64,000 nucleotides of DNA, from contig NZ_AUDE01000011.1 in the NCBI RefSeq assembly GCF_000425305.1, forward strand, positions 1 to 64,000. The letters are read 5' to 3'. This DNA comes from Psychroserpens burtonensis DSM 12212. Its GTDB lineage: Bacteria > Bacteroidota > Bacteroidia > Flavobacteriales > Flavobacteriaceae. Under the pieces are notes generated by a model. The model had not been told where the DNA came from, made no database searches, and saw only the letters and a list, made by a program, of their open reading frames with translations. How positions within the stretch are numbered: position 1 is the first letter of the stretch; each line of letters opens with the position of its first letter. The position numbers were made by a program, and so were the translations under genes. Below, one piece after another: positions 1-64,000 of this stretch.

Positions 1-260
1 ATTCGTTTTTTAAGCTCATCAGTTAAGATTATAGGCTTGGGTTTCAAACAATGTCTATTAATTGCCTTCTGTTGAGCGTGTTCTGGAATATAACTACCAG
101 CTGTACTTCCTCTACTTGGCGTGTTTCTTTTTAACTCTCTTGATACTGTACTTTTATTGACACCAATAATTATTGCTATTTGTGTAATAGTAATTCCTGT
201 CTCTAATAATGCAGAGATTTGATACCTTTGTGACAAGGTCAATTGTTTATAATGTTTCAT
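1..260 (-). CDS. IS30-family transposase, N-terminal part
   Basis: About 86 residues are visible, starting with ATG at 260 and running off the left edge. The start MKHYKQLTLSQRYQISALL is followed by a helix-turn-helix (TITQIAIIIGVNKSTVSREL, about residues 24-43), the DNA-binding arrangement at the start of IS30 transposases. This domain binds the element's ends. The DDE catalytic domain would lie outside the window. Nothing in the visible part is broken, so the element may be intact. The gene starts about 85 bp inside the element end, with the perfect palindrome at 286-317 between start codon and tip. Confidence 0.85.
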   Translation of the reverse strand, partial: MKHYKQLTLSQRYQISALLETGITITQIAIIIGVNKSTVSRELKRNTPSRGSTAGSYIPEHAQQKAINRHCLKPKPIILTDELKKR

Positions 261-285
261 TCAAAACGAATATAAATATTGAGCC

Positions 286-317
286 TAAAATAGATGGGGC
301 TAGCCCCATCTATTTTA
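286..317. repeat. 32-bp perfect palindrome inside the IS30 end
   Basis: The two 16-base arms meet between 301 and 302 (core GGGGCTAGCCCC) and are exactly complementary with no spacer. It sits between the transposase start codon and the element tip. As RNA it would form a strong hairpin ending in a U run in either direction, so it could act as a terminator shielding the transposase gene from outside transcription, or as a transposase-binding site. The role is inference. Confidence 0.7.
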
Positions 318-346
318 AATATTCGTGTTGCACTTATAACTTGAAC

Positions 347-565
347 TTAGAATGTGTTGAGATTCTTTTCTGATAAGAACTTGAATTTTACACCATCATA
401 TCGCGCTATATATTCATTTTTTCCTTCTACAGCTTGATTATCAAAATAGGCAATCACGTCGTAACCTTTGGCTACATAGTCTTTTTGAGTGTTATAATTT
501 GCTGTTTGTGATGACGCGATTAGCATTCCGAAGAAAAAAATCACAGATAGTGCTTGTGTTTTCAT
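347..565 (-). pseudogene. YHS-domain protein, truncated by the IS30 element
   Basis: The 72 residues start with a signal peptide (MKTQALSVIFFFGMLIASSQ) followed by the opening of a YHS domain (KGYDVIAYFDNQAVEG, then YDGVKFKFLSEKNLNTF). Intact secreted YHS proteins in this group are roughly twice as long and continue past the phenylalanine into the second half of the domain. Here the frame stops at TAA (347-349), immediately at the IS30 junction. The family is thought to bind metal or to be redox-linked, but the role is not well established. The start ATG at 565 is retained. I take this as an insertional knock-out, not a short gene. Confidence 0.8.
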
Positions 566-595
566 TTAGAGGTAGTCGATAAAAAATGCAGATAA

Positions 596-1576
596 TTACA
601 AGACCATGAGATTGCAACCTCTAATATCACTCGAGTCAAACCTGCCAATAATTTCAAAAGTAGAATTGTCATGAACACGACCTAAATCTTGTGTGGCTAT
701 AAAAGAGCACGAATTAATATTAGCTAAATCAATAACGTTTATTCCACCAGTTTTTTTTGTCTTTTGGAGAGTGAGTGCATCCTCAGGATCGCGGGTTAAA
801 ATTCGCATCCAATTGGGATATCTAAAGATACCATTACCTAGAGAATAAGCTTGGCTTAATAACTCGGTCATGCCATATTCGCTATGAATTTTTGAGACTC
901 CAAAGCCTGATTTTAAAATAGAATGTAGTTCTTCTCTCACCATTTCTTTTCGGCGACCTTTCATACCGCCAGTTTCCATTACAATCGTATTTTTTAAATT
1001 GAATTGATGCAGTTCTACTAGATCTAAAAGCGCAAATGACACGCCAATAAGCATGACTTTTTTTCCTTCGGAATCTAAACTGATTAGTTTCTCTTTTAGC
1101 TCAGTGATGTTATCGAGATAAAACCCGCTTTCAGGATGTTGCGAATTTTTAATCATATCATTAACCATATAGACTAATGAGGAGCCTTTCCGCTCTAAAT
1201 AATTGGGTAATAAAGCGAGAACAACGTAGTCATTAATATTTCCGTAGAAAATCTCAAAACCTTTTTTAAAGCTCTTTTTGTAAAGACTTAAGTCGGTTAC
1301 GTAATGCTTACTGGTAATTGATCCTGTAGTCCCGCTGCTTGAAAATGTGTCTTCAATTGGAGCATTAGAACTCAATACGTGATGACTTTTAAAAAACTGA
1401 ATGGGTAAAAAAGGGATCTCTTCAATTTGCTTTACATCACTAGGATGTTTATATAATAAATCACAAAACGAGCGATACACGGGATTGTTTTCAAACTGAA
1501 ATTTGAAGACCTCCAATGCCAATGTATTAAATTCATCTTCCGAAGACATTGAAAATATAGCGTTTGTGTTTATCAT
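596..1576 (-). CDS. LuxE-like acyl-protein synthetase/acyltransferase
   Basis: A protein of 326 residues from the ATG at 1576. A longer frame opens at 1606, but its first codons lie inside the terminator hairpin at 1591-1621, so that start is rejected. The family (LuxE/acyl-protein synthetase, PF04443) belongs to the adenylate-forming superfamily. The Ser/Gly/Thr-rich nucleotide-binding motif SSSGTTGS and the later SEYGMTELLSQAY block are visible. Luminous bacteria use LuxE to activate fatty acids for the reductase LuxC. Flavobacteria carry stand-alone homologues of unknown substrate, and no lux genes are near here. Activation or transfer of an acyl group is inferred from family only. It lies downstream of, and probably transcriptionally separate from, the T9SS gene at 1643. 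Confidence 0.75.
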   Translation of the reverse strand: MINTNAIFSMSSEDEFNTLALEVFKFQFENNPVYRSFCDLLYKHPSDVKQIEEIPFLPIQFFKSHHVLSSNAPIEDTFSSSGTTGSITSKHYVTDLSLYKKSFKKGFEIFYGNINDYVVLALLPNYLERKGSSLVYMVNDMIKNSQHPESGFYLDNITELKEKLISLDSEGKKVMLIGVSFALLDLVELHQFNLKNTIVMETGGMKGRRKEMVREELHSILKSGFGVSKIHSEYGMTELLSQAYSLGNGIFRYPNWMRILTRDPEDALTLQKTKKTGGINVIDLANINSCSFIATQDLGRVHDNSTFEIIGRFDSSDIRGCNLMVL

Positions 1577-1590
1577 AGATACAAAAATAA

Positions 1591-1621
1591 AAAAAGCGTT
1601 GCCCATAAGGCAACGCTTTTT
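1591..1621. terminator. Bidirectional rho-independent terminator
   Basis: A 13-bp perfect stem (AAAAAGCGTTGCC, 1591-1603, and its complement, 1609-1621) encloses a 5-base loop. A/T runs on both sides give a U tract in either direction. It lies 22 bp after the stop of the leftward T9SS gene and just before the LuxE-like gene, so it most likely ends the T9SS transcript. Confidence 0.85.
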
Positions 1622-1642
1622 AATACTTTATTTTAAAAAGGA

Positions 1643-3400
1643 TTACTTAATCACTAACTTCTTAGTAACTGAGGCATCATTTTGAGAAATTTTAACAATG
1701 TAAATACCAGCGTTTAATGCAGATACATTAACACGGTTGTTAGTTAACGTTTCATTGATAACTTGTTTTCCTAAGATATCATAAACCGACACTGTAATAG
1801 CGTTATCAGTCGTTCCAACGATATTTACAAATCCTGTAGATGTTGGGTTTGGATATACTGAGAACGAAGTCGCATTAAAATCATCAACAGATAAGAGTTG
1901 TACACTAAAATCATCAGCATCTCTTGCAGTTAAATAATATGTATTATCTTGTAATCTTTCGCTAACGATTCCAACGATATCTGTAGCCACTGTTGGTACA
2001 TTTGCTCCTATATAATCTACATTAAAGAAAGAGGTTCTAAAATTAAAGGCATCTGCGCCTTGAGCTAACCCGTACACAGTTCCATTAGAAAAAGTAGCTT
2101 CAACACTGTCATCCATTAATACAGCTGTAACTTCTACTAATTCAGACTCATATTGCTCAGGATTTGCAGTTAGCATAGCTAAAGTTACTGCTTGAGGTGT
2201 TATTGTATTACCTGTAGATGAAGCTACACCAGGGTCGCCAGCAGGTACAAATTGAGTCATTCCATCAAATCCTCCTAAAGTTCCAGTAATACCAGTGATA
2301 CCATCTCCAATTGCATAAGTAGTATTGATGATTCCTGAATTGTCATCTATTAAGATAGCGCCAGTTGCATCTTCAATATACTTTTGACCTCTAAATGACT
2401 GTTGGTACGTTAATAAAGCTTCACCAGTTAGTTCATAAACTTCACCAACAGTTCCAGCTCTCAATTCTGCAATCGTTGCAACAGCATTTGATGATAACAC
2501 ACTAAAAGAAACCATGTCTTCATCAACTAATCCTCCATTTACAAGTTGAACGGTAATAGCATACGTTTGACCATCAACAGTTGTTACTGCAAAAGGACTA
2601 GTAACGTTAGTTGTTGTGTTACCATTAACTATGATATCTATTGATTCACCACCACTTAAATTCGTTGTTGAGAATTCTACATCTACAGATGTTGTTCCAG
2701 GAGCTATTTCAGCCCCATTTGAAGGTGACGTTATTGTTATTGAAGGTTGTGCAACAAATCCATTAACAACTCTAATATTGTCAAAAGCGATATCTTCATC
2801 ACCAGAATTTAAACTCATTTCAATTCTAAACGTAATTGAAGAATTTCCAGAAAGTATGATATTTTCAACATATTCAGTAAAAGTAGATGTGATTTCTGCA
2901 CCATCTCCAGTACCATCAAAATCTGTATCTAGTCTTGGTGCGCTATTTGATCCAGCAGCTTCACTTCTAATCCAAATTAAATTTTGGTCTGCACCACCAT
3001 CCAACGAATAAGTAATGTTTACATAATCAGCGTCATCCCAATCTTGATTAGTACCATCGTCATCTTCAGCAAGTAAAATTGCAAAATCAACATTTGATAG
3101 ACCAGTAACGTCAATAGCAATTGTTGAAACTGAAAGAGGCAACGTAGCGCCTTCTCCGTCTAAATCCTGTCCAGCGAAGATAAAAGCACCATCAACACCG
3201 TTTACTTCGTAAGACGCATTTATGTCGCTTCCATCTGTTCTTAAGAAGAAATCATTAAAACCATCAGAAAACTCTGCTTCTGAAGTTGTGTAATTAGTTC
3301 CATTTGTGTTTGTTTCAAAGCTTTCAGTATATAAAGTAGTTTGCCCAAAGGAAGCAAAACCAATTAAAGCAGTTAAACATAAAAAGTAAAGTTTTTTCAT
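1643..3400 (-). CDS. Secreted multidomain protein with T9SS type A sorting domain
   Basis: A protein of 585 residues. An N-terminal signal peptide (MKKLYFLCLTALIGFASFGQ) is followed by a beta-rich region of about 200 residues of choice-of-anchor type, with many Asp/Asn that suggest calcium binding. Next come an Ig-like segment (about 215-300) and an OB-fold-like domain resembling DUF5689 (about 305-500). The last 75 residues (VYPNPTS, YDILGKQVIN, GIYIVKISQ, KKLVIK) are a Por-secretion sorting signal. The protein should cross the outer membrane through the type IX system and be anchored at, or released from, the surface. There is no recognisable catalytic motif, so an adhesive or binding role is plausible but unproven. 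The gene is monocistronic, with a terminator directly after the stop. Confidence 0.8.
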   Translation of the reverse strand: MKKLYFLCLTALIGFASFGQTTLYTESFETNTNGTNYTTSEAEFSDGFNDFFLRTDGSDINASYEVNGVDGAFIFAGQDLDGEGATLPLSVSTIAIDVTGLSNVDFAILLAEDDDGTNQDWDDADYVNITYSLDGGADQNLIWIRSEAAGSNSAPRLDTDFDGTGDGAEITSTFTEYVENIILSGNSSITFRIEMSLNSGDEDIAFDNIRVVNGFVAQPSITITSPSNGAEIAPGTTSVDVEFSTTNLSGGESIDIIVNGNTTTNVTSPFAVTTVDGQTYAITVQLVNGGLVDEDMVSFSVLSSNAVATIAELRAGTVGEVYELTGEALLTYQQSFRGQKYIEDATGAILIDDNSGIINTTYAIGDGITGITGTLGGFDGMTQFVPAGDPGVASSTGNTITPQAVTLAMLTANPEQYESELVEVTAVLMDDSVEATFSNGTVYGLAQGADAFNFRTSFFNVDYIGANVPTVATDIVGIVSERLQDNTYYLTARDADDFSVQLLSVDDFNATSFSVYPNPTSTGFVNIVGTTDNAITVSVYDILGKQVINETLTNNRVNVSALNAGIYIVKISQNDASVTKKLVIK

Positions 3401-3644
3401 AATTATTTAGTTTTAAATTGTTTTAAAAAAATGCAAACAAATATAGGTAGAATTTGAGGTTTAAACGAATAAATTAAGAGCTATATAGCTATTTAACAAT
3501 AGCGTAACATGGGTATTAAAAAGTAACTCAGTTTCAGTTGATAACAAAAAATGAAGTTAACTTAACGTTATCAATTTGGGTGTTCGTAATTATTTTTGTT
3601 ATTAATCCTATCTTTACAACGCTAAGCGTTTCAATTTTGAAAAA

Positions 3645-4328
3645 ATGAAAAAAAAGGATATTAAAATTTTATTAGTAGACGATGAACCAGATATTTTAGA
3701 AATTGTTGGTTATAATTTGACGTCTGAAGGCTATCAGGTATTAACAGCAGAAAATGGTGCTGATGGTGTCAAAAAAGCTAAGAAAGAAAAACCTCAACTT
3801 ATTATTCTGGATGTTATGATGCCAGAAATGGATGGTATTGAAGCTTGTGAGCAAATTAGAAAGATTCCAGAATTGAGCGACACAATCATCACATTTTTGA
3901 CAGCTAGAGGAGAGGATTATTCTCAAATGGCTGGTTTTGATGCTGGTGCAGACGACTACATAACAAAACCAATAAAACCAAAAGTCTTGGTAAGTAAGGT
4001 TAAAGCCTTGTTGAGACGATTAAAAGAGGATGATAAAGTTCAAGAAATTTTAAAAATCGGAAATTTAGTAATCAATAGAGAAGAATATAAAATTACTATA
4101 AAAGGAAAAGAACTCTTACTGCCAAGAAAAGAGTTTGAATTGCTATCTTTGTTAGCTACTAAGCCAAATAAAGTGTTTAAACGTGAAGAGATACTTGATA
4201 AGGTTTGGGGTAATGAGGTTATTGTTGGTGGACGTACAATTGATGTTCACATTAGAAAACTTCGTGAAAAAATTGGAGATGAAAAGTTTAAAACCATAAA
4301 AGGGGTGGGCTATAAGTTTGTTGACTAA
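3645..4328 (+). CDS. OmpR/PhoB-family response regulator
   Basis: A protein of 227 residues with a receiver domain at 1-125 containing the acidic pair D12/D13, phospho-acceptor D56 (LIILDVMMP), T86 and K108 (YITKPI). The winged-helix DNA-binding domain follows at about 132-227 (RKEFELLSLLATKPNKVFKR, GGRTIDVHIRKLREKIGD). The stop codon overlaps the start of the downstream kinase (TAATG), so the two are translationally coupled and form a PhoB/PhoR-like pair. The input signal cannot be read from the sequence. Such pairs in Bacteroidota are often linked to phosphate or envelope homeostasis, and no pst or pho genes are nearby. Confidence 0.92.
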   Translation: MKKKDIKILLVDDEPDILEIVGYNLTSEGYQVLTAENGADGVKKAKKEKPQLIILDVMMPEMDGIEACEQIRKIPELSDTIITFLTARGEDYSQMAGFDAGADDYITKPIKPKVLVSKVKALLRRLKEDDKVQEILKIGNLVINREEYKITIKGKELLLPRKEFELLSLLATKPNKVFKREEILDKVWGNEVIVGGRTIDVHIRKLREKIGDEKFKTIKGVGYKFVD

Positions 4329-5371
4329 TGCAAAATAAATTAAAGAAAACGTACAAGTTTGCCTTAAAGACATCCTTGTACATTACGATATATTTGACAC
4401 TCCTATCGAGTGTCTTTTTGTATATACTACATTCTATAGATGTTGTTTATTTACTTTCATTTGCAATCTTTACTTATATTATTTCTTTCATAGTCATTCA
4501 ATATAGAGTGGAACGTTTTATTTACAGACGGGTAAAAAAAATATATGACGATTTAACGCTATTAGAGTCCGCATCTTTGCGTAAACAACCTATCACTACA
4601 GATATGGCGACGCTTACACAGGAAATAGATAAATATGCAAAAGACAAAAAACTCGAAATAGAAACGCTTATCGTGAGAGAAGAGTATCGTAAAGAGTTTT
4701 TAGGCAATGTATCTCATGAATTAAAAACACCTCTATTTACGGTTCAAGGGTATCTCGAAACACTTTTAGATGGCGCCTTACATGATGAAAAAGTCAACGA
4801 GAAATATTTAATAAGAGCCAATAAAGGTCTAGAACGACTTATCTATATTGTGCAAGATTTAGATATGATTACCAAGTTAGAAGTTGGAGATTTACAGCTT
4901 AATATCATGGAGTTTGATATTGTTGAACTCATAGAAAGTGTCTTTGACCTTTTAGAGATGAAAGCTGCAAAGAAAAAGATCTCTTTGATTTTTGATATCG
5001 ATTATAATGAGCCTATTATGGTTACAGCAGATAAAGAGCGAATTCAACAAGTGCTTTCTAATCTTATTGTCAATTCTATAAAATATGGTGAAGACAAAGG
5101 AACAACCGAAGTTAGCATCGAAAACCTTATAAAAAATAAGGTTATAGTGAGAGTTACAGATAATGGTGAAGGTATTTCTAAAGCTAATCTTCCACGGTTG
5201 TTTGAACGCTTCTATCGCGTTGATAAAAGTGGTTCTAGAAAAGTAGGTGGATCTGGTTTAGGTCTGTCAATTGTAAAGCATATTATAGAAGCTCACGATG
5301 AGAAAATTTATGTAGAAAGTGAATTAGGTGTTGGGAGTGAGTTTTCATTTACCCTTGAAAAGACTAAATAA
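4328..5371 (+). CDS. Membrane sensor histidine kinase, PhoR-like
   Basis: A protein of 347 residues with two adjacent transmembrane helices (about 14-35 and 39-58) separated by only a few residues, so there is almost no periplasmic sensor. The phospho-acceptor is H130 in NVSHELKTPL. The HATPase domain carries the N box (NLIVNSIKYG), G1 (DNGEGI), the F box (LFERFYRVD) and G2 (GSGLGLSIVKHI). It phosphorylates the regulator encoded immediately upstream (TAATG overlap). Lack of an extracytoplasmic domain suggests sensing through a membrane partner, as for PhoR with phosphate transporters. Its last 27 bases overlap the convergent glycosyltransferase gene. Confidence 0.92.
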   Translation: MQNKLKKTYKFALKTSLYITIYLTLLSSVFLYILHSIDVVYLLSFAIFTYIISFIVIQYRVERFIYRRVKKIYDDLTLLESASLRKQPITTDMATLTQEIDKYAKDKKLEIETLIVREEYRKEFLGNVSHELKTPLFTVQGYLETLLDGALHDEKVNEKYLIRANKGLERLIYIVQDLDMITKLEVGDLQLNIMEFDIVELIESVFDLLEMKAAKKKISLIFDIDYNEPIMVTADKERIQQVLSNLIVNSIKYGEDKGTTEVSIENLIKNKVIVRVTDNGEGISKANLPRLFERFYRVDKSGSRKVGGSGLGLSIVKHIIEAHDEKIYVESELGVGSEFSFTLEKTK

Positions 5372-6412
5372 TTTCTTGAAGTTTACCTCATAATCCATAG
5401 CGCTCAATCCTTTAAAACTAGAAATATCGTCTAATTTTTCTATTGTAAAGTCATCTTGTTTAGAACTAGCAACTAGACCTTGCTCTGTCAAACGCTCAGC
5501 AAGATATTCTTGTTCATATTGACCTGGAGTAGGAATGAAGAACGCGCTTTTATTGAGCTTAGTCAAATCCATGAGTGTTGTATAACCAGATCTCGAGACA
5601 ATTAAACGACTTTCGTTTAACGCATTTTCTAATTCTGAACTCGTCATATAATTGTAAATAATTAGGTTTTTTTCTTCGGAAACATGCTGTTCATTTTCAA
5701 TAATGCCTTTGATAAAAAGTACTTTTCCATTATAGGTTTTAAAATCTGTTAACAGTTTGTTTTCTATCAATGTACGTTGAGGTTCTGGCCCAGAAAGCAG
5801 TACCATCACGTCATATTTTAAAGGAAGTTCCTTTTTTTTAAACCGACTCAAAGGACCAATATATTTTAGCGGGATATCATGTGCAGGTGTATGACCTAAT
5901 TTCCCACTAAGATTAATATCACCAAGGTTGTCAGGTACCCAACATTCATGAAACCGCTTTATAATGTTTTGATGCAATTTCGTGCTCAGCCATGTGGTGC
6001 TGCCACTTAAAACTTGAAGTTGATGTGTTATAAAAACACAAGGCAACTTTTTATGATGAACACCTAAACGATTATCAGAAATGATACCATCAATTTTATA
6101 ATCCTCTATAATAGAGGCAATAGCTTTTTTTTCATTTTTTATCGCTTTAGCCATCTTTGGAGAGCTTTGCAACATTTTTAGTCTAAAATGTTTTCCATTT
6201 TTGGGATACCTTATGTTGTATGACGGGAGTTCTATAGATTGAAGATCAGGAAATTCTTTCCGTAGTAATAACAATGCAATGCCATCACTCGCAATAACGG
6301 GTTCAAATTGCTGCTCTTGTAAGGCTTTAATAATTGGAATACATCGCGCAGCATGGCCTAATCCCCAATTTAATGGCGCAATAAGTATTCGTTTCTTGAG
6401 CTGAACTTGCAT
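5345..6412 (-). CDS. GT28/MurG-like glycosyltransferase
   Basis: A protein of 355 residues from the ATG at 6412. Upstream codons in the same frame lack the conserved sequence, and the family's N-terminal KKRILIAPLNWGLGHAARC begins just after this start. That opening (a GxGH motif binding the diphosphate of the donor) and a C-terminal nucleotide-sugar site (RSGYTTLMDL, PTPGQYEQEYLAERL) are typical of MurG/GT28-like enzymes. The product is usually annotated only as glycosyltransferase, and donor and acceptor are not known. It faces the trmB operon divergently and its 3' end overlaps the kinase gene by 27 bp, so the two transcripts are antisense there. Confidence 0.8.
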   Translation of the reverse strand: MQVQLKKRILIAPLNWGLGHAARCIPIIKALQEQQFEPVIASDGIALLLLRKEFPDLQSIELPSYNIRYPKNGKHFRLKMLQSSPKMAKAIKNEKKAIASIIEDYKIDGIISDNRLGVHHKKLPCVFITHQLQVLSGSTTWLSTKLHQNIIKRFHECWVPDNLGDINLSGKLGHTPAHDIPLKYIGPLSRFKKKELPLKYDVMVLLSGPEPQRTLIENKLLTDFKTYNGKVLFIKGIIENEQHVSEEKNLIIYNYMTSSELENALNESRLIVSRSGYTTLMDLTKLNKSAFFIPTPGQYEQEYLAERLTEQGLVASSKQDDFTIEKLDDISSFKGLSAMDYEVNFKKLFSLFKGK

Positions 6413-6546
6413 GCGTTTAGTTTGTTTCAGTATTGTAGTCTCATGTATTTTAATGAGTCTGTTTTTAAAAATAAAGATAAGCTTAAAATGTTTCCTTAAT
6501 TTTACCACATCAATAAGTAAAAATAATATATTGTTAAATATAGGCA

Positions 6547-7221
6547 GTGGGAAGTAAAAATAAACTCAAACGATTTAAAGAAAATGAAACATTCTCTAAT
6601 GTGTTTCAGCCAATGAGAGAAGAATTAGTCGATTCACAATATGAATTTAAAGGGGAGTGGAATGCTTCGGTTTTTAAAAACGATAATCCTTTAATATTAG
6701 AATTGGGTTGTGGGCGTGGAGAATATACGGTAGAATTAGCGAAGAAATTTCCGAATAAGAACTTTATTGGTATCGACATTAAAGGAGCTCGGTTTTGGAG
6801 AGGCGCTAAAACGGCAATAGAAGATCATATTCCTAATGTTGCCTTTATTCGCACACAAATTGAATTAGTGGACCACGTATTTGCAGAGAATGAAGTCGAT
6901 GAAATTTGGATTACCTTTCCAGATCCTCAAATAAAATATAAGCGTACTAAACATAGAATGACCAATTCACAATTTTTAAAACGCTACAAAACCATTTTAA
7001 AACCAGAAGGTGTTGTAAATTTAAAAACCGATAGTGAATTTATGCATGGGTATACGCTGGGATTACTTCAAGGTGAAGGTCATGAGGTGCTATATGCAAA
7101 TCATAATGTCTATAAACAGGAAGGAAGCCCAGAAGAAGTAACGAGTATTCAAACCTACTATGAATCTCAGTATTTAGAACAAAACAAACCAATTACGTAT
7201 ATTCGGTTTAAAATTAAATAG
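6547..7221 (+). CDS. trmB: tRNA (guanine-N7-)-methyltransferase TrmB
   Basis: A protein of 224 residues that starts with GTG at 6547 (MGSKNKLKRF), the usual N-terminus in this group. It transfers a methyl group from SAM to N7 of G46 in the tRNA variable loop. Visible motifs are the SAM-binding LELGCGRGEYTVELA, the acidic FIGIDIKGARFWRGA and the family signature ITFPDPQIKYKRTKHRM, plus TSIQTYYE near the C-terminus. Length is normal. It is the first gene of a tight operon with a LysE transporter (2 bp later) and an ATL protein. Confidence 0.95.
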   Translation: MGSKNKLKRFKENETFSNVFQPMREELVDSQYEFKGEWNASVFKNDNPLILELGCGRGEYTVELAKKFPNKNFIGIDIKGARFWRGAKTAIEDHIPNVAFIRTQIELVDHVFAENEVDEIWITFPDPQIKYKRTKHRMTNSQFLKRYKTILKPEGVVNLKTDSEFMHGYTLGLLQGEGHEVLYANHNVYKQEGSPEEVTSIQTYYESQYLEQNKPITYIRFKIK

Positions 7222-7223
7222 AA

Positions 7224-7853
7224 TTGAATATTACTGTCATTTTTTTTCTAGGATTAATTATAGCACTTGTTGGTGTTGTTCCTCCTGGTCTATTAAATAT
7301 GACAGCAGCAAAAGTAAGTCTTAAAGAGGGTTATAGCAGAGGTGTTATTTTTTCATTAGGCGTTTGTTTTATCGTGTTTTTACAAACTTATATTGCCGCT
7401 ATGTTTGCTCGTTATTTGAGCAGCCACCCAAATACAGTTGAGATTTTAAGACAGGTGGCATTTGTTATTTTTGTACTTATTACAATTTATTTTCTTTTTG
7501 TTGCTAAGTCAAATCCTAAACCAGACGTAGAATCACATGCCAAAAGTAAGCCTAGTCGTTTTTTACAAGGCATGTTTTTGTCGGCAATAAACGTATTTCC
7601 AATACCATATCAAGCCTACATGACAATTACTATTACAGGTTTTGGATGGTTTTCTTTTGACACAACAAACATAGTGTCATATTGCTCGGGAGCAGCAACA
7701 GGAACTTTCGTGATGCTGTATGTTTATATTTTCTTTTTTGACAAGATAAAAAACAAGAGTTTGACTTCTCAAAAAAATATGAACTACATCATTGGAGCAA
7801 TAACTGGTATTGTTGCTGGAGTAACATTGATCAATATCATAATGGGTACGTAA
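7224..7853 (+). CDS. LysE/RhtB-family transporter
   Basis: A protein of 209 residues using TTG at 7224, 2 bp after the trmB stop. A later ATG at residue 26 would cut the first helix. About six hydrophobic helices are visible, with the family's glycine/proline-rich first helix (GLIIALVGVVPPGLLNMTAAK). The family exports amino acids or other small metabolites, and the substrate is unknown here. Its stop overlaps the ATG of the next gene (TAATG), so translation of the ATL protein is probably coupled. A functional link to tRNA methylation or alkylation response is not evident. Confidence 0.8.
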   Translation: MNITVIFFLGLIIALVGVVPPGLLNMTAAKVSLKEGYSRGVIFSLGVCFIVFLQTYIAAMFARYLSSHPNTVEILRQVAFVIFVLITIYFLFVAKSNPKPDVESHAKSKPSRFLQGMFLSAINVFPIPYQAYMTITITGFGWFSFDTTNIVSYCSGAATGTFVMLYVYIFFFDKIKNKSLTSQKNMNYIIGAITGIVAGVTLINIIMGT

Positions 7854-8182
7854 TGAAATTGGAGACCCTGAATTTTTTTGATCGCGTTTATGAAGTGGCG
7901 AAATTAATTCCCTTCGGAAAAGTAACAAGCTATGGCGCAATAGCTAATTATTTAGGAGCTAAACGAAGTGCCAGAATGGTTGGGTATGCAATGAATGGCT
8001 CACACGGAAAAGATGTTCCTGCACATCGCGTCGTAAACAGAAAAGGACTACTCACAGGAAAGCATCATTTTGATGGAACCAATCTTATGCAGCAACTTCT
8101 AGAGAGCGAAGGAATTGTTGTGATAGACAATCAAATCCAAAATCTTGAAAAGGTATTTTGGGATCCGATGAAGGAGTTGTAG
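7853..8182 (+). CDS. Alkyltransferase-like (ATL) DNA-damage protein of the MGMT family
   Basis: A protein of 109 residues, the length of the DNA-binding domain of O6-alkylguanine-DNA alkyltransferases. It keeps the helix-turn-helix (GKVTSYGAIANYLGAKRSARMVGYAM), with the Arg that flips the base, and the tail of the active-site loop (HRVVNRKGLLTG). The active-site PCHRV motif reads PAHRV, so the acceptor cysteine is absent. Proteins of this kind cannot accept the alkyl group. They bind alkylated guanine and hand the lesion to nucleotide excision repair. It is the last gene of the trmB-LysE operon and is translationally coupled to LysE. Confidence 0.88.
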   Translation: MKLETLNFFDRVYEVAKLIPFGKVTSYGAIANYLGAKRSARMVGYAMNGSHGKDVPAHRVVNRKGLLTGKHHFDGTNLMQQLLESEGIVVIDNQIQNLEKVFWDPMKEL

Positions 8183-8277
8183 TTTCATATAAATTACATT
8201 TTGAAGTACCATTTAAATCTCAAATTACGTCATAAGAAATAGCAATCCGAACACTATAAATTTAAAGCTTTATTAAG

Positions 8278-8285
8278 TATCTTTG
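8278..8285 (+). promoter_or_regulatory. Candidate -7 box (TATCTTTG) upstream of the Mrp gene
   Basis: The sequence matches the Bacteroidota -7 consensus TAnnTTTG and would start a transcript near 8292, about 130 bases before the Mrp ATG. No TTTG lies at the expected -33 spacing, so the call is weak. Confidence 0.35.
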
Positions 8286-8421
8286 CATTTAGAATGATTC
8301 TGAATAAATTAATTCTAGAATATAATAATTGCCGTAAAACGAGCATGTAAAAAGAGTTGTTATTCAAGGGACTGATTAATAGCAAAGCATGTGACCGTTT
8401 AAAAACAATAGATATAAGCAC

Positions 8422-9561
8422 ATGAAGTTAAATAAACAAGATATATTTAAAGCGCTTGAAAGTATTTCTGCACCTGGTGAAGGGCAAAATATGGTTGAAA
8501 GTGGAGCCGTAACTAACATTGTAACATTTGCAGATGAGGTTATTGTTGATATTACAATAACAAACCCAAGCTTACAAGCCAAAAAGAAAACTGAAGTTGA
8601 AATCATGCAAACCATTCACAAAATGGTGTATGAAAAGGCTAAAATAAAAGTAAATGTAAAAGTAGATGCGCCAACAAAATCTGCTCCCAATGTGATTAAG
8701 GGAAAACAAATTCCTGGAATTAAAAACATAATTGCTGTAGCCTCAGGAAAAGGAGGTGTAGGTAAATCTACAGTGACTGCAAATCTAGCTGTTACTCTAG
8801 CCAAAATGGGTTTTAAAGTTGGAATTTTAGATGCAGATATTTATGGCCCATCAATGCCAATAATGTTTGATGTAGAATTAGAAAGACCTAAAGCAGTTAC
8901 TATTGACGGCAAGTCAAAAATGAGTCCAGTAGAAAACTACGGTGTTAAAATTTTATCCATTGGCTTTTTTACTAAACCAGATCAAGCAGTAGTTTGGCGT
9001 GGACCGATGGCAGCTAAAGCATTAAATCAAATGATTTTTGATGCCGCTTGGGGAGAACTCGATTTTATGCTATTAGATTTGCCTCCAGGAACTGGGGATA
9101 TTCATTTAAGTATCATGCAATCACTCCCAATAACAGGAGCTGTTGTGGTTAGTACACCTCAAAATGTTGCCCTTGCAGATGCTAAAAAAGGAGTTGCGAT
9201 GTTTCAACAAGAAAGTATCAATGTACCCGTTTTAGGTATTATTGAGAATATGGCCTATTTTATACCAGAGGAACTTCCTGATAACAAATATTATATTTTT
9301 GGAAAAGAAGGTGCAAAAAATCTTGCAGAAGACTTAGGTATTCCATTCTTAGGAGAACTACCTCTGGTACAAAGCATAAGAGAAGCTGCAGATGCAGGAA
9401 GACCAGCAGCATTACAAACAGCTACAGAATTAGAACGAGCATTTGAAAAACTGACCCGAAATGTAGTAGAAGAGGTTGTAAAACGCAATGATAATTTACC
9501 AGCAACAGAGGCTATTAAAATAACGACGATGGCTGGTTGTTCAGCAGTAAATAAAAAATAG
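8422..9561 (+). CDS. Mrp/NBP35-family iron-sulfur carrier ATPase
   Basis: A protein of 379 residues. An N-terminal DUF59/MIP18-like domain (about 1-90) precedes a deviant Walker A P-loop (GKGGVGKST, 109-117), then DADIYGPSMP, the LDLPPGTGDIHLS block and ENMAYF. The family carries and delivers Fe-S clusters to apoproteins. The CxxC pair that usually follows the ENM motif and binds the bridging cluster is missing: the sequence there reads YFIPEELPDNKYYIFG. That seems to be the Bacteroidota form. It abuts the NifU-domain gene with no gap, which has its own CxxC and may supply the cluster ligand. This partnership is inferred. Confidence 0.9.
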   Translation: MKLNKQDIFKALESISAPGEGQNMVESGAVTNIVTFADEVIVDITITNPSLQAKKKTEVEIMQTIHKMVYEKAKIKVNVKVDAPTKSAPNVIKGKQIPGIKNIIAVASGKGGVGKSTVTANLAVTLAKMGFKVGILDADIYGPSMPIMFDVELERPKAVTIDGKSKMSPVENYGVKILSIGFFTKPDQAVVWRGPMAAKALNQMIFDAAWGELDFMLLDLPPGTGDIHLSIMQSLPITGAVVVSTPQNVALADAKKGVAMFQQESINVPVLGIIENMAYFIPEELPDNKYYIFGKEGAKNLAEDLGIPFLGELPLVQSIREAADAGRPAALQTATELERAFEKLTRNVVEEVVKRNDNLPATEAIKITTMAGCSAVNKK

Positions 9562-9804
9562 ATGAGTACAGAAGAGCTTAGAATAAATGTCGAAAAAGCA
9601 TTAGATGAAATACGTCCTTTTTTACAAAGTGATGGAGGTGATATTTCATTATTATCAATAGAAAATGATACGCTGGTTAAAGTCCAATTACAAGGAGCTT
9701 GTGTGGGTTGTAGTGTAAATCAAATGACACTTAAATCTGGTGTAGAAATGACTATAAAAAAGTATGCACCTCAAATTGAACATGTTATTAATATTGAAGC
9801 TTAG
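9562..9804 (+). CDS. NifU C-terminal-domain protein (Fe-S scaffold/carrier)
   Basis: A protein of 80 residues consisting of only the NifU C-terminal domain, with the conserved IRPFLQSDGGDISLL and the cluster-binding pair C47/C50 in GACVGCSVNQMTLKSGVE. Such Nfu-type proteins hold an Fe-S cluster between two subunits and pass it to targets. The ATG follows directly after the Mrp stop, so the two are co-transcribed and probably act in the same pathway. Confidence 0.93.
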   Translation: MSTEELRINVEKALDEIRPFLQSDGGDISLLSIENDTLVKVQLQGACVGCSVNQMTLKSGVEMTIKKYAPQIEHVINIEA

Positions 9805-9869
9805 AATGACATTTGTCATAGATTTATAAAGCGTTCTAGATTAATTTTACTTTCCAGAAATTAGAATTC

Positions 9870-10931
9870 ATGATTACAACAGATATACTCATAATAGGAG
9901 CAGGGCCAACAGGACTATTTACTGTTTTTGAAGCTGGTCTACTTAAACTAAAGTGTCATTTAATTGATGCTTTACCTCAAGCTGGTGGACAATGTTCAGA
10001 AATATATCCTAAAAAGCCTATTTACGATATTCCTGCATATCCAGAAATTTTAGCGGGTGATTTAACTGATAAATTATTGGAACAGTGCAAGCAATTTAAG
10101 CCAGGATTTACTTTGGGTGAGCGTGCAGAAACAATAGAAAAACAAGAGGACGGTACCTTTATTGTCACTACAAACAAAGGAACTAAACACCAAGCTCTAG
10201 TTGTGGCAATTGCTGGTGGCTTAGGAAGTTTTGAGCCTCGTAAACCTTTAATTCATAATATTGCTGAGTTTGAGGATTTAGGCGTAGAATATATTATTAA
10301 AGATCCTGAGGTTTACAGAGACAAGAAAGTGGTTATTGCAGGTGGAGGAGATTCTGCATTAGATTGGAGTATTTTTTTAAGTGACGTGGCGAGTGAGGTT
10401 ACTTTAATTCATAGACGTAGCGAATTCCGTGGGCATTTAGATTCCGTAGAAAAAGTACAAGAATTAAAAAATCAAGGTAAAATAAATTTAGTTACACCTG
10501 CTGAGGTGATCGGTATCGTTGGAGATGAAAAAGTAAAAGCTGTTGTTGTAAAACAAGCACAACATATTGAAAAAGAGTTTGAGATAGACTGTGATCATTT
10601 TATCCCACTTTTTGGGTTATCACCAAAACTAGGTCCAATTGGAGATTGGGGATTGGAGATTGAAAAAAATGCAATAAAAGTAGATAACGCTTTAGATTAT
10701 CAAACCAATATTCCGGGTGTTTTTGCTATAGGAGATGTGAATACATATCCTGGAAAATTAAAATTAATTTTATGTGGTTTCCATGAAGCAACATTAATGT
10801 GTCAGGCAGCATATAAAATCATCAACCCAGGAAAACGTTATGTATTAAAATATACAACAGTTGCTGGAGTAGACGGATTTGATGGGACACGAAAAGAAGC
10901 ACCTAAAGCAGTTGTAAAAACAATTGATTAA
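9870..10931 (+). CDS. Thioredoxin-reductase-like ferredoxin-NADP+ reductase
   Basis: A protein of 353 residues with two dinucleotide-binding folds: FAD at the N-terminus (IIGAGPTGLFTVFEAG, about 7-22) and NADPH in the middle (VVIAGGGDSALDWSIFL, about 155-171), with the FAD-contacting FAIGDVNTYPGKLKLILCGFHEA near the end. The redox CxxC of true thioredoxin reductases is absent, which defines the TrxR-like FNR class. It should move electrons between NADPH and ferredoxin, and a ferredoxin gene follows 44 bp later. The pair may supply electrons for Fe-S assembly (Mrp/NifU upstream) or biosynthesis. That link is contextual. Confidence 0.9.
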   Translation: MITTDILIIGAGPTGLFTVFEAGLLKLKCHLIDALPQAGGQCSEIYPKKPIYDIPAYPEILAGDLTDKLLEQCKQFKPGFTLGERAETIEKQEDGTFIVTTNKGTKHQALVVAIAGGLGSFEPRKPLIHNIAEFEDLGVEYIIKDPEVYRDKKVVIAGGGDSALDWSIFLSDVASEVTLIHRRSEFRGHLDSVEKVQELKNQGKINLVTPAEVIGIVGDEKVKAVVVKQAQHIEKEFEIDCDHFIPLFGLSPKLGPIGDWGLEIEKNAIKVDNALDYQTNIPGVFAIGDVNTYPGKLKLILCGFHEATLMCQAAYKIINPGKRYVLKYTTVAGVDGFDGTRKEAPKAVVKTID

Positions 10932-10975
10932 CCTATAAGCTTTTCAAAACCTGATAGGTTTCATATCACATAACT

Positions 10976-11308
10976 TTGGAACAAGACATAAACATCAAAA
11001 TAATAGATAGAGAAGGAGTGACTCATGAGGTTTTAGCACCTACAGATATGGCTATGAACCTAATGGAAGTTGTTCGCTCTTACGAGTTAGCTCCAGAAGG
11101 GACCATTGGTATTTGTGGAGGTATGGCAATGTGCGCCTCTTGTCAATGTTATGTGTTAAGTGAAACGGAATTACCAGAAATGCAAGATGACGAAGAAGCG
11201 ATGCTTAGCGAGGCCTTTTATGTTAAAGATAATTCGCGTTTGGGCTGTCAAATTCAGATGAGGCCAGAAATGGAAGGTTTAGAAGTTGAACTGGCTCCAG
11301 AATCTTAA
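10976..11308 (+). CDS. [2Fe-2S] ferredoxin, adrenodoxin type
   Basis: A protein of 110 residues starting with TTG at 10976 (MEQDINIKII); no ATG lies nearer that keeps the beta-grasp fold. The four likely cluster ligands are C47, C53, C56 and C91 (GICGGMAMCASC, later RLGCQI). C58 is an additional cysteine. Acidic loops (EMQDDEEAM) match those that dock to a reductase. It is most likely the electron partner of the flavin reductase encoded just upstream. Confidence 0.92.
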   Translation: MEQDINIKIIDREGVTHEVLAPTDMAMNLMEVVRSYELAPEGTIGICGGMAMCASCQCYVLSETELPEMQDDEEAMLSEAFYVKDNSRLGCQIQMRPEMEGLEVELAPES

Positions 11309-11392
11309 CAAATTCCTGCAAAGGCAGTAGCCTCTTAGTAAATTAGAAATAACAGTTGGTAGAAGACGCCAACGTTAACGGAGATTTATTAT

Positions 11393-11860
11393 TTAGTCTT
11401 GTCTTGATTCTATAAAGTTCACAGCTTTCAAAAATCTATTGCTTTTATGTAATAATGGTCCTTTGTCATCCACCACAATATACGTAAGGAAACAAATTGA
11501 TCTTTAGAGGCATGTATAACGTTTTTTTAAAATATACGGATTATAATTAACCTAATTATAATTATGTTCGTTTAAATAGTTAATCCAATTCTCTTTTTTG
11601 TATCAATAGACATGCCAATGGTTTCAATATTCTTGACAGGATTGTCGGCATAATATTTAGCAATAACCTCATGGTCTTTTCTGCAAGGAATACATTCTAT
11701 ATATCAAAAATCTAGTAGATACAGCTTGCCTTTTTTAAGCTTTAGTTTTTTTGTTTAAAAGGTGTAAACAGATAATCTGGAATTATTACTGCCGCCGCAC
11801 TGTTTTTAACACCTTTAGCAACTATAAGTGCCGTTTGTATTTGCGCTGTAAATTCAGTTT
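11393..11860 (-). pseudogene. Decayed TlpA-like thioredoxin-fold gene
   Basis: Reading the minus strand in shifting frames recovers a thioredoxin/TlpA domain: KKGKLYLLDF, a TGA where Trp is expected, YIECIPCRKDHEVIAKYY with the redox CxxC, then NIETIGMSIDT, a frameshift, NWINYLNEHNYN and finally VVDDKGPLLHKSNRFL ahead of a TAA at 11393-11395. At least two frameshifts and several stops interrupt it. Upstream sequence to about 12000 may be the degraded N-terminal half, but I cannot align it. The remainder of the gap (11309-11392 and 11860-12065) shows nothing else. The thioredoxin assignment rests on the CxxC context and residue order. Confidence 0.65.
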
Positions 11861-12065
11861 TATAAATCTATGAAGTCATCCCTTGAAATTGATTATTAAG
11901 ACTAGTAATTAAGTAGGAGTAGTTATAACCAAGAGTTACACGTTGCGTAGAATACAAAATGCTTCCCGATTAAGAAAAGCATTTTTTGAATTTTTATATC
12001 ATCACGAAACGATTATTCAAAGTTAAATTAACGTCTACGAGATTTGTTTTAATAGCGATTAGGCC

Positions 12066-13244
12066 TTAATTAAAAGCATTTAGACCAGTAATATCTAATC
12101 CTGTTATCAATAAATGAATATCGTGTGTACCTTCATAAGTGACAACACTTTCTAAGTTCATCATATGTCTCATAATAGAATATTCTCCACTAATTCCCAT
12201 ACCTCCTAACATTTGTCTTGAGTCACGAGCAATTTTTAAAGCCATATCCACATTATTACGTTTTGCCATAGAAATTTGAGCAGATGTTGCTGTTCCATTT
12301 TCTCGCATCACACCAAGTCTCCAGGCTAATAATTGTGCTTTAGTGATTTCGGTGATCATTTCAGCCAGTTTCTTCTGTTGCAATTGAAACTGTCCAATTG
12401 GTTTGCCAAATTGGATGCGTTCTTTACTATATCTTAGTGCTGTATCGTAACAATCCATTGCAGCACCAATTACTCCCCAAGCAATACCAAAACGAGCAGA
12501 ATCCAAGCAGCCTAATGGCGCTCCTAATCCTGATTTGTTTGGTAATAAGTTTTCTTTAGGCACCTTAACGTTATCAAAAATTAGCTCACCAGTAGAGGAT
12601 GCTCTAAGTGACCATTTGTTATGAGTTTCAGGCGTTGAGAATCCTTCCATGCCACGTTCTACAAGAAGACCATGAATACGTCCTTCTTCATTTTTTGCCC
12701 AAACGACAGCGACTTGACAAAAAGGAGAATTTGAAATCCACATTTTAGCGCCATTTAAAAGATAATGGTCGCCCATATCTTTAAAATTTGTGGTCATGCC
12801 ACCAGGATTACTTCCGTGATCGGGTTCTGTTAAACCAAAAGATCCCATCCATTCTCCACTAGCTAGTTTTGGTAAATATTTTTGACGTTGTTCTTCATTT
12901 CCATATTTCCAAATAGGATACATGACCAATGATGACTGCACAGATGCGGTACTTCGCACTCCAGAATCTCCACGCTCTATTTCTTGCATAATTAAGCCAT
13001 AAGAAATTTGGTCTAGTCCAGCGCCACCATATTGTTCAGGAATGTATGGGCCAAAAGCTCCAATTTCTGCCAATCCGCTAATTATAGATTTTGGAAATTC
13101 TGCTTTTTGCGCAGCTTCTTCAATTATTGGTGAGACATCACGCTTAACCCATTTTCTGGCAGCATCACGTATTAATTTATGTTCTTCTGTAAGTAATTCG
13201 TCAAGATTATAATAATCAGGAGCTTCGAATAAATCTGGTTTCAT
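12066..13244 (-). CDS. Glutaryl-CoA dehydrogenase-type acyl-CoA dehydrogenase
   Basis: A protein of 392 residues with the full acyl-CoA dehydrogenase fold: helical N-domain, beta-domain with FGLTEPDHGSNPGGM and WISNSP, and a C-terminal helical domain with RIQFGKPIGQFQ and QMLGGMGISGEY. The catalytic base is E371 in VVTYEGTHDIH, the position and context typical of glutaryl-CoA dehydrogenases. The enzyme oxidises and decarboxylates glutaryl-CoA to crotonyl-CoA with FAD during lysine/tryptophan breakdown, passing electrons to ETF. No other pathway genes are adjacent, and it appears to be monocistronic. A short-chain acyl-CoA dehydrogenase of another specificity is the alternative. Confidence 0.87.
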   Translation of the reverse strand: MKPDLFEAPDYYNLDELLTEEHKLIRDAARKWVKRDVSPIIEEAAQKAEFPKSIISGLAEIGAFGPYIPEQYGGAGLDQISYGLIMQEIERGDSGVRSTASVQSSLVMYPIWKYGNEEQRQKYLPKLASGEWMGSFGLTEPDHGSNPGGMTTNFKDMGDHYLLNGAKMWISNSPFCQVAVVWAKNEEGRIHGLLVERGMEGFSTPETHNKWSLRASSTGELIFDNVKVPKENLLPNKSGLGAPLGCLDSARFGIAWGVIGAAMDCYDTALRYSKERIQFGKPIGQFQLQQKKLAEMITEITKAQLLAWRLGVMRENGTATSAQISMAKRNNVDMALKIARDSRQMLGGMGISGEYSIMRHMMNLESVVTYEGTHDIHLLITGLDITGLNAFN

Positions 13245-13377
13245 CTGATAGTGTTTAATTTAAGTGAGTGTAAGGCAAACTTCGCATAAATGCTTATTTT
13301 ATAATCTCCACAAATCACTTTATTTTATGCATTAAAAATTGAGAAGCAAAGATAACGAAAAGGTTTGCAGTGAGCAA

Positions 13378-14091
13378 TTACATTTTTAAATAAAAATATC
13401 TAGTTAACTTAATATAATTTTCGGTGTATTGATGACGTGAGGTTTCAATAATTAATTCTGAACTCTCAATATTTGATTGTAAGAAAGAAAACTCTATAAG
13501 ACTTCTTTTTATATCTGCGGAAGGATTGCCTCTAACGTGCAAAACACGCTTAGTGAAAAGATTAAACTGCTTGGCAAGAGTAATGAATTTTTCCTCTTCA
13601 GAAAACGGAATAACAACCGAAAACAAGCCGTTTTTTGAAAGTAAAGTAGTTATGCTCTCCAGTAAGTGCTCAAAAGGCATGGCGTCTTGAAATCGAGCTA
13701 GGTCACGTTGAGCGTTTTCAGTTTTAAATGTTTCAGAATAGAAAGGAGGGTTACAAATAATTAAATCATATGTATCATCAATTTCTTCGGCAAATTCATC
13801 TAGTGATGCATGATAACAAAACAAACGATCATTCCAAGGAGACTGCTCAAAATTATCGACACATTGTTCATAAGCTTTATCGTCAATTTCGAGTGCTTCG
13901 ATCACTTGAGCATCACAACGCTGTGCAAGCATTAATGATAAAACACCTGTGCCAGCACCAATATCTAAAATTGAAAATGGATGACTTTCAATTGAAGACC
14001 ATGCACCCAATAATACACCATCTGTACCAATTTTCATAGCACATTGGTCTTGATTAACTGAGAATTCTTTAAACTGAAAAGGCTTATTCAT
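13378..14091 (-). CDS. trmN6: tRNA1(Val) (adenine37-N6)-methyltransferase
   Basis: A protein of 237 residues. It opens with FQFKEFSVNQDQCAMKIGTDGVLLGAW, typical of the TrmN6/YfiC family, followed by the SAM-binding motif (ILDIGAGTGVLSLMLA, about 41-56) and the NPPF catalytic motif of N6-adenine methyltransferases (DLIICNPPFYSE, about 109). It methylates A37 next to the anticodon of tRNA-Val. It lies upstream of and divergent in function from the acyl-CoA dehydrogenase, and forms a leftward series with rimM and rpsP, two other translation genes. Confidence 0.88.
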   Translation of the reverse strand: MNKPFQFKEFSVNQDQCAMKIGTDGVLLGAWSSIESHPFSILDIGAGTGVLSLMLAQRCDAQVIEALEIDDKAYEQCVDNFEQSPWNDRLFCYHASLDEFAEEIDDTYDLIICNPPFYSETFKTENAQRDLARFQDAMPFEHLLESITTLLSKNGLFSVVIPFSEEEKFITLAKQFNLFTKRVLHVRGNPSADIKRSLIEFSFLQSNIESSELIIETSRHQYTENYIKLTRYFYLKM

Positions 14092-14100
14092 AGGAGTGAA

Positions 14101-14134
14101 AGTTCTCCCTTTTGGGAAGGATTTAGGATGGGAT
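14101..14134. repeat. Short GC-richer element between trmN6 and rimM
   Basis: The stretch TTCTCCCTTTTGGGAAGG plus GGATTTAGGATGGGATT resembles a dispersed intergenic element I recall from flavobacterial genomes, here reduced to a fragment. It fills nearly the whole 42-bp gap. Only a genome-wide search could confirm it as a repeat. Confidence 0.3.
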
Positions 14135-14664
14135 TATTCTTCTAAGTATAAATCAATCAATCCTTCAGGAGTATCTACAAAAATTATTTTGTTCTTTTTA
14201 TCCACTTTTGAAATAAAGGCATCATTCATAGGAATTAAAATTTCGATGCCATCTCTGTCAATTTCAAAAAGCGATTGTGCCGTTGCGTCATTAATAGAGG
14301 TTATAACACCTACGTGACCAAAATTCTTATCTTCAACTTTAAATCCGATAATTTCATGAAAGTAAAACTTATCATCTTCTAATTTTGGTAAAAACTCAAG
14401 TGGTAAATATAAGCCGCTTTTCATTAGCGAATCGGCGTCTTCTTCGGTATCTACATCTTCAAACTTGATACGTAATAATTCAGATTTGTGCAGTTGCGAA
14501 GATTCTATAAAAAAAGGGAGTAGTTTATCACGAAGCTCTATAAACACGGAGTCCATATTTTCATAAAGAGCTGGTTCGTCAGTATCTAATTTGACTAATA
14601 GCTCGCCTTTAAAACTATATTTCTTTACAATTTTTCCTAAAAAAAAGCAGTCGGTTTTTTGCAT
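14134..14664 (-). CDS. rimM: Ribosome maturation factor RimM
   Basis: A protein of 176 residues with the N-terminal RimM beta-barrel (DCFFLGKIVKKYSFKGELLVKL) and a PRC-barrel C-terminal half (FYFHEIIGFKVED, VTSINDATAQSLFEID, IPMNDAFISKVDKKNKII). RimM binds S19 and helps assemble the head of the 30S subunit. In most bacteria it sits next to rpsP, as here. The two are separated by a terminator at 14721-14747, so rimM is probably expressed at a lower level through read-through or its own promoter. Confidence 0.95.
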   Translation of the reverse strand: MQKTDCFFLGKIVKKYSFKGELLVKLDTDEPALYENMDSVFIELRDKLLPFFIESSQLHKSELLRIKFEDVDTEEDADSLMKSGLYLPLEFLPKLEDDKFYFHEIIGFKVEDKNFGHVGVITSINDATAQSLFEIDRDGIEILIPMNDAFISKVDKKNKIIFVDTPEGLIDLYLEE

Positions 14665-14720
14665 CTAAAATGTGATTTTATAAGTCTAAGGTTTGAAAAT
14701 TAGTTGTTTAATAAACTAAA

Positions 14721-14747
14721 AAACTCCGATACATCGTATCGGAGTTT
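14721..14747 (-). terminator. Terminator hairpin between rpsP and rimM
   Basis: A perfect 12-bp stem (AAACTCCGATAC, 14721-14732, with its complement at 14736-14747) and a 3-base loop, flanked by A/T tracts. It follows the rpsP stop by 21 bp and would lower transcription into rimM. Confidence 0.8.
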
Positions 14748-14768
14748 AAAAGTATAAAAAATAATTTT

Positions 14769-15377
14769 TTATTTTTCTGTGTCAGCTGCTTCTGTATCAG
14801 TTGCCTCTGTGTCAGTTGCTGCCGTATCCTCTGTTACTGCCTCTTCTGTAGCTTCAACTTCTGTAGCTTCAACTTCTTCAGTCGCTTCTGTGTTTTCAGG
14901 AGTTTCTGGAGTTGCCTCTTCTTCAACTTCTGGAGTAGCTGCGGCTATTCTAGCGTCGTTAACTGCTTTTTCTGCTGCTAGTGCATCAGCTTTTGCTTTA
15001 GCTTGAGCATCAGATAAACCAGCTTCTTTAGCTTGTACTGTTCCTGCTTTCTCTTGTAACCAGGCGTTGAACTTTTCCTCAGCTTGATCTGCAGTTATAG
15101 CACCTTTAGCTACACCACCAGCTAAATGGTTTTTTAGCATTGCACCTTTATATGATAAAATTGCTCGTGCAGTGTCAGTTGGTTGTGCACCATTCTGTAG
15201 CCAATGTACTGCTCCATCAACATTTAATTCTATTGTTGCTGGATTAGTGTTTGGATTATAAGCACCTAATTTTTCTAGGTATTTACCATCTCTTTTTGCT
15301 CGTGCATCTGCTGCTACGATCCAATAATAAGGTTTCCCTTTTTTACCGTGTCTTTGTAATCTTATTTTTACAGGCAT
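14769..15377 (-). CDS. rpsP: 30S ribosomal protein S16 with acidic C-terminal extension
   Basis: A protein of 202 residues from the ATG at 15377 ([21 protein letters not shown], the standard S16 start); an in-frame upstream ATG at 15428 is not conserved sequence. The S16 core covers about the first 80 residues ([33 protein letters not shown]). It is followed by an Ala/Lys linker and about 45 residues almost entirely of Ala, Thr, Glu and Val built from repeated TEAT/TEAADT units. S16 is a 30S assembly protein. The long acidic tail is a feature of flavobacterial S16 whose function is unknown. The reverse strand is spuriously open across it. Confidence 0.95.
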
Positions 15378-15649
15378 ATTTTTAATTAATTTGCGAGGTT
15401 CGCGACCTCTATTATTAATGAGGCGCAAAGATAATACAATAATTTAATTCTCAACATTTTATTTCTAATTAAGTAATATTGAAAATTTATCATACTTTTG
15501 AAAACTGTAATGTCAATTTTGTATTTGAAATAATTTTTAAAAAGGAAAAGCCTAATTAAATTACAAGAAATCAAATATAAAATGCTGTAATGACGTTATT
15601 TATAACCTGTAATAAGCCTCGTTTTATTTAGAGGGAGAAAACTTAAGTA

Positions 15650-16942
15650 ATGAAAAGATTAGCTATACTTCTTGTAACTATTTTGACCTTAACTAGTTGT
15701 GGTGATGAAGTCGAATTTAATTCGCCTGCATTTCAAGGAAATCGAGAGTACGGACTTTGGAAAGCAGAATTTACTAGTGCATCTATTGATGAAAATGGTT
15801 TTTTAACTTTTAGAGCAGGTAATAATATAGAAACCGTATCACTTACAATTCCTTCTGTAGCAGTTGGAACTTATATATTAGGAGATGTAAATTCAATGGA
15901 AGGGCGTTATGTTGACGCTGGTGGTACTGCATATTCTACAAATAATAGACCAGATTCAAGCGTTTCTATTTATCCAGAGTACGGTTTCGTTAAGTTAGAT
16001 GAAATCAACAACAATACATTTACAGGTACTTTTGAGTTTTTAGCTTTTGATGAATCAGGTTTGAACTCTATTGGCTATAATGAAGGTATCTTTTTTAGAG
16101 TCCCTTTAACATCAGGTAGTATTCCCGCGGTTGTAATCACTTGTGATGATACAGAAATAGATGTGACTTCAACGCGTGCTAATTATCTCTCAACTTTTTC
16201 TTCGACCATAGAATACATTGATGCTCCTTCTTACGCCAATGCTTGTAATGTATATTCTGAAGCTTTATTGTTTAAGAGCGATTATTGTGGAGATGTAGAT
16301 GGAGCTATCCAGCAGCAAATAAGTGATCTTAATAATTGTGTGTTCCCTTGTAATTTTGCAGTTCAAAATAGACTCACTGCACAAGCTGCTTTTGAAACGG
16401 CAACTATTGGGACGTATATCGATGCTTGTGAGATTTATAGATTCTACTTAGAGCAACAGATTGAATTTTGTGGCGATGATGAAGGAAGTATCCAAGCAAT
16501 TATAGATGGCTTAGATTGTAATGACGACGATAGCGATGGTATTCCAAATATTTTCGAAAATTTTAATGGAGATTTAGACGGTAATTTAGATGATGATGAT
16601 ACCGATTTAGATGGCATACCAAATTACTTAGATGATGATGATGATGGCGATGGTATTTTGACAATCAATGAAGCAAAAGATGTGGATGGAAATCCAATCG
16701 ATACAGATGGTAATACAGAGGTTGATTATCTAGATGATGATGATGATGGTGACGGTGTTTTTACGCAATTTGAGATTGGAGATACGGATGGAGACGGAGT
16801 AAGTGACTATTTAGATACAGACGATGATGATGATACAATCTTAACAATTAATGAAAATGCAGATCCAAATCTAGATGGCAATCCAGCAGATGCCTTAGAT
16901 ACTGATGCTGATGGTATCCCTGATTATTTGGATAATATGTAA
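15650..16942 (+). CDS. DUF6252-like lipoprotein with Asp-rich calcium-binding repeats
   Basis: A protein of 430 residues. The signal peptide ends in the lipobox LTSC with C17 as the lipidated residue, so the protein is membrane-anchored. Residues 20-165 resemble the DUF6252 beta domain (YGLWKAEFTSASI, then FRVPLTSG). A middle part holds paired cysteines (DYCGDVDGAI, EFCGDDEGSI) in an internally duplicated unit. Residues 290-430 are tandem thrombospondin-3-like repeats (DSDGIPN, DDDDDGDGIL, DTDGDGVSDYLD) that should bind calcium. The last repeats end right at the C-terminus. A perfect 20-bp hairpin follows. A surface or cell-wall-like structural role is likely, but no enzyme activity is visible. 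Confidence 0.78.
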   Translation: MKRLAILLVTILTLTSCGDEVEFNSPAFQGNREYGLWKAEFTSASIDENGFLTFRAGNNIETVSLTIPSVAVGTYILGDVNSMEGRYVDAGGTAYSTNNRPDSSVSIYPEYGFVKLDEINNNTFTGTFEFLAFDESGLNSIGYNEGIFFRVPLTSGSIPAVVITCDDTEIDVTSTRANYLSTFSSTIEYIDAPSYANACNVYSEALLFKSDYCGDVDGAIQQQISDLNNCVFPCNFAVQNRLTAQAAFETATIGTYIDACEIYRFYLEQQIEFCGDDEGSIQAIIDGLDCNDDDSDGIPNIFENFNGDLDGNLDDDDTDLDGIPNYLDDDDDGDGILTINEAKDVDGNPIDTDGNTEVDYLDDDDDGDGVFTQFEIGDTDGDGVSDYLDTDDDDDTILTINENADPNLDGNPADALDTDADGIPDYLDNM

Positions 16943-16957
16943 TTATATTATCTTTGC

Positions 16958-17002
16958 TAACACTATAAACCCAGACATACACTGTCTGGGTTTATAGTGT
17001 TA
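16958..17002. terminator. Long perfect-stem terminator after the Asp-rich lipoprotein gene
   Basis: The arms at 16958-16977 and 16983-17002 are exact complements over 20 bp with a 5-base loop (TACAC). There is no long U tract directly after the stem, so it might instead stabilise the 3' end. It begins 16 bp after the stop codon. Confidence 0.75.
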
Positions 17003-17138
17003 AATAGTTTTAAGACTTTGTTAAAGATGTTAATGTATTCTATTTTTCTTATTTTTTGAGTTATACTATCCTTAGTTGGATGTGAAACAATACGCATCTT
17101 AAAATAAAAGTATTGGAATTTAAAATGTAAATGATATT

Positions 17139-17588
17139 ATGAAGTATTCAGAAGAAATTTCAAACAAATTAAATATATTATTAGTAAAAAACTATGATGC
17201 AGAGAAAGGCTATTTAAAAGCAATTGATAATGTGGATGGTGATAGATTAAAAATGTTTTTTAAGAGAAGATCTTCAGAGCGAAGTGAATTTGCAAAAGAA
17301 CTGAGAACTGAGATTCTACAATATGGCCAAATACCGGATGATTCGGGGAGTTTTAAAGGCGTAATGCATCGCAACTGGATGAGCTTAAAATCTACGTTTA
17401 GCTCCGATAACGAAGAGTCGATTATGGAAGAAGCAATTCGAGGAGAAAAAGCGAGTTTAAAGGAATATAATGAACTTATTGCCGAGCCTAATTTGCCTCC
17501 AACAATTGATTTCTTGTTGTTGAAGCACAGAGACTTAATACAGTCTGCTATCAATACAGAGAAAGTGCAAGAAGAATTAAGTTCTTAA
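17139..17588 (+). CDS. DUF2383/PA2169-family four-helix-bundle protein
   Basis: A protein of 149 residues, nearly all helical and without signal peptide. It matches the PA2169/DUF2383 type: KLNILLVKNYDAEKGYLKAID in the first helix, then FFKRRSSERSEFAKELRTEI, MHRNWMSLKS and a closing DLIQSAI helix. Members are ferritin-like bundles often linked to stress or stationary phase, with no defined biochemical role. It is a monocistronic gene with a strong terminator 20 bp after the stop. Confidence 0.8.
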   Translation: MKYSEEISNKLNILLVKNYDAEKGYLKAIDNVDGDRLKMFFKRRSSERSEFAKELRTEILQYGQIPDDSGSFKGVMHRNWMSLKSTFSSDNEESIMEEAIRGEKASLKEYNELIAEPNLPPTIDFLLLKHRDLIQSAINTEKVQEELSS

Positions 17589-17606
17589 TTAGACATAAAT
17601 ATGTGA

Positions 17607-17637
17607 TAAAAAGTCAGCTTTTTAAAGCTGACTTTTT
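17607..17637 (+). terminator. Terminator after the DUF2383 gene
   Basis: Stem AGTCAGCTTT with its complement AAAGCTGACT around a 2-base loop, continued by flanking A/T pairs, ends in TTTTT. It sits between the DUF2383 gene and dnaE. Confidence 0.85.
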
Positions 17638-17811
17638 ATGTTTAAAACTCTTCATAACTTCATTTAAAAGAAAAGTAGTTTCTTCGTGTTTTTATCAGCT
17701 AGTTTTTATTAAATTTACTTGAAAACCATAAGGCTGTAGTATTCGTTCATAATACTTAAGACTGATCACAATCAGCTTTGCGCCTTTGCGAAAAAAACAA
17801 CTCTAAACCGC

Positions 17812-20800
17812 ATGTATTTAATTTTCGATACCGAAACCACAGGATTGCCAAAACGTTGGGACGCGCCAATTACAGATGTAGATAATTGGCCAAGATGTAT
17901 CCAGATTGCTTGGCAATTGCATGATGAGATGGGTAACTGTGTTGATCACCAGGATTATTTGGTGAAACCGGATGGGTTTAATATTCCATATGATGCTGAA
18001 AAAATCCATGGTATTTCTACCGAGTTGGCGCAAGAGCAAGGCATCCCACTTCAAGAAGTATTAGAAAAATTCAATGCGGCGCTGTCAAAGACCAAATTTG
18101 TTGTTGGTCAAAATGTGAAATTCGATCTTAATATAATGGGAGCAGAGTTTGTTAGAGAAGCTGTCGTAAACCAACTTCAAGAGCTACCGGTTTTAGATAC
18201 TTGTACAGAGCACACTGCTTCACTTTGTCAACTTCCTGGAGGTCGCTACGGAAAGTTTAAACTACCAACCCTTACAGAATTACATCAATTTTTATTTAAT
18301 AAACCATTCTCAGAGGCCCATAATGCAACTGCAGATGTGGAAGCAACAACACGTTGCTTTTTCGAATTGTTGCGCTTAGGTGAATACACAAAAGAACAAC
18401 TAGACGTTGAGCCTGGTTACTTTCAGGATTTTAACGAGAAGAATCCGCAAACGATTCAGCTAATTGGATTAAAGCACATCAACCTAAAAAAAGAAAGTGC
18501 TAAAATCAATGCGCGACTCCAGAAGTTGCAAGCAGTTGATATTTCCGAAGAAGAAATAAAAGAGAATATTTCGGGTCTTGCAGATGTTGAATTTGTACAT
18601 CTTCATAACCATTCGCAGTTTTCGGTATTGCAATCAACCATAAATATTACAGATTTAGTTGCTGCTGCCGCAGAGCAAGAGATGCCTGCAGTTGCATTGA
18701 CTGATCATGCTAATATGATGGGAGCATTTCATTTTGTAAAAGCGGTGAATAATCATAATAAATCTGTACTAGCTAAAAAGGCTGAGGCGTTAGAGAAAGG
18801 AGAAACATCAGTTTTAAAAGAAATCAAGCCTATTTTAGGTTGTGAGTTTTTTGTTTGTGAAGATCATACCAATAAATCTCGAAAAGATAATGGCTATCAA
18901 ATTGTCTTAATCGCTAAGAATAAAAAGGGTTATCACAACTTAGCAAAGCTGTCTTCACATGGCTTTGTAGACGGGTTTTACTACTTGCCTAGAATTGATA
19001 AAAAACTCATTCAGCAATATAAAGAAGATTTAATTTGTTTGACAGGAAATCTTTATGGAGAAGTGCCAAGTAAGGTTTTGAATGTTGGTGAAAATCAGGC
19101 TGAGGAGGCTTTAGTTTGGTGGAAACAAGAGTTTGGAGATGATTTGTATGTAGAACTCATGCGTCACAATCAAGAAGATGAAAACCGTGTCAATCCTGTA
19201 CTTGTTAAATTGGCTCAAAAACATGAGGTGAAGCTTATAGCAAGTAATAATACGTATTACTGCAAGCAAGAAGATGCCAATGCACACGATATTTTATTGT
19301 GTGTTAAGGATGGTGAAAAACAAGCGACACCAATTGGTCGTGGTCGTGGTTATCGTTATGGGATGCCAAATCAAGAGTATTATTTCAAATCTTCAGAAGA
19401 GATGAAAGCTCTCTTTAGAGATATTCCTGAGGCGATTACAAATATCCAGGAGGTTGTTGATAAAGTAGAGGTCTATCAACTCGCTAGAGATGTATTATTG
19501 CCAGCTTTCGATATTCCTGATGAGTTTAAACATACTGCTGATATAGCTGATAAAGGAAAACGTGGAGAAAATGCGTTTTTAAAACATTTAACATTCGTAG
19601 GTGCTAAAAAACGATACGGAGAAGAATTAAGTGATGAAGTTACAGAACGTCTTGACTTTGAGCTAAGCGTTATTGAAAACACAGGCTATCCTGGTTACTT
19701 TTTGATTGTTGAAGATTTTATTCGGGAAGCTCGAAATATGGACGTTTCGGTTGGTCCGGGTCGTGGATCGGCAGCAGGATCTGTAGTTGCATATTGCCTT
19801 TGGATTACGAATATAGATCCCCTAAAGTACGACTTGCTTTTTGAGCGTTTCTTAAATCCAGATCGTGTAAGTATGCCAGATATTGATATTGATTTTGATG
19901 ATGAAGGTCGAAGTCGTGTCATGGATTATGTGATTAATAAATATGGTTCAAGTCAGGTAGCTCAAATTATTACTTACGGAACGATGGCTGCAAAATCATC
20001 AATCCGTGATACAGCAAGAGTATTGGATTTACCTTTATTTGAGGCAGACCGCATTGCGAAGTTAATTCCAACCATGTCAAAACTGAATAAGATTTTTGGC
20101 CTATCGGAAAAAGAGCTGGGAAGGACCTTTAGAGCAGAAGATTTAGAAAAAGTAAATGAATTACTCAATATAGCAGATGGTGATGGTCTAGATGCTGAAA
20201 CTATAAAGCTGGCAAGATCGCTTGAAGGCTCAGTAAGAAATACTGGAATTCATGCTTGCGGCGTTATTATTACACCAGATGATATTACCAAATTCGTTCC
20301 TGTTGCTTTAGCAAAAGATTCAGATTTATATGTGACTCAGTTTGATAACTCAGTGGTTGAAGATGCCGGTCTACTTAAGATGGATTTTCTTGGGTTAAAA
20401 ACATTGACCTTAATAAAGGATACCGTTAAAATTGTTAAAGCAAAACACGACATTTTATTAGATCCAGATACTTTTCCGTTGGATGATGAAAAGACGTATG
20501 AGTTATTCCAAAAAGGAGAAACTGTTGGTGTATTCCAATATGAATCTCCTGGAATGCAAAAACACCTTAAAGATTTAAAACCTACTGTTTTTGAAGATCT
20601 CATTGCAATGAATGCCTTGTATCGTCCAGGTCCAATGGAGTATATTCCAAGTTTTGTTAGACGTAAACATGGTGATGAAGATATTGAGTATGATTTACCA
20701 GCAATGGAAGAGTATCTCAAAGAAACTTACGGGATTACAGTTTACCAAGAGCAGGTCATGTTATTATCCCAAAAACTAGCAGATTTTACAAAAGGTGAAG

Positions 20801-22200
20801 CCGATGTTTTGAGAAAAGCGATGGGTAAAAAGCAAATTTCGGTTTTGGATAAAATGAAACCGAAATTTATTGAGCAAGCAAGTGCCAAAGGGCATGATGC
20901 TAAAGTTCTAGAAAAGGTTTGGAAAGATTGGGAAGCGTTCGCAAGTTACGCCTTTAATAAATCTCACTCTACGTGTTACGCTTGGATTGCTTACCAAACA
21001 GCCTATTTAAAAGCACATTATCCTGCAGAATATATGGCTGCAGTGCTTTCAAATAATATGAATGACATTAAGCAGGTGACCTTCTTTATGGAGGAGTGTA
21101 AGCGTATGAGAATGGCTGTTTTAGGACCAGATGTTAATGAGTCGTATTATAAGTTTTCAGTGAACCAAGATGGCGCTGTTCGTTTTGGTATGGGAGCAAT
21201 CAAAGGTGTAGGTCATGGCGCAGTAAAAACAATTGTTGCAAACCGCAAAGAACATGGTTATTATAAGTCTATTTTCGATTTATCAAAACGTATAGATTTA
21301 CGCGCAGCTAATAAAAAAGCATTTGAAAATTTAGCTTTAGCAGGAGGTTTCGATGGCTTTGGAGACACACATCGTGCACAGTATTTTCAAGATGAAGGTG
21401 ATGGTATTACCTTTTTAGAAAAAGCAATTAAATATGGTGCTAAACACCAAGAAAATGAAAACTCCTCACAGGTTAGTCTGTTTGGCGCAGCAAGTGATGT
21501 CCAAATTGCAGAACCCCTTGTTCCTCCTTCCGAAGAATGGGGAACCATGGAAAAACTAGCTCAAGAAAAGGAAGTTGTAGGTGTTTATATCTCTGGTCAT
21601 CCTTTGGATGATTTTAAAGTGGAAATGAAAACTTTTTGTAGTGGTAGTCTTGCATTTTTTAATGAAATGGGGAATTATGTTAATCGTGAAATAACCTTTG
21701 GAGGTGTCGTTACAGATGTACAACATCGGGTAAGTAAACAAGGAAAAGGTTGGGCTATTTTTATGGTTGAAGATTATACAGATAATTTTGAGTTCAGAAT
21801 CTTTGGAGAAGAGTATCTTAAGTACCGACACTTCCTCGTTAAAAATAGTTTTGTATATGTGAAATCTTTTGTAAGAGAAGGTTGGGTCAACAGAGAAACA
21901 GGTAAAAAGAGTGATCCAAGACTTCAGTTTAATAGTTTTCAGTTGTTGCACGATGTCATGGATACTTATGCTAAGAAGCTGTCAATTCAACTAAATATAA
22001 GGGATTTACAAGAGGAGAGGATTTCAGTATTACAAGATTTGTTTAGAATGCATTCAGGGGAAAAAGTACTCAATTTCGTTGTCTATGATAATGCTGAAAA
22101 GATAAAACTTAATATGCCTAGCCGTAAACAGAAAATTAAGATTTCACAAGAACTGTTGGATGAGTTGACAACTCAGAATGTGATGTATAAGTTGAATTAG
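17812..22200 (+). CDS. dnaE: DNA polymerase III alpha subunit with fused DEDDh exonuclease
   Basis: A protein of 1462 residues, roughly 300 longer than the classic DnaE. Residues 1-200 are a DnaQ-like 3'-5' exonuclease (FDTETTG, IHGIS, VGQNVKFDLN, HNATADVEAT: the DEDDh residues are present). A linker leads to the PHP domain at about 262 (VEFVHLHNHSQFSVL). The polymerase core has GPGRGSAAGS at about 648 and the catalytic PDIDIDFDDEGR at about 690. The C-terminus has tandem HhH and an OB domain (EITFGGVVTDVQ, FMVEDYTDNFEFRIF). Synthesis and proofreading are thus on one chain of the replicative polymerase. The start MYLIFDTETT is unambiguous. The gene is apparently single. Confidence 0.96.
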   Translation: MYLIFDTETTGLPKRWDAPITDVDNWPRCIQIAWQLHDEMGNCVDHQDYLVKPDGFNIPYDAEKIHGISTELAQEQGIPLQEVLEKFNAALSKTKFVVGQNVKFDLNIMGAEFVREAVVNQLQELPVLDTCTEHTASLCQLPGGRYGKFKLPTLTELHQFLFNKPFSEAHNATADVEATTRCFFELLRLGEYTKEQLDVEPGYFQDFNEKNPQTIQLIGLKHINLKKESAKINARLQKLQAVDISEEEIKENISGLADVEFVHLHNHSQFSVLQSTINITDLVAAAAEQEMPAVALTDHANMMGAFHFVKAVNNHNKSVLAKKAEALEKGETSVLKEIKPILGCEFFVCEDHTNKSRKDNGYQIVLIAKNKKGYHNLAKLSSHGFVDGFYYLPRIDKKLIQQYKEDLICLTGNLYGEVPSKVLNVGENQAEEALVWWKQEFGDDLYVELMRHNQEDENRVNPVLVKLAQKHEVKLIASNNTYYCKQEDANAHDILLCVKDGEKQATPIGRGRGYRYGMPNQEYYFKSSEEMKALFRDIPEAITNIQEVVDKVEVYQLARDVLLPAFDIPDEFKHTADIADKGKRGENAFLKHLTFVGAKKRYGEELSDEVTERLDFELSVIENTGYPGYFLIVEDFIREARNMDVSVGPGRGSAAGSVVAYCLWITNIDPLKYDLLFERFLNPDRVSMPDIDIDFDDEGRSRVMDYVINKYGSSQVAQIITYGTMAAKSSIRDTARVLDLPLFEADRIAKLIPTMSKLNKIFGLSEKELGRTFRAEDLEKVNELLNIADGDGLDAETIKLARSLEGSVRNTGIHACGVIITPDDITKFVPVALAKDSDLYVTQFDNSVVEDAGLLKMDFLGLKTLTLIKDTVKIVKAKHDILLDPDTFPLDDEKTYELFQKGETVGVFQYESPGMQKHLKDLKPTVFEDLIAMNALYRPGPMEYIPSFVRRKHGDEDIEYDLPAMEEYLKETYGITVYQEQVMLLSQKLADFTKGEADVLRKAMGKKQISVLDKMKPKFIEQASAKGHDAKVLEKVWKDWEAFASYAFNKSHSTCYAWIAYQTAYLKAHYPAEYMAAVLSNNMNDIKQVTFFMEECKRMRMAVLGPDVNESYYKFSVNQDGAVRFGMGAIKGVGHGAVKTIVANRKEHGYYKSIFDLSKRIDLRAANKKAFENLALAGGFDGFGDTHRAQYFQDEGDGITFLEKAIKYGAKHQENENSSQVSLFGAASDVQIAEPLVPPSEEWGTMEKLAQEKEVVGVYISGHPLDDFKVEMKTFCSGSLAFFNEMGNYVNREITFGGVVTDVQHRVSKQGKGWAIFMVEDYTDNFEFRIFGEEYLKYRHFLVKNSFVYVKSFVREGWVNRETGKKSDPRLQFNSFQLLHDVMDTYAKKLSIQLNIRDLQEERISVLQDLFRMHSGEKVLNFVVYDNAEKIKLNMPSRKQKIKISQELLDELTTQNVMYKLN

Positions 22201-22303
22201 TCATATTTTATTTGTTTTTTGAAATACCTATTATATTACATAAGTCAATGGCCTCATAATCAAAACAAATACTGCCACTGTAAGGTTTTGCAAAATTTTT
22301 GAC

Positions 22304-22311
22304 TAATTTTG
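22304..22311 (+). promoter_or_regulatory. Candidate -7 box (TAATTTTG) for trxA
   Basis: It matches TAnnTTTG and is placed 43 bp before the trxA ATG, giving a leader of about 37 bases. A TTTG lies upstream but only 13 bp away, closer than the usual 19, so the -33 part is unconvincing. Confidence 0.4.
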
Positions 22312-22354
22312 TGTATTAAAATAAATTGAAGTTAAACATTAAGAATATATAATT

Positions 22355-22672
22355 ATGGCATTAGAAATAACAGATGCGAATTTTGAAGAAATAGTATTAA
22401 AGAGTGATAAGCCAGTAGTGGTTGATTTCTGGGCTGCTTGGTGTGGGCCATGTAGAATGGTTGGACCAATCATTGACGAAATTAGCACTGAATACGAAGG
22501 TAAAGCTGTCGTAGGCAAAGTAGATGTGGATGCAAATCAAGAATTTGCTGCCAAGTACGGAGTAAGAAACATTCCTACGGTTTTAGTATTCCAAAACGGA
22601 GAAGTTGTTGGAAGACAGGTTGGAGTAGCGCCTAAAAACGCGTATTCTGATGCAATCGACGCTTTATTGTAA
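22355..22672 (+). CDS. trxA: Thioredoxin
   Basis: A protein of 105 residues, full-length for thioredoxin 1. The redox pair C30/C33 is in VDFWAAWCGPCRMVGP, the cis-proline loop is NIPTVLVFQNG and the fold is otherwise standard (VGKVDVDANQEFAAKYGV). There is no signal peptide, so it is cytoplasmic. It reduces disulfides in target proteins at the expense of thioredoxin reductase. It is transcribed alone, with a terminator at about 22696-22728. Confidence 0.96.
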   Translation: MALEITDANFEEIVLKSDKPVVVDFWAAWCGPCRMVGPIIDEISTEYEGKAVVGKVDVDANQEFAAKYGVRNIPTVLVFQNGEVVGRQVGVAPKNAYSDAIDALL

Positions 22673-22695
22673 AATATATTTCATAAAGAATTGAT

Positions 22696-22728
22696 AAAAG
22701 GTCTGCCAGTATGGTGAACCTTTTTTTT
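22696..22728 (+). terminator. Terminator after trxA
   Basis: The outer stem AAAGGT/ACCTTT encloses an inner CCA/TGG pair, followed by a run of T residues. It starts about 24 bp after the trxA stop. Confidence 0.75.
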
Positions 22729-22764
22729 ATTTTTAACTAATATTAAGAAATAAGATAAAAACAT

Positions 22765-23307
22765 ATGAGTAAGCAAGCAAAAGCGCAAGACTTAATTGAT
22801 AGTAAATTATTAGAAGAACGCAAAGTGTTTCTTTGGGGAATGGTGGATGACAAATCGGCCAAGCATGTCATTGACCGTTTATTTTATTTAGACTCTTTAG
22901 AGACTAAAGATATACACCTCTATATAAATAGTCCTGGAGGATATGTAACCTCTGGATTTGCGATGTATGATTGTATTAAATCATTAAACAGTGATGTGTC
23001 GACGATTTGTACTGGATTAGCAGCATCAATGGGATCCATATTATTATCTGTTGGTACAAAAGGAAAACGTTTTATCCAACCACACGCTAGAGTTATGATT
23101 CACCAGCCGAGTGGAGGAGCTCGCGGACAAGCCAGTGATATTGAAATTACAGCACAAGAAATTTTGAAAACAAAAGAATTAAGTGCTAAAATTTTAGCAG
23201 ATAATTGCGGACAAGATTTTGAAAAGGTGATGAAAGATTTTAATCGTGACCATTGGATGGGAGCAGATGAATCTAAAGCCTACGGAATTGTGGACGGCAT
23301 AATTTAA
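22765..23307 (+). CDS. ClpP-family serine protease
   Basis: A protein of 180 residues, a little shorter than housekeeping ClpP. The catalytic triad is readable: S88 in TGLAASMGS, H113 in VMIHQPSGGARGQASD and D162 in FNRDHWMGADES. The handle region (DIEITAQEILKTK) needed for ring stacking is present, so it should form a barrel. ClpP degrades proteins fed by Clp ATPases. No clpX lies alongside, whereas the main clpP in this group is usually next to clpX, so this is probably a second paralogue (ClpP2-like). That part is inference. The DUF58 gene follows after 32 bp. Confidence 0.88.
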   Translation: MSKQAKAQDLIDSKLLEERKVFLWGMVDDKSAKHVIDRLFYLDSLETKDIHLYINSPGGYVTSGFAMYDCIKSLNSDVSTICTGLAASMGSILLSVGTKGKRFIQPHARVMIHQPSGGARGQASDIEITAQEILKTKELSAKILADNCGQDFEKVMKDFNRDHWMGADESKAYGIVDGII

Positions 23308-23339
23308 TTAATGTTTTTTCTTCGGAAATTGATAAATAA

Positions 23340-24269
23340 ATGAACTTACAAGCAGAACTCAACAAAGCAGGGGGCTTTAAAAACTTGGAGCTACTCGCTA
23401 AGCAAGTGGTTGAAGGTTTTATTTCTGGTATGCATAAGAGTCCGTTTCATGGATTTTCTGCTGAGTTTGCTGAACATAAAATCTATAACCAAGGGGAAAG
23501 TACGCGTCATATTGACTGGAAGCTTTATGCTAAGACTGATAAGCTGTACACAAAGCGTTATGACGATGAAACGAACTTACGTTGTCATCTTATTGTAGAT
23601 AACAGTAGTTCGATGCACTACCCTGAGGCCAAAGATTTTAGTATTTCAAATTTAAATAAGATAGGCTTTTCTGCATTGGCTTCGGCATCACTAATGCAGA
23701 TATTAAAAAAGCAACGAGATGCAGTTGGTTTAAGTATTTACAGTGATGCGTATGATTATTATTCTCCAGAGAAAGGAAGTGAGCGTCATCATCAAATGTT
23801 ATTGGCTCAATTAAGTAAAATGGTAGTTTCAAAGGGGCTAAATAAGCAAACTGAAACCTATACCTATTTGCATCAAATTGCGGAGAAGATACACAGAAGA
23901 TCTCTCATTTTCTTTTTTACAGATATGTTTCAAACATCGACCGATGAGGTTAAACTGTTTGAAGCCTTAAGACATCTTAAGCATAATAAGCATGAAGTTG
24001 TCTTATTTCATGTCATTGATAAAGAAAAAGAATTGAAGTTTAATTTTGATAATACACCTAAGCGATTTGTTGATGTAGAGACTAATGAATTCATTAATTT
24101 ATATCCATACACGGTAAAAGAAGGCTATGAAAGTGCTGTAGATGATTACTTTAAGAGTATTAAATTAAAGTGCGGTCAATATCAAATTAAATACGTTGAA
24201 GCCGATATAAATAACTCCTTCGATAAGATATTGACGACGTACATGGTGGAGCGTCAAAAATTTATTTAA
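23340..24269 (+). CDS. DUF58-domain protein (vWA-like)
   Basis: A protein of 309 residues with the DUF58 core (FHGFSAEFAEHKIYNQGESTRHIDWKLYAKTDKLYTKRY) followed by a von Willebrand A-like fold (LIVDNSSSMHYP, a MIDAS-type DxSxS). DUF58 proteins normally partner MoxR-type AAA+ ATPases and BatA/BatB in envelope stress or metal-cluster maturation. None of those genes is next to this one, which follows the ClpP paralogue by 32 bp and may share its transcript. No signal peptide is present, so it is cytoplasmic. Confidence 0.85.
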   Translation: MNLQAELNKAGGFKNLELLAKQVVEGFISGMHKSPFHGFSAEFAEHKIYNQGESTRHIDWKLYAKTDKLYTKRYDDETNLRCHLIVDNSSSMHYPEAKDFSISNLNKIGFSALASASLMQILKKQRDAVGLSIYSDAYDYYSPEKGSERHHQMLLAQLSKMVVSKGLNKQTETYTYLHQIAEKIHRRSLIFFFTDMFQTSTDEVKLFEALRHLKHNKHEVVLFHVIDKEKELKFNFDNTPKRFVDVETNEFINLYPYTVKEGYESAVDDYFKSIKLKCGQYQIKYVEADINNSFDKILTTYMVERQKFI

Positions 24270-24285
24270 ATTTTTGACGAAAACA

Positions 24286-24316
24286 TTTGTGATATTAAAA
24301 ATCGAATGTATATTTG
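24286..24316 (+). promoter_or_regulatory. Promoter of tRNA-Asp
   Basis: TTTG (24286-24289), 19 bp spacer and TATATTTG (24309-24316) fit the Bacteroidota sigma-A consensus TTTG-N19-TAnnTTTG exactly. Transcription would start near 24323, about 12 bases before the mature tRNA. Confidence 0.85.
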
Positions 24317-24334
24317 CCCTCGCATTATAGCAAC

Positions 24335-24408
24335 GGTCTGGTAGTTCAGCTGGTTAGAATGTCGCCCTGTCACGGCGAAGGTCGCGGGTTCGAGTCCCGT
24401 CCAGACCG
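24335..24408 (+). tRNA. tRNA-Asp (anticodon GTC)
   Basis: A 74-base cloverleaf. The acceptor stem GGTCTGG pairs with CCAGACC, the anticodon loop is CCTGTCACG with GTC in the centre, and the T-loop region is GGGTTCGAGTCCC. The discriminator base is G, as required for Asp. CCA is not encoded. A perfect promoter precedes it, and an AAGC...GCTTTTTTTT terminator follows at about 24425-24454. Confidence 0.96.
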
Positions 24409-24942
24409 CTAAAATTGTAAAACTAAAGCTTCAAGAAATTGGGGCTTTTTTTTAGCAATTAAAAGAAGTTGTGTTGTTCTCATTTTCGATAACTATCGGG
24501 ATTGAGAGTTGTGAGAAACTCAATGTTGTTGAGTTCTTACCGATGAGAAGCTTTCCTTTTTTCTGAATAAGAAAATCGGGATGCTTTTTTGTTTTACACT
24601 GTTTTTGAGTGAATGTAGTATTGTGAAAGAAACTTATCAACAGTTTTTGTTGCAAAAAAGTAGTTAGTCGTGATAATATCACTTTTTATCGGATATTTAT
24701 TTGGTGTTCTCTTAAATAAGAGTATATTTGACATCCTTCTTAAGCCCCTAAAAACACTTATTAAGGTAATTTATTAATCCATTTTAGGTTTTTATGTCAT
24801 TGGACATACGAGCTTCCCTCAATTTTTTTGGTATAGGTATGCCAAAAGTTAATAATCCATTCATCCCTCGAATTGGCATTTTTATGCTGTTTTATTATTA
24901 ACATAATTAAAATTGAATATATAATCCCTAAAATTGATTAAC
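24409..24942. other. Non-coding stretch between tRNA-Asp and the small-peptide gene
   Basis: It holds the tRNA terminator (24425-24454), a strong promoter at 24700-24730 and, in the leader that promoter would make, a hairpin with 7-bp arms ATGCCAA/TTGGCAT (24839-24845 and 24873-24879) followed by TTTTTATG, which might act as an attenuator. A 76-residue minus-strand frame at 24452-24682 has no recognisable features. I see no other gene. Confidence 0.6.
24700..24730 (+). promoter_or_regulatory. Promoter upstream of the small secreted peptide
   Basis: TTTG (24700-24703), exactly 19 bp, TATATTTG (24723-24730): a full match to the Bacteroidota consensus. A transcript from about 24737 would have a leader of about 205 bases before the peptide's ATG at 24943. 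Confidence 0.75.
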
Positions 24943-25113
24943 ATGAAGACCCTAAAAATCACTTTCTTATTACTAGCTGTATTATTGTTAACGGTATCTG
25001 GACAAAGCAGTGATGCTGTTGCAGATTCTAACGAACCAACATATAAAACACAGAAACAGTACGATTTGTTAGCGCATGCTAAAACAAAGAGAATTAAAGC
25101 ACAGCAGGGATAA
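24943..25113 (+). CDS. Small secreted peptide of 56 residues
   Basis: The ATG at 24943 opens a frame with a clear signal peptide (MKTLKITFLLLAVLLLTVSG). The mature part is about 36 residues, hydrophilic and Lys/Gln/Ala-rich (TYKTQKQYDLLAHAKTKRIK), and the frame closes at TAA 25111-25113. I do not recognise a family. The gene has its own promoter, a long leader and a terminator at about 25139-25171, and lies 115 bp before a kinase with a periplasmic TPR sensor. The coincidence suggests, but does not prove, that the peptide is made for or sensed by that system. It could also be a stand-alone envelope peptide. Confidence 0.6.
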   Translation: MKTLKITFLLLAVLLLTVSGQSSDAVADSNEPTYKTQKQYDLLAHAKTKRIKAQQG

Positions 25114-25138
25114 TAGTGTCCCTATTAACACATATAGG

Positions 25139-25171
25139 CATCAACTCTTTTTTAGAATTGGTGCTTTTTTT
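25139..25171 (+). terminator. Terminator after the small secreted peptide
   Basis: GCATCAA (from 25139) pairs with TTGGTGC, with one G-T pair, and a T run follows. It separates the peptide transcript from the kinase gene. Confidence 0.6.
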
Positions 25172-25228
25172 ATAACTAAGACTCTCAATTATTTACACTA
25201 TTTTTGATTTGTAAATAACACAAACAGA

Positions 25229-27250
25229 TTGAGAGATAAATTAGTCATAAATACCCTTATTCCATTGCTTTTTATGCAACTTGGCTTTAGTCAGGTTGAT
25301 CAAAATAGATTTACTGATTTAAAACAAAAGTCTAAAGATTATAGCTTAACTTTAATAGAGCGTGAAAAATATGGGAAGCAAGCCTTAGAGCTTGCTAAAG
25401 AGATCGGTGCAGATAGTTTAGTACTCTCTGCAAGAAAAACATTATCCCTAATTTATTTGGATCAAGAAAACTACGATTTATATACTCATTTAAGCCGTCA
25501 AAATTTAGCTAAAGCAGAGCAAATAAGGGATACATTGTCAGTAGCATCTGCTTATTTAAATTTAGGTCAGTCTCATTATTTTCAATATGAGAACGATAGT
25601 GCGTATTATTACTTTTCCAAATCATTAAAATTTTATCAAATATTAAGAAATACTAATCAACAAGGTTTTATTCTTTCAGCAATTTCAGATATTCAAGAAA
25701 TAGAGCAAGATTATATTGGTAGTGAAGAAAGTGCAATTCAAGCCATTAGAATATTTGAAACATTACCACGAAATGAGTATAATTTATCTCAATTATGGAA
25801 ATTAAATAATGTGTTAGGTATTATTTCTTTAAAACTTGGTTTATATGATAAATCCTTAGAATACCATAACAAAGCGGAATCTGTAAGTGAAAAAATGTCT
25901 AATGGGTTTTATGATAAAATTTACTCCATAAATAATAAAGCTTTCGTTTATAGAAAAAAAGGAAACTACAAAGAAGCACTTAATCTTTATAAAAACTTAT
26001 TGGATATACGGGATGAATACGAAGAGTATGACCCAACATTTTACCCATTAGTCATTGATAATTATGCCTATACAAAACTTGTGGCTGGTCACAATGATTA
26101 CGATGATATGGGACAGCTTTTCAAAGAGGCTTTTCGAATTAGCGATAAATTAGGTGATCCTATTACTAAACTTCAAGTTAGTATTGATGTATCTAAGTTT
26201 TATTTACGACAAAAACTGCAAGATTCATCTTTAAAATATGCTAATATTTCTTACAAATTAGCCAAGGAAACCTCTTCGAATGAAATTTTATTAGATGCTT
26301 TGAAAGTTCTTTCTGAACTAAAAGAAGGTGAGGACGGTAAAGCGTATTTAAACGAACATATTAAACTCAGTGACAGTTTACTTCATGTTGAGCGAAACGT
26401 CAGAAATAAATTTGCTAGAATAGAATTTGAAACTGATAAAATTGAGGAAGCCAATGAAAAAATGTCTCAACAGCTTATTTGGTTATTAGTGATTTCTGGA
26501 GGCTTATTAATCACATTGTTTTTTCTCTATATAATTGTGAAACAACGCGAAAAAAATAAGGAACTTAAATTCGAAAAAGATCAACAAAAAGCGAATGAAG
26601 ATATTTATAATTTGATGCTCTTACAACAAGATAAAGTTGATGAAGCAAGAGCTAGTGAGAAAAAAAGAATTTCAAAAGAGCTTCACGATGGTATTTTGGG
26701 ACGATTATTTGGGACAAGGCTCAGTTTGGATAGTTTTAATTTTTCCGAAGGAAAAGATGCCATTAGTAAACGCGCTAAGTATATAAGTGAACTTAAGATT
26801 ATAGAGGATGACATTCGTAAAGTGTCACATGATTTGAGTACGGATTTTGTATCTGGATCAGGTTTTATGGATATTGTTTCAGAGTTAATAGAGAAACAAA
26901 CAAATGCCTATCAATTGCAATCTTATTTTGATTTTACAGATGACATTCATTGGGAAATGGTGCCCAATAAAACTAAAATTAATATTTATAGGATCATTCA
27001 AGAGTCACTTCAAAATATTTATAAACATGCGAATGCTAAAATGGTTAAAATTAGTGTTGAATTGAAAAATAATGTAATTTGCTTGTCGATCGTTGACGAT
27101 GGAGATGGTTTTAATATCAGCAAAAGTAAAAAAGGAATTGGGATTAAAAATATAAATTCTAGAGTTGAAGAAGTTGAAGGGAAAGCACAATTTCACTCTG
27201 AAGCAAATAAAGGGACTGAGGTCATAATTACTATGCCTTACAAAAATTAG
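25229..27250 (+). CDS. NarX-type sensor histidine kinase with periplasmic TPR domain
   Basis: A protein of 673 residues with a TTG start at 25229. A short signal sequence (about 1-21, ending GFSQ) leads into tetratricopeptide repeats spanning about residues 60-390 in the periplasm. One transmembrane helix follows (LIWLLVISGGLLITLFFLYI, about 423-443), then a coiled linker. The HisKA_3 dimerisation domain has H in RISKELHDGILG at about 490, and a HATPase domain has IYRIIQESLQNIYKHANA and DDGDGF. This is the NarL/LuxR-coupled kinase class. It is encoded 2 bp before its response regulator. The signal is unknown; the TPR domain indicates a protein or peptide ligand. Confidence 0.9.
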   Translation: MRDKLVINTLIPLLFMQLGFSQVDQNRFTDLKQKSKDYSLTLIEREKYGKQALELAKEIGADSLVLSARKTLSLIYLDQENYDLYTHLSRQNLAKAEQIRDTLSVASAYLNLGQSHYFQYENDSAYYYFSKSLKFYQILRNTNQQGFILSAISDIQEIEQDYIGSEESAIQAIRIFETLPRNEYNLSQLWKLNNVLGIISLKLGLYDKSLEYHNKAESVSEKMSNGFYDKIYSINNKAFVYRKKGNYKEALNLYKNLLDIRDEYEEYDPTFYPLVIDNYAYTKLVAGHNDYDDMGQLFKEAFRISDKLGDPITKLQVSIDVSKFYLRQKLQDSSLKYANISYKLAKETSSNEILLDALKVLSELKEGEDGKAYLNEHIKLSDSLLHVERNVRNKFARIEFETDKIEEANEKMSQQLIWLLVISGGLLITLFFLYIIVKQREKNKELKFEKDQQKANEDIYNLMLLQQDKVDEARASEKKRISKELHDGILGRLFGTRLSLDSFNFSEGKDAISKRAKYISELKIIEDDIRKVSHDLSTDFVSGSGFMDIVSELIEKQTNAYQLQSYFDFTDDIHWEMVPNKTKINIYRIIQESLQNIYKHANAKMVKISVELKNNVICLSIVDDGDGFNISKSKKGIGIKNINSRVEEVEGKAQFHSEANKGTEVIITMPYKN

Positions 27251-27252
27251 AC

Positions 27253-27924
27253 ATGATGCAATACATTCATATTTTAATGGTGGATGACCATCCAATCATT
27301 ATTGAAGGCTATCAAAATACTTTGATGGCAACTAAAAAAGATAATCAAACTTTGGTCATTGATACTGCCAATACTTGTGATGCTGCGAATTTACTCATGG
27401 AAAAAGCAGCAAATGAGCATCCTTATGATGTTTGTTTTTTTGATATTAGTTTACCACCTTCCGCAGATGGTAAGATTACTTCTGGCGAAGATTTAGCAAA
27501 GATCTCTCGTAATAAAATGCCAAATGCTAAAGTGGTTATTTTAACCATGTTTAATGAGTCTTATCGCATTCATAATATTGTAAAAGAAATAAATCCCGAC
27601 GGGTTTTTAATTAAAAGTGATTTAACATCAAGCGAATTGGCTGAGGCTTTTCATCACATATTAATTGATCCACCATATTATAGTAGTACTGTCAGTACCT
27701 TTTTAAATAAATCTGTTGTTAATGAAATCTACGTAGATGAAATTAATCGCAAGATTCTTCATTTATTATCACAAGGGATTAAGACTAGAAGCTTAATAGA
27801 GTATATAGATTTGTCGATGAGTGCTATTGAAAAACGCAAGAAACAACTCAAAATCTTATTTTCAGTCACCGATGGTAAGGATGAATCCTTAATAAATGAA
27901 GCTCGAAAAAAAGGATTTCTCTAG
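27253..27924 (+). CDS. NarL/LuxR-like response regulator
   Basis: A protein of 223 residues. The receiver domain has the acidic pair in ILMVDDHPIIIEGY, the phospho-acceptor D in CFFDISLPPSADG and the conserved Thr/Lys in VILTMF and FLIKSD. The C-terminal HTH (ILHLLSQGIKTRSLIEYIDLSMSAIEKRKKQL) is a diverged GerE-type domain in which the usual T-x-K-E-I-A core has changed. Two ATG codons are in tandem (27253, 27256), and either could be used. It pairs with the TPR kinase upstream. An isolated terminator at 28124-28157 comes later. Confidence 0.87.
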   Translation: MMQYIHILMVDDHPIIIEGYQNTLMATKKDNQTLVIDTANTCDAANLLMEKAANEHPYDVCFFDISLPPSADGKITSGEDLAKISRNKMPNAKVVILTMFNESYRIHNIVKEINPDGFLIKSDLTSSELAEAFHHILIDPPYYSSTVSTFLNKSVVNEIYVDEINRKILHLLSQGIKTRSLIEYIDLSMSAIEKRKKQLKILFSVTDGKDESLINEARKKGFL

Positions 27925-28051
27925 AAAAACTGTTAAATTTTTTGTTTTTATGGTTTTTTAAACCTCTTGAAACTGCTGCTATTTCTAGAAACTACGGTTT
28001 TTCCACATCATGTTTGCGGTTTTTCCGTAACAAAAAGTTGTTTATATAAGA

Positions 28052-28157
28052 TACATTTGACCAAGTCAGCAAAGATATTTTAATCCCTCTAAGTAATTTG
28101 TTGAATTAATAGCAAAGAAAACTAACCTAGCACTTCTCAACAAGTGTTAGGTTTTTT
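28052..28157 (+). ncRNA. Candidate short transcript between the response regulator and DUF456 gene
   Basis: A -7 box TACATTTG (28052-28059) lies about 65 bp before an intrinsic terminator whose arms AACCTAGCACTT (28124-28135) and AAGTGTTAGGTT (28142-28153) precede TTTTTT. A transcript from about 28066 would be about 90 bases long with no reading frame. No TTTG is at the right -33 distance. The terminator alone could simply end the response-regulator mRNA 230 bp after its stop. Confidence 0.3.
28124..28157 (+). terminator. Intrinsic terminator
   Basis: A 12-bp stem with one G-T wobble and a 6-base loop is followed by TTTTTTC. It is oriented to stop rightward transcription coming from the kinase/regulator pair before it meets the convergent DUF456 gene. 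Confidence 0.85.
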
Positions 28158-28190
28158 CTTTTTATACCATCTCTAGTTTGGTCTCAAATT

Positions 28191-28691
28191 TTAACGAAAG
28201 ATTACATCTATATACTCATAAACCTTGACCATAAAGAAACCTAAAAAGATCATTGCTACTATGGACTTTATAAAGGTTGAAGCGATAAAACCTAGAAACG
28301 ACCCAAATGCTGCTTTTATAGCGGTATCCAATCTAGCTTTATTTAAAAGTTCTCCAATTAATGCACCAAAGAATGGGCCAATAATAATACCTCCAGGAAT
28401 TGGTGCTATTAGGCCAATGACTAATCCAATAGAGGTTCCTATCATACCCGCTTTTGTTCCTCCAAAACGTTTGGTTCCTAGAGCAGGAATGATATAATCT
28501 AAGATCCATATGCCCAATGCAATAATTAAGGTAATGATTAAAAAAGTCCAATTCATTGGCACGACATCTGTTAAATGAAAGATGAGTAAACCAATCCAAC
28601 TGGTTAAAGGACCGGGTAAAACAGGGAGGAAACTACCTATGATTCCTATTACCATAAAAAAAGCAGCCAAAATGACTAAAAAGATGTCCAT
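28191..28691 (-). CDS. DUF456-family membrane protein
   Basis: A protein of 166 residues with about five hydrophobic helices and many glycines. The recurrent PGP/GTKRFGGTKAGMIGTSIGLVIGL and PGGIIIGPFFGALIGEL blocks are the DUF456 signature. It is an inner-membrane protein of unknown function. It is monocistronic and divergent from the BlaI operon, whose operator region lies in the 149-bp gap. Confidence 0.88.
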   Translation of the reverse strand: MDIFLVILAAFFMVIGIIGSFLPVLPGPLTSWIGLLIFHLTDVVPMNWTFLIITLIIALGIWILDYIIPALGTKRFGGTKAGMIGTSIGLVIGLIAPIPGGIIIGPFFGALIGELLNKARLDTAIKAAFGSFLGFIASTFIKSIVAMIFLGFFMVKVYEYIDVIFR

Positions 28692-28750
28692 TATAAGTGT
28701 TTGCTATTCTGCTAGTAAGACGTCAAAATGTTAAAGTTGTTACATTTTTA

Positions 28751-28784
28751 AACTAAATACTTAGTTTCAACTAATCTTTTAGTT
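28751..28784 (+). promoter_or_regulatory. Tandem dyad operators for the BlaI-like repressor
   Basis: Two copies of the same dyad, AACTAA-N4-TTAGTT, occupy 28751-28766 and 28769-28784 with centres 18 bp apart. The candidate -7 element TATATTTA (28784-28791) begins at the last base of the second copy and the first covers the -33 region, so a bound repressor would block the polymerase. Autoregulation is typical of BlaI/MecI/CopY proteins. Confidence 0.7.
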
Positions 28785-28792
28785 ATATTTAC

Positions 28793-28834
28793 TGAATACT
28801 GAATACTGAATACTGAATACTGAATACTGAATAC
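28793..28834 (+). repeat. Six perfect tandem copies of a 7-bp unit in the 5' leader
   Basis: TGAATAC is repeated six times without a mismatch, and the array ends 6 bp before the BlaI start codon at 28841. It lies within the transcribed leader, over the ribosome-binding region. Copy number in such arrays can change by slipped replication. Confidence 0.95.
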
Positions 28835-28840
28835 TCAACC

Positions 28841-29203
28841 ATGAAACAACTTACTAAAGCCGAAGAAGAAATTATGCACGTCTTATGGCAATTAGAAAAA
28901 GCCAATGTTAAGGAGGTCATCAACGAACTTCCAGAACCAAAACCTGCTTACAATACAGTGTCTACAATTATTAGAATCCTGGAAAATAAAGGGTTTGTAG
29001 ATTATGAGAAGCAAGGTAAAGGACATATTTATTTTCCGTTGCTTAAAAAGCAAGAGTACAGTAATCAGTCTATAAATAATTTGGTAGATAATTATTTTCA
29101 AGGCTCTTTTAAAAGTATGGTGTCGTTTTTTGTCAAGAAAAATGATGTGGATTTAAAAGATATGGAAACCATTTTAAAAGACATTAATAAAACGAACCAA
29201 TAA
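28841..29203 (+). CDS. BlaI/MecI/CopY-family repressor
   Basis: A protein of 120 residues. The winged helix is at about 1-75 (LTKAEEEIMHVLWQLEKANVKEV, AYNTVSTIIRILENKGFVDYE, GHIYFPL), followed by the dimerisation helices (YFQGSFKSMVSFFVKK). Members bind dyad operators and are cleaved or released when a partner M56 membrane protease is activated. That partner starts 1 bp after this gene's stop. Operators and a heptamer array lie directly upstream. No beta-lactamase gene is near, so the regulon here is different from the classical bla system. Confidence 0.93.
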   Translation: MKQLTKAEEEIMHVLWQLEKANVKEVINELPEPKPAYNTVSTIIRILENKGFVDYEKQGKGHIYFPLLKKQEYSNQSINNLVDNYFQGSFKSMVSFFVKKNDVDLKDMETILKDINKTNQ

Positions 29204-29204
29204 C

Positions 29205-31508
29205 ATGTTACACTATATTATACAAGTCGTTGCGTTTCAATTACTGTTTTTAATCATCTATGATTTATTCCTTCGGAAGGAAACGTTCTTCAATCTCAAT
29301 CGCTTCTATTTGCTGAGTACAGCAGTCTTATCATTAGTGATTCCTTTTATCAAAATAGACCGCATAAAAGAAGTTATCGCCAAAGATTTTGTGATCAGTT
29401 TGCCAGAGGTTCTCATTGGTGGAAAATCATCACAAGCTTTAAGTACAATTGATCCTTTGATAGCCATGGACGCAGGGATTAATTTGGAACAAGAACCAAT
29501 ACCTATATGGAACATCATCCTCATTTCTGGAATGTGTATCGCCACATTACTCTTAGTTTACAAGATCATTAAACTCTTACTATTAGTCTCTAATAATCCA
29601 AAACGATGGCGCGGTAAGGTGTTAATTGTTTGTCTATTAAATAGTACAAAAGCCTTTTCATTCTTTAATTATATCTTTTTAGGTAACCGACTGACTTCAA
29701 AGGAAAGTACGTCTATTTTAGAGCATGAAATGGTGCACATCAAACAAAAGCACTCCTTAGATTTACTATTTTTTGAGCTCTTGCGTGTCGTGTTTTGGTT
29801 TAATCCATTAGTCTATATTTATCAACATAGAATCGCCACGCTTCATGAATACATCGCAGATGCGAATTCAGTGAAAGGTCAAAATAAAGCAGAGTATTAC
29901 GATAATCTACTAACCCAAGTTTTTGAGACCCAGCAGTTTTCATTTGTCAATCCATTCTTTAAACAATCATTAATCAAAAAACGAATTCTTATGTTAAGCA
30001 AATCAAAATCAAATCAAATCAATTTGATCAAGTACGCCTTGTTAATTCCAATCGTATTTACCATGCTCATGTACACCTCGTCATATGCGCAGGAAAAAGT
30101 AGAAATACTCAAAGAAACCATCAATATATCAGATATTCAAGAGTTGACAGATGAAGAGTTATTTGATAAATATTTTAATGAGATTGTTGAGTTAGTTAAA
30201 AATGATACTGAGCTAGAATATCTTCATGATACTTATATGTCAGATAGTAATAAATACATATTAACAAGAGACAAATATTATAAACAAAAGGCTCTTTTTA
30301 AATTTATATTTAGTCTCGAAAAGGATCAAACTAAACTAGATGAAAAAATATTAAGTGATAATAAAAGCGAAACTTTAAATAAGTTAGGCGAATTCAAGCC
30401 TTACCAGCAATATCTTGATTTTAAAAAAACACAAAAAGCAAAATATGGTTGGGAGAGCACAATTAAAGATGGCATATTAAGATTGGTTGTCGATGATTTA
30501 GGAAACTGGACAGATGAAGAGACTAAAAAATTTAATAATAAGTTTGAGTTTATAGATAAAGATAACTTTTATAATGGTTTATTGGTAGTCTCTGTTGATG
30601 GAAGAACGAAAATGTTGGCTCATGGTACCGATTCTAACGTTGAAGAAAACATATCGAAAGTTGATGAAGTAGAAGTAATCGAGGTTGAGGAAACTATTGA
30701 AGTCCCATTCTCAATAGTAGACGAAACTCCAACATTCACATTTTGTGAAGATTTAAAAACAAATGAAGAACGTAAGAAATGTATGAGTAATCATATTGCT
30801 AAACATGTCAATAGATTTTTCAATACTAATTTAGCAGATAGTTTAGGTTTGGTTGGAAGACAGCGCATTAATGTCATCTTTAAAATTGATACAGAAGGTG
30901 ATGTTATTGATGTTATGGCAAGAGCGCCACATCCTGCTTTAGAGGGAGAAGCTAGAAGAGTTATTAAGACCTTACCTCAGTTTATTCCAGGAAAACAAAA
31001 AGGTATAGCGGTTGTTGTGTCTTATAGCTTACCTATTTTGTTTCAAGTGCAAGGAGATGCAGTAAAACAAGAAACATCAAAAACACTGGAGATTGATCGC
31101 GCAACCGAGCTTAAAGAGGAATTTAAAGATGCAGATAAAGTGCCTTTTTTGGCTTTAGATAAAGCTCCTACTGCAGAGAATTGTGAGAGCCAAACCACAG
31201 AGAAAGAATCAAAGACATGTTTTAGCGACTTCATTTCTCAATATGTAAATAAAAATTTTAATACTAATGTAGCCTCAAAACTTGGTTTAGTAGGTAAGCA
31301 ACGTATAAATGTAATATTCCAAATTGATAAGGATGGCTCAATAAAGAATGTTAAAGCAAGAGCGCCTCATCCTGATTTAGAAGTCGAAGCAAAACGTGTG
31401 ATTAGTAGTTTACCTCAGTTTAAACCCGGAGAAATGAATGGTAAAGCAGTCATTGTTAATTATTCGTTACCTATTCTATTTCAAGTACAAGAAAATAAGA
31501 AAAATTAA
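29205..31508 (+). CDS. BlaR1-like M56 metallopeptidase with two TonB-like C-terminal domains
   Basis: A protein of 767 residues. Four helices in the first 290 residues enclose the zinc protease motif H174-E175-x-x-H178 (LEHEMVHIKQKHS) and the later HEYIADA. The last helix (about 275-293) leads into a long extracytoplasmic part. Residues about 520-625 and 660-765 are two copies of one domain: two Cys about 11 residues apart (CEDLKTNEERKKC, CESQTTEKESKTC), then RINVIF, I-D-x-x-G, APHP, and LPQF-PG before a final SLPILFQVQ, like a TonB C-terminal domain. No penicillin-binding sensor is present. The protease should relieve BlaI repression. What the TonB-like domains sense is unknown. Confidence 0.9.
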   Translation: MLHYIIQVVAFQLLFLIIYDLFLRKETFFNLNRFYLLSTAVLSLVIPFIKIDRIKEVIAKDFVISLPEVLIGGKSSQALSTIDPLIAMDAGINLEQEPIPIWNIILISGMCIATLLLVYKIIKLLLLVSNNPKRWRGKVLIVCLLNSTKAFSFFNYIFLGNRLTSKESTSILEHEMVHIKQKHSLDLLFFELLRVVFWFNPLVYIYQHRIATLHEYIADANSVKGQNKAEYYDNLLTQVFETQQFSFVNPFFKQSLIKKRILMLSKSKSNQINLIKYALLIPIVFTMLMYTSSYAQEKVEILKETINISDIQELTDEELFDKYFNEIVELVKNDTELEYLHDTYMSDSNKYILTRDKYYKQKALFKFIFSLEKDQTKLDEKILSDNKSETLNKLGEFKPYQQYLDFKKTQKAKYGWESTIKDGILRLVVDDLGNWTDEETKKFNNKFEFIDKDNFYNGLLVVSVDGRTKMLAHGTDSNVEENISKVDEVEVIEVEETIEVPFSIVDETPTFTFCEDLKTNEERKKCMSNHIAKHVNRFFNTNLADSLGLVGRQRINVIFKIDTEGDVIDVMARAPHPALEGEARRVIKTLPQFIPGKQKGIAVVVSYSLPILFQVQGDAVKQETSKTLEIDRATELKEEFKDADKVPFLALDKAPTAENCESQTTEKESKTCFSDFISQYVNKNFNTNVASKLGLVGKQRINVIFQIDKDGSIKNVKARAPHPDLEVEAKRVISSLPQFKPGEMNGKAVIVNYSLPILFQVQENKKN

Positions 31509-32644
31509 TGCGATTACTATTCGTACTTATATGTGTTTTAACGATTTCAAATACTGAAGCGCAAACTTCGATTTTAAATCAAGCCGATAGCTTATATCGC
31601 AATGGTAATTATAGCAAAGCAATTGAAGCTTATAAAACGCATACTAATCAAGATGAGGTCTCTGCTAAAATCGCTAAGGCTAATGTGGCAATTGGCAATT
31701 ATGATGCAGCTCTAGAGTATTATAAATTAGGTGCAGCAGCAGATCCAAAAAACGGACTGGTATTATACGAATATGCTAAATTGCTTTCAAAAACAAAAAA
31801 TTTTGAAGCGTCCATAGAGGTGTTCAATACCCTGATGAATATCGATTATCGCAATCCCAATTACCACTATGAAATGGGATTAGCATTAGAACGCATAGGT
31901 AATTCTACAGCGTTAAACAGGTTTTGGTCTGCGTATGATTTAGATCAAACACACCAAAAAGCGATTTTTAAAATTGCCAAACATTTTTTAATTAAGCGGA
32001 AACATCAAATCTCACATAGATATATTGATGAAGGATTGGAGAGTTATAAAAACAATATAGAACTCACCAGCCTTAAAGCTCAAAACTACTATTACCAAGA
32101 AGATTATGAAAATGCAAGAACGTGGTTTCAAAAATTAATTAATTTAGGAGAATCGTCTGAGTTTATTCACGCTAAATTGAGCATGATCCATGCAGAGTTT
32201 TTAGATTATGAGTTGGCTATAGCACAGCGTAAATTGGTGTTGAAATCCAACCCCTATAATGCAGACGCGATGTTTTTAATTGGTAAATATTATAACCAAC
32301 TTAAAGACTATAAAAGTGCTGAAAAATACATTAAACAAGCACTAGTGTTGCAAGATGTGCCTTTAGATTATGAATATCAAATACTAGGTACCGTTTTAAA
32401 TAGACAAGATAAACACAAGGAAGCTATAGAGGCATTACAAAAATCAGTAAAGGAAAACCCTGAAAACATAAGCTCAGAATTTTACATTGTATCCACAAAA
32501 GATAAATATTATTTAGATATAGAGACTAAGATTAAGCTATATGAAGATTTTAGAGATAAATACCCAAATACGGTCTATTCTAAATTCGCATCACAGCGTA
32601 TAATAGCGCTCAAAGAAGAGAAATTTTTAAAGGCAGAAGACTAA
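31508..32644 (+). CDS. Secreted TPR-repeat protein
   Basis: A protein of 378 residues with a signal peptide (MRLLFVLICVLTISNTEAQ) and about nine TPR-like helical pairs (YRNGNYSKAIEAYK, YDAALEYYKLGAAADP, NFEASIEVFNTLM, ENARTWFQKLINLGE, KSAEKYIKQALVL, KEAIEALQKSVKENP). Its ATG overlaps the M56 stop by one base, so it is translationally coupled. TPR proteins are scaffolds. Here it could bring partners to the M56 periplasmic domains or the lipoprotein next door. Confidence 0.85.
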   Translation: MRLLFVLICVLTISNTEAQTSILNQADSLYRNGNYSKAIEAYKTHTNQDEVSAKIAKANVAIGNYDAALEYYKLGAAADPKNGLVLYEYAKLLSKTKNFEASIEVFNTLMNIDYRNPNYHYEMGLALERIGNSTALNRFWSAYDLDQTHQKAIFKIAKHFLIKRKHQISHRYIDEGLESYKNNIELTSLKAQNYYYQEDYENARTWFQKLINLGESSEFIHAKLSMIHAEFLDYELAIAQRKLVLKSNPYNADAMFLIGKYYNQLKDYKSAEKYIKQALVLQDVPLDYEYQILGTVLNRQDKHKEAIEALQKSVKENPENISSEFYIVSTKDKYYLDIETKIKLYEDFRDKYPNTVYSKFASQRIIALKEEKFLKAED

Positions 32645-32695
32645 TGGAAACTAGTATCTAAAAAAATTGTACTTTTCGGTTTCAGTTTAACTGCT

Positions 32696-33172
32696 ATGAA
32701 CCGCATAATTGCTTTTTTATTCTTAATGACGTTTTGCTCTTGCGATTTTATCGAGAAGAAAAAAGTGTATTCAAACGATATTTTGGAAGAAGAATTGCAA
32801 GCATTTAATTGGAATGATGTTGATGAATATCCTACTTTTGAATCTTGCGATACAAGTTTAGATAATGCCAATAAAAAAGTGTGTTTTGAAAATACACTAC
32901 GTCAAATTCTTAATGAAAATCTAGCGAAATATAAGATTATCGTTTCCGAAGAAATCCACGATACAATTCAACTTAAAATCACTATTGATAGTAAAGGTGT
33001 GTTTGTGATTAATGATATTGTAAGTCATGAAGTAACACAAGAAGAAATCCCGCAATTAGACAGTTTACTGCGGAAGAGTTTAGATGCACTCCCAAAAATT
33101 TATCCAGCAATTAAAAGAAGCCAACAAGTGAAAATCCAGTTTAGTTTACCTGTAATTATTATAATTAACTAA
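32696..33172 (+). CDS. Small lipoprotein carrying a third copy of the TonB-like domain
   Basis: A protein of 158 residues. A lipobox-like sequence (TFCSC, with C16 or C14 as the lipidated residue) ends the signal peptide. The rest lines up with the repeats in the M56 protein two genes upstream: FESCDTSLDNANKKVCFENTL with the two cysteines, ITIDSKGVF, and a closing sequence similar to VKIQFSLPVI. Divergence is high, but spacing and order are kept. It is 51 bp after the TPR gene and closes the operon. It may compete with or bind the M56 sensor domains. Function unknown. Confidence 0.7.
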   Translation: MNRIIAFLFLMTFCSCDFIEKKKVYSNDILEEELQAFNWNDVDEYPTFESCDTSLDNANKKVCFENTLRQILNENLAKYKIIVSEEIHDTIQLKITIDSKGVFVINDIVSHEVTQEEIPQLDSLLRKSLDALPKIYPAIKRSQQVKIQFSLPVIIIIN

Positions 33173-33204
33173 CACCAATCAGCTAAAAATAAGCGTTAAG
33201 TAGG

Positions 33205-33275
33205 CAAAGTTAGCTCCTTGCTTTTTACAAAGGGAGGACAGATTCAGCACTGCTGAATCAGGAGGGTTTTTATTT
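33205..33275. repeat. Intergenic inverted-repeat element
   Basis: It consists of a weak CTCCTT/AAGGGAG pair (about 33213-33238), then GATTCAGCA-C-TGCTGAATC (33241-33259, 9-bp arms) and GGAGGGTTTTT. Such CTCC/GGAG elements are common between flavobacterial genes to my knowledge. It may also serve as the terminator of the M56 operon. Confidence 0.45.
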
Positions 33276-33339
33276 CAACAGTAAACATTCGAATATGAAT
33301 TTTAAGTAGTATTCAAAAAATTAAATCCTAAAAATCTTA

Positions 33340-34212
33340 CTATAAATTAAACTTATAACCTACAGCGAAATCTTGAGAAAAGTTACCTTGATTGTCTAGA
33401 AACAAGGCAAATAGTTCATTATATGCCAAGGTGATGAAACTGTTCTCTGTGATTCTAATATCTGCTCCTATACCAAATATAAAAGGAACATCAAAAGCGG
33501 TTTGATTAAACTCCTCTGTAGTAATAACATCATCATTATTCAAAAGAATAGTGGCTTTAGAGAAATTTAAGGTTGCAAATTTCATGTTTGCGTAGAGACT
33601 AAAAGAGGCCTTGTTTATGACTCTAAAACGATATCCTAATGATAATTCTGTTGTAGAATATTGCAATTCGTCTTGTTCAAGCACATGCTTTGCTTGAAGA
33701 AAAACAGCATGCCTGGAGATCTGACCAATATCTAAAACTTCTAGTTCACCTCCAAAAAGGGGTGTCGTAAGATTATTTGGATTTGTTATAAATGGGCTAT
33801 TTGTAAATCCGCCAAAAACACCAATTCTAAAGTGTAATTTGTTACGAACTGCTATAGATTGATATGAAGAATCTGTATTGCTGTTATGGGTGTCTATAAA
33901 CTCTTTAAGGCTAAAGAGCGTAAGGTTTAATCGTCTGGTTGACATAGAGTCATTAGTCAACTCATTTAAAAGCGTTTTGTATTCTCGCTGAAACTTACCT
34001 TCTAATTTGGTGTTTTTTAACTCCATAATGGTTTCGTTTTCTGTTCTTATAAAATAGCGATATTTACCATCGATAATATTCCATAATAAATCTAACTTAC
34101 CATTAACTTCCGTTTTTAATTCTAGAACTTCTCCATCAATAGTAAAGGTTTCTTGTGCTTCTGAAAATGAGAAACTCAAGACCAAACAAAATAAACAAAC
34201 AATTTTTTTCAT
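33340..34212 (-). CDS. Predicted outer-membrane beta-barrel protein
   Basis: A protein of 290 residues from the ATG at 34212, which begins a proper signal peptide (MKKIVCLFCLVLSFSFSEAQ); an upstream in-frame ATG at 34248 is not followed by secretory sequence. The first 110 residues are mixed, and the rest alternates polar and hydrophobic residues as in a barrel (HFRIGVFGGFTNSPF, TELSLGYRFRV, FSLYANMKFATLNFS, FIFGIGADIRITENSFITLAYNEL) and ends FAVGYKFNL with a terminal aromatic-containing strand. Family not recognised. The gene stands alone, convergent to the M56 operon. Confidence 0.6.
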   Translation of the reverse strand: MKKIVCLFCLVLSFSFSEAQETFTIDGEVLELKTEVNGKLDLLWNIIDGKYRYFIRTENETIMELKNTKLEGKFQREYKTLLNELTNDSMSTRRLNLTLFSLKEFIDTHNSNTDSSYQSIAVRNKLHFRIGVFGGFTNSPFITNPNNLTTPLFGGELEVLDIGQISRHAVFLQAKHVLEQDELQYSTTELSLGYRFRVINKASFSLYANMKFATLNFSKATILLNNDDVITTEEFNQTAFDVPFIFGIGADIRITENSFITLAYNELFALFLDNQGNFSQDFAVGYKFNL

Positions 34213-34273
34213 TACAATTCTGGATTTGGATTTTGGTAAATCTAACAAAAATAATTGATAGTCATAACAGGTC

Positions 34274-35395
34274 TTATTTGCTATACCCTCTACCTTTCCA
34301 TTTGTATCCTTTAAATATAGATATAAATGCTACATACACACTAAAAAAAGGATAGAGTAAACAAGATAAAAAGTAGGACGATAGAAATTGTCCTTGATCG
34401 AAAAAACGAGCAGTTTTAAAAATTAATAAAAAGTCAATTAAAAACTTTATAACGCATGTGTAGAGGAATACTTTTACAGATATAATACCTGAGAAACACA
34501 AGAGCGGCAGACACACTAATAGCGCATTCATAAATAAAACGACTAATGCAGTTAATTTACTGAAACCATTATTATAGTTTGAGGTTTTTGAAGCCCAACG
34601 AACCCGTTGTGATTTTAAACTTTTGAAATTTGATTCGGGATTAGTGGATACAACGATGTCTTTGCTTTTTATATATTGAACAGCATTTTTATCTGCTTTG
34701 AGTATTTTTTCAAGTAGAAAAATATCATCTCCGCTAGCAATATGTGAATTACCTTCAAACCCTTTAACATCATTGAAAACTGCTTTCTGGTAAGCCATGT
34801 TTGCACCATTACACATAAAAGGTAAGTTGACACCAAAACCACCAATGGTTACACCTTGTAAACTTAAAATATCAAGAAGTTGAAACCGGTCAAAAAAAGA
34901 CGCTATAGTTGTAAAGGTTACTGGAGCAATTAAAAGTTTAGGTTTATGATTTTGTATATAATGATCATACGTATCTAACCAATATTTAGGTAGACTACAA
35001 TCGGCATCTGTAGTAACAATCCAATCATATTTAGAGTGGCTAATAGCTGCAGTAATGGCATCTTTTTTTGGAGAATGGGTAAGTCTATTGTTTTTTACTA
35101 CAGAAATATCAAATTTTTGAAGTTTGCTGCTTTTTATTATTTCTAGCGAATTATCCTCAGAATCATCATCTACAAGAATGATTTCATATAGTGCTTTAGG
35201 GTAGTTCAATTTTGAAATTGATGCTAATAATAGAGGAAGGTGATCTGCTTCATTTCTAAAAGGAATAATGATTGAGAATTTTGTTTTAGCAGTAATATCT
35301 TCTAATTGAAAACTGGGCACCTTATCAAAACCGTAGATAAAGATCCCAATTAACAACAGATATAAAAGAGTAATAATGAATATGATGGTGATCAT
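34274..35395 (-). CDS. GT2-family membrane glycosyltransferase
   Basis: A protein of 373 residues. An N-terminal transmembrane helix (about 2-22) is followed by the GT-A domain: FSIIIPFRNEADHLPLLLASI, VDDDSEDNS, the metal-binding D-A-D in VTTDADCSL and the acceptor motif Q-x-x-R-W (SQRVRWAS, about 264-268), then three or four C-terminal helices. It is like processive or polyisoprenyl-linked GT2 enzymes. The gene overlaps the flippase-like gene upstream by 4 bp and may work with it on a lipid-linked glycan. The product is unknown. Confidence 0.87.
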   Translation of the reverse strand: MITIIFIITLLYLLLIGIFIYGFDKVPSFQLEDITAKTKFSIIIPFRNEADHLPLLLASISKLNYPKALYEIILVDDDSEDNSLEIIKSSKLQKFDISVVKNNRLTHSPKKDAITAAISHSKYDWIVTTDADCSLPKYWLDTYDHYIQNHKPKLLIAPVTFTTIASFFDRFQLLDILSLQGVTIGGFGVNLPFMCNGANMAYQKAVFNDVKGFEGNSHIASGDDIFLLEKILKADKNAVQYIKSKDIVVSTNPESNFKSLKSQRVRWASKTSNYNNGFSKLTALVVLFMNALLVCLPLLCFSGIISVKVFLYTCVIKFLIDFLLIFKTARFFDQGQFLSSYFLSCLLYPFFSVYVAFISIFKGYKWKGRGYSK

Positions 35396-36369
35396 AAGTC
35401 GTCGTCTGTTTTTGGAAGGTTAAAATTAAGCACATAATAACTACCAAAGAGGCTTGGGAGAACAAAATTAAGTAACCACATAATCATAATAATGCTTAGG
35501 ATGGTAAATTCATCAATACCTACAATAGAAAATAAATACACGGCTACGCTACCTTTTATAACGACATCAAAAATAAAGATTGACGGAATAATGGAAGCGA
35601 GCAAATACATACTAGTAATGACCATCATGGCATGTAGATAAGTGAAATTAACTCCGAAAATATCTAATAAAAAATAAAATTGAAATGAGAAAATTAAATA
35701 GCGCAACACTGAAATTCCAAACGCAGTCATTTGAATACTAAGCGATACATCTCTAAAAAACGACTTTAGCTTATCACTAGAAAATCCTTTTATTCTAAAC
35801 CTGTTTTGTTGTAAGGCAAAGCATACTAAGCCAATTATGACAATGATGATGAGTAAGAATTTCGAGATTGTAAAATAGTCAATATGCAAATCATACATCG
35901 TGTGCATGAGATATAAACCGATGCTGCCAAAAAGAATGGTTACTGTCATTTGCATCATATTTCCAGTAAGATTAAGAAGCATCACTTTTTTGCGCATTGC
36001 TGTATTGAAATAAATGGCTTTTGCTCCATATTCTCCAATTCGGTTTGGTGTAAAAAGCGAAGCAGTCAAAGCACCTAAACTTTGTTCTAATGCGTTTTTG
36101 AAAGAAATTATTTTAATATAGCGTACCAAAGTTTTCCATTTGAGGATTTCAAAAAACCAATTAAAAATGGTTAAAACGAGTAGAATTCCAACGTTTTTAA
36201 TTGAAAATACACCATTTTGGCTTAAATACTGGATAAACTCATGAACGTTTAAATCTTCATTGTTGGCTAATTTATTGTAGATAAAATAAAAAGCACCAAC
36301 AACAATGCTTAATTTAATAAGTACAAAAAAGAATTGTTTAGTTTTGTAAGGAAGACCTCCAAAATTCAT
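35392..36369 (-). CDS. Lysylphosphatidylglycerol-synthase-TM/UPF0104 family membrane protein
   Basis: A protein of 325 residues from the ATG at 36369 (MNFGGLPYKTKQ); 36378 is an alternative. The frame stays open to 36477 but there overlaps the divergent porin-like gene, so the long start is unlikely. About eight transmembrane helices are visible with the family's conserved FEILKWKTLVRYI and LFTPNRIGEYGAKAIYF. Members are flippase-like or aminoacyl-lipid flippases. The 4-bp overlap with the GT2 gene indicates co-expression and perhaps a shared glycolipid pathway. Confidence 0.82.
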   Translation of the reverse strand: MNFGGLPYKTKQFFFVLIKLSIVVGAFYFIYNKLANNEDLNVHEFIQYLSQNGVFSIKNVGILLVLTIFNWFFEILKWKTLVRYIKIISFKNALEQSLGALTASLFTPNRIGEYGAKAIYFNTAMRKKVMLLNLTGNMMQMTVTILFGSIGLYLMHTMYDLHIDYFTISKFLLIIIVIIGLVCFALQQNRFRIKGFSSDKLKSFFRDVSLSIQMTAFGISVLRYLIFSFQFYFLLDIFGVNFTYLHAMMVITSMYLLASIIPSIFIFDVVIKGSVAVYLFSIVGIDEFTILSIIMIMWLLNFVLPSLFGSYYVLNFNLPKTDDDL

Positions 36370-36413
36370 AGAATACATTAAAGTTGTCAGCCAAATTAAA
36401 CCATTATATTGAT

Positions 36414-37046
36414 ATGACCTTAAATAATAGACCTCCAAAATTAAGTATTTTACTACTTGCGTTGGTGTGCTTTTCATATACTTATGCGCAAAAAGCGACT
36501 AATGAAATAAAAGCGCAACTCGCAGTTGGTATTAATAGTCCCTCGCAATCTGGATTTGTTGAACAATTTCAAGGTAAATCTGTTAATTTTCCAACAGTTA
36601 ATTTAGGGGTTCAATATATGTTTAAACGTCAATTGGGAGCAAAACTCGATTTTGGATTCAATCGTTTCTCTAGTGATGATAGTTCTATCGAGTTTAAAAC
36701 AAACTACACAAGAATCAATGCACAATTTGTATATGACCCAACAGAAGCCATCGGTTTTTTACCACTAAGACTTGGGCTTGTAGCTCATGCTGGACCAGGC
36801 TATTCATTGGTGAAGCCTTTAGGTGATTTTGGTGACAACAAGAGGTCCTTTTTAAATCTAATGGGAGGATTAGAAATACATTATGCTATGAGTGAATATA
36901 TGTCTTTGTATACAGATGTTTCATATATCGCTGGTTTTGTTGGTGATTTTGATCCCATCACAGAAGGCTTTGGTTCATTCAATGGAAATCTTTTAACCAT
37001 CACCTTCGGAATCACATTTTCACTAAGTGGTTGCCAATACTGTTAA
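36414..37046 (+). CDS. Outer-membrane beta-barrel protein, porin-like
   Basis: A protein of 210 residues from the ATG at 36414, giving a signal peptide MTLNNRPPKLSILLLALVCF and cleavage near TYAQ. An upstream in-frame ATG at 36384 would add ten residues without improving it. The mature part is strand-rich with glycine/aromatic periodicity (GVQYMFKRQLGAKLDFGFNR, LGLVAHAGPGYSL, NLMGGLEIHYAMSEYMSLYT) and ends in FGITFSLSGCQYC. It resembles OmpA-like or porin-family barrels of about eight strands. It lies 3 bp before ruvC. Confidence 0.7.
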   Translation: MTLNNRPPKLSILLLALVCFSYTYAQKATNEIKAQLAVGINSPSQSGFVEQFQGKSVNFPTVNLGVQYMFKRQLGAKLDFGFNRFSSDDSSIEFKTNYTRINAQFVYDPTEAIGFLPLRLGLVAHAGPGYSLVKPLGDFGDNKRSFLNLMGGLEIHYAMSEYMSLYTDVSYIAGFVGDFDPITEGFGSFNGNLLTITFGITFSLSGCQYC

Positions 37047-37049
37047 TTA

Positions 37050-37604
37050 ATGAACAACGAAAAAATAATATTAGGGATTGACCCAGGAACGACTATTATG
37101 GGTTTCGGACTCATAAAAGTCACAGGTAAAAAGATGGAGTTTTTACAATTGAATGAGTTGGATCTCAAAAAATACAGCGATCATTACCTCAAACTAAAAC
37201 TCATTTTTGAACGTACTATAGAATTAATAGATACGCACCATCCAGATGAAATAGCTATTGAAGCTCCTTTCTTTGGAAAAAATGTGCAAAGTATGCTCAA
37301 ATTGGGACGAGCTCAAGGTGTCGCTATGGCTGCAGGATTATCTCGCGAAATTCCAATTACAGAATATGCGCCTAAAAAAATAAAAATGGCAATCACAGGA
37401 AGTGGTAATGCTAGTAAAGAACAAGTCGCTAAAATGCTACAGAGTTTGTTGGGCTTAAAAACCATACCTAAAAATCTTGATTCTATGGATGGACTAGCTG
37501 CTGCAGTTTGTCATTTTTATAATCAAGGTCGTATAGAGATTGGTAAAAGTTATTCCGGTTGGGGAGCTTTCGTGAAACAGAATGAAGATAGAGTGAAAAA
37601 GTAG
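37050..37604 (+). CDS. ruvC: Holliday-junction endonuclease RuvC
   Basis: A protein of 184 residues. The acidic catalytic residues are D11 in LGIDPGTTIMGFG, the Glu of IAIEAPFFGKNVQS and the acidic residues of LDSMDGLAAAVCH, on an RNase H fold (GRAQGVAMAAGL). It resolves recombination intermediates with RuvAB. In flavobacteria ruvC is often followed by hemW, as here (427 bp later). Confidence 0.95.
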   Translation: MNNEKIILGIDPGTTIMGFGLIKVTGKKMEFLQLNELDLKKYSDHYLKLKLIFERTIELIDTHHPDEIAIEAPFFGKNVQSMLKLGRAQGVAMAAGLSREIPITEYAPKKIKMAITGSGNASKEQVAKMLQSLLGLKTIPKNLDSMDGLAAAVCHFYNQGRIEIGKSYSGWGAFVKQNEDRVKK

Positions 37605-38031
37605 CCAGTCGCAGTCTCGGTTTTTATTGGGAAATTCGTGTAATTTGCAATTGTTGAGTCTTACTAAAAATTACTAAAAATTACTAGAAGGCTGGAAGGT
37701 GATTATTGCACAAAAGTAATAATTGGTAATCGTATGACACTAAAAACTAATTTGGAGAAAACAGTGTTTTTGTACACAGATGAAAAAGTAGAACATAATT
37801 TATATAGTCTAATTGTATGGCTTGTTATGTTGCCTATTAGTGTCTTTAAAATTTTTAAAAAGCCCCTCAATTCTTAATTAGAAACTACAGTAACAACAGT
37901 CATTTTTTCAACATGCCAGTAAGCTTTTTGTAACTTTATGCAGCTCTATATTATAGCTTTTGATTTTTTAAGCCTTACTTTTGGAGATTCAAATCATTAG
38001 TGTACACTGTGACTGCGACTGAAAACTAATT
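37605..38031. other. Intergenic region between ruvC and hemW
   Basis: It is bracketed by an inverted pair of the 11-mer CAGTCGCAGTC (37606-37616) and GACTGCGACTG (38011-38021). It also holds 2.6 copies of a 10-bp repeat TTACTAAAAA (37661-37686) and a 47-residue frame at 37734-37877 with one hydrophobic stretch (LIVWLVMLPISVFKIF), which may encode a small membrane protein but has no supporting features. Confidence 0.5.
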
Positions 38032-39204
38032 ATGTCAGGAATTTACATCCATATCCCATTCTGCAAACAAGCTTGCCACTACTGCGACTTTCATTTTTCC
38101 ACCTCACTAAAAAAGAGAGATGAACTCGTAATCGCATTAGCTAAAGAGCTAGAAATGCGCAAAGATGAGTTTAAAAATACAACCATAGAAACGATCTATT
38201 TTGGAGGTGGCACACCGTCACTTTTAAGCATTGAAGAGTTGCAGTTTTTGATACAGCAAGTGTATGCAAATTATAAAGTTTCCGAAGCGCCAGAAATCAC
38301 AATAGAAGCTAATCCCGATGATTTAATTTTAGCCGAACAGTCACTTCGAGAAGAGTCGAGAGGTCTCAAAAGCAACTCAATTTTTTCCGACTATAAGAAA
38401 ATAGGCATCAACCGACTCTCCATTGGCATTCAATCGTTTTTTGAAGACGATTTAAAACTTATGAATCGTGCGCATAATTCTCAAGAAGCTAAATCCTGTT
38501 TAGAAGAAGCAACACGTTATTTTGATAATATTTCTATTGATCTTATTTACGGTATTCCAGGATTAAGTAATGCACAATGGCAACAAAATATTGATATGGC
38601 CTTGAGTTATGGGATTCCACATATTTCTAGCTATGCACTTACTGTAGAGCCCAAAACAGCCTTAGAGAGTTTTATAAAAAAAGGAATTATTGAGAATGTA
38701 GATGATGATTTAGCACATGATCAATTTCACATGTTGGTGGAAACTTTAGAAGCTCATGACTTTGTGCATTATGAATTATCTAATTTTGGTAAGGACCGCT
38801 TTTTTAGTAGAAATAACTCGGCTTATTGGCAAGGGAAACCGTATTTAGGAATAGGACCTTCTGCACATTCTTTCTCCGGAAATGAGCGTAGCTGGAACAT
38901 TAGAAATAATTCAAAATATATAAAGGCTATTGAAGCTGGTGCCTTTCCGAAGGAGACAGAAACACTAAGCACTACCGATGGCTATAATGAATATGTAATG
39001 ACAGGATTGCGAACAGTTTGGGGAGTTTCTCTACAAAAAGTCGCCTCTAATTATGGATCGGAATATAAAAAATACCTTTTGGAACAATCACAGACTTTTA
39101 TAAATCAACAATTATTGTATATTGAAGATGAAAAGCTATTGGTTACTAAAAAAGGAAAATTTTTAAGTGATGGTATAGCCTCAAGTCTTTTTAAACTCAA
39201 CTAA
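38032..39204 (+). CDS. hemW: Radical-SAM heme chaperone HemW
   Basis: A protein of 390 residues. The SAM-cluster motif CxxxCxxC is at C11, C15 and C18 (PFCKQACHYCDF), preceded by GIYIHIP. YFGGGTPSLL, EANPDDL, INRLSIGIQSF, DLIYGIPGLSNAQWQ and the C-terminal HNSAYWQGKPYLGIGPSAHSF are typical of HemW/HemN-like chaperones that deliver heme. It is not a coproporphyrinogen oxidase proper: the fourth cysteine of HemN is missing. A 14-residue insertion lies between the third and fourth motifs. Confidence 0.93.
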   Translation: MSGIYIHIPFCKQACHYCDFHFSTSLKKRDELVIALAKELEMRKDEFKNTTIETIYFGGGTPSLLSIEELQFLIQQVYANYKVSEAPEITIEANPDDLILAEQSLREESRGLKSNSIFSDYKKIGINRLSIGIQSFFEDDLKLMNRAHNSQEAKSCLEEATRYFDNISIDLIYGIPGLSNAQWQQNIDMALSYGIPHISSYALTVEPKTALESFIKKGIIENVDDDLAHDQFHMLVETLEAHDFVHYELSNFGKDRFFSRNNSAYWQGKPYLGIGPSAHSFSGNERSWNIRNNSKYIKAIEAGAFPKETETLSTTDGYNEYVMTGLRTVWGVSLQKVASNYGSEYKKYLLEQSQTFINQQLLYIEDEKLLVTKKGKFLSDGIASSLFKLN

Positions 39205-39227
39205 TACTGCAATATAACTCACCATAA

Positions 39228-39980
39228 ATGCTAGCAACAATACAATACAATTCTAGAAAATTACAAGTCGATTTAGCACAACCTTTAGATATTTCTATAC
39301 CAATGCGTGCTTCAAAATCTAATGTGAACGCTTGGTATATTAATGAGCCAACCATAGAGCCGGTTAAATTTGATGACGATGTGATAAGTGTCGCAGAAGG
39401 TGCAGCGGTGAATTTTAACACGATAAATTTTAATCCCCATGCACATGGCACACATACAGAATGTGTTGGTCATATCACCAAAGAATTCCACTCAATCAAT
39501 CAAAATTTAAAACAGTTTTTCTTTTTAGCAGAGGTTGTAACAGTAGCCCCAGAGGCATTAGATGGGGATACTGTGATCTCAAAAGCACAATTACAATTTG
39601 CCTTAGGAAATAAAAAACGGGATGCTATCGTTATTAGAACAATACCAAATACAACAGACAAACATTCGAGGCAATACTCAAATACCAATTGGACCTATTT
39701 AAAAGAGGATGCCGTAGCGTTTTTGGTAAAGAAAGGGATAAAACATTTACTTATAGATTTGCCAAGTGTCGATAAAGAAGAAGATGGAGGTGAATTAAGA
39801 GCACATAAAGCCTTTTGGAATTTTGATGGGAAATTGCGTAAAGATGCCACGATAACAGAATTTATTTATGTGCCAAATAACGTTGATGATGGGGAGTATT
39901 TTTTAAACCTTCAAATCGCTCCTTTTGAAAATGATGCGACACCTAGCAAACCTATTTTATATAAAATAATAGAGCAATAA
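39228..39980 (+). CDS. Cyclase/kynurenine-formamidase-like family hydrolase
   Basis: A protein of 250 residues with the family's metal-binding His cluster NPHAHGTHTECVGHI (normally HxGTHxDxPxH; Asp is Glu here) and a later DLPSVDKEEDGGELRAHKAFW. Related proteins hydrolyse N-formylkynurenine or related amides. The substrate is uncertain. It follows hemW by 23 bp and may share its transcript. Confidence 0.8.
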   Translation: MLATIQYNSRKLQVDLAQPLDISIPMRASKSNVNAWYINEPTIEPVKFDDDVISVAEGAAVNFNTINFNPHAHGTHTECVGHITKEFHSINQNLKQFFFLAEVVTVAPEALDGDTVISKAQLQFALGNKKRDAIVIRTIPNTTDKHSRQYSNTNWTYLKEDAVAFLVKKGIKHLLIDLPSVDKEEDGGELRAHKAFWNFDGKLRKDATITEFIYVPNNVDDGEYFLNLQIAPFENDATPSKPILYKIIEQ

Positions 39981-40081
39981 TAGATTGTGTTTTTCGTCGG
40001 AAACATCTTCAATTCGACCTCTGGCTTAACATTTGAATATAAATTCCAGGGTACACTAAAATTGTATAGCAATAACTAATT

Positions 40082-40689
40082 ATGGAAACATTTTTTATAA
40101 TCATTTTGAGCATTTTAGGCACCTTAGGCATGGTGACTATTGTTAAAAAGTTTAATCTTAAAAAACAAACCAATTCTCAATCTGTCATCTTATTAGACAA
40201 AATAAAAAGAGTATGTAAATTCATTACTGTAGAAGGAGACTTTGCAGAAATCTATCATTATGAAGGTGTGAAAGAACGTTTTTTAAAGTTGGTAGTGAGT
40301 AGAAAAAAGCACTTGTAGTCATCAATGCTAAAGCTCATGTAGGGTTTGATTTGTCTAAAATAAAAATGGATTCTAATGTTAAAACTAAAACGGTAACCTT
40401 GTTTCATTTTCCAGAACCAGAAGTGTTGAGTATAGAAACAGATTTAAATTATTACGATAAAACAGATGGTATGTTCAATAAATTTGAAGCCTCAGATCTA
40501 ACAGAGCTACATAATGAAGCCAAGCTTCATATTATGAATAAAGTTCCAGAAAGCGGCCTGTATGACATCGCAAAAAAGGAAGCCTTAGATTCTGTTTTAC
40601 TTATAGAAAGTATTGTACAAACTATTGGTTGGAAGTTGGATTATACCGCTTTAGATATGGAAAATAAGACGCCTAAAAAACTGAAATAA
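40082..40689 (+). pseudogene. DUF4230-like protein with a -1 frameshift
   Basis: Two frames together encode one protein of about 202 residues. The first (40082-40318) gives an N-terminal helix METFFIIILSILGTLGMVTI, then KRVCKFITVEGDFAEIYHYEG and stops at TAG. The second (through 40689) continues as LVVINAKAHVGFDLSKIKMDS and on to the C-terminus, so nothing is missing at the join. The shift falls at A_AAA_AAG (40303-40309), which lies in the correct frame phase for -1 slippage. It is either a one-base homopolymer deletion or a programmed frameshift. DUF4230 proteins are membrane-tethered and of unknown role. Confidence 0.7.
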
Positions 40690-40719
40690 AAATCTTTTTT
40701 CTTTGGATATATTAGAGGT

Positions 40720-41082
40720 ATGGATATTGAGCAACTAAGAAGATATTGTCTTCAAAAAAACAAGGTAACCGAAGAATTTCCGTTTGACCAAGACACACTT
40801 GTTTTTAAAGTATTAGGAAAGATGTTTGCGCTTTTTCCGTTGGCAAAATGGGAAAAAGGAGAAGGCTCAGTGAACTTAAAGTGTGATCCAGATTATGCAC
40901 TAGAACTTCGCGAAACTTATCATAGTATTGTTGGTGGCTTTCATTCTAATAAAAAACATTGGAACACCATTTACATTCATAAAGGTGAATTACATCCAAA
41001 ACTAGTTTGTGAGTTTATTGACCATTCTTATGACCTTGTGGTTAAGGGGATGACTAAAAAAATGCGTCAAGAGTTGGACTGA
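40720..41082 (+). CDS. MmcQ/YjbR-family DNA-binding protein
   Basis: A protein of 120 residues with the CyaY-like fold of the YjbR family: EEFPFDQDTLVFKVLGKMFALFPL, VNLKCDPDYALELRETY and HWNTIYIHKGELHPKLVCEFIDHSYDLVVKGMTKK. Members bind double-stranded DNA, and the biological role is unclear. It lies 30 bp after the DUF4230 gene. Confidence 0.88.
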   Translation: MDIEQLRRYCLQKNKVTEEFPFDQDTLVFKVLGKMFALFPLAKWEKGEGSVNLKCDPDYALELRETYHSIVGGFHSNKKHWNTIYIHKGELHPKLVCEFIDHSYDLVVKGMTKKMRQELD

Positions 41083-41442
41083 TTTCACCACTGGTCTACA
41101 CTTTTGTGTATTCCATCTATATAGGAATCATAGCGGTCGTTTTTTTTGGTTTAGGTTCGTAATTCATCATAGTTTTGTAATTGAATAAACGACTAAAAAT
41201 GTGATGATATCACCCAAGTTAAAAGTGTTATTATTAGATTTTTAGAAGTGGATATTGAAAACAATAATTTAGATCATTTCTTTTTATGTTTCTCACAATA
41301 ATTAGCTCAGTTTTAATATTTAAATCTTCACTCGTCTATACTTAACGGTAATTGGTCGACGTTTAACTTTAATTAAACGAAAAACAATTTAAATCATTTA
41401 CAATTAGAGTATTTTAGAAGTTAATAAACAGTGTAATCGCTT
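41083..41442. other. Upstream region of the H-NOX operon
   Basis: A 360-bp gap without a gene. It holds a dyad CGTTTAA-N6-TTAAACG (41360-41366 and 41373-41379) about 65 bp before the first start codon, possibly an operator. No clear TAnnTTTG/TTTG promoter pair was found. Confidence 0.4.
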
Positions 41443-41856
41443 ATGAGTAAAATACTTAAGGTGCTTTTAATTGAAGACGACACGATAGAAGTCATGAAAT
41501 TAAATAGAGCAATATCATCTTTAAAATTGAAACATCTAATTATTGAGGCTAACAATGGAGAAGAGGCGCTTGAATTTTTAGAGAAAAAAGAAACACTTCC
41601 AGATATTATTTTATTAGATTTAAACATGCCAAAAATAAATGGTTTAGAGTTTTTAGCTATTTTGAAAAAAGACGACACACTTAAATATATTCCAACGATA
41701 ATTTTAACAACATCTAATAATCAAAAAGACTTGTTAGAGTGCTATAAAATTGGAGTTGCTGGTTATGTGCTTAAACCATTAAGGTATGAAGATTATGTTT
41801 TTAAAATTGAAAAACTTTTTATGTATTGGAGCATGAATGAAGTAATAAAATTATAA
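41443..41856 (+). CDS. Single-domain response regulator of the H-NOX phosphorelay
   Basis: A protein of 137 residues with only a receiver domain: EDD at 11-13, phospho-acceptor D59 (IILLDLNMPKINGLEF), LTTS and K in GYVLKPLRYEDY. There is no output domain. Its stop overlaps the H-NOX start (TAATG). With the kinase lacking its own receiver and an Hpt gene in the same operon, this protein is the likely intermediate phosphate carrier between kinase and Hpt (a Spo0F-like role). Confidence 0.93.
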   Translation: MSKILKVLLIEDDTIEVMKLNRAISSLKLKHLIIEANNGEEALEFLEKKETLPDIILLDLNMPKINGLEFLAILKKDDTLKYIPTIILTTSNNQKDLLECYKIGVAGYVLKPLRYEDYVFKIEKLFMYWSMNEVIKL

Positions 41857-42395
41857 TGAAAGGAATCGTTTTTACAGAGTTTTTAGAGCTTGTTGAAGAT
41901 AAGTTTGGTTTAGAAATGGTAGATTATATCATTACAAATTCTGATTTAGAATCAAATGGCATCTATACAGCTGTGGGTATTTATAGTTTTTCTGAAATGT
42001 CACAATTGCTTCAACACCTGAGTGAAAGAACTCAGATATCTATAGATAACTTATTACTGGTTTATGGAGAATATTTTTTTAGAGTTTTAGAAAAAAGTTC
42101 TCCTGAGCTTTTATTAGCATACACAGATCCAATTGAAATGATCTCAGCTATTGAAAGTATTATTCATATAGGAGCAGGAAAGATATATCTTGATTTAGAG
42201 TTACCTGCTTTTAAGGTCATTGAAAAAAACCAAAAGTCATTAATAATAGATTATAAATCGAGCAGAGCAATGCATCATTTTTGTTTAGGTTTAATGAATA
42301 AAACTTTCGAGCATTTTAAGGCTACAGCTGTTATTGAATTAGAGAAAATTAAGGAAGACGGAACAGACGTAAGATTTGTAATACATAAAAATTAA
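41856..42395 (+). CDS. H-NOX heme-nitric oxide sensor protein
   Basis: A protein of 179 residues, a stand-alone H-NOX. The proximal heme ligand is H104 (SIIHIGAGKIY), the proline of the heme-bending position is P117 and the heme-propionate motif Y-x-S-x-R is Y133-K-S135-S-R137. All are offset by +2 from the Thermoanaerobacter protein (H102, P115, Y131/S133/R135). The position of its O2-stabilising distal Tyr140 is F142 here, which predicts binding of NO (and CO) but not O2. Translational coupling on both sides (TAATG and TAATGAG overlaps) ties it to the receiver and the kinase. The ligand is inferred from residues. Confidence 0.9.
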   Translation: MKGIVFTEFLELVEDKFGLEMVDYIITNSDLESNGIYTAVGIYSFSEMSQLLQHLSERTQISIDNLLLVYGEYFFRVLEKSSPELLLAYTDPIEMISAIESIIHIGAGKIYLDLELPAFKVIEKNQKSLIIDYKSSRAMHHFCLGLMNKTFEHFKATAVIELEKIKEDGTDVRFVIHKN

Positions 42396-45235
42396 TGAGC
42401 CAAGAGCAGTTAGATATACTAAAACGTGCTCTTAAAAGAGAAAAGTCAGCTAGAAAAGCAGCTGAAACAATTCTTGAAGAGAAATCTAGAGAACTATATA
42501 AAACCTCCCAAAGACTAGAACATTTATTAGACGAAAAATCGTCTCAACTTCAAGGTATTTTTGAAAATATTGTTGATGCTTATGTCGTTATGGATATTTA
42601 TGGTAATGTGCTTAAGTTTAATGAAGCGGCGACTAAACTTTTTGGTTATGATATCGATAAAGAAGCTGTAAATGTTGTAGATCTTATTTATAAGGAGGAT
42701 TATCAATATGCTATGTTGTCGTACATGGATCTGCAAACTAAAGGTTTTTTTAAAGATTATGAAGCCAGAGTTCATACAAAATTTGGTCAAGTTAGATGGG
42801 TTCATATCAATGCAAGTATTATTTTAGACAAGAATAAGAAACCTATAGCGGCGCAAGGTATTGTGCGGGATATTACAGATCAAAAAGCTTCAGAAGAGAA
42901 GCTTATTAAATCAGAAAGCAGATTGTCTTCTCTAATTCTTAATCTGGATACTGGTGTTTTATTGGAAGACGAAGACCGTAAAATTGTTTTAACTAATAAG
43001 AAGTTTTGTGAGTTACTTCATATTCCTTTAGATCCAGAGTCATTAAAGGGTCAAGATTGCACTAATGCCTCAAATCAAAGTAAAGTACTGTTTGAAAATG
43101 AGGACGGTTTTGTGAGTAGAATTGAGTATGTATTAAAAAACAAGAAAACAGTACTCAGTGATGAATTGGTCATGAAAAATGGAGCAGTTTTAGAACGAGA
43201 TTTTGTGCCTATTATAAAAGATGATATTTATAGAGGTCATTTGTGGGCTTATCGAGATGTAACGTTGAATAGGACTTATAGTAAGCGTCTAGAGGCTCAA
43301 AAGCAAAAGTATAGTAACATTATTGCAAATATGAACCTAGGGATGGTTGAGGTCAATAATGAAGACGAAATCTTAATGATTAATCAAAGTTTTTCTGAAA
43401 TGTCAGGGTATACTGAAACTGAATTATTAGGAAAAAAAGGAGTTGATGTATTTCTAGTTGACAAGTTTAAAGATATAATATATAAGGAAAATAGTAAAGG
43501 TCAAAATGATGAATCTAACTCTTATGAGCTTGAAATAAAAACCAAATCTGGAGAGACTAGACATTGGTTTATTAGTGGAGCACCTAATTATGACGTTAAT
43601 GGTAATGTTACGGGTTCAATTGGGATTCATTTAGATATTACGGATGATAAACGAAATACAGAATTAATTGAAGATCAAAAACGAGAATTAGATGTGATCG
43701 TCAATAGTTCTCCAATAGGCATTGTTTTGACACAATATGGACAAATAATCAAAACGAACTCAACATTTCAAGAGATGTTGGGTTATGCTGAAAATCAGTT
43801 AAATGCATTAACCATAAAAGAGTTATCATTACCAGAAGATTATCCAGATTCCAAAGTTTTTATTGATAAAATAAACACAGGAGAAATTGATAATTTTACA
43901 ATCAATAAACGCTATAAGAAGATAGATGGATCTGTTATTTGGGCTAAAACAAATGTCAATGCTGTAAGAGATATCCACGGAAACATCAAATATCAAGTGG
44001 CTTTAATTGAGGATATTACTTCAGAAAGAGAGAAAACCTTGATTATCGATTTGATTAATAATCTTACGAAATCTATCCTAGGTAAAATTGATATTAATGA
44101 GATTGCAAGGCAAATCGTTAATAATATTGCCCATTATCTTGATTCAGAGGATTGTGTGATTTACTTAATAAATCATGACAATGAAACTTTAGAACAGGTT
44201 GCTGTTTATGGTGAAAAACTAGATGAAGATAATAAAATACGTAAAAGATTAATAGTTCCAATAGGAGAAGGAATTGTTGGAAACGTTGTTAAAACAGCAA
44301 CCTCAAAACTCATTAAAGACACTTCTGAAGAGTATATATACATCGCAGGCGATAAACGACGTTTTTCTCAAATAGCTGTTCCTATAATAAGTAGTGGTCG
44401 CGTCATTGGTGTTATAGACTCTAAGCATAAAGATGAAAATTACTACACCCAAGAACATGTAAAAGCTCTGGAAAGTATTGCGAGTTTAGTCGCTATAAAA
44501 TTACGAACAGCTTTAAATATTAGAGAACGTAAAAAAGCAGAAGCTAAAAATGAAGATCTACGTATTGAATTAGAAAAGAGTAATGATGAGCTTCAAGAAT
44601 ATGCGCATATCGTATCACACGATTTAAAGTCGCCATTAAGGAGTATTAGTGCTCTAGTTAGCTGGATTAAAGAAGATAATTCTGGGAAATTTGATAAAAC
44701 GAGCTTGCTAAACTTTGATTTGATTGGAACGACATTGGATAGGATGGAGCTTCTTATTTCTGATATTTTGACGTATTCAAGTATAGGATCAGAAACTTTA
44801 ATCGATCAAGAAGTTGATTTAAATCTTTTAGTTGATGATTTAAAGCAAATTTTATATGTTCCAGAACACATAACAATTACGATATTAAATACGCTTCCAA
44901 CGATAAAAGGTGATAAAACAAAATTACAGCAGTTGTATCAAAACCTTTTAAGTAATGCTATTAAATTCAATGATAAAGAACAAGGACTTATTGAAATTAA
45001 TGTGGAAGAGAAGAGGTCATTTTATTTGTTTTCAATAAAAGATAATGGTGTTGGTATTGATAAAAAATATCATGATAAAATTTTCAAAATATTCCATTCA
45101 CTTAATAAAAGTAAAGAGTCTACAGGTATTGGCTTGTCTATAGTAAAAAAGATTGTCAATTTACATGATGGCGAAATTTGGTTGACATCCAAGGTAAATG
45201 AGGGCACGACGTTTTATTTTACCTTAAAAAAATAG
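42395..45235 (+). CDS. Cytoplasmic multi-PAS/GAF histidine kinase, probable H-NOX partner
   Basis: A protein of 946 residues without signal peptide or membrane helix. A short coiled coil (1-50) precedes four PAS domains (about 50-165, 170-295, 305-430, 435-555; see GIVRDITDQK and similar C-terminal segments), a GAF domain (about 565-720, VPIGEGIVGNVVKTA, AVPIISSGRVIGVID), HisKA with the phospho-acceptor H in YAHIVSHDLKSPLRS and HATPase (NAIKFND, DNGVGID, TGIGLSIVKKI). There is no receiver domain. Location and overlap with the H-NOX gene suggest H-NOX controls its activity. Confidence 0.92.
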   Translation: MSQEQLDILKRALKREKSARKAAETILEEKSRELYKTSQRLEHLLDEKSSQLQGIFENIVDAYVVMDIYGNVLKFNEAATKLFGYDIDKEAVNVVDLIYKEDYQYAMLSYMDLQTKGFFKDYEARVHTKFGQVRWVHINASIILDKNKKPIAAQGIVRDITDQKASEEKLIKSESRLSSLILNLDTGVLLEDEDRKIVLTNKKFCELLHIPLDPESLKGQDCTNASNQSKVLFENEDGFVSRIEYVLKNKKTVLSDELVMKNGAVLERDFVPIIKDDIYRGHLWAYRDVTLNRTYSKRLEAQKQKYSNIIANMNLGMVEVNNEDEILMINQSFSEMSGYTETELLGKKGVDVFLVDKFKDIIYKENSKGQNDESNSYELEIKTKSGETRHWFISGAPNYDVNGNVTGSIGIHLDITDDKRNTELIEDQKRELDVIVNSSPIGIVLTQYGQIIKTNSTFQEMLGYAENQLNALTIKELSLPEDYPDSKVFIDKINTGEIDNFTINKRYKKIDGSVIWAKTNVNAVRDIHGNIKYQVALIEDITSEREKTLIIDLINNLTKSILGKIDINEIARQIVNNIAHYLDSEDCVIYLINHDNETLEQVAVYGEKLDEDNKIRKRLIVPIGEGIVGNVVKTATSKLIKDTSEEYIYIAGDKRRFSQIAVPIISSGRVIGVIDSKHKDENYYTQEHVKALESIASLVAIKLRTALNIRERKKAEAKNEDLRIELEKSNDELQEYAHIVSHDLKSPLRSISALVSWIKEDNSGKFDKTSLLNFDLIGTTLDRMELLISDILTYSSIGSETLIDQEVDLNLLVDDLKQILYVPEHITITILNTLPTIKGDKTKLQQLYQNLLSNAIKFNDKEQGLIEINVEEKRSFYLFSIKDNGVGIDKKYHDKIFKIFHSLNKSKESTGIGLSIVKKIVNLHDGEIWLTSKVNEGTTFYFTLKK

Positions 45236-45239
45236 TATC

Positions 45240-45557
45240 ATGGAGAAGCCTAATTTATCCTATATTCAGAGCATGTCTGGTGGAGACAAAGCTTTTGAAC
45301 AAAAGTTAATTACTATCATTAAAGGTGAGTTTCCGGAGGAGAAAAAAGTCTACTTTGAAAATAGCGCTGCTAAGAACTATAAACTTACAGCAGAGAATGT
45401 TCATAAACTTAAACATAAAATTAGTATTTTAGGGCTTGAGAAGAGTTATGAGATTGCGGTAGCATTCGAAAATAATTTATTAGAAGGCAGAACTACACGT
45501 CAAGATGAATTCGAAGCTATTCTAAAAGTCATAACTAATTATTTAGAACAGTTATAA
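45240..45557 (+). CDS. Hpt-domain phosphotransfer protein
   Basis: A protein of 105 residues forming one helical bundle. The phospho-acceptor is H55 in AENVHKLKHKISILGL, which matches the Hpt pattern AHxLKGxSxxLG. It starts 4 bp after the kinase stop and ends 10 bp before the LytTR regulator, so it is the last shuttle in the relay, passing phosphate from the single receiver to the DNA-binding regulator. Confidence 0.88.
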   Translation: MEKPNLSYIQSMSGGDKAFEQKLITIIKGEFPEEKKVYFENSAAKNYKLTAENVHKLKHKISILGLEKSYEIAVAFENNLLEGRTTRQDEFEAILKVITNYLEQL

Positions 45558-45567
45558 TTAGGGTCGC

Positions 45568-46278
45568 ATGAAATGTATTATTATTGATGATGAGGCAACT
45601 GCACGAGCAATTATTGAACAGTTGTGCTCTAATATGCCAAGCCTAACTATTTTAGAGCAATTTCCTAATGCAATGCAAGCTATAAAATATCTTAATCAAA
45701 ATGAGATTGATCTTATCTTTTTGGATATTCATATGCCAGATTTTACAGGTTTTGATTTTATTGAAACGCTTAAAAACCCTCCAAAAATTATCTTAACAAC
45801 ATCAGATTCGAATTTTGCAATTCAAGCATTTGAATATGATTGTATCGTAGACTATCTTGTAAAACCTATGTTGCCAGAACGCTTTCAAAAAGCAATTCAA
45901 AAGGCAGAAGCAACAGTAACTATAGCGACATCACTATCATCATCAGAAAACGTAGAATCTACCTCTGGTAATGATTTATATGTCAATATTGATAGACGAC
46001 TTATCAAAATTGATATTCTTAGTATTTATTTGGTAGAAGCAAAAGGTGACTATATTCAAGTAAAAACCGAAAATCAAAATTATACAGTGCATTCTACATT
46101 AAAGAAAATTGAAGAGAAACTGCCAAATGATTTATTTTTAAAAGTACACCGTTCATTTATCATCAATATTGATAAAATAATTGATATTGAGGATAATAGT
46201 GTGCTTATCAAAAAAGAAATTATTCCTGTAAGTCGCTCAAATAGATCAGAATTAATGAAGCGTCTTAATCTTCTTTAA
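45568..46278 (+). CDS. LytTR-family response regulator, output of the H-NOX relay
   Basis: A protein of 236 residues. The receiver domain has DDE at 7-9, D53 (LIFLDIHMPDFTGFDF), TTSD and K in VDYLVKPM. A Ser-rich linker leads to a LytTR domain at about 140-236 (VNIDRRLIKIDILSIYLVEAKGDYIQVKT, LPNDLFLKVHRSFIINIDKI). It binds DNA as the transcriptional output. Targets are unknown. Operator candidates near the operon start suggest self-regulation. Confidence 0.93.
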   Translation: MKCIIIDDEATARAIIEQLCSNMPSLTILEQFPNAMQAIKYLNQNEIDLIFLDIHMPDFTGFDFIETLKNPPKIILTTSDSNFAIQAFEYDCIVDYLVKPMLPERFQKAIQKAEATVTIATSLSSSENVESTSGNDLYVNIDRRLIKIDILSIYLVEAKGDYIQVKTENQNYTVHSTLKKIEEKLPNDLFLKVHRSFIINIDKIIDIEDNSVLIKKEIIPVSRSNRSELMKRLNLL

Positions 46279-46547
46279 AACCATTTGTCGAAACTAAAGC
46301 GACATTCAGCTAACCTATAGGTGCGTCTAGCTAAAATCTATATGGAGCACCATTATTGATAGTACATTTATATCAAACGCTATAACATAACAGTTTTCGA
46401 TTACTAGCAAAAGTCAGGGTAAAGGAGCAATCTTTTACCTTGACTTACTTATAAAAGGCTTGTATTCAGGATGAAAACTATTCGTCGCCATTAAAGCGCA
46501 ACCTAACGTTGTTGCTTTTTGATCCATCGAAAATTCAAAAACAACCT

Positions 46548-46860
46548 TTAATGGTAGCCTACTTTTGTCTTATAAATATATGATCTCATGAAAACAACAT
46601 TACTATCAACCCTTAGTATTTTATATCGTTCTAACAGGATAGCCCGAAATGAACCGACATCAATAGGTTTTGATTCTTTAGTTAGTTTGCTTATGTTTAC
46701 TGGGTCTGTAGCGTTATCAAACACCGTGTTTTCTGAAATCACTGGTGCTGTTGGATCTAAATAGGAGCGATATCTACTTTTGGATCACCTACAGTTTTAA
46801 ACTGAACTATAGGAACTGCCAATCTGATTTTACTCGAGCTTATTTATAGTTAGCAGCCGA
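46548..46860 (-). pseudogene. Degenerate gene remnant of unknown family
   Basis: The minus strand is open for 64 residues (NISKLTKESKPIDVGSFRAI, ERYKILRVDSNVVFMRSYIY), which read as protein-like. Upstream, after an in-frame TAG and a one-base shift, comes NLAVPIVQFKTVGDP. No complete gene fits. The region from 46279 to 46547 has nothing recognisable. I do not know the family. Confidence 0.35.
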
Positions 46861-46901
46861 TTCAACAATGCTTAACGTTACTTAATCAATTATCATATTA
46901 A

Positions 46902-47396
46902 ATGAAAACAGGAATTATAATCATATTTCATAACTACGAAAAAGAGATCAACATTAATTTTTTTATCAATTATTGTAATAAGGCAAAAAACATTGAGTTC
47001 TGTTTAGTAAATAATGATAGTAAGGATGATACATACTCACTTTTAAAGGAGGTAAAAGAACAATGTGATAATGTGTCAATTGTGAATATCAGAAAATTCA
47101 AGTCAGATATGTCAGCAGTAAGATCAGGAGCACGATATATGTTTAATCAATTTAAATTAAATCATTTAGGGTATGTAAATGCAAATTTATTAAACAAACA
47201 AAATCAAGGCTTAAATTTTGTAATTCAAACAATTAGCGAGCATCAAGAGGCTATTGCCAGATATGATAAGGAAATCTTAGAAAAACATAGTAGAAAGAAA
47301 ACACTGTTTCAAAAGTTGTTTTCAGTTGTAGAGTATTTAACAAAAATAGAATTGGAAAAACAAGTTGATAATCTCCACTATCAAAGTAAGTTTTAA
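46902..47396 (+). CDS. Small GT2-like glycosyltransferase-type protein
   Basis: A protein of 164 residues. It starts like a family 2 glycosyltransferase (KTGIIIIFHNYEKEININFF, CLVNNDSKDDTYSLLKEV), but the domain ends early: the DxD metal site and the second half are missing, replaced by SAVRSGARYMFNQFKLNHLGYVNANL. It could be a truncated or specialised protein. Such short proteins exist in flavobacteria, with unproven activity. Confidence 0.6.
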   Translation: MKTGIIIIFHNYEKEININFFINYCNKAKNIEFCLVNNDSKDDTYSLLKEVKEQCDNVSIVNIRKFKSDMSAVRSGARYMFNQFKLNHLGYVNANLLNKQNQGLNFVIQTISEHQEAIARYDKEILEKHSRKKTLFQKLFSVVEYLTKIELEKQVDNLHYQSKF

Positions 47397-47748
47397 ATAA
47401 AAATAAAAAATGAAAGTATATCCGGCAAAATTTATGACTACACTCATAGAAAGAATTTGATGCTGATATAATTTGATGCAGTCTTATCAAAAGAAACGGA
47501 TAACGATAACACAGATGAAAACTAGCAAATTTCTGATGTCAACGTAAATTTTATGAAGTAAGTAATGTTGTTTATAAAGGCATAAGCCTTTAAAATAGTT
47601 GAAACCGTATTACTTCCAGCACTAACAAATGAGATTACTCTTAATTCTAAATCGGCTAAGCTATTAGAAGTTTGTGTTACAGGAATGGCCAAGGAAATGC
47701 GAGAAAGCTTAAAATAATAAGTGTATTTTTGAATCATAAAAGATAATA
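47397..47748 (+). other. Intergenic stretch with degenerate coding sequence
   Basis: The plus strand around 47598-47717 reads VETVLLPALTNEITLNSKSA, then KLLEVCVTGMAKEMRESLK before TAA, preceded by a stop in the same frame. It looks like the tail of a dead gene whose family I cannot name. The minus-strand frame over it is judged spurious. A possible -7 box TATTTTTG (47724-47731) lies just before the PhnA gene. Confidence 0.35.
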
Positions 47749-48327
47749 ATGAGTTTAGAAAGAGAATTAGGTAAGAGAGCAGATAGTAAATGTGAATTAT
47801 GTGGTAGCGTAGAACATTTACAAGTACATACACTAGCTCCTATAAAAGATGAGAGTTTAGAAAAATCGTTATTAGCATGTAAAGTCTGCGTGAGTCAAAT
47901 TGAAGATCCAGAAATTACTGATGCTAACCATTGGAGGTGTTTAAATGATAGTATGTGGAGCGAACATCAGGCAGTTCAAGTTGCAGCCTGGAGACAATTA
48001 TCTAGATTACGAAAAGAAGGTTGGCCTAAAGATTTGTTAGACATGATGTATATGGAAGATGATGTCTTAGAGTTTGCTAAATCTACAGGAGAAGGTGAGG
48101 CAGATCCAGATCAATTAATTCATAGAGATGTAAATGGCGTGATTTTGCAAGTAGGAGATTCTGTAGTATTGATTAAAGATCTTAAGATTAAAGGGTCTAG
48201 TCAAGTAGCAAAACAAGGAACTGCTGTTAGAAACATTCGTTTAGATCATGAAAACGAAACCTTTATTGAAGGCAAAGTAGGGCCAACGTTAACTGTCATT
48301 ATAACAGAATACGTTAAAAAACTATAA
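47749..48327 (+). CDS. PhnA/YjdM-family zinc-ribbon protein
   Basis: A protein of 192 residues. The N-terminal zinc ribbon has two CxxC-type pairs (SKCELCGS and LLACKVCVSQI), the middle has HWRCLNDSMWSEHQAVQVAAW, and the C-terminal PhnA domain is DVNGVILQVGDSVVLIKDLKIKGSS, IRLDHENETFIEGK. Despite the name, homologues have not been shown to act on phosphonates. The role is unknown. It lies in a stretch of decayed genes. Confidence 0.92.
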   Translation: MSLERELGKRADSKCELCGSVEHLQVHTLAPIKDESLEKSLLACKVCVSQIEDPEITDANHWRCLNDSMWSEHQAVQVAAWRQLSRLRKEGWPKDLLDMMYMEDDVLEFAKSTGEGEADPDQLIHRDVNGVILQVGDSVVLIKDLKIKGSSQVAKQGTAVRNIRLDHENETFIEGKVGPTLTVIITEYVKKL

Positions 48328-48330
48328 GTG

Positions 48331-48586
48331 ACGCGTTAGAGATTAGACCAACTTGCGAAGTGTATAAATAGACTTGCCTTATGATTCAATGATCTGCGGG
48401 ATGAAGTGTGCATTCTGTGATAATTGTGTAACACTATTAAAAGAGGCTTGTCCAAATTGTGGAGATGGATTTAAAAAACGACCAATACGACCACAATCCG
48501 TGTTGAAAAAATATCCAGTATCTAAAAAGCTAGTGCATAAGCCAATATATATTGAGGCTCATATAAACCGAATTAGGAACATCTGA
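48331..48586 (+). pseudogene. DUF1272-like zinc-ribbon gene with damaged 5' end
   Basis: The C-terminal part (48374 on) reads CAFCDNCVTLL, ACPNCGDGFKKRPIRPQSVL and KKYPVSKKLVHKP, the DUF1272 pattern. The family's N-terminus (LEIRPTCE with the first cysteine pair) is present just upstream, but in another frame, ending at TAG (48363-48365), and no start codon precedes it. The frame usable today starts with TTG at 48374 and lacks the first two zinc cysteines. The tail after VHKPI (YIEAHINRIRNI) is also atypical. I consider it broken. Confidence 0.6.
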
Positions 48587-48919
48587 TTGCAGGTCAACAT
48601 CACATTAAAACTTCATTATCTACAAAAGCTAACCTGACAGACAAAACGTTTAATCTACAACTCAATAGTGCACATTAAATTTCGTGTGCTGAGGTTTGAC
48701 CCATTTATAGCTCTTGTTGCTCCCTTATTCGCCTTTTAGTGATAATCGTTTCATCGGCGTTGGTATAGATTCAATTAGATGTTGGATGATACCATTTAGT
48801 TATTGGGTTTAACCAAATGAATTACTTCTAGGGAACTCAAAGTTGAAAATTCTTAGTAATTTTAAGACACTTAAAAGCTAAGTTCAAAAATCAAAAAGTT
48901 TTATTTTTATATAAATTAT
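48587..48919. other. Intergenic region without a recognisable gene
   Basis: The 333 bp show several short frames with no coherent protein, possibly more decayed sequence, and an A/T-rich leader before the DUF885 gene. No clear promoter or terminator was found. Confidence 0.5.
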
Positions 48920-50641
48920 ATGAGAAGGTCTAGGTATTTATTAGTCATTATATGTTTTGGGTTTCTATCCTTTCAATCACTTTCAGATTCTGAAAAGCTA
49001 AAGGTAATTATCTCAAAATATGAAACAGAAAGAAATTATGGTTTTGAAAGGAATAGTTCTGTTGAAAATACCATCAAATACCATCAGGCCGAAGCTGATT
49101 TTGCGAAAGGTCTAAGCCTAGAATTAGAAAAAATTTTAGATGAAGGCTTATCTGAGACCGAAAAGATCTCAAAAGAATTATTACTGTTTGTTTTACAAGA
49201 TGAAATAGATACAAACGTTTATAAAACGTACTTGAATACAATTACAAACGAGGCTGCGTTTCATTTGAGCTTAAGTCGAATGGGACAGATAACCTTTGAA
49301 AACATTGAACAGGTAAAAGCGTATTTGAAATTACTAGATGGCGTTCCAAAAAGAGTTAATTATAATTTAAACCTGTTAAGAGCAGCAATAGAAGAAGGGA
49401 TGGCACAGCCAGGAGTCATTTTTAATAATTATACAGACACCTACAACAAACACATCGTTACAGATGTTACAACGAGTGCGTTTTATAAGCCATTTCTTAA
49501 GTTGCCAGACTCTTTTTCTACACCACTAAAAGATTCTATTGTTAATGTTGCGAAAACGAGCGTTCAACACAATGCGGTCAATCAATACAAAAAAATTAAG
49601 CGCTTTTTTGAAGATGAATATTTTCCTAATACTAGAAAAGGTTTGGGGATATCAACACTTCCAAATGGTGAAGCATTTTATCAAAATAGAATTAATTATT
49701 TTACAACGAGTAATCAATACACCGCAAATGATATCCATCAAATTGGATTAAAGGAAGTGGCAAGAATCAGAGCAGAAATGCAAAGTATTATTGATGATTT
49801 AGGATTCAAAGGGAGCTTCGCCGATTTTATAGCGTTTCTTAGATCTGACGAGCAATTTTATCCAAAAACTGCAAACGAGTTGCTAATGTTTGCAAGGGAT
49901 ATTGCTAAACGAATAGATGCAGAATTACCTAAATTTTTTAAAACATTACCTAGAAAACCATATGGAGTCGTTCCCGTTCCCGCAGACCTCGCTCCAAATT
50001 ATACAGGAGGACGTTATTCCCCTTCAAATAGCGAAACCACTGCTGGATTTTATTGGGTAAACACTTATAATTTACCGAGTAGAACATTGTATACAATTCC
50101 TGCGTTAACTGCACATGAAGCAGTTCCTGGTCATCATTTACAAATCTCATTAAACAATGAATTACCTAAAATTATTCCAAGTTTTAGAAGAGACTTGTAC
50201 TTATCTGCTTATGGTGAAGGTTGGGGATTATATGCTGAGTATTTAGTTGATGAAATGAATATTTACACCACGCCTTATGAGAAATTCGGTCAGCTCACTT
50301 ATGAAATGTGGCGCGCATGTCGCTTAGTTGTTGATCCAGGAATCCATGCAAAAGGTTGGACTAGACAACAAGTGATTGACTACCTAGCTGAAAATACAGC
50401 ATTGTCAATCCATGAGGTCACTACAGAAACAGATCGTTACATTTCATGGCCTGGACAAGCCATTTCCTATAAGATTGGGGAACTCAAAATAAGAGCATTG
50501 CGACAAAAAGCAGAAATAGAACTCGGTGCTAAGTTTGATATTCGAGAATTCCATGAAATTATACTAGAGCAAGGCACAGTGACCCTATCAATTCTTGAAA
50601 GACGCGTGAATAGTTTTATTGAAAAGATTAAAAACGAGTAA
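48920..50641 (+). CDS. Secreted DUF885-family metallopeptidase-like protein
   Basis: A protein of 573 residues. A signal peptide (MRRSRYLLVIICFGFLSFQS) is followed by a long helical domain. The metal site is H399-E400 in LTAHEAVPGHHLQISL, the DUF885 version of HExxH with a third ligand in AYGEGWGLYAEYL. DUF885 proteins look like M1/M3-type zinc peptidases acting on small peptides in the periplasm. Experimental data are limited. Confidence 0.87.
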   Translation: MRRSRYLLVIICFGFLSFQSLSDSEKLKVIISKYETERNYGFERNSSVENTIKYHQAEADFAKGLSLELEKILDEGLSETEKISKELLLFVLQDEIDTNVYKTYLNTITNEAAFHLSLSRMGQITFENIEQVKAYLKLLDGVPKRVNYNLNLLRAAIEEGMAQPGVIFNNYTDTYNKHIVTDVTTSAFYKPFLKLPDSFSTPLKDSIVNVAKTSVQHNAVNQYKKIKRFFEDEYFPNTRKGLGISTLPNGEAFYQNRINYFTTSNQYTANDIHQIGLKEVARIRAEMQSIIDDLGFKGSFADFIAFLRSDEQFYPKTANELLMFARDIAKRIDAELPKFFKTLPRKPYGVVPVPADLAPNYTGGRYSPSNSETTAGFYWVNTYNLPSRTLYTIPALTAHEAVPGHHLQISLNNELPKIIPSFRRDLYLSAYGEGWGLYAEYLVDEMNIYTTPYEKFGQLTYEMWRACRLVVDPGIHAKGWTRQQVIDYLAENTALSIHEVTTETDRYISWPGQAISYKIGELKIRALRQKAEIELGAKFDIREFHEIILEQGTVTLSILERRVNSFIEKIKNE

Positions 50642-50842
50642 TGCAATGTCTATAGGTCTTAAAGTATGCATCATGGTAATTTTGTTTGCTTTATTATAGT
50701 TTGAAAATTATGCCATTTAATATATAAAATAGGCCCTGATCTTAGGGGTTCAAAGTTGGTCAAATATTTAAATATATAACACCATAATAATTGAAAGTCA
50801 AATTGTTATATTAGCCCTATATAATATCAACAACCAAAGCAG

Positions 50843-53098
50843 ATGAAACAATTGTATTTTTTTATTATCGTACTGAGCCTTTCAATAGGGTCAATTCAAG
50901 CTCAAAAAGTAACACAAGATGACTATAAAAGGGCTGTAAGTTATATGTATAGTAATATCTACAATAAAACAGCATTCAATCTCAATACACAAGTAAATTG
51001 GTTTAAGGACAGTTCTGGAATTTGGTTTATCGATTATAGCAAACTAGGGAAGTCTTATAAAACAGTAGCTTTCAAAAACGAGAAATTAGAATCACTATTT
51101 GATCATAAAAAATTAGCTGAAGCTTTAAAAGAGCTAACAAATAAGCCTTTTGACGCCAACCACTTGTCGTTAAGTAATTTAGAAAAAGCACCAAAAAGGC
51201 TCACATTTTCTTCGGAAGGACAAGATTATGAATTGAATTTGAGAACCTATGACCTCAAAGTAAAACCTTCAGAAAAGAAAAAAGAAGAGAACGCTTTTGA
51301 ATCGAAATCACCAGATGGGAACTGGATCGCTTATACTAAAGATTATAATTTATTTATAAAATCGACAGTAGATGAAGAAGAACATCAATTAAGTGTTGAT
51401 GGCAAAAAAGATTATGAATACGCAACCTATTATGGTTGGGATGATATCATGGAAGGTGAAAATGGAGAACGCCAAAAACACTTCTCAGTGAATTGGTCTG
51501 AAGATTCAAAATGGATATCAACCCGAATAGCTGATTTTAGAACGGCTGAAAAAATGTACCTTCTTGATTATAGTATAGATTCTCTGTATAAGCCTAAGTT
51601 ACTGTCTTATTATCGTGGTTCGCCTGGAGATACTACAATGGTGAAAATCACGCCAGTGTTTTATAATGTTGAAACGAAAAAAGAAGTAAAAACTACGCTT
51701 CCTACTGGGACTCATATTAATTCTGTATCTGGCGATTGGTCAAAAACATCAGGCGTATTTTATGCTAGATATCCAGAGCGAGGCTATCTAAAAGAATACG
51801 TAAAGCGTATGGATTTAAATTCTAATACAGAACAAATACTCGTTGAAGAAACAAGTAATACTGGAATTGATAATTTTGAATTTGTTGTCGTAGATGATAA
51901 ACAGAAACTTATATTCTTATCAGGAAGAACAGGTTGGAGGCAGTTTCACATTGTCGATTTAAAAACCAACATAACAAGTTTGCTTACGGGTGACGGTTAT
52001 TATATCAATAGCATTGAACATCTTGATAAGAAAAACGGGATTATTTACTTTTTAGCCTCAGGTAAAGAAACCAATAACAATCCCTATCATCAGCAACTGT
52101 ATAAAGTTGATTTTAACGGTAAAGTAACGTTGTTAACACCGGAATTAGCGCATCATCAAGTTGATTTTTCCGAAGACGGGAAATATTTTGTAGATACTTA
52201 TTCAACGGTAAGTATATCAACGACAACTGTTTTAAGAGAGGCGACTTCTGGAAACGTCTTGACAACATTGACAAATGCTAATACAGATGAAGCAATGTCA
52301 AAAGGGTGGAAAGCCCCAGAAGTATTTGAACTCATTGCAAAAGATGGTAAAACCACTATATATGGAGCGTTATGGAAGCCAACAAATTTTGATGCTTCAA
52401 AATTATATCCAATAATTGATGCGACCTATACTGGTCCTCATACGCAAGTATTTCCAAAGTCATTTAACCAAGGCTTTAGGAATCAATCTTTAGCAGAATT
52501 AGGGTTTGTAGTTATGGTGGTAGATGGTTTAGGTACCTCTGGACGGTCAAAAGAATTTCAAGATCATTCTTATAAAAACATGCAAAATAATTTGGAAGAT
52601 CATGTCTTGGCAATTAAGTATTTAGGAGATAAATACTCTTGGATTGATACAGAAAAAGTGGGGATTTTTGGTCATTCAGCTGGAGGATACGATACAGGAC
52701 GAGCTATGTTAGGATTTCCTGATTTTTATAAAGTTGGCGTTGCGAGTTCTGCAGACCACGATTTTAGAATGGAAAAAGCTTGGTGGCCAGAAATGTATCA
52801 AGGATGGCCAGTTGATGATACCTATGAGAGCGTATCAAACATTACAAATGCTAAAAATTTAAAAGGTAAACTTTTATTAGTTCACGGTGGACTAGATGAG
52901 AATGTAAATCCATCGGCAACGTTTAAACTGGCCGAAGCTTTAATTAAGGCAGATAAAGAATTTGATTTACTGATTTTACCGAGTCAGCGACATGGTTACC
53001 AAGGTGACCATCGTAAGTATTTTACTAAAAAGCGATGGAATTATTTTGTGGAACATTTATTAAATCAAACACCAATTTGGAATTTTGAATGGGAGTAA
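50843..53098 (+). CDS. Secreted S9-family dipeptidyl peptidase
   Basis: A protein of 751 residues. A signal peptide (MKQLYFFIIVLSLSIGSIQA) precedes a beta-propeller (about 60-500; WIAYTKDYNLFI, GDWSKTSGVFYARYPE) and the alpha/beta hydrolase domain. The catalytic triad is S612 (FGHSAGGYDTG), D685 (HGGLDENVNPSATF) and H717 (LPSQRHGYQGDH). It is a DPP-IV-like exopeptidase cleaving N-terminal dipeptides, likely periplasmic. Whether post-proline specificity applies cannot be told. It is monocistronic. Confidence 0.92.
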   Translation: MKQLYFFIIVLSLSIGSIQAQKVTQDDYKRAVSYMYSNIYNKTAFNLNTQVNWFKDSSGIWFIDYSKLGKSYKTVAFKNEKLESLFDHKKLAEALKELTNKPFDANHLSLSNLEKAPKRLTFSSEGQDYELNLRTYDLKVKPSEKKKEENAFESKSPDGNWIAYTKDYNLFIKSTVDEEEHQLSVDGKKDYEYATYYGWDDIMEGENGERQKHFSVNWSEDSKWISTRIADFRTAEKMYLLDYSIDSLYKPKLLSYYRGSPGDTTMVKITPVFYNVETKKEVKTTLPTGTHINSVSGDWSKTSGVFYARYPERGYLKEYVKRMDLNSNTEQILVEETSNTGIDNFEFVVVDDKQKLIFLSGRTGWRQFHIVDLKTNITSLLTGDGYYINSIEHLDKKNGIIYFLASGKETNNNPYHQQLYKVDFNGKVTLLTPELAHHQVDFSEDGKYFVDTYSTVSISTTTVLREATSGNVLTTLTNANTDEAMSKGWKAPEVFELIAKDGKTTIYGALWKPTNFDASKLYPIIDATYTGPHTQVFPKSFNQGFRNQSLAELGFVVMVVDGLGTSGRSKEFQDHSYKNMQNNLEDHVLAIKYLGDKYSWIDTEKVGIFGHSAGGYDTGRAMLGFPDFYKVGVASSADHDFRMEKAWWPEMYQGWPVDDTYESVSNITNAKNLKGKLLLVHGGLDENVNPSATFKLAEALIKADKEFDLLILPSQRHGYQGDHRKYFTKKRWNYFVEHLLNQTPIWNFEWE

Positions 53099-53173
53099 AT
53101 GAGTTTTTATAAAGTATAGATGACGAGGACGCGTAAACATTTGTATAAATAAACAGTTCAAGAGTACCGTTAA

Positions 53174-54493
53174 TTAATCAGCAATCCACCCATCAATAAT
53201 ATCGTAAATAGACTGATGCTTCTTCGATGAGAAACTGTTAACTCGAGTTTGGTGATCACCTTTAGGTTATACAAATTTGTAAAGCGCTCTCTTCTTCGCA
53301 GTATCAGTTAATGCCACAGCAGTAGAACTTCAAGCATCAAATTCGTCATAAATAAATAGTATTTTTTCTGCGGAAATATCTAAATAGGACTTAATCTCTT
53401 GCATAGCATTTAAGTCATATTCTTTCGAAATACCTTTTGGAAAGGCCCAGTCAAACTTATAAATGAGATCTGTTTTTAAGTAATTTTTAAAAGGAGCTGT
53501 TTCATAGCCATAAATCCCTTGTTGTGTCAATGCTGCCCAAAAGTAAGCCTGAAGGTTATTAACCGCTTGTTCTTCAACAAAGCCATAACCAACAACCTTA
53601 ATAAGATGCTTATAAATGTTTTTTGCGGAAGCCTCTCGTGACGGAATATTCCCAACAGGAACTTCCCACTGCCAAAATGCAAAGGAGTATCCAAGAATGG
53701 TATAATCTATCGCTTTTTCAACACCAAATTCTCAAGTCATGTTCTTTTTTAATCCCTCTTTAGTTATCATTTGTAATAATGCAGATCTGTTATCAAAGCA
53801 TAATTTTTGAAACGCCTCTATTTTATCTCTATCTGCTTTAGTTCCTACATTTTTTAAAAATTCATAGACTCTAGGATCTTCACGTTGGTAATTTAAAGGT
53901 CCAACATAGCAGACACTTGCATCGACATTATTAGGAAAAAACCGACGATGCGCCATAGTGGTTTGGCATCCTTTTGAAATCCCAGTAGTTATAAATTTAG
54001 CATTTGGATATATAGCATTTCTAATGGCATCAATAATAGTGGTTTGATCTTTAGCCGCATTTTCAATAGTTAGGGTGTTCCAGTCAATACGTTCTGGTCG
54101 CGAGTTATTAAAAAAACGATGTTCTATGCTTAATTGATTGGCTTTATAATGCGCAGCTAGTTCTCCTGCTCTTTCAGATCCAATGCCGTAACCTCTAAGT
54201 TCTACAATGACAGGTAAAGTTTGACTTTCAAACCCTAAGAATACACGTTGTCTAAATGTGCCTTTAGAAACATCATTATAATCTACAGGTTGTTCAAACC
54301 AAATTTCATAATTTTCATCAAAATGACTTGACGGTTCTTTTTTTTCTATAGTAACTACATTTTTTATAGAGGCTAGTTTTTCAAAAGTTGAAATTTCTTT
54401 TAAAGGTTGTGAAGCCACAGCATGTTGTGTGGTGTTGCAACTAAAAACAGATAATATGAAAAGTAAAGCGCAAAAAAGAGAGGGTAGTTTCAT
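53174..54493 (-). pseudogene. S37-family (PS-10-like) secreted peptidase, three nonsense mutations
   Basis: A single frame of 440 codons runs from ATG 54493 to TAA 53174-53176 with no frameshift but three internal stops: TGA at 53732-53734 (in NMT-stop-EFGVEKAID, where Trp is likely), TGA at 53330-53332 (EFDA-stop-SSTAV) and TAA at 53267-53269 (KFV-stop-PKGDHQ). The lipoprotein signal (VFSCNTTQ) and the nucleophile motif ITTGISKGCQTTMAHRRF mark the S37/tripeptidyl aminopeptidase family. The catalytic His region (PKGDHQTRV) lies beyond the stops. The first 253 codons could still give a truncated product. Confidence 0.9.
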
Positions 54494-54793
54494 GATTTAA
54501 CTTTTTTAAAATGAGATTGGATTAAGAGTAAAAATAATTAATATTAAATGGTATGGCATAATGTTGCCGTTTTATCATAGAAAATAAGGTGGTAAAAGTA
54601 TAAATGAGAAATTCAACCTAGTCTAAATGTGTGTTTTATCGAATAAACATGTCCGTTTATAATCCAAATCTTACCAATTATACAGTTGGTCGAAAATATA
54701 GTGTAAGCTGTATTTAAATCAGGACATTTATGATATCATAATGTTGATTGATAGCAAACTAGAGTTATTCAAATTTAACCTAAATCCGATATT
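54494..54793. other. Intergenic region between the S37 pseudogene and the STAS gene
   Basis: 300 bp without a recognisable gene. It holds the divergent upstream regions of the two neighbours; no clear promoter pair was found. Confidence 0.4.
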
Positions 54794-55072
54794 ATGAACC
54801 TAGAAATCACGCATACAAACAACTACTTTACTGTAAAAGGATGTTTAGATAGACATAACATTCATTTGTTTAAAAAACAATTTCGAAATATTTTTAGAAA
54901 TACAAATGCCGTTACAGTTAGCATTGAAAATTTGACGAGTATTGATCGTTATGGTGTAAATGCAATTGCACAATTACACAATGAAGCATTAGTCAAAAAC
55001 AAGCGCTTATCAATCATTGGGTTTGGTCAAAGCAACCTCTTTAATCATTTTAAAACAGAAGAAGCTGCGTAA
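54794..55072 (+). CDS. STAS-domain protein
   Basis: A protein of 92 residues, a single STAS-like fold: YFTVKGCLDRHNIHLFKKQF, VTVSIENLTSIDRYGVNAIAQLHNEALVKNKRLSIIG. The position of the phosphorylatable Ser/Thr of anti-anti-sigma factors (D-S/T) reads IDRYGVNAI, so a conserved Ser is not obvious and regulation by phosphorylation is doubtful. It is a lone gene. STAS domains mediate partner binding. Confidence 0.75.
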   Translation: MNLEITHTNNYFTVKGCLDRHNIHLFKKQFRNIFRNTNAVTVSIENLTSIDRYGVNAIAQLHNEALVKNKRLSIIGFGQSNLFNHFKTEEAA

Positions 55073-55291
55073 TTAATACTTTATATCAGCGTTGCTCTAA
55101 AATGACAATTATAGAACACCCTTTTTTCCGTTCTACTTTAGCATAAAAATAAACTGCAACTGATGCTATATTTTGTTTTTAGCTGACTTTACGCATGCTT
55201 TTTAATATAGAGTTCATGAATTTTAGATTGCTAATTCGTGTAAAGAATAAAAAGCATTTAATTTTATCAAAAATGTAAAACACAAATAGCC

Positions 55292-55753
55292 TTAGCAGGA
55301 CATATCGGCAACGATTTTCCATTGACCATCAATATTTTTAAAGATAATCATAAACACACCATTGGCATCGCCAACTGTTCGTGTTAAATGGTATTCTCCC
55401 ATAACCCAATAATTTCCGTTTTCAATTTTAGAAATATCATTGATGACAAAACGTAGTATACCACTTTCTGCCTTAGTTGGATATCCCTTTTTGTAGTTTG
55501 CTAGTGTGTTATTCCAACCTTTCGTTAGACCACTGCTACCATAGAATTTAAGGTTTTCGTCTTGCCAATAGCCGTCCATGAACCCTTCTAAGTCATGCTT
55601 GTTCCATGCTAGTTCTTGAGCAGACATCACCTCTTTAATTGCGGTTATGGCTTCTTCCATGTTTTCTTCGGAAGCGTTTGGAAGTTCAACCTCTTTGATT
55701 TCTGTTTGACAAGAAAAGAGAAGGACCAATAAAAAGAAAGATGCAAATTTCAT
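55292..55753 (-). CDS. Lipoprotein of the SnoaL/DUF4440-like (NTF2) family
   Basis: A protein of 153 residues with a lipobox (LFSC, C15) and then an NTF2-like domain (AWNKHDLEGFMDGYWQDENLKFYGSSG, GNYWVMGEYHLT, VFMIIFKNIDGQWKIVADMSC). The fold can bind small molecules. Function not known. The last codons include a Cys. Confidence 0.85.
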   Translation of the reverse strand: MKFASFFLLVLLFSCQTEIKEVELPNASEENMEEAITAIKEVMSAQELAWNKHDLEGFMDGYWQDENLKFYGSSGLTKGWNNTLANYKKGYPTKAESGILRFVINDISKIENGNYWVMGEYHLTRTVGDANGVFMIIFKNIDGQWKIVADMSC

Positions 55754-55787
55754 AAGTATATATTTAGAATTTAAAGGTACTTAAAAT

Positions 55788-56888
55788 TTAGAGTACATTT
55801 TTTTGATGTTTAAAAAAGCTATCTGCTTGTAATTGTATGAGTTCTCGTGCTTTTTTAAGTTTATACGTGTAGATGTCGTCGTCTTCGGCTATATCATTGT
55901 AAATTCTATTGTTAAGTTTTTGGTCTGTTTTCAATAAAATTTTACGTTCACTTATTTTTTGCTCAACCCAAGTTTTTACAGCAGTTTCTGCATCTTCTAG
56001 TTTATAATCATATTCTCCTTTTGGTGACATTAATTTTGCGAAAATAGGAGAGGTCTCAATAGCTAAAAACAAAAGCAAAATAAATAACGATGGGAGAAAA
56101 GGTAATTCGCCTAGGGTATTAATGCGAGCCATCAACCCATCAAACCCGTCAATTATAGGTTGTGTAGTCGCTACTTGAGCATCATAATTAGAATTAAGCT
56201 GGGTGATTTGATTTTCGGTCGCAGCAATTTTTGTTTTATTATCGGCTTTTAATTGTTGTAACTCTGCCAAAGCAGCATCGTGTTTGTCCCGCTTTTCTTT
56301 ATAAACGGGTCCTTTGCCTAAAAGATTTGTGCCAGCAGTACCTTCCGCTTCAGTAATATAAATATCATAAAGCGCGTTGACTTCCGTTTCTTTGGTTGCT
56401 ATTTGGGAATGGAGGTTTAAAATTTCCGAAGACAAGGCATCAACATTAGGTGTAAACTGTGCAGCTATCTGATTTTGATTAGCGATTGTTAAATCATTCT
56501 TTTGCTCTAAAAGAACTTGATTAATCTCCTTTTCAAAAATTTTGAGTTCAAGAGGTTTTGAAATCACAATAGCAATAATAACTGCAAGAATGATTCTCGG
56601 TGATGCTTGGATTATTTCGTCAATACTATTGTTCCGTTTTTTAATTGTCGAAACGATGAAACGGTCCAAATTAAAAATTAATAAACCCCAAATAAAACCA
56701 AAGCAAATAGCTGCCAAGGCATTATCAAAAACAGTATATAACGCGTAACTACAAGCTATAAAAGCCATTACTGCAGTAAAAAACACAGTAGCCCCAATGC
56801 CTGCAAATTTGTTTTGTTCGCCAATGGCGCAATTGTCTAGAATATCTGTATCTGCTCCAGAGCAGATGATGAAGAATTTTTTTAACAT
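55788..56888 (-). CDS. DUF4407-family membrane protein
   Basis: A protein of 366 residues. Three N-terminal hydrophobic helices (about 33-110) and a fourth near 265 surround a long coiled coil (about 130-240). Signature blocks ICSGADTDILDNC, WGLLIFNLDRFIVSTIKK, PRIILAVIIAIVISKPLELKIFEKEIN and FLAIETSPIFAKLMSPKGEYDYKLEDAE match DUF4407. It is an inner-membrane protein of unknown role, with its own transcript; the M56 gene lies upstream beyond a terminator. Confidence 0.9.
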   Translation of the reverse strand: MLKKFFIICSGADTDILDNCAIGEQNKFAGIGATVFFTAVMAFIACSYALYTVFDNALAAICFGFIWGLLIFNLDRFIVSTIKKRNNSIDEIIQASPRIILAVIIAIVISKPLELKIFEKEINQVLLEQKNDLTIANQNQIAAQFTPNVDALSSEILNLHSQIATKETEVNALYDIYITEAEGTAGTNLLGKGPVYKEKRDKHDAALAELQQLKADNKTKIAATENQITQLNSNYDAQVATTQPIIDGFDGLMARINTLGELPFLPSLFILLLFLAIETSPIFAKLMSPKGEYDYKLEDAETAVKTWVEQKISERKILLKTDQKLNNRIYNDIAEDDDIYTYKLKKARELIQLQADSFFKHQKNVL

Positions 56889-56956
56889 GATGAGTGTTTT
56901 TTGATTGATTGACTATTAGAACGCAAAACCTCATGTTTTGTTACACGATTTAACAT

Positions 56957-56994
56957 AAAAAAGCCTTTGGATATAAAAATCTAAAGGCTTTTTA
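56957..56994 (-). terminator. Terminator after the second M56 gene
   Basis: AAAAAAGCCTTT (from 56957) pairs with AAAGGCTTTTTA (to 56994) around a 14-base loop, with T runs on both strands. It lies 15 bp after the M56 stop. Confidence 0.85.
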
Positions 56995-57009
56995 GTTAGA
57001 AAATAATAA

Positions 57010-59460
57010 CTATTTGTTACTCTTTGGCAATATTTCAGTGTCCGCTGGTATTGTTGTGTCCTTCGTTAAAAATACTCTAGGTTTATTAGTTGCAAGATCT
57101 TTTGTGAATAGGTTGAGTTCATCGTGCTTTTTAACGAGTTGAATAGCGCTGTCTGATGAGACTTTTTGTCCTTCATAGAAAAAGGTAGCGTCCTTTTTTG
57201 CCATAGCGATAATATGGTCTAAACGTGATATTGGTCGGGGAGGTGACGGAATATCAATTTTGTCTTTATACGTATTTGGCTCATTGTCCTTAAACTCTGA
57301 GACAACCTTACTATCACTATATACTTTTGTGATGTATTGCCCAGGAAGCACGTCAGAAGCATTTACCTGCCTTTTACTAATTTTAACGCCGGTTTTGTTG
57401 ACTTCAAAACCCTGTCTGTTATAGTATTTTATTGCAGCATTAATGCTAACATAATAGTGAAGAGTTCCATTAATTTTCTGAAAACCGGTTTTCACTTTGT
57501 TCTTGTCCTGAGTTTGTTCGTAAACATCATCATTGACGATTACACTAATCATTTCGTCATTGTCAGTTTTTGCTTGGTGAACTTTACGCTTATAGGTTTT
57601 TTCAAAGTCATTAATTGCAGACTTCATTTTTGCGCGCTGCTCTTGTGTTGCATCTTCTGGAATTGGTGGCGGTAATGCATCTGGGAATGATTCAGCGTTG
57701 TTACGTTGCTTGTCGGTCATTCTTTTATAAATGTTTGTAAAGTTTACTAAATCCTTTTCACTTACAGGAGGAATCAATTTGCCTTGTCCTATATCAATAG
57801 TTTGTTGTTTTATTGCTTTGGCATAGGCATTGTAGGCAGTCACTTCTTTTCCGGTTGGCTGGTTTTGCTGTGTTTGATTTCCCGGCGGCGGCGGCGGAAG
57901 TGTATCAGAAATGTTATCTAAATTATATAGGTCGATTAGTGTGTTGACTTTATTAACCATATCGCTTGGGGAGTTATTTTCGTGCCTAAACACAATATTT
58001 TTTGATTTGTTTTTATCATTCCATACGCTTTTAAATTTAGCTTCAACAGACTTCAACGAGCCTGATTTATCATTAACTGAAAACTGCCCTTTGCTGTTTA
58101 ATAAGATCCAAGTTATTTCGTTTTTTATAACTTTTACTGGAGGCGTTGGAGCTGGAGGTTGAGGCGGGAAATTCGGGAAGGGTTGTGCGCTTTCCTTTTG
58201 AGTAGTACTCATGAGTTTGTATAAATAGTTTATGCGTTCAATATCTTTGAGTTTAATGATTGGATTATTTTTGGATTGCGCGTTAATTTTTTTTGCAAGT
58301 ATATTGTATTCTGCAACTTGCTTTGGCGTAGCCTCCTCTTGTGAATCATTTTGAAATTCTGAGATTCTACTGGTACACACTGTCATTTTTTTTATACCGA
58401 TCTCCTTCAATTTCTTGGAGACATCTTTTGCGATTTTCACATCGGCATCTTGGAAAACTTTTATGGTCACCTGTAGTTTTAAATCTCGACGATACAGCTC
58501 CTCAATATCTTCATAAGTTATTATTTTATTTTCAAGTAAAAGCTCTCCATCTTCATTAAGATATAATTCGATAATTTCTGGTGGAATAATTTCTATTTCA
58601 AGCTGTTCACTTTCAGTAAACCCATAAAATAATAATGCTAATACTGGTAAAATTAATAGGCTTCTTAGCCAAATGGATCGTTTTGATGTGTGTGTGTTCA
58701 TGACTGTAAATCGTTTTTTGATTGATGAATAATTAATGGCATTTGCTAATTCTTGGTGTTCGGCTTTTGATGAGAAAGCCAATAAAATGGTTTGGTATGT
58801 TGATGGTTCAATTCCGTTTTGCAAAACAGCGCGATCTGCTAGAAACTCGTGGTTGAGTTTTACGTCGCGTTTTAGTAGATAGATTAAAGGATTAAACCAG
58901 AATATGATTTGTAACAGTTCTAAAAGAAGCACATCAATACTGTGTTTTTGTTTTGCATGTGTTTGTTCATGTATAAGCACTTCTTTTGGGATGTCATTCT
59001 GCTCAAACTTGTGTTTATTGAAGAATATATAATTAAAGAAGGTATGTGGGGTTTTTAAATTAGAAACCAATACGTGTATAAAACTTCCCGTTTTTAGTTT
59101 AGGATTATTCTTAATTCTAGAAATTATAGTATTGAGGTTGATGCAAAATTTCAATAGAAAAACGAAAATACCCAAACCGTAAAGTGACCACAAAATGATT
59201 GGTGTATAATTTACTTCAATAACTTCTGGAATGGTTTCAACCATATCAGAATCGGAGACTACAAAAGAGTTGTGTTCTTTATCGATGACAGGCTCTATGT
59301 ACTCAATAAAAGTTAATGATGGGATCACAAGTGCCAAAACCAATGTGGCTAGCAAATAAAAGCGCTTAAACTTATGGACACTAGATTTTTCGAATAACAG
59401 CTTATAGAATACCATAAAAATAGCAAGGCAAGCACTAAATTTTAAAAGGTAGATGAGCAT
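57010..59460 (-). CDS. BlaR1-like M56 metallopeptidase with long periplasmic region
   Basis: A protein of 816 residues. Four helices in the first 290 residues enclose the protease site H164-E165-x-x-H168 (LIHEQTHAKQKHS) and NHEFLADRAVL. A last helix (about 268-285) is followed by 530 periplasmic residues with proline-rich tracts (PPQPPAPTPP, PPPPPGNQTQ), an internal duplicated segment (VAEYNILAKKINAQ, VTAYNAYAKAIKQQ) and no penicillin-binding domain. It belongs to the same class as the M56 gene at 29205 but lacks the Cys-paired TonB-like repeats. Its BlaI partner gene is 83 bp upstream. Confidence 0.9.
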   Translation of the reverse strand: MLIYLLKFSACLAIFMVFYKLLFEKSSVHKFKRFYLLATLVLALVIPSLTFIEYIEPVIDKEHNSFVVSDSDMVETIPEVIEVNYTPIILWSLYGLGIFVFLLKFCINLNTIISRIKNNPKLKTGSFIHVLVSNLKTPHTFFNYIFFNKHKFEQNDIPKEVLIHEQTHAKQKHSIDVLLLELLQIIFWFNPLIYLLKRDVKLNHEFLADRAVLQNGIEPSTYQTILLAFSSKAEHQELANAINYSSIKKRFTVMNTHTSKRSIWLRSLLILPVLALLFYGFTESEQLEIEIIPPEIIELYLNEDGELLLENKIITYEDIEELYRRDLKLQVTIKVFQDADVKIAKDVSKKLKEIGIKKMTVCTSRISEFQNDSQEEATPKQVAEYNILAKKINAQSKNNPIIKLKDIERINYLYKLMSTTQKESAQPFPNFPPQPPAPTPPVKVIKNEITWILLNSKGQFSVNDKSGSLKSVEAKFKSVWNDKNKSKNIVFRHENNSPSDMVNKVNTLIDLYNLDNISDTLPPPPPGNQTQQNQPTGKEVTAYNAYAKAIKQQTIDIGQGKLIPPVSEKDLVNFTNIYKRMTDKQRNNAESFPDALPPPIPEDATQEQRAKMKSAINDFEKTYKRKVHQAKTDNDEMISVIVNDDVYEQTQDKNKVKTGFQKINGTLHYYVSINAAIKYYNRQGFEVNKTGVKISKRQVNASDVLPGQYITKVYSDSKVVSEFKDNEPNTYKDKIDIPSPPRPISRLDHIIAMAKKDATFFYEGQKVSSDSAIQLVKKHDELNLFTKDLATNKPRVFLTKDTTIPADTEILPKSNK

Positions 59461-59543
59461 AACTATTTAATTTGATGGTTTTTATTGTTTTTTTATTGTC
59501 TCATTGAACCTTGTAGATTCTCTCTATTTGTTATAGTACTAAT

Positions 59544-59915
59544 CTACTTTGGTTTGTTTTTAATTTCGTTATCAATTAAAGCTTTCAAGTCTTCTAATTC
59601 TTCTTTGGTGAGATCTGTTTCTTTGGTAAAAAAAGAAGCAAATTGCGAAGCACTATCATTAAAAAATGTTTTAATAAGTGTGTTGACGTGCTTGGAGAAA
59701 TAGTCTTTCTTTTTAACCAAGGGATAGTATTCACGCGATTTTCCGTAGAGCTTATAGGCAACAAAACCTTTATCTATCATGCGTTTTAAAAGGGTCGCAA
59801 CTGTGGTTGTTGCGGGTTTTGGTTCTGGATACGCTAGCAGTAAATCTTTCATAAAACCTTTTTCAAGCTTCCATATATATTGCATGAGTTGTTCTTCGGT
59901 TCTAGATAATTGCAT
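59544..59915 (-). CDS. BlaI/MecI/CopY-family repressor (second copy)
   Basis: A protein of 123 residues. The winged helix (LSRTEEQLMQYIWKLEKGFMKDLL, TTTVATLLKRMIDKGFVAYK, SREYYPLV) and a dimerisation end (FFNDSASQFASFFTK) mirror the copy at 28841. It is transcribed leftwards with the M56 gene and faces an operator that lies over its own promoter. The two BlaI proteins use different operator sequences, so the circuits are probably separate. Confidence 0.93.
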   Translation of the reverse strand: MQLSRTEEQLMQYIWKLEKGFMKDLLLAYPEPKPATTTVATLLKRMIDKGFVAYKLYGKSREYYPLVKKKDYFSKHVNTLIKTFFNDSASQFASFFTKETDLTKEELEDLKALIDNEIKNKPK

Positions 59916-59932
59916 TGCTCTACATGTTTAGA

Positions 59933-59973
59933 ATTAACTCTACAAATGTAGAGTTAATATTGTTAAAAACAAA
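59933..59973 (-). promoter_or_regulatory. Operator embedded in the BlaI promoter
   Basis: A 26-bp palindrome (59933-59958) has 12-bp perfect arms ATTAACTCTACA/TGTAGAGTTAAT and the CopY/BlaI core TACAnnTGTA (59941-59950). On the minus strand, TTTG (59973-59970), a 19-bp spacer and TACATTTG (59950-59943) form a perfect Bacteroidota promoter, and its -7 box is inside the palindrome. A second CTCTACA (59918-59924) lies 20 bp further downstream. Confidence 0.85.
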
Positions 59974-60040
59974 ATTGCATTAAAATAATATAGTTCAAAT
60001 ACACTATATTTGGAACATTAGAATAAGAAAAACCCCTACA

Positions 60041-61411
60041 ATGAAAGCCTTACACACTGCAATACTGTGCATTTTACTATGTACATTTTCTTCATATTCA
60101 CAAAACATTGAAGATATCATCAATCAAGTTGATATTGCTAAAATAGCAGTCACTATTAATGAGTTTTCAGGAGAACAAACAACGCTAGTTAACGGTAACA
60201 CAGTTACTATATTAAATAGAGAACAAGCTAGTAATGAATTAGCTGGAAATTATCTTGTTGAGCAATTTGAGGTACTAGATAATATTACCATAACAGAACA
60301 ACTCTTTAATACTAACGGTAGAAATGTTATTGCAACTCAAATTGGTAAAACCAACCCTAATGATATTTATATTGTTTGTGCACATTACGATACTGTAGCA
60401 GATTTTTGCGCAGATGATAATGCGTCTGGTACCGCTGCAGTTCTAGAAGTTGCTAGATTGTTATCTACACAATGTTTAGATAATACCATTATTTACGCAC
60501 TTTGGGATGAGGAGGAAATAGGTCTTCGTGGTTCTCAGTTTTATGCTAATCAAGCAGCTGCTCATGGCGATAATATTCTTGGTGTTTTAAATATGGATAT
60601 GATTGGTTATGATGGGGATGCTGTTGGGCAACCGGGAGATAATGAGTTTGATATTGACTATCGAAATATCGCAGGTTCTGTGGCAATGAAAGACGATATT
60701 ATTGCAGTTTTAAACGCATATCCCTTTGATTTAAGTGTTATAGAAGTTAATCCAGGAACGACTGCTAGTGATCACGCCAGTTTTTGGGGAGCAGGATATA
60801 CTGCTTTATTAGTAGGAGAATCATGGGAAACCAATGATGAAACACCTTTTTATCATACAGCTCAAGATCGTTTTGCGACGCTAGATTTACCGTACTTAAA
60901 TGAGATGGTGAAATTAGTAACCGGTTATATGGTGACTAAGGGAAGTTTAGTTGCTGTAGATAATACGGTAGCGCAAACCACGACAACGCTTACATCCAAT
61001 CAAAATTCTTCTAATTATCAATGGTTTAACTGTGATACAGATACTGCTATTTCTGGCGCAACAAATCAATCTTTTACTCCAGTGGCAAATGGTAGTTATG
61101 CCGTAGAAGTAACTTCTGGGACATGCACAGAGCGCAGCGAGTGTTTAGTATTTGATACTTTAGGTCTGGATTCTTTTTCTGCGGATGAATTGAAAATATA
61201 TCCAATACCAGCTCAAAATTTTATTATGATAGAACTCTCTTCGGAAATATCTACCGATGTAAACTTGTTTGATGTTTCCGGGAAACTAGTTCTTAATAAA
61301 ACGATAACGGAAAGCACAGAATTAAATATCAAAAGTTTACCTCAAGGGATCTACTTTCTGAAGGTAAGCACAGATGAAAAATCTGGAACTTATAAGATTG
61401 TGAAAAAATAA
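60041..61411 (+). CDS. Secreted M28-family aminopeptidase with T9SS sorting domain
   Basis: A protein of 456 residues. A signal peptide (MKALHTAILCILLCTFSSYS) precedes the M28 domain with zinc ligands H115 and Asp in AHYDTVADFCADDNASG, WDEEEIGLRGSQF and a His in TASDHASFWGAGYTALLV. After a linker (about 305-375) the last 75 residues (IYPIPAQNF, NLFDVSGKLVLN, GIYFLKVSTDEKSGTYKIVKK) form a type A sorting signal, so the enzyme is exported to the cell surface or medium by T9SS. It should release N-terminal amino acids from peptides. Confidence 0.92.
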   Translation: MKALHTAILCILLCTFSSYSQNIEDIINQVDIAKIAVTINEFSGEQTTLVNGNTVTILNREQASNELAGNYLVEQFEVLDNITITEQLFNTNGRNVIATQIGKTNPNDIYIVCAHYDTVADFCADDNASGTAAVLEVARLLSTQCLDNTIIYALWDEEEIGLRGSQFYANQAAAHGDNILGVLNMDMIGYDGDAVGQPGDNEFDIDYRNIAGSVAMKDDIIAVLNAYPFDLSVIEVNPGTTASDHASFWGAGYTALLVGESWETNDETPFYHTAQDRFATLDLPYLNEMVKLVTGYMVTKGSLVAVDNTVAQTTTTLTSNQNSSNYQWFNCDTDTAISGATNQSFTPVANGSYAVEVTSGTCTERSECLVFDTLGLDSFSADELKIYPIPAQNFIMIELSSEISTDVNLFDVSGKLVLNKTITESTELNIKSLPQGIYFLKVSTDEKSGTYKIVKK

Positions 61412-61449
61412 GACAGTTTTAAAGTCTTCCAATTTCCAAAGAAAAAAAG

Positions 61450-61478
61450 AATGCCACCAACTATTAATTGGTGGCATT
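61450..61478. terminator. Bidirectional terminator between the M28 and M20 genes
   Basis: A perfect 11-bp stem (AATGCCACCAA, 61450-61460, and its complement, 61468-61478) with a 7-base loop and flanking A/T runs. Both convergent genes end within 40 bp of it. Confidence 0.9.
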
Positions 61479-61482
61479 TTGT

Positions 61483-62871
61483 TTATTTACTGAGCTCCGT
61501 AAAATACTTGTAGAATAAAGGTATCGTTTCAATGCCTTTAAAGTAATTCCAAACGCCGAAATGTTCGTTAGGAGAGTGAATAGCATCGCTATCCAAACCA
61601 AATCCCATTAATATCGTTTTGCTTTTTAACTCCTGTTCAAATAGTGATACAATAGGAATACTTCCGCCACTTCTTTGTGGTATTGGTTTTTTTCCAAACG
61701 TATCATAATATGCTTTTGAAGCTGCTTCATAACCAATACTGTCAATTGGTGTAACGTAACCTTGTCCGCCATGATGAGGTGTAACTTTCACTGTTACACC
61801 AGCAGGAGCAATGCTTTCAAAATGTGTTTTGAACAACTCTGTAATCGCTTCCCATTCTTGATTTGGCACTAGACGCATCGATATTTTAGCAAAGGCCTGA
61901 CTTGCAATCACTGTTTTTGCGCCTTCACCAATATAGCCACCCCAAATACCATTGACATCGAGCGTTGGTCTAATAGAATTACGCTCATTAGTTGAATAGC
62001 CTTTTTCACCATAAACGGAATCGATACCTATTGATTTTTCATAGGCATCCAATGAAAAAGGAGCTTTTGCCATTTCTGAACGTTCAGCATCAGAAAGATC
62101 TTCAACCTTATCATAAAACCCAGGAATGCTGATGTGATTATTCTCGTCATGTAAAGACGCAATCATTTTGGTTAAAATATTTATTGGATTTGCTACAGCA
62201 CCTCCATATAATCCAGAATGAAGATCGCGGTTTGGACCAGTAACTTCAACTTCAACATAACTTAATCCACGAAGACCAGTAGTGATTGACGGTACATCTT
62301 GAGCTATCATTCCTGTATCTGATATGAGTATGACATCATTCTTCAGTTTTTCTTGATTAGCTTTCACAAACGTAGAAAGATTTACACTGCCAACCTCTTC
62401 TTCTCCTTCAATCATGAATTTGACGTTACATGGTAATTGATTGGTCTCTGTCATAAACTCCATAGCCTTGACATGCATATACATTTGACCTTTATCGTCA
62501 CAAGCACCGCGAGCAAATATCGCGCCTTCTGGATGAATAGCTGTTTTCTTGATTACAGGTTCATAAGGTGGTGAATCCCATAATTCAATAGGATCTGCAG
62601 GTTGTACATCATAATGTCCATAAACGAGAATGGTAGGTAAGTTTTTATCTATTGTTTTTTCGCCATATACGATTGGGAAACCTTGAGTTTCACAAATTTC
62701 AACATGATCACAACCAGCCTTTAAAAGACTGTCTTTAATAATGTCTGCAGTTTGAAACACATTATCCTTGTAAGCAGGATCTGCACTTACAGATGGTATT
62801 TTAAGAAGGTCTATAAGTTCATTCAGAAATCTATCTTTATGTTCTTCAATATAGGATTGAAAATGTAGCAT
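61483..62871 (-). CDS. M20-family dipeptidase
   Basis: A protein of 462 residues without a signal peptide, so cytoplasmic. Two-zinc site motifs: VYGHYDVQPADP, ARGACDDKGQM, IEGEEEVGSVNL, and SDTGMIAQDVPSI. The dimerisation domain contains RDLHSGLYGG, and the C-terminal part FGLDSDAIHSPNEHFGV holds the last His. This is the M20/M25/M40 dipeptidase type (CNDP2-like), cleaving di- and tripeptides imported from outside. The nearby secreted peptidases (M28, S9, DUF885) fit a peptide-feeding lifestyle, but no shared regulation is visible. Confidence 0.93.
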   Translation of the reverse strand: MLHFQSYIEEHKDRFLNELIDLLKIPSVSADPAYKDNVFQTADIIKDSLLKAGCDHVEICETQGFPIVYGEKTIDKNLPTILVYGHYDVQPADPIELWDSPPYEPVIKKTAIHPEGAIFARGACDDKGQMYMHVKAMEFMTETNQLPCNVKFMIEGEEEVGSVNLSTFVKANQEKLKNDVILISDTGMIAQDVPSITTGLRGLSYVEVEVTGPNRDLHSGLYGGAVANPINILTKMIASLHDENNHISIPGFYDKVEDLSDAERSEMAKAPFSLDAYEKSIGIDSVYGEKGYSTNERNSIRPTLDVNGIWGGYIGEGAKTVIASQAFAKISMRLVPNQEWEAITELFKTHFESIAPAGVTVKVTPHHGGQGYVTPIDSIGYEAASKAYYDTFGKKPIPQRSGGSIPIVSLFEQELKSKTILMGFGLDSDAIHSPNEHFGVWNYFKGIETIPLFYKYFTELSK

Positions 62872-62940
62872 ATTTTAGTTGTTTTAAGATTCTTTCAAAA
62901 ATACAAAATCAATAAGCAATATTTTCTTAAATAAAGTTAA

Positions 62941-62969
62941 TTGAATTAAGAAACTATTTTTTATATTTG
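62941..62969 (+). promoter_or_regulatory. Promoter of tRNA-Leu
   Basis: TTG (62941-62943) and TATATTTG (62962-62969) with an 18-bp spacer match the Bacteroidota consensus. Transcription would start near 62976, about 14 bases before the tRNA. Confidence 0.8.
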
Positions 62970-62989
62970 CAATCCCTTTTGGGACAAAT

Positions 62990-63071
62990 GCAGGCGTGGT
63001 GGAATTGGTAGACACGCTAGACTTAGGATCTAGTGCTTTACGGTGTGGGAGTTCGAGTCTCCCCGCCTGTA
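62990..63071 (+). tRNA. tRNA-Leu (anticodon TAG)
   Basis: An 82-base class II tRNA. The acceptor GCAGGCG pairs with CGCCTGT, the anticodon loop is ACTTAGGAT with TAG in the centre, there is an extended variable arm (TGCTTTACGGTGT region), and the T-loop region is GAGTTCGAGTCTC. The discriminator base is A, as required for Leu. CCA is only partly encoded (ACA follows). A strong promoter precedes it. Confidence 0.95.
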
Positions 63072-63303
63072 CAATAAGCCTTGTAAATCATTGATTTTCA
63101 AGGCTTTATTTTTTTGGTTGACAATGGAGTTGACAAACTCAAGGTGTTTAATTCAATCTTTATTCCATTATTTACTGAAATCATCACTTTTAGTGCCTAC
63201 AGGGAATAAGATATGATACCAAAGAGAATTTAATGCATATCTTAGATATCTAAACCAATAAAGTTTCTTTTTTATCATAATTAAATTTAGTTTTCGGTAT
63301 TAT
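63072..63303. other. Intergenic stretch after tRNA-Leu
   Basis: A hairpin CCTTG...CAAGG with a T run (about 63078-63115) could terminate the tRNA. No gene, repeat or further site was recognised. tRNA-Leu genes are common targets of mobile elements, but no duplicated tRNA 3' end was seen here. Confidence 0.5.
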
Positions 63304-63436
63304 TGCCAACGGTCTTGTGTATGGTTAGTTGCGTGATTAAGGAACTAATTTAGCAAATAAATCACAGATAGAATATTCCGCAGGAATGTTCGTAAGTCGG
63401 CAGTGAACAAGCAATTAATTATACACCGTGTTGTAT
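63304..63436 (-). repeat. attC-like imperfect palindrome downstream of the edge gene
   Basis: On the minus strand the site runs from CATACAAC (63436-63429) to GTTGGCA (63310-63304). The outer arms pair imperfectly (CAACACGGTGTATAATTAAT against TTAGTTGC, GTGTAT and the GTTG end), and an inner hairpin GAATATTCC-GCA-GGAATGTTC lies at 63371-63391. The AAC...GTT ends, about 130 bp length, dyad form and position about 10 bp after the stop codon of the gene at 63446 are features of integron attC sites. Related repeats are, as I recall, scattered in marine flavobacteria. No integrase is visible. Confidence 0.45.
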
Positions 63437-63445
63437 GTAGTTTTT

Positions 63446-64000
63446 TTATTCAAAATATTTTTGAACTTTGTATTCTATTCCAATGTTAGATGTATTTATA
63501 ACTTCAATTCTTGATCCTTTAAAGCCTATTATTTTTCCTTCGTTTAAGTCGTATGATAAATCTTGGTTAAAGGCAGGGCGAATCATATTATTTATGAACT
63601 CGCGATATGTGAATTTTACAACATCACCTTCTTTTCCATTATAAATTAGTTCTTTTTTAAAACAATCTTCACAATTTTTATCAACTATTGTGGTTTTAAT
63701 AACTTCAATATTGCCCTTTTTAGATTGTTTGGTTATAAATCCTTTTCCACTGTTTTTTACATAAGGAATATAAATTTTTGTTTCGGTATTATAAGCGACT
63801 CCTACTGTGCCTCGAGGATAGCGATATTCTTCATCATAACAATATAACATCCATATTTCTCTTGTAATACCATAGTACGGTAATTTGTCTCCAGCTTTAA
63901 TTGGGTATTTAATAATTCCAATCTTTAATTCAGGCGAGGATATAACTTCTAATGCTTGAGTGATTTTTTCATAACCAGATACTATAATTGAATTTCCAAT
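63446..64000 (-). CDS. Uncharacterised protein, 3' part (runs off the window)
   Basis: The minus-strand frame is open from the right edge to the TAA at 63446, giving at least 184 residues. An internal ATG at 63850 is probably not the start, because the frame continues with protein-like sequence (KITQALEVISSPELKIGIIK, LPYYGITREIWMLYCYDEE). The visible part is rich in Lys, Ile and beta-like segments (VGVAYNTETKIYIPYVKN) with a Cys pair (KNCEDCFKKEL). I recognise no family. An attC-like site follows its stop, so it may be a cassette gene. Confidence 0.6.
   Translation of the reverse strand: MGNSIIVSGYEKITQALEVISSPELKIGIIKYPIKAGDKLPYYGITREIWMLYCYDEEYRYPRGTVGVAYNTETKIYIPYVKNSGKGFITKQSKKGNIEVIKTTIVDKNCEDCFKKELIYNGKEGDVVKFTYREFINNMIRPAFNQDLSYDLNEGKIIGFKGSRIEVINTSNIGIEYKVQKYFE

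Follow-up and report, generated by a model that had tools for sequence, protein, structure and literature searches.

Organization of the operon

The stretch of DNA analysed here, referred to as the window, comprises the 64,000 nt at positions 1 to 64,000 of contig NZ_AUDE01000011.1 of Psychroserpens burtonensis DSM 12212. Five consecutive genes on the plus strand encode a lone receiver, an H-NOX protein, a kinase, a free-standing Hpt protein, and a LytTR regulator. Throughout, REC denotes the lone receiver and HK the kinase, and the prefixes L, G, and C denote a locus, a genome, and a contig of the P. burtonensis genome.

41443..41856, +, lone receiver with D59, the proposed first Asp of the relay (137 aa; Pfam Response_reg 77.9 bits)
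41856..42395, +, predicted H-NOX haem NO sensor with H104, P117, Y133, S135, R137, and F142 (179 aa; PF07700 (HNOB) 116.3 bits, cut-off 25.5)
42395..45235, +, soluble PAS4-GAF-HisKA-HATPase kinase with H742 (946 aa; Pfam)
45240..45557, +, free-standing Hpt with H55 (105 aa; Pfam Hpt 19.2 bits, cut-off 24.6; fold model)
45568..46278, +, REC-LytTR transcription regulator with D53, the proposed relay output (236 aa; Response_reg 66.4 bits and LytTR 75.3 bits)

According to the ORF calls, the junctions from the receiver to the LytTR gene are a 1-nt overlap, a 1-nt overlap, a 4-nt gap, and a 10-nt gap. A preliminary description had placed a five-gene operon here, with three junctions overlapping or within 5 bp, and had named residues D59, H104, P117, Y133, S135, R137, F142, H55, and D53; its coordinates and domains match, and every residue is present as named. 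Four PAS stretches, a GAF domain, HisKA, and HATPase_c were identified by Pfam in the kinase, which has no Pfam receiver domain, and Pfam likewise placed no GGDEF or EAL domain in any of the five proteins. All five look soluble, because the maximum 19-residue mean hydropathy across them is just 1.25. The window operon contains no FIST protein. Elsewhere in the window, a DUF4230 match at 40351-40689 covers only positions 50-144 of 148, possibly a truncated gene, and two BlaR1-type M56 peptidase proteins are encoded at 29205-31508 and 57010-59460.

Distribution in the family and class

H-NOX was present in 105 of the 299 genomes of the family sample. Neighbourhoods were taken for 100 of the 108 H-NOX places outside the organism's own genome, those left out being G293, G051, G079, G066, G140:C28, G057, G112, and G076:C2. 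With L109 lacking a called H-NOX gene, the set of 101 H-NOX genes consists of 99 genes, L003, and the window gene. A neighbourhood search for the same gene order, proposed in the preliminary description, returned REC-HNOX-HK-HPT-RecLytTR in 38 of 101 neighbourhoods, the window included, and the same order with two genes inserted, REC-HNOX-HK-FIST-HK-HPT-RecLytTR, in 49 more; the other 14 (L003, L131, L133, L062, L068, L084, L034, L045, L039, L046, L063, L069, L079, and L130) had other settings. Because the order recurs on this scale, with and without the two-gene insert, its recurrence is far above chance and the operon is real; that of the window is the shorter, five-gene form. Junctions of 20 nt or less were found in 95/98 cases between HNOX and HK, 35/39 between HK and HPT, and 85/89 between HPT and LytTR, while the REC-HNOX junction was this tight in 63/97 and loose in a third of loci. 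Among named genomes, the best 80 of 584 loci, from Winogradskyella, Lacinutrix, Psychroserpens, Algibacter, Polaribacter, Tenacibaculum, Kordia, Dokdonia, and other genera, comprised 51 seven-gene, 20 five-gene, and 9 other arrangements (several of the latter on short contigs); in 13 of the 80, the H-NOX sequence is the same as that of a member of the first set. The relay unit is common in Flavobacteriaceae and no local oddity. Among variant loci, L039 has an additional gene ahead of LytTR, L130 an additional REC-kinase pair upstream, and L256 two FIST genes side by side.

The inserted protein of L041 contains FIST_N and FIST_C domains (Pfam), and the other inserts were labelled by phmmer. NosP belongs to the FIST family (PMC8738867). 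Because about half of the operon copies also encode a FIST/NosP-like protein paired with a separate kinase, many of these circuits probably have two inputs. When FIST presence was mapped on a quick FastTree tree of 88 loci with 32 open branches, 19 changes were counted, of which at least 9 are forced by starred branches. Within the genus, G045 and G267 carry the seven-gene operon, and a third Psychroserpens locus (L214, among the best 80 of 584) the five-gene form. The first kinases linked to H-NOX (87 loci) fall into length steps of approximately 125-130 aa, at about 404, 529, 658, and 787 aa, as if entire PAS domains had been gained and lost. The idea that longer kinases substitute for the FIST-kinase pair was rejected, because no difference in first-kinase length was seen between loci of the five-gene and the seven-gene form (Mann-Whitney p 0.34).

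In a class sample of 395 genomes, an HNOB match was found in 72, of which 7 belong to the family; presuming that the HNOB and Hpt scans drew the identical 395 genomes, the operon Hpt scored above 90 bits in 8, namely the 7 family genomes with H-NOX and G615, a member of another family, and the 7 family genomes without H-NOX had no Hpt above 40 bits.

Phosphorelay components

All four acceptors of a multistep phosphorelay (His, Asp, His, Asp) are present and conserved: kinase H742 in 100/100 sequences, receiver D59 in 97/97 (as are T90 and K111), Hpt H55 in 92/92, and D53 and K99 of the LytTR regulator in 90/90. The window Hpt falls under the Pfam Hpt cut-off (19.2 versus 24.6 bits). Its AlphaFold model (pLDDT 94.5, pTM 0.85) has H55 within a helix spanning residues 47-63; a Foldseek search with this model returned no match at E<=0.001, and 13 of rows 1-14 were named Hpt or phosphotransfer proteins, the remaining one having no descriptive name, with a query TM of 0.76 to 3myf and to HptB. 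The model supports reading the 105-aa protein as a helical bundle of the Hpt type that carries a conserved His, despite the weak Pfam score. The operon Hpt profile also matches additional short proteins, as well as segments of frames the size of kinases, at E<=1e-5.

The preliminary description had proposed His-Asp-His-Asp flow with each domain on its own chain, and this is the best reading, because the domains are separate, the phosphosites invariant, and the gene order tight; the role of the lone receiver as relay intermediate rests on co-occurrence. Alternatively, the receiver may be a phosphate sink or a separate output, with LytTR reached by another route. In favour of this, L003, L131, and L133 keep REC-HNOX-HK without adjacent Hpt and LytTR, and no Hpt match at E<=0.01 was found in G167, from which L133 derives. 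However, Hpt and LytTR stand almost always alongside REC and HK, and in G197, the source of L131, a different REC and HK accompany an Hpt and a LytTR away from that locus. This alternative is considered distinctly unlikely.

An N-terminal coiled coil of the kinase was discarded as an H-NOX docking motif: it is found in 98 kinases encoded right after H-NOX, yet also in the L306 kinase, which has no adjacent H-NOX.

Ligand site of the H-NOX

Residues H104, P117, Y133, and S135 were found in 101/101 H-NOX proteins, and R137 in 97/101, with K in the other 4. Position 142, which we take from its spacing to YxSxR to be equivalent to Tyr140 of O2-binding H-NOX, is F in 65, L in 35, and M in 1, with Tyr in 0/101. 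The window protein has Phe at 9, 74, and 142, positions presumed equivalent to the distal residues of O2-binding H-NOX, which suggests that no polar distal donor is present. Its closest solved relatives are 6bde (250 bits) and 6bdd (248 bits), which we take to be the H-NOX of Kordia algicida; the molecule name of the entry is aldolase.

Around the proximal H104, the window protein carries the substitutions S98A, H102I, V105I, V107A, P112L, A114L, and T118A, together with E106G and R108G at columns that are more variable in the wider set. H102, E106, and V107 are present in 80/80 named relatives, and in 97/101, 66/101, and 99/101 H-NOX proteins, respectively, of the wider set. Unique departures from conserved columns numbered 12 in the window H-NOX, 3 in genus mate L096, and 1 in genus mate L088, and 7 of the 12 lie within residues 98-118 (permutation p 0.0066). 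The corresponding counts for window, L096, and L088 were 3, 1, and 0 in the receiver, 7, 6, and 3 in the kinase, 5, 0, and 0 in the LytTR regulator, and 0 in all three for the Hpt. Because several genes show a longer branch for the window, a faster rate of H-NOX change is not claimed, just the clustering of its changes, which is unlikely to have arisen by chance.

Ligand binding by the window H-NOX may have been retuned or may be failing. The earlier expectation that NO or CO is the ligand gains from the absence of Tyr at 142 in all 101 proteins, but selectivity and coupling would not be simply transferable to the window protein, because near-invariant positions near the proximal His are changed. 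These substitutions also leave room for sensing of something other than NO (redox or CO) or for function without haem, and redox sensing by some H-NOX groups is discussed in PMC8738867. We regard this alternative as quite improbable, the proximal His, P117, and the Tyr, Ser, and Arg being retained, Phe occupying 9, 74, and 142, and the closest solved relatives being 6bde and 6bdd. In the simulations presented in PMC7356049, an H-NOX abbreviated Ka preferred NO.

A direct repeat upstream of the operon

A consensus of two direct 17-mers with a 21-bp period, CATTCGTCkACACTTAA-N4-CATTCGTCkACACTTAA, was found upstream of the receiver gene. LytTR regulators bind direct repeats spaced by about two helical turns. 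The weight matrix was trained on the sites of the H-NOX operon itself, and a second model, R1, was built from 49 sites (that of the window and 48 of the 65 scoring >=30). Three candidate sites flank the window operon.

41089..41126, +, weaker LytTR-like repeat (24.4 bits; E 0.0015 in the window, E 0.27 genome-wide)
41329..41366, +, strong LytTR-type direct repeat, 76 nt before the receiver gene (38.4 bits, leave-one-out)
46282..46319, +, candidate LytTR site, possibly decayed, directly following the operon (25.3 bits, weight matrix)

For the 97 loci in which a receiver gene immediately precedes H-NOX, the repeat preceded the operon in 84/88 with LytTR and in 3/9 without (leave-one-out; Fisher p 1.6e-5), and 0/97 shuffled upstream regions reached the threshold (best of 5 shuffles each). 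It was also found in 77/80 named loci scored with the trained matrix. The 3 REC-HNOX-HK loci without LytTR (L003, L131, and L133) have no site, and in G172, G227, and G011 the H-NOX operon stops at Hpt, with neither LytTR nor site, while a REC and REC-LytTR pair away from the H-NOX operon (L177, L178, and L179, respectively) has the site. Downstream of the L177 pair lies a gene homologous to that of the secreted protein described below. No site above threshold was found at 4/88 loci with LytTR; L115, whose LytTR departs at 10/86 conserved columns, has no site, and no score above 15 bits was obtained for the REC-HK-Hpt-LytTR operon of G197 (L306), which has no H-NOX gene. Sites without a nearby LytTR occur at L046, L063 (with a broken FIST gene), and L069 (which ends at the contig end). 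Genome-wide, R1 found sites in 14/15 genomes with the cluster, the exception being G113, and in 11 of the 14 site-bearing genomes at least 2 sites fall within 25 kb of the same contig and strand; marginal matches (E 0.006 and 0.008) were obtained in 2/13 H-NOX-less controls. Tied as it is to the presence of LytTR, the repeat is predicted to be the site of the LytTR regulator.

The region 41083-41442, earlier proposed for LytTR binding, contains two LytTR-like sites, one of them strong. The site at 41329 has an E of 3.3e-7 in the window and is the best match in the genome (E 2.1e-5), and it belongs to the R1 training set. In genus mates, a site at the place of 41089..41126 precedes a gene of 97-99 aa that is missing from the window, where no remnant of the 97-aa gene was found (best E 0.14). 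The site at 46282..46319 was missed by R1 at E<=1; in several relatives the site of the secreted-protein gene lies at this place. A genome-wide regulon in this organism was considered and rejected, as 41329 alone was significant, 41089 having an E of 0.27 and a half-site on C22 an E of 0.13 inside a coding frame; this search scored 150 of 975 first-look candidates, and weak sites could be missed.

The downstream island in relatives and its probable loss

In the fetched loci, 30 matrix matches precede the gene for a T9SS-secreted protein of approximately 860 aa, some with two per locus. Site positions downstream were determined in 7 of 19 fetched regions, and in most of the 7 the repeat precedes STAS-flippase genes, a group 1 glycosyltransferase gene, and a receiver-GT2 fusion with a phosphomannose isomerase nearby. 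Because the repeat also stands before secreted-protein, STAS-flippase, and glycosyltransferase genes, the likely output in relatives is a surface-polysaccharide island together with the secreted protein. In G615 (L304), genes for the secreted protein, a TPR protein, and the flippase come after the whole seven-gene unit, with repeats, and because the unit comes with these downstream target genes and repeats, its acquisition by transfer, with targets and sites as a package, is suggested.

The genus mates G045 and G267 carry a 1029-aa island protein, to which no match was found in the window genome in a search with three positive controls. The island glycosyltransferase had no match there in a search run without a positive control, and the secreted protein had only matches to its sorting tail. 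The operon end is separated by 623 nt from the next gene, beyond which the following lie.

46902..47396, +, GT2-like protein, surviving island edge gene (71% identity over 164 aa to the gene of genus-mate L172)
47365..47678, +, phosphomannose-isomerase remnant in three pieces with most of the middle missing (tblastn with the L172 and L173 genes)
47749..48327, +, PhnA/YjdM-like gene, an island flank in relatives (60-61% identity to the L172 and L173 genes; PF03831)

The GT2 match of 46902..47396 is slightly under its Pfam cut-off, and the L172 counterpart of the remnant is a phosphomannose isomerase. Because the edge gene, the phosphomannose-isomerase pieces, and the PhnA-like flank remain, the island was most likely deleted from the window genome. 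With the island missing and the operon lacking the FIST-kinase pair, autoregulation is the sole target that can be predicted here.

It could be argued that, its target island gone, the whole operon is a relict decaying in P. burtonensis, the H-NOX first. The missing matches to the 1029-aa protein and the glycosyltransferase, the sorting-tail matches alone for the secreted protein, the phosphomannose-isomerase remnant, and the 12 unique H-NOX departures (3 and 1 in genus mates), 7 of them within 98-118 (p 0.0066), are all in keeping with such decay. Yet the five reading frames are all intact, departures are fewer elsewhere (Hpt 0, receiver 3, LytTR 5, and kinase 7), and the phosphosites and one strong site are retained; decay of the operon therefore seems unlikely.

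Two further sets of sensor genes lie elsewhere in the genome. On C5 (L137:8056-10979), away from the H-NOX operon, a FIST protein is followed by a hybrid kinase with a receiver, and on C2 (L003:6941-10448) a second REC-HNOX-HK set has no Hpt, LytTR, or site. The latter adjoins a gene of 732 aa, trehalose synthesis-like by eye, and L131, of another genus, also has a 732-aa neighbour. A second, weak free-standing Hpt is encoded on C22 (L138:7643-7984) between FAH-like and CinA-like genes (by eye). Because one Hpt in the genome reaches 1e-5 with the operon profile and the C22 Hpt is weak, the C5 and C2 inputs could converge on the window Hpt.

Proposed mechanism

The operon is read as a transcriptional NO phosphorelay with each domain on its own chain, a reading to which we assign a probability of roughly 0.7. 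NO (or CO) bound to the H-NOX haem would alter autophosphorylation of the PAS-GAF kinase at H742, and phosphate would pass from H742 to receiver D59, then to Hpt H55, and finally to LytTR D53. The phosphorylated LytTR regulator would bind the 21-bp-period repeats at 41329 and, weakly, at 41089, and regulate the operon that encodes it. In relatives, this regulator would control the downstream island for surface polysaccharide and the T9SS-secreted protein, and in about half of the loci a second kinase with a FIST/NosP-like partner would provide it with an additional input. Gene order, domains, invariant residues, site conservation, and the island and its absence are seen in the sequences; the ligand, the sign of its effect, the direction of phosphate flow, the DNA binding, and the polysaccharide output are inferred.

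A broader proposal envisages a mobile flavobacterial NO regulon in which two unrelated NO sensors, H-NOX and a NosP-like FIST protein, signal via separate kinases to a single Hpt and a single LytTR regulator, which through the 21-bp-period repeat would switch a linked island for surface polysaccharide and a T9SS-secreted protein; it seems to us evenly balanced between right and wrong. If it holds, NO would control matrix production via transcription and not via c-di-GMP, and the window would represent the circuit minus one input and minus its output island.

Comparison with known systems

In the Spo0 relay of Bacillus subtilis, the kinase, lone receiver, phosphotransferase, and regulator also occupy four chains. 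The two systems are alike in this separation, but the phosphotransferase and regulator are of other types, and here the input is a gas sensor and the genes form one operon. BtsR, AgrA, and AlgR share with the window regulator the REC-LytTR architecture and direct repeats about two helical turns apart; to our knowledge, the flavobacterial repeat sequence is not one known from these three.

In Proteobacteria such as Shewanella and Vibrio, the H-NOX gene adjoins a kinase gene, and NO-bound H-NOX alters kinase activity (PMC8738867). The gene pairing is the same here, but those circuits lead mainly to c-di-GMP enzymes or LuxU, whereas here an Hpt and a LytTR regulator follow. In V. harveyi and V. 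parahaemolyticus, the H-NOX-regulated hybrid kinase HqsK feeds LuxU (PMC8738867); kinase control by H-NOX, predicted here, would be common to both, but the flavobacterial receiver is on a separate chain and the LytTR output regulator lies in the same operon. As in NosP circuits, a FIST protein stands beside a kinase in the seven-gene form, but this putative haem protein and its kinase lie inside the H-NOX operon and share its Hpt and LytTR. One H-NOX group has been reported to have FIST genes among its genomic neighbours (PMC8738867).

The H-NOX work reviewed in PMC8738867 centres on Proteobacteria and c-di-GMP; the terms LytTR, Hpt, and Bacteroidetes are absent from its text, and its parts on H-NOX circuits and FIST/NosP do not describe a flavobacterial H-NOX relay. 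No description of the operon was found among the matches listed in a literature search of titles and the starts of abstracts, mostly outside subscription journals. This agrees with the earlier remark that such a relay is not well described, although Spo0 provides a precedent for a fully split relay. The preliminary interpretation was sensible and is partly supported: the split relay and the lack of Tyr at 142 stand, but the unit proves to be common, its likely targets are missing here, and the H-NOX departs near the proximal His, this genome carrying a cut-down version of a conserved flavobacterial NO relay.

In a common marine family, a full phosphorelay thus appears to connect one or two NO sensors to a DNA site and polysaccharide genes. 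NO-dependent surface behaviour in flavobacteria is thereby made directly testable: a predicted binding site and a small number of candidate targets are available, natural variants differ in whether they carry the FIST branch, and one organism lacks the targets.
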